DNA from: Thermococcus sp.
Lineage (GTDB): Archaea; Methanobacteriota_B; Thermococci; Thermococcales; Thermococcaceae
Direction of reading: 5' to 3'
Assembly (NCBI GenBank): GCA_027001105.1
Contig: JALTMZ010000020.1
Span: 1 to 7,274, forward strand
DNA: 7,274 bases
Position numbers and translations under genes: made by a program. Positions 1-7,274 of this stretch are shown here, in pieces; the stretch's first letter is position 1; every line of letters begins with the position of its first letter. Under the pieces are notes generated by a model. The model worked only from the letters and a program-made list of their open reading frames with translations, was not told the DNA's origin and ran no database searches.

Positions 1-178
1 GGACATTCCTACTTAATTGGCAGTTCTTCAAAGGGTCACTCGAAAAGTGTCCTAAAGAATTTATAAGTTTCAACCAAACTTTGGGAAAGTTTAAAACTGC
101 ATCCCTGTGTTTCTCCCGGCTTTCCTCAATTATTGGGATCATGCTTTTCTTAACATCTTCTACTTCCTCCATCCCCAT
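1..178 (-). CDS. Unrecognised protein, 5' end only (runs off the left edge)
   Basis: A minus-strand frame opens at ATG 178-176 and stays open for 59 codons to the window edge. It begins MGMEEVEDVKKSMIPIIEES and continues with a basic/hydrophobic stretch containing NFPKVWLKLI. I do not recognise the family. Roughly the first 45 codons use the AT-rich codons of the neighbouring genes (AGG, ATA, GAG/AAG), which supports coding. The last part, containing GHFSSDPLKNC, looks less typical. An in-frame TAA lies three codons before the ATG, so the start is confined to ATG 178, ATG 172 or a TTG/CTG just upstream. No clear Shine-Dalgarno is present. It could be a real gene, the head of a disrupted gene, or chance. 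Positions 1-5 (GGACA) and 47-51 (TGTCC) form a short inverted pair that might mark an insertion end, but five bases is weak evidence. Confidence 0.35.
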   Translation of the reverse strand, partial: MGMEEVEDVKKSMIPIIEESREKHRDAVLNFPKVWLKLINSLGHFSSDPLKNCQLSRNV

Positions 179-538
179 AAGCAACAGTTATGTCTTAGTC
201 TCTGAAATCTAACTACTTCTGGACAGTTAGTTTTTCTTAAAAAGTATGCTTGTGCCTTTGTTGCTTAATGTTGTTGTTAAGTGTTGGAAGGGTAATCCTC
301 TATCTCATGATGGAATCTGCTTTTGTGTCTTTTTTCGAACAATGAGAGTCGTATGATTTATACCTTCATGTATCCCTATATCTGAATAGAAGGCACTACC
401 CAGGTGGTGCCTTATATTTCGCTGATTGTCTATATATCGGGGTATATCAAATCCAGCATATCTAAAAATTTTCAGTTGGGGATTTACATGTGATATATTA
501 ACGTACAGCTGATTAAAAGCCATGAGATTGCTCTATTT
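179..538. other. Gene-poor stretch, nothing convincing coded
   Basis: This 360-base stretch has frequent stops in most frames. The one longer frame (minus, 523 down to 305) begins MAFNQLYVNISHVNPQLKIF. It has no Shine-Dalgarno and no recognisable domain. It could be a decayed gene or insertion-sequence remnant, but the sequence does not prove this. The stretch also holds a 24-base near-palindrome (390-413) and a TATATC-GGGG-TATATC direct repeat (433-448). It ends at the histone promoter. Confidence 0.5.
390..413. repeat. 24-base near-perfect palindrome
   Basis: AAGGCACTACC (390-400) and GGTGGTGCCTT (403-413) are inverted complements across a two-base centre (CA), with one T/G position that would be a wobble pair in RNA. 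It has no following T-tract on the plus strand, so a simple terminator is not obvious. It could be a dimeric regulator site or a relic of a mobile-element end. Confidence 0.55.
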
Positions 539-540
539 AC

Positions 541-556
541 CGAAAGGTTTATATAT
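541..556 (+). promoter_or_regulatory. BRE/TATA promoter of the histone gene
   Basis: CGAAAGG (541-547), a purine-rich BRE-like element, is followed directly by TTTATATAT (548-556), a strong archaeal TATA box. Transcription would start near 577-580. That gives a leader of about 27 nt that includes the Shine-Dalgarno at 591-599. Confidence 0.8.
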
Positions 557-590
557 CTTTAAACTCAGAAAAAATATTGAAGAACCCTTT

Positions 591-599
591 AAGGAGGTG
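591..599 (+). promoter_or_regulatory. Strong Shine-Dalgarno of the histone gene
   Basis: AAGGAGGTG lies six bases before ATG 606. It is an almost full match to the complement of the archaeal 16S 3' tail, as expected for an abundantly made chromatin protein, and it fixes the start. Confidence 0.85.
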
Positions 600-605
600 T
601 TGTGA

Positions 606-809
606 ATGGCTGAGTTGCCAATTGCCCCAATTGACAGACTTATTAGGAAGGCTGGTGCTGAGAGAGTTAGCGAAGAAGCAGCCAAGGTTCTTGCCGAGTA
701 CCTTGAGGAGTACGCAATTGAGCTTTCAAAGAAGGCTGTTGAGTTTGCCAGACACGCTGGCAGAAAGACAGTTAAGGCCGAGGACATTAAGCTCGCCATT
801 AAGGCTTGA
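606..809 (+). CDS. Archaeal histone (HTk/Hpf type)
   Basis: This 67-residue protein is an archaeal core histone, close to the histones of Thermococcus and Pyrococcus as I remember them. It is a single histone fold with no tails: helix 1 around [15 protein letters not shown], the long central helix from about residue 22 to 49 ([20 protein letters not shown] onward), and helix 3 after [16 protein letters not shown]. Family members form dimers that stack on DNA and wrap it into extendable hypernucleosome-like fibres. Conserved DNA-contact positions visible here include R11 near the N-terminus and the RKTVK loop before helix 3. Its length is the usual family length. It has its own strong promoter and Shine-Dalgarno and is followed by T-tracts, so it is probably monocistronic and highly expressed. 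Confidence 0.97.
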
Positions 810-817
810 GGGTATTA

Positions 818-852
818 CTCTTTGCTTCTTAGCTTTTTCTATTTTGATTTTT
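818..852 (+). terminator. T-rich terminator after the histone gene
   Basis: Several T-tracts follow the histone stop codon, including TTTTT within 834-838, TTTT near 842-845 and TTTTT at 848-852. No stable hairpin precedes them. This is the usual form of intrinsic termination in Thermococcales. Confidence 0.6.
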
Positions 853-858
853 GGGCAA

Positions 859-868
859 TTTTTAAAAA
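859..868 (+). promoter_or_regulatory. TATA box for the radical SAM gene; transcript probably leaderless
   Basis: TTTTTAAAAA (859-868) is centred about 26 bases before ATG 890, the usual distance from an archaeal TATA box to the transcription start. The mRNA would begin at or within a base or two of the start codon. There is no Shine-Dalgarno before the ATG, which fits leaderless initiation. Confidence 0.6.
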
Positions 869-889
869 TCTATTCTGAAAGTTTTTATC

Positions 890-2164
890 ATGCATGAAAT
901 AGCTGTCCGCATGACAAAAAGGAACCACAATGCCTTTGTCCACCTCCTTGGAGCATTGGAGAGTCAGGGATTTGACATTGGTGATCTTTTAATAACTAAG
1001 GATTTCAATGAAATCCTCAAAGCGAAGCCCAAAGTTGTTCTGTATTCTTTCTTCACTGAGGAAATCTGGGAAGTTGGGAAGGAAGTTAAAATCCTGAAGG
1101 AAAAATTTAACCCTCTCTTAATTGCCGGTGGTTACCATGCTACTGCGATGCCAAAGCACACTTTGAATGTTTTGGGCTTTGATATTGCTGTAATTGGAGA
1201 AGGGGAAGAGGTTCTCTATCAGCTTCTGACAACTCTAAAACAAACTAAATTTAAAATCACAAAGGAGCTATTGTCTATTCGCGGCCTGGCGTTCTATTTG
1301 GATGGACAATTCGTATTCACCGGCTTTGCTAAAGTTGACGACTTTGCTAAGTTTCCTCCCTTTGCGGAAAGCTCTTTTTTAATAGCACCTATTGAGATAA
1401 GCAGGGGCTGCCCTTTTGGTTGCTACTACTGCCAGACACCTTACGTCAAAGGTTTTCGCATGAGGCACAGACCGATAGACCAGATTGTAAAGTATTCAAG
1501 AAGAATGAGGGATATGCGCTACATCACTCCAAATGCCTTTGCCTATGGAAGTCCGGGAGCAATTTTAAAACTTGATAAACTTGAAGCCCTCCTAAAGGCA
1601 CTGCAACCTTTAAGAAAGGAGGGGCGACGTTTATTTTATGGAACGTTTCCGAGTGAAGTTAGACCGGAATTCGTGAAGCCTGAGACCCTTGAGCTCCTCA
1701 TAAAATATGCAGATAACAGAAGACTCGCCATTGGAGCGCAGAGCGGAGACGATGCCATGCTTAAGGCTATGCACCGCTTGCATACGGTTCGCCATGTGAT
1801 GGAAGCTGTTGAATACATGGTTGAATATGGAATTGAGCCGGTTGTTGATTTCATTGTCGGCTTGCCTAATGAAAGTGAAGAAAGTCAGAGAAAGAGTATT
1901 GAGCTGATGAAGTGGATTATGCGTAAGGGCGGAAAGGTTAGAGCCCACTACTTCATGCCTCTACCAGGAACCCCCTGGGCGAGATGTAAACCCTCACCAT
2001 TAAGTGAGGAGATGAAAAAGTTTTTGGGCAGAATGGCGGCTAAAGGTTACATTGAAGGAGCATGGGGAGTTCAGATTCAGCTTTCCAAAAAACTGCAGAG
2101 GTTAATTGAGGAATTTTATGAAGAGCCTATGAGCTACGTTGGGAAAGTTAAGGAAGTTTGCTGA
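890..2164 (+). CDS. B12-binding-domain/radical SAM protein
   Basis: This 424-residue protein has two domains. The N-terminal part (about 1-160) resembles a cobalamin-binding Rossmann-like domain, with AGGYHAT at 79-85 and IGEGEE at 102-107, both typical of B12-dependent radical SAM proteins. The radical SAM core follows, with the iron-sulfur cluster motif CPFGCYYC (Cys174, Cys178, Cys181). Further along come a GAQSGDDAML segment and VDFIVGLPNESEE, matching the conserved middle and late strands of the barrel. It resembles the archaeal group annotated as B12-binding domain/radical SAM domain protein (TIGR04013-like, by memory). Its substrate is unknown, and the neighbours do not reveal a pathway. 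The classic DxHxxG cobalamin-ligand motif is not evident, so B12 binding is inferred. The start at 890 gives the expected IAVRxTKRNxxAF opening; ATG 911 is a less likely alternative. Confidence 0.9.
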   Translation: MHEIAVRMTKRNHNAFVHLLGALESQGFDIGDLLITKDFNEILKAKPKVVLYSFFTEEIWEVGKEVKILKEKFNPLLIAGGYHATAMPKHTLNVLGFDIAVIGEGEEVLYQLLTTLKQTKFKITKELLSIRGLAFYLDGQFVFTGFAKVDDFAKFPPFAESSFLIAPIEISRGCPFGCYYCQTPYVKGFRMRHRPIDQIVKYSRRMRDMRYITPNAFAYGSPGAILKLDKLEALLKALQPLRKEGRRLFYGTFPSEVRPEFVKPETLELLIKYADNRRLAIGAQSGDDAMLKAMHRLHTVRHVMEAVEYMVEYGIEPVVDFIVGLPNESEESQRKSIELMKWIMRKGGKVRAHYFMPLPGTPWARCKPSPLSEEMKKFLGRMAAKGYIEGAWGVQIQLSKKLQRLIEEFYEEPMSYVGKVKEVC

Positions 2165-2198
2165 GTAAGATCGTCATATTTATGCCAACCTTCTTCCC

Positions 2199-2209
2199 AA
2201 AAATTTATA
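2199..2209 (+). promoter_or_regulatory. TATA box for the Toprim protein-dnaG operon
   Basis: AAAAATTTATA, ending at 2209, lies about 36 bases before ATG 2243. It predicts a transcription start near 2232 and a leader of about 11 nt without an obvious Shine-Dalgarno. This is the best promoter candidate for the operon. Confidence 0.5.
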
Positions 2210-2242
2210 ACCTCATAAACTTCTCATCAACACGACGGCAAA

Positions 2243-2620
2243 ATGTATGCCGAAAACTATAAAAGATTCGAACTGCTGATAGATAAATTGCGAGAGTTTG
2301 ATGGTGCTATCATTGTGGAAGGTTTGCGAGACGAGGTGGCTTTAAGGAAATTGGGGGTCAGAGCGGAGATAATAAGGCTCTCACGCTTACCGCTCTCAGA
2401 AGTGGCTTTAATTGCTTCACAGTATCATGAGGTCATGATATTAACTGATTTGGACAGAAAAGGTGAAGAGTTGGCGAAAAAGCTGACTCAATATTTGGAA
2501 GGCTATAAGTGCAGGGTAGATACAGAGACAAGAAGAGAACTCAAAATGATTGCAAAAAAGGACATAAAGGGCATTGAGGACTTGTATGGGCTCTACACTA
2601 AAGTCACTCTCCGTTTCTGA
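2243..2620 (+). CDS. Small Toprim-domain protein (UPF0292 type)
   Basis: This 125-residue protein is essentially a lone Toprim fold, the catalytic module of DnaG primases, topoisomerases and some nucleases. The conserved glutamate motif is at IIVEGLRDEVAL (Glu26) and the acidic DxD motif at ILTDLDRKGEEL (Asp69, Asp71); together these bind divalent metal. It matches the archaeal uncharacterised family UPF0292 in size and motifs. The biochemical role is not established; RNA or DNA phosphotransfer or cleavage is a reasonable guess from the fold. The gene is followed after 22 bases by the TTG start proposed for dnaG (100 bases before the ATG alternative), so the two are probably co-transcribed. 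This pairs two different Toprim proteins. Initiation probably uses a very short leader, since no good Shine-Dalgarno precedes ATG 2243. Confidence 0.88.
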   Translation: MYAENYKRFELLIDKLREFDGAIIVEGLRDEVALRKLGVRAEIIRLSRLPLSEVALIASQYHEVMILTDLDRKGEELAKKLTQYLEGYKCRVDTETRRELKMIAKKDIKGIEDLYGLYTKVTLRF

Positions 2621-2628
2621 CCCCCTTA

Positions 2629-2720
2629 AGGAGGGGATTTCCTTGAAAAGAAAAAGGACAGTGCTCCAACATATTTTGTCGGAAAAGCAAAAGTTTGAAA
2701 AAAGAAAGGTAGGTGGGAAC
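2629..2720 (+). promoter_or_regulatory. Two competing translation starts for dnaG
   Basis: A strong Shine-Dalgarno, AAGGAGGGGAT, covers 2629-2638. It is spaced eight bases (counted from GGAGG, 2630-2634) before an in-frame TTG at 2643. A second, weaker site, AGGTGG (2711-2716), precedes ATG 2721. The TTG start adds 26 basic residues beginning MKRKRTVLQHIL. The ATG start gives the minimal archaeal DnaG core. The better ribosome site and the open, protein-like extension favour TTG. Confidence 0.6.
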
Positions 2721-4022
2721 ATGTCAGCAAAGGACGATTTTGGAACGACTAAATATGTGATCTATGCTGAATTTGAGGCAAATGGAGTTGTTGAAAGACC
2801 TGACGTTGTTGGGGCTATTTTTGGTCAAACCGAGGGTTTACTTGGAGACGATTTAGATTTAAGAGAGCTCCAAAAGACTGGTAGAATTGGAAGGATAAAA
2901 GTTGAAGTTCACACAAAGGCTGGAAAAACATACGGAACAATTACAGTGCCATCAAGTCTTGATAGGGTCGAGACAGCAATCTTAGCGGCTGCACTGGAAA
3001 CAATAGATAGGGTTGGCCCATGTGAGGCAAGGATTAAAGTGATAAAAATCGAAGATGTCAGGGCAACAAAGAGGAAATACATCATTGAGAGAGCTAAGGA
3101 GATACTTGAAACGCTTATGGAGGAGGAAATTCCGGAGAGTCAAGAGCTCACTGAAGAAGTCAAAAAGGCAGTCAGGGCAAAGGAGCTCATTGAATATGGT
3201 CCTGAAAAATTACCAGCTGGACCTCATGTGCCGTTCTCAGACTCAATTATCGTAGTTGAGGGGAGAGCTGATGTGCTCAACCTCCTTAAGCACGGAATAA
3301 AGAATGCCATTGCCGTTGAGGGAACTTCAGTTCCAGAGACAATTATCAGACTGAGCAAGGAAAGAATTGTAACGGCATTCACAGACGGAGACAGAGGTGG
3401 AGAGCTTATCCTTAAGGAGTTGCTGCAAGTTGCCGATATTGATTATGTGGCAAGAGCGCCAGAAGGAAAGGAAGTTGAGGAGCTTACAAAGAAGGAAATA
3501 ATAAAGGCTTTGAGGAGCAAAGTACCAGCGGAGCAGGTTATAAATGAACTCTTCTACAAAGGCAAAAGCTTCTATGATTTAATCAAGGAAAAAGAGAAGG
3601 AAAAAACTGAAGAAACAAAAAGGGAGGAAGTTAGGGCAGAGAAGCCCCCTGTTGCGGTTAAAGAGGAAGGAAAAGAAGCAAGAATTGAACAAAAGAAGGA
3701 AGAGAGATTTATAAAGCCGATTCAAGTTCCAAAAGCAGCAGAACTCGAGAAATTTAAGGAATTCGTCGAAAAAGTGAAAAACAATTCAATGGCTATCTTG
3801 CTGGATGAGAATAAAAATGTCATTGCAGAAATACCGGTTAGGGATCTGCTTAGCTCTTTAAATGACAAAGAAGGCATATATGCAATAATATTCAACGGCA
3901 TAATAACCCAGAGGCTAATTGACATTGTAAGTGAAAAGGGAGTCAAATACTTAATTGGGGCAAGGAAGGCAAATGTAGTCAGAAGACCAGTTGATTTGAA
4001 GATCATTACTTTTGCTGAGTGA
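2643..4022 (+). CDS. dnaG: Archaeal DnaG (Toprim primase-like, exosome-associated)
   Basis: This protein has 459 residues from TTG 2643, or 433 from ATG 2721. In ATG numbering it runs as follows: an N-terminal archaeal DnaG domain (about 8-160, starting GTTKYVIYAEFEANG); a Toprim domain (about 172-260) with catalytic Glu180 in IIVVEGRADVL and metal-binding Asp222/Asp224 in FTDGDRGGE; a Lys/Glu-rich linker (about 286-335); and a conserved C-terminal domain (about 336-433) ending KIITFAE. Archaeal DnaG has been reported as a stable subunit of the RNA exosome that helps recruit poly(A) substrates, and primase activity has been reported in some species. The main replicative primase in archaea is PriSL. 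All Toprim residues are intact. I prefer the TTG start because of its strong Shine-Dalgarno; some Pyrococcus entries have a similar extension as far as I recall, which is unchecked. Confidence 0.95.
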   Translation: MKRKRTVLQHILSEKQKFEKRKVGGNMSAKDDFGTTKYVIYAEFEANGVVERPDVVGAIFGQTEGLLGDDLDLRELQKTGRIGRIKVEVHTKAGKTYGTITVPSSLDRVETAILAAALETIDRVGPCEARIKVIKIEDVRATKRKYIIERAKEILETLMEEEIPESQELTEEVKKAVRAKELIEYGPEKLPAGPHVPFSDSIIVVEGRADVLNLLKHGIKNAIAVEGTSVPETIIRLSKERIVTAFTDGDRGGELILKELLQVADIDYVARAPEGKEVEELTKKEIIKALRSKVPAEQVINELFYKGKSFYDLIKEKEKEKTEETKREEVRAEKPPVAVKEEGKEARIEQKKEERFIKPIQVPKAAELEKFKEFVEKVKNNSMAILLDENKNVIAEIPVRDLLSSLNDKEGIYAIIFNGIITQRLIDIVSEKGVKYLIGARKANVVRRPVDLKIITFAE

Positions 4023-4038
4023 TTTCTCTTTTAATTTT
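4023..4038 (+). terminator. T-rich tract after dnaG
   Basis: TTTCTCTTTTAATTTT follows the dnaG stop codon directly and has no hairpin. It is a plausible Thermococcales-style terminator for the Toprim-dnaG operon. It ends where the 3' end of the minus-strand guide RNA lies. Confidence 0.45.
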
Positions 4039-4099
4039 AGCCTCAGCTAACCCTCTTTTCTTCATCAATTCAGAGTGGCTAACGATCATCATTGGCTAA
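4037..4099 (-). ncRNA. C/D box guide sRNA (minus strand)
   Basis: Read on the minus strand, the elements come in canonical order. The 5' stem TTAGCC (4099-4094) is followed by an unpaired A and the C box ATGATGA (4092-4086). Then come a 12-nt D' guide UCGUUAGCCACU (4085-4074), D' box CTGA (4073-4070), a 4-nt spacer, C' box ATGAAGA (4065-4059, one change from consensus), a 12-nt D guide AAAGAGGGUUAG (4058-4047), D box CTGA (4046-4043) and 3' stem GGCTAA (4042-4037), which pairs perfectly with the 5' stem. Such RNAs bind L7Ae, Nop5 and fibrillarin and direct 2'-O-methylation opposite the fifth guide base before D or D'. The D guide can pair with an archaeal 23S segment UGACCCUCUU (ten pairs, one G-U), pointing to the C equivalent to E. 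coli 23S C1920. The D' target is unknown to me. Confidence 0.85.
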
Positions 4100-4130
4100 G
4101 AGTTTTTAAAGAAAAGAGAATTAAAAGCTT
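4100..4130. promoter_or_regulatory. Compact bidirectional promoter of the two guide RNAs
   Basis: The spacer between the two guide RNAs carries a plus-strand TATA-like TTTTTAAA (4103-4110), centred about 25-28 bases before the plus RNA start. It also carries a minus-strand TATA-like TTTTAAT (4127-4121), centred about 25 bases before the minus RNA start. Each TATA box lies next to the other RNA's start, so TBP/TFB binding at one site could exclude the other. Confidence 0.55.
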
Positions 4131-4187
4131 TGGGATGATGTGCGTTTACCGGTCTGAGCTGTGATGATATCGGCACTGTCTGACCTA
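4131..4187 (+). ncRNA. C/D box guide sRNA (plus strand)
   Basis: The 5' stem TGGG (4131-4134) is followed by C box ATGATGT (4135-4141, last base off consensus), 12-nt D' guide GCGUUUACCGGU (4142-4153), D' box CTGA (4154-4157), 3-nt spacer, perfect C' box GTGATGA (4161-4167), 12-nt D guide UAUCGGCACUGU (4168-4179), D box CTGA (4180-4183) and 3' stem CCTA (4184-4187, one G-U pair). Two guides of exactly 12 nt are the hallmark of archaeal C/D sRNAs. The D' guide complements CCGGUAAACG, a segment of 23S rRNA just before helix 69 as I remember it. Methylation is predicted at the G equivalent to E. coli 1897. The D guide predicts a U within ACAGUGCCGAUA, which I cannot place. The last three bases overlap the tmk stop codon on the other strand. 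Confidence 0.87.
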
Positions 4188-4814
4188 TTCTTTTTTGTTT
4201 AAAATTTCATGTTCAACTAACGCAACTATATCATTGTGTATGTCTTCAATTGATGCAAGAGCATTTACAATTTTCATTTCTGGGAACATTTCAACGAGTT
4301 TAAGGTAGTTCTCTCTGACCCTTTTTTGTAGCTCTGCTATTCTATCAAACTCAGATTTTAGCTGTCTTCCATTTATCCTTTTCATGCTCTCTTTAACAGG
4401 TAAGTCGAGGAGGATCACCAGGTCTGGTCTGATTGCAAATTTGTTTAGATTTATAAGCCATTCCAAATCCAAACCACGGGCCCACTGATAAGCAAGGGAG
4501 GAATAGAAATATCTATCTGAGATCACGACCTTTCCAGCTTTAATGGAGGGTTCTATCAATTTCTTCACATGTTCAGCTCTGTCAGCAGCGAACAAAAGTG
4601 CCTCTGCTTCATGGCTTATCTTTGCCCCATCTATGATACCCTCTCTGCCCCCTGTCAGAACGAGTTTTCGTATCAGTTTTCCAAATGCCGTATCTGTTGG
4701 TTCTTTTGTTAATACCACATCATATCCTCTCCTTTCAAACCATTTTGCCAGTAATTTTGCTTGTGTTGACTTGCCTGCGCCATCAATGCCTTCTATCACG
4801 ATGAAAATACCCAC
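4185..4814 (-). CDS. tmk: Thymidylate kinase (dTMP kinase)
   Basis: It phosphorylates dTMP to dTDP with ATP, a required cytoplasmic step of dTTP synthesis. Numbered from GTG 4814 (209 residues): P-loop GIDGAGKST (9-17); KEPTDTAFG (37-45), which contributes the acidic residue and loop near the substrate; FAADRAEH (75-82); and the nucleoside-binding [11 protein letters not shown] (100-110). The lid region is around [12 protein letters not shown]. Length and motifs match archaeal and bacterial Tmk. The start is decided by the Shine-Dalgarno GGAGGTG (4827-4821) six bases before GTG 4814, which yields the expected [12 protein letters not shown]. The upstream in-frame ATG codons at 4835 and 4829 would put that site inside the gene. 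It converges on dnaG and the plus-strand guide RNA, whose 3' end touches the tmk stop codon. Confidence 0.96.
4188..4200 (+). terminator. T-tract terminator of the plus-strand guide RNA
   Basis: TTCTTTTTTGTTT follows the 3' stem of the plus-strand guide RNA by one base or less. This tract is also the 3' end of the tmk coding sequence on the opposite strand, so the two units are interlocked. Confidence 0.55.
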
Positions 4815-4827
4815 AGCTGACACCTCC
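4812..4827 (-). promoter_or_regulatory. Shine-Dalgarno and GTG that set the tmk start
   Basis: On the minus strand, GGAGGTG (4827-4821) is followed by six bases and then GTG (4814-4812). This makes GTG the likely start even though two in-frame ATG codons lie just upstream. Confidence 0.75.
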
Positions 4828-4850
4828 ATGATCAAAACAAGTGCGCGTGC

Positions 4851-4862
4851 TTAAATCTTAAA
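4851..4862 (-). promoter_or_regulatory. TATA-like element of tmk
   Basis: On the minus strand, TTTAAGATTTAA (4862-4851) is placed so that transcription would start around 4832-4828. That is immediately before the Shine-Dalgarno and gives a leader of about 15 nt. It suggests tmk is not simply read through from the sugar operon. Confidence 0.45.
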
Positions 4863-4893
4863 GTGAGTGTTCTGTTTTTAATCATTTTTGCCA

Positions 4894-4918
4894 GGATAAG
4901 AAATTAAAGAGAACTAAG
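4894..4918 (-). terminator. T-rich end of the sugar nucleotide operon
   Basis: On the minus strand, the sequence after the stop codon at 4922 is rich in short T-tracts (TTAGTTCTCTTTAATTTCTT) without a hairpin. It is a plausible but weak terminator before the tmk promoter. Confidence 0.35.
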
Positions 4919-4921
4919 ATA

Positions 4922-5626
4922 TTACAACCTCTTTAAATATTCAAGAAACTTCCACATACTTCCAAAAGATTTTTCTTCCCCTGCTTTGTATAGCTCAATA
5001 ATGCCTTCTGGCTTAAAGCGTAGCCCAAAGTCGTACTCCCCCTTCTTGAGTTTTTGCAGAAAGACTTCTTTTGGTTTTGGTGGTAGATAGCTTGTCATCA
5101 TGTCATTTATCAAATCTGCCTCGAACCCGAAGTGTTCATTGAATCTTGGGAACAAAAGCACTGCTGGGGTATTCATGCAGTCCACAAGGGCTTTTCCCTC
5201 AACTCTAAAGTTGTGATGCTTGAATATTTCATGCAGAAAGTCATCAAGGGCATTTGGATAATACACAGTTGCTCCTATATCATTTGGAGGAGCCTCGATG
5301 AAGTTCTTACTTTCAACTATTGCTTTAATTTCATCAACGTCAAGCCCGCTAACTTCAACCCGTACCCCCCCGTGGTAATAGACGTATGCCAATGGAAGTC
5401 CCTTCCTGTGAGCAAAATCCTTTAGTGCAATCAACGGGATAAGCCTAACATCCATAATCGTTGAGCCAGTGCTTACGATACCAACAACAAGTGCTCTTTT
5501 TCCATACCTTGATATTGCCCTTCCATCCCTTCCCACTATTATGGTTCCTTGGGCAACAGTCCCGATTGCTCTACCGAGCAAAGCTAACTCTTCAGGATTA
5601 AATTTTTCCGAACGATAAATCTCCAT
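4922..5626 (-). CDS. Degenerate phosphohexomutase-like protein (probable pseudoenzyme)
   Basis: These 234 residues align by eye with domains I and II of the phosphomannomutase/phosphoglucomutase superfamily. Matching parts are IIVGRDGRAISRYGKRALVV (29-48, the GRD motif), VGIVSTGSTIMDV (48-60), IGATVYYPNALDDFL and GKALVDCMNT (144-153, start of domain II). Two catalytic elements are absent: the phosphoserine loop TASHNP, replaced near 81-91 by YVYYHGGVRVE, and the metal loop DGDADR, replaced at 204-208 by FKPEG. Domains III and IV are missing; the family usually has about 450 residues. It is therefore unlikely to be an active mutase. ATG 5626 is the start because the Shine-Dalgarno GAGGTG (5638-5633), which overlaps the preceding stop codon, lies six bases before it. 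It is translationally coupled to the nucleotidyltransferase, which suggests a partner or regulatory subunit. Confidence 0.8.
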   Translation of the reverse strand: MEIYRSEKFNPEELALLGRAIGTVAQGTIIVGRDGRAISRYGKRALVVGIVSTGSTIMDVRLIPLIALKDFAHRKGLPLAYVYYHGGVRVEVSGLDVDEIKAIVESKNFIEAPPNDIGATVYYPNALDDFLHEIFKHHNFRVEGKALVDCMNTPAVLLFPRFNEHFGFEADLINDMMTSYLPPKPKEVFLQKLKKGEYDFGLRFKPEGIIELYKAGEEKSFGSMWKFLEYLKRL

Positions 5627-5639
5627 TTGTACCACCTCA
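5624..5639 (-). promoter_or_regulatory. Shine-Dalgarno overlapping a stop codon (translational coupling)
   Basis: On the minus strand, the nucleotidyltransferase stop TGA (5639-5637) is part of TGAGGTGG, which serves as the ribosome site for ATG 5626. Ribosomes ending the first gene are placed to start the second, implying matched production of the two proteins. Confidence 0.7.
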
Positions 5640-6722
5640 ATCTGGCAGGATTATGCTTTCTTTTCCAATTCTTGACTCAACCCAAATCTTGACATTCGCA
5701 CCAACTTTGCTGAACTCTTCGATTACGGTATTATCACCAATAACGCTTCCTGCCTCTATTTCAACACCTTTACCTATGTACACATTTTCCCCGATTATCG
5801 CCTCCCTTATCTCGGCGCCTTCTTCGATCGTAACATTTGAGAATATTACTGAACGTTCTATTTTAACATTTCTGCCAATTTCGACGTTATCCCCCAACAC
5901 GGCAAAACCCCTGACTTCGAATTTCCTAAGTTTGCATCTTTTCCCAGTGACTATAGCCCCTCCATATTCCAAGTTTCCTTTTAATGTGTCCACTCTAATC
6001 TCTGGCAATCTTAGCTTTCCGAGGAAAACATCTTCTGTTGCCTGAAGATAGCTTGATGGTCTCCCCACATCGTTCCAGTATTCTTTAAAGGGAAATCCAA
6101 AGAGAGGCAAATTTTCTTCAAGCATTTTTGGGAATAGATGAAGTGAATAGTCGAAATTAGTTTTTGGAGGAATTAAATCAAAGACTTCTGGTTCAAATAC
6201 ATAAATTCCAGCATTAACAAGGTTGCTGAATGCTTCCTCTGGCTTGGGTTTCTCTTTAAAGCGAATTATCCTATTTTCGTTATCAACAATTGCAATGCCG
6301 TATTGAGTTGGATCTTCTACTTCGCTAAGAGCTATTGTTGCCAGTGCCTTTTTCTTCTTATGATACTCATAGAGTGCCTTTATGTCAAGATTCGTTAGTA
6401 CATCGCTTGATGCAACTATGAAGGTGTCCTCAATTTTGTCCACTACTTTTTTTGTGGCTCCAGCAGTTCCGAGTTTTATGTTCTCCCCATTAGAATAATG
6501 GATTTCAACGCCAAATTCACTACCATCTCCGAAGTAATCCATTATCCTTTCTTTTAAGTATCCAACAAGGACAAAGATTTCATCAACACCAGCGTCTATA
6601 AGGCTCCTAAGTATGTACTCCATCAGTGGTTTATTGAAAAACGGTATCATCGGCTTTGGTCTGTAAACGGTGAGCGGTAACAAACGCGTTCCTTTGCCTC
6701 CTGCCATTATTACTGCTTGCAT
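5637..6722 (-). CDS. Sugar-1-phosphate nucleotidyltransferase, mannose-1-phosphate guanylyltransferase type
   Basis: This 361-residue enzyme activates a sugar 1-phosphate with an NTP, most likely mannose 1-phosphate with GTP to GDP-mannose, for glycan, glycolipid or compatible-solute synthesis. The nucleotidyltransferase domain (about 1-235) shows the signature AGGKGTRLLPLT (7-18) with RPKPMIP (21-27), LGTAGA (84-89), Asp107 in VASSDVL (likely metal ligand), FKEKP (155-159), NAGIY (170-174) and WNDVGRP (216-222, Asp218 likely metal ligand). The C-terminal part (about 250-361) is a left-handed beta-helix of hexapeptide repeats, for example VLGDNVEIGRNVKIERSVIF. Base and sugar specificity cannot be read from sequence, so a UTP- or dTTP-using relative remains possible. 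ATG 6722 is chosen because AGGTG (6733-6729) lies six bases before it; the in-frame GTG at 6731 overlaps that site. It is first gene of a two-gene operon. Confidence 0.9.
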   Translation of the reverse strand: MQAVIMAGGKGTRLLPLTVYRPKPMIPFFNKPLMEYILRSLIDAGVDEIFVLVGYLKERIMDYFGDGSEFGVEIHYSNGENIKLGTAGATKKVVDKIEDTFIVASSDVLTNLDIKALYEYHKKKKALATIALSEVEDPTQYGIAIVDNENRIIRFKEKPKPEEAFSNLVNAGIYVFEPEVFDLIPPKTNFDYSLHLFPKMLEENLPLFGFPFKEYWNDVGRPSSYLQATEDVFLGKLRLPEIRVDTLKGNLEYGGAIVTGKRCKLRKFEVRGFAVLGDNVEIGRNVKIERSVIFSNVTIEEGAEIREAIIGENVYIGKGVEIEAGSVIGDNTVIEEFSKVGANVKIWVESRIGKESIILPD

Positions 6723-6755
6723 ATCTAACACCTAAGAGTTAGTTAAGTAGGGAGA

Positions 6756-6766
6756 TATTTAATATA
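6756..6766 (-). promoter_or_regulatory. TATA box of the sugar nucleotide operon
   Basis: On the minus strand, TATATTAAATA (6766-6756) follows an A-rich BRE-like stretch. It predicts a start near 6735, giving a leader of about 13 nt that carries the AGGTG Shine-Dalgarno (6733-6729). Confidence 0.65.
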
Positions 6767-6782
6767 CTTTTTGCTACATTCC

Positions 6783-6850
6783 TTATAAATCAGAAGCTTT
6801 TATGGAAAACCTGGACTCATAAGGAAAAAGCTTGTGTGAAACTTTTTAAG
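6783..6850 (+). promoter_or_regulatory. Candidate promoter region of the PEP carboxykinase gene
   Basis: There are two TATA-like boxes. TTATAAAT (6783-6790) would give a leader of about 70 nt. TTTTTAAG (6843-6850) would start near 6872 and leave a leader of about 10 nt with the Shine-Dalgarno GGTGAT (6872-6877) four bases before ATG 6882. Between them lies an inverted repeat, AAGCTTTT (6794-6801) and AAAAGCTT (6826-6833), which could be a regulator site. I found no TATCAC-N5-GTGATA motif of the Thermococcales glycolytic regulator here. Confidence 0.45.
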
Positions 6851-6881
6851 ATACTCATTTAAACTTATGATGGTGATATTA

Positions 6882-7274
6882 ATGGAGATCACACCCATTG
6901 AATATCTGGAAGAAAGACTTGAGCCAGAGCAGTTTAAGAAAATTGCCGCGATAAATAACCCTGAACTCCACGAGTTTCTCGCAAAATACATAAAGCTTCT
7001 CAACCCTTCAAAAATCTTTGTTGCCACAGATTCTCCTGAAGATGAAGAATATATACGAAAAAAGGCAATTGAATATGGAGAGGAGAAGCCATTAGCGACT
7101 CCGGGGCATACAGTGCACTTTGACAACTATTACGATCAAGCGAGAGATAAAGCGAATACAAAAATCCTTGTTCCAAGGGGCGTTGATTTAGGACCATTCA
7201 TCAATACTAAGGATAGAGAAGAGGGTCTCAGAGAAATTCACGAACTTATGAAGGACATAATGGCTGGAAAGGAG
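6882..7274 (+). CDS. pckG: Phosphoenolpyruvate carboxykinase (GTP), N-terminal part
   Basis: The first 131 codons are present and the frame is open at the window edge. The product begins MEITPIEYLEERLEPEQFKK and contains the N-terminal PEPCK-GTP features NPSKIFVATDSPEDEEYIR, an ATPGHTVHFDNYYDQARD segment, ILVPRGVDLGPFINTKDREEGL and an acidic helix. The full family protein is about 600-620 residues; the GTP- and metal-binding catalytic parts lie beyond the window. It converts oxaloacetate and GTP to phosphoenolpyruvate, CO2 and GDP. In Thermococcales it links C4 acids to gluconeogenesis and can also act anaplerotically. ATG 6882 is preferred because of GGTGAT at 6872-6877. In-frame ATG codons at 6867 and 6870 would add MMVIL and leave that site inside the gene. 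It is transcribed divergently from the sugar nucleotide operon. Confidence 0.93.
   Translation, partial: MEITPIEYLEERLEPEQFKKIAAINNPELHEFLAKYIKLLNPSKIFVATDSPEDEEYIRKKAIEYGEEKPLATPGHTVHFDNYYDQARDKANTKILVPRGVDLGPFINTKDREEGLREIHELMKDIMAGKE

Follow-up and report, generated by a model that had tools for sequence, protein, structure and literature searches.

When two box C/D guide RNAs lie back to back on opposite strands of one short gap, the question is whether they are neighbours by chance or parts of one unit. We met this arrangement between dnaG and tmk in a 7,274-nt stretch of Thermococcus sp. DNA (contig JALTMZ010000020.1; the whole stretch is called the window below), where the dnaG stop codon (4020-4022, plus strand) and the tmk stop codon (4185-4187, minus strand) enclose a gap of 162 bases (4023-4184). 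An earlier note on this DNA had read two complete C/D sRNAs in the gap, one per strand, and had proposed a covariance search as the check; in that search both RNAs exceed the Rfam gathering cut-offs, the minus-strand one as sR34 (RF01273, match at 4041-4096, 66.9 bits, cut-off 40, E 2.6e-11) and the plus-strand one as sR12 (RF01147, match at 4133-4184, 60.0 bits, cut-off 38, E 8.6e-11). Both have the C, D′, C′, D order and the guides of about 12 nt that define archaeal C/D box sRNAs, and the details that had been described, namely four ordered boxes and two 12-nt guides per RNA with terminal stems of six pairs (minus RNA) and four (plus RNA), are borne out (Table 1); the C box of sR12 departs from the consensus at one position, and one of its stem pairs is G-U. 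The 5′ ends of the two RNAs point at each other and their C boxes are 42 nt apart. The window RNAs are members, by score, of two known C/D families and, because both belong to known Rfam families, are not themselves new.

Table 1. Positions of the two sRNAs, their parts, predicted promoters and flanking genes in the window, and of close C/D candidate pairs in genome G004
Feature	Position	Strand	Basis or remark
dnaG, left neighbour	2721..4022	+	NCBIfam NF003108, 574.8 bits
sR34 C/D box sRNA with terminal stem	4037..4099	-	Rfam RF01273; boxes and stem read in sequence
sR34 C box	4092-4086	-	read in sequence
sR34 D′ guide, 12 nt	4085-4074	-	read in sequence
sR34 D′ box	4073-4070	-	read in sequence
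sR34 C′ box	4065-4059	-	read in sequence
sR34 D guide, 12 nt	4058-4047	-	read in sequence
sR34 D box	4046-4043	-	read in sequence
sR34 terminal stem TTAGCC/GGCTAA, six pairs	4099-4094 with 4042-4037	-	read in sequence
TATA-like box TTTTTAAA, predicted sR12 promoter	4103..4110	+	8/8 to TTTWWAAA; centre 28 nt before C box
TATA-like box TTTTAATT, predicted sR34 promoter	4119..4126	-	6/8 to TTTWWAAA; centre 30 nt before C box
sR12 C/D box sRNA with terminal stem, overlaps tmk stop codon	4131..4187	+	Rfam RF01147; boxes and stem in sequence
sR12 C box ATGATGT, one mismatch to RTGATGA	4135-4141	+	read in sequence
sR12 D′ guide, 12 nt	4142-4153	+	read in sequence
sR12 D′ box	4154-4157	+	read in sequence
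sR12 C′ box	4161-4167	+	read in sequence
sR12 D guide, 12 nt	4168-4179	+	read in sequence
sR12 D box	4180-4183	+	read in sequence
sR12 terminal stem, four pairs including one G-U	4131-4134 with 4184-4187	+	read in sequence
tmk, right neighbour, convergent with sR12	4185..4835	-	NCBIfam TIGR00041, 193.9 bits
G004 second divergent C/D candidate pair	G004:C1:230461-230516 and 230633-230690		116 bp apart; RF00095
G004 tandem C/D candidate pair	G004:C1 631519-631575 and 631585-631640		RF00095

C/D boxes are short, and on this ground it could be argued that the motifs arose by chance and mark no RNA at all. We reject this as vanishingly improbable on the Rfam scores, whose E values lie far past chance, on the conservation of the pair and on its conserved guides; moreover RNA is reported from the corresponding T. 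kodakarensis locus (PMC9014305), which already refutes the chance explanation for the family.

The pair is widespread in the Thermococcaceae. sR34 scored over its cut-off in 92 of the 94 genomes of this family that were searched, the two without a match (G010 and G053) being incomplete drafts (77% and 73%); 21 further genomes of the class, from outside the family, yielded no sR34. We inspected all 92 best sR34 loci, grouping them as g1 (the window's genus) to g6, and 82 of them have sR12 facing sR34 head to head; it is absent from beside sR34 at the other ten (six of the 13 g5 loci, all three of g2 and the single g6 locus). Because the Rfam sR12 model passes its cut-off in few genomes (14 of 94, with E 0.001 reached somewhere in 81), most sR12 assignments beyond these 14 rest on the D′ guide flanked by boxes. 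The inner 10 positions of that guide are invariant in 82/82, with boxes that are often degenerate (the D box is CTGA in 32 and CCGA in 38 of the 82), and the core of the sR34 D′ guide, CGTTAGCCAC (window 4074-4085, minus strand), is identical at all 92 loci. A lack of conservation in close relatives, which would have counted against the RNAs, is thus not seen: the guides are kept.

Between D′ and C′, sR12 has a loop of 3 nt at 31 of the 82 loci, the window included; 38 loci have 10 or 11 nt there, and four have 20 nt. G089 has sR12 on two contigs (C20:6790-6841 and C234:7578-7629), possibly through assembly overlap. We also considered whether sR12 had been relocated in the ten genomes that lack it beside sR34, and rejected this: nine of the ten contain its D′ core, CGTTTACCGG, at 13 places in total, six of these being rRNA antisense, and the seven non-rRNA places had, by eye, no C/D boxes around them. 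Second sR34 copies in g4 and g5 were rejected too, as the nine loci checked from 25 second matches were a different C/D RNA; this sRNA, which has guides of its own (L243-L251), is picked up by the sR34 model as a further match in several genomes of both groups. A pattern scan of the genome contigs gave 54 stretches, many of them bacterial and likely due to chance, which serve as context only.

Head-to-head placement had been called unusual for such RNAs, and so it is in the genomes that we checked with RF00095 (G092, G087, G004, G024 and G079). Within 500 nt, sR34/sR12 is the sole divergent pair among 23 matches in G092 and 21 in G087; the 38 matches in G004 include one other divergent pair and one tandem pair (Table 1), and no close C/D pair was found with this model among the 14 matches in G024 or the 12 in G079. 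These counts are lower bounds because RF00095 overlooks sRNAs: in G004 it fails to pick up sR34, and in G024 it picks up neither member of the pair.

The setting given for the pair in the earlier note, a dnaG-tmk gap, describes the window's genus, in which dnaG adjoins it at 7/7 loci; elsewhere the neighbours differ while the pair persists. As the dnaG neighbour is confined to g1, we reject a fixed dnaG-tmk association. Beyond sR12 in the 82 pairs stands tmk (51), gcvPB (21), another ORF (nine) or no called gene (one, in G089, where a cut tmk is seen); beyond sR34 stands dnaG (seven), DUF2334 (19), F4 (14), F5 (12), an alpha/beta hydrolase (11), others (17) or no called gene (two). Families were identified by Pfam on six representatives; F4 is an ABC ATPase by eye, F4, F5, F6 and the rarer neighbour groups are families as grouped here, and the calling of some of the rare ORFs is uncertain. 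At the g2 and g6 loci (L119-L122) sR34 stands beside tmk without sR12, convergent with tmk in three and co-directional in one. A left gene was called for 80 of the pairs; it is co-directional with sR12 in 40 and opposite in 40. sR34-sR12 is a unit retained while its neighbouring genes change.

To look for promoters, we compared the 8-mers lying 20-38 nt ahead of each C box with TTTWWAAA; the window has two TATA-like boxes, 16 bp apart. Across the loci there are four promoter forms, which follow the C-box spacing: staggered boxes (41-43 nt), a shared box (56-59 nt), a longer spacer (86 nt) and no box (8 nt). In g4, 60/60 pairs have a common symmetric box of 7 or 8 of 8, placed 27-30 nt ahead of either C box, the best boxes for the two strands coinciding with centres within 1 nt; with letter-shuffled spacers (200 rounds) the mean was 0.56 of 60 and the maximum 5. 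The 28 distinct 58-nt spacers are invariant at the TATA core and at the two edges of the terminal stems, and in g4 the columns flanking the TATA-like box are partly conserved. A single TATA box at promoter distance for both strands is thus present in all 60 g4 pairs and in G012, and not in the window with its two staggered boxes. Staggering is seen in all 14 pairs of g1 and g5, which have one box per RNA, offset by 15-18 bp (16-18 bp in g1) and interdigitating; the sR34 box, at 6 of 8, is weak in 6/7 g1 and 11/13 g5 loci, and these staggered-box figures are raw counts, the shuffle control covering the shared-box form of g4. Group g3 is mixed: spacings of 42 or 43 (two loci) go with staggered boxes, 58 (one locus) with a shared box and 86 (two loci) with an sR12 box of 6 of 8 and no good sR34 box, and at three Pyrococcus loci with 8-nt spacing, tightly enclosed by DUF2334 and gcvPB, no TATA-like box was found. 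A promoter between the RNAs is therefore not universal, since these three loci have no box and two others no good sR34 box; at the 8-nt loci transcription is possibly by read-through from DUF2334 and gcvPB.

Read-through might apply more generally, with the 3′ ends of convergent neighbour mRNAs processed into the sRNAs (dnaG read-through giving sR12 and tmk read-through giving sR34), which would then need no promoters of their own. Each RNA in the window does lie downstream of a co-directional gene, and section 9 of a review (PMC7994747) gives most archaeal C/D sRNAs as being without their own TATA box, about 20% having one; promoterless C/D sRNAs processed from neighbouring transcripts, as described there, are a possible state of the three boxless, enclosed Pyrococcus loci. 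The g1, g4 and g5 loci differ from these in carrying TATA-like boxes, at the right distance, reported starts adjoin both RNAs in T. kodakarensis (PMC9014305), and the left gene lies on the strand opposite sR12 in half of the pairs (40/80); we regard an origin of the sRNAs by mRNA processing as quite unlikely.

The T. kodakarensis data come from the work of others. Table 1 of PMC9014305 gives sR41 at 1226838-1226899 and sR42 at 1226948-1227017, as separate rows and with no remark in the table on their arrangement; by coordinates sR41 is the sR34 of G024 (1226844-1226898, minus strand) and sR42 its sR12 (C box at 1226953), which makes this the same locus type, in another species, with other neighbours and with one shared box where the window has two staggered ones. 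Both homologues are detected as RNA there, so that a lack of small-RNA reads, which the earlier note had held would refute the pair, is not the case in that species. The starts, quoted in that table from a 2014 map and headed ‘predicted’, are 1226903 and 1226948; they flank the single shared box TTTTAAAA (1226921-1226928), whose centre lies 21.5 and 23.5 nt from them, and the median TATA-to-start distance in T. kodakarensis is 23 bp (PMC4247193, 2014; sR41 and sR42 are unnamed in the main text of that paper). Mapped starts on both strands at about 23 nt from the box are thus available for T. kodakarensis only.

In P. furiosus, two-way starts about 50 bp apart have been reported from single TATA boxes, with in vitro proof for one promoter (PMC6640164); the separation in the T. 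kodakarensis pair is 45 bp. These BRE-TATA-BRE promoters resemble our shared-box loci in their near-symmetric TATA and starts on both strands, a comparison made at the TATA level. Archaeal TATA boxes are nearly symmetric, and that study reads two-way starts as mostly non-functional, the second product being taken as non-functional antisense RNA, whereas sR34 and sR12 are both conserved guide RNAs; the terms ‘snoRNA’ and ‘box sRNA’ are absent from its main text.

It could also be that two ordinary, independent promoters lie close by chance, with no coupling and a pairing that is historical. The window's two boxes are distinct, and the output of the two T. kodakarensis RNAs is unequal, as their read counts differ: small-RNA reads sixfold (1,967 for sR41, 12,085 for sR42) and circular reads over two-hundredfold (31 and 7,194, dropping to 0 and 10 when the RNA ligase TK1545 is absent; PMC9014305). 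However, the arrangement is kept at 82/92 loci through neighbour changes and one box serves both RNAs in g4, which makes independence an unlikely account of the pair.

The earlier note had offered duplication or joint expression as reasons for the pairing. Joint expression has gained evidence, in the TATA-like boxes and the T. kodakarensis starts, and duplication is only weakly hinted at. If one sRNA had been duplicated into divergent copies whose guides changed later, the agreement of the D′ guides at 7/12 positions (matched by 3 of 190 control D′ pairs and by 392 of 20,000 shuffles) could be a trace of it, as could the three of the four g2 and g6 loci at which sR34, with no sR12, is convergent with tmk and so takes the place that sR12 has elsewhere. 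The D guides, however, agree at just 3/12 positions in the window, and the sR12 model gives sR34 20.1 bits, no higher than several other sR families. We think a duplication improbable; it would be compatible with our main reading (below), which concerns present function, and coupled transcription is the better supported of the two.

For the guide targets, the rRNA of G092, from the window's genus, was substituted because the window's genome (G000) has no LSU match, and was used together with that of G024, G004 and G002. In C/D guiding, the methylated nucleotide is placed opposite the guide by a five-base rule, and we took as target the base five from the box. Complementarity to rRNA or tRNA is found for three of the four guides, and all three fall in one 76-nt stretch of 23S (in G092 numbering, sR12 D at 1959-1970, sR12 D′ at 2000-2011 and sR34 D at 2023-2034), at sites identical in 4/4 rRNAs; the predicted methyls, in E. 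coli numbering, are U1841, G1897 and C1920 respectively. Singly the matches are modest, being equalled by 20, 27 and 33 of 300 shuffled guides. Nearby targets for the two guides of one sRNA are ordinary, so that the only addition is sR34 D joining the sR12 sites, for which we estimate a chance of roughly 3% on an even spread of targets. C1920, in helix 69, is also the 2′-O-methylation site of bacterial TlyA (PMC12805891), a stand-alone protein enzyme, not RNA-guided, which has only the site in common with the sR34 prediction. Dennis et al. (2015) predicted dense methylation in helix 69 of hyperthermophiles (PMC4644070), and the target region is on this account a methylation hot spot.

The fourth guide, sR34 D′, had no convincing target in the 16S and 23S of G092 (293 of 300 shuffled guides were as good) and none in the 44 ARAGORN tRNAs of that genome, a list without tRNA-Trp; the places in the genome that it matches with one mismatch were without an Rfam RNA over cut-off in 36/36 cases. 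Against 23S it has a 10-bp site in G004 and 7 bp in G092 and G024. A further C/D candidate of G092 (L298, D′ box ATGA) has a D′ guide, AACCGGCACTGG, that complements the 23S site of the sR12 D guide, so sR12 may not be the sole U1841 guide.

From the identity and box architecture of the RNAs, the conservation of the pair amid neighbour change, the placement of the TATA-like boxes and the three-guide 23S complementarity observed here, we consider it likely that sR34 and sR12 form a head-to-head unit whose overlapping TATA boxes probably drive transcription in both directions and whose guides are predicted to direct 2′-O-methylation of neighbouring sites in the 76-nt 23S stretch. The window's two staggered boxes would be the promoters of sR34 and sR12, and two initiation complexes presumably could not occupy them at once; if they cannot sit together, the output of the two RNAs would be linked, and we infer coupled expression of this kind in the window's organism. 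L7Ae, Nop5 and fibrillarin assemble on archaeal C/D sRNPs; they would be expected to do so on both of these RNAs, and the predicted 23S nucleotides would then be methylated.

A bolder proposal, plausible to us with the balance slightly against it, is that the symmetric TATA element is a dedicated two-way promoter yielding two functional guide RNAs in linked amounts, which jointly mark a 23S stretch ending at helix 69 C1920, and that the unit has been carried through repeated neighbour changes with its promoter taking four forms. If true, these loci would be a natural series showing how archaea put TATA-box symmetry to use. With two conserved RNAs as its products, the locus lends itself to testing whether this symmetry is exploited by archaea: nature supplies variants of the promoter, and both outputs are easy to measure. 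It also connects guides whose predicted sites are close to one another in and near helix 69, where the ribosomal subunits are in contact. A promoter shared by two functional guides appears to be undescribed: we found no shared promoter of C/D sRNAs in the literature, which is weak evidence as the search was mostly without subscription journals and supplements. To the known RNAs the analysis adds that they stand as one conserved unit, whose start signals overlap or are shared, and that three of the four guides have a predicted target region in common.

Beyond tmk in the window, the minus strand carries an ORF of 237 aa (4922-5635) that matches phosphoglucosamine mutase only weakly; next to it, on the same strand and abutting it, is an ORF of a sugar-phosphate nucleotidyltransferase (5637-6731).
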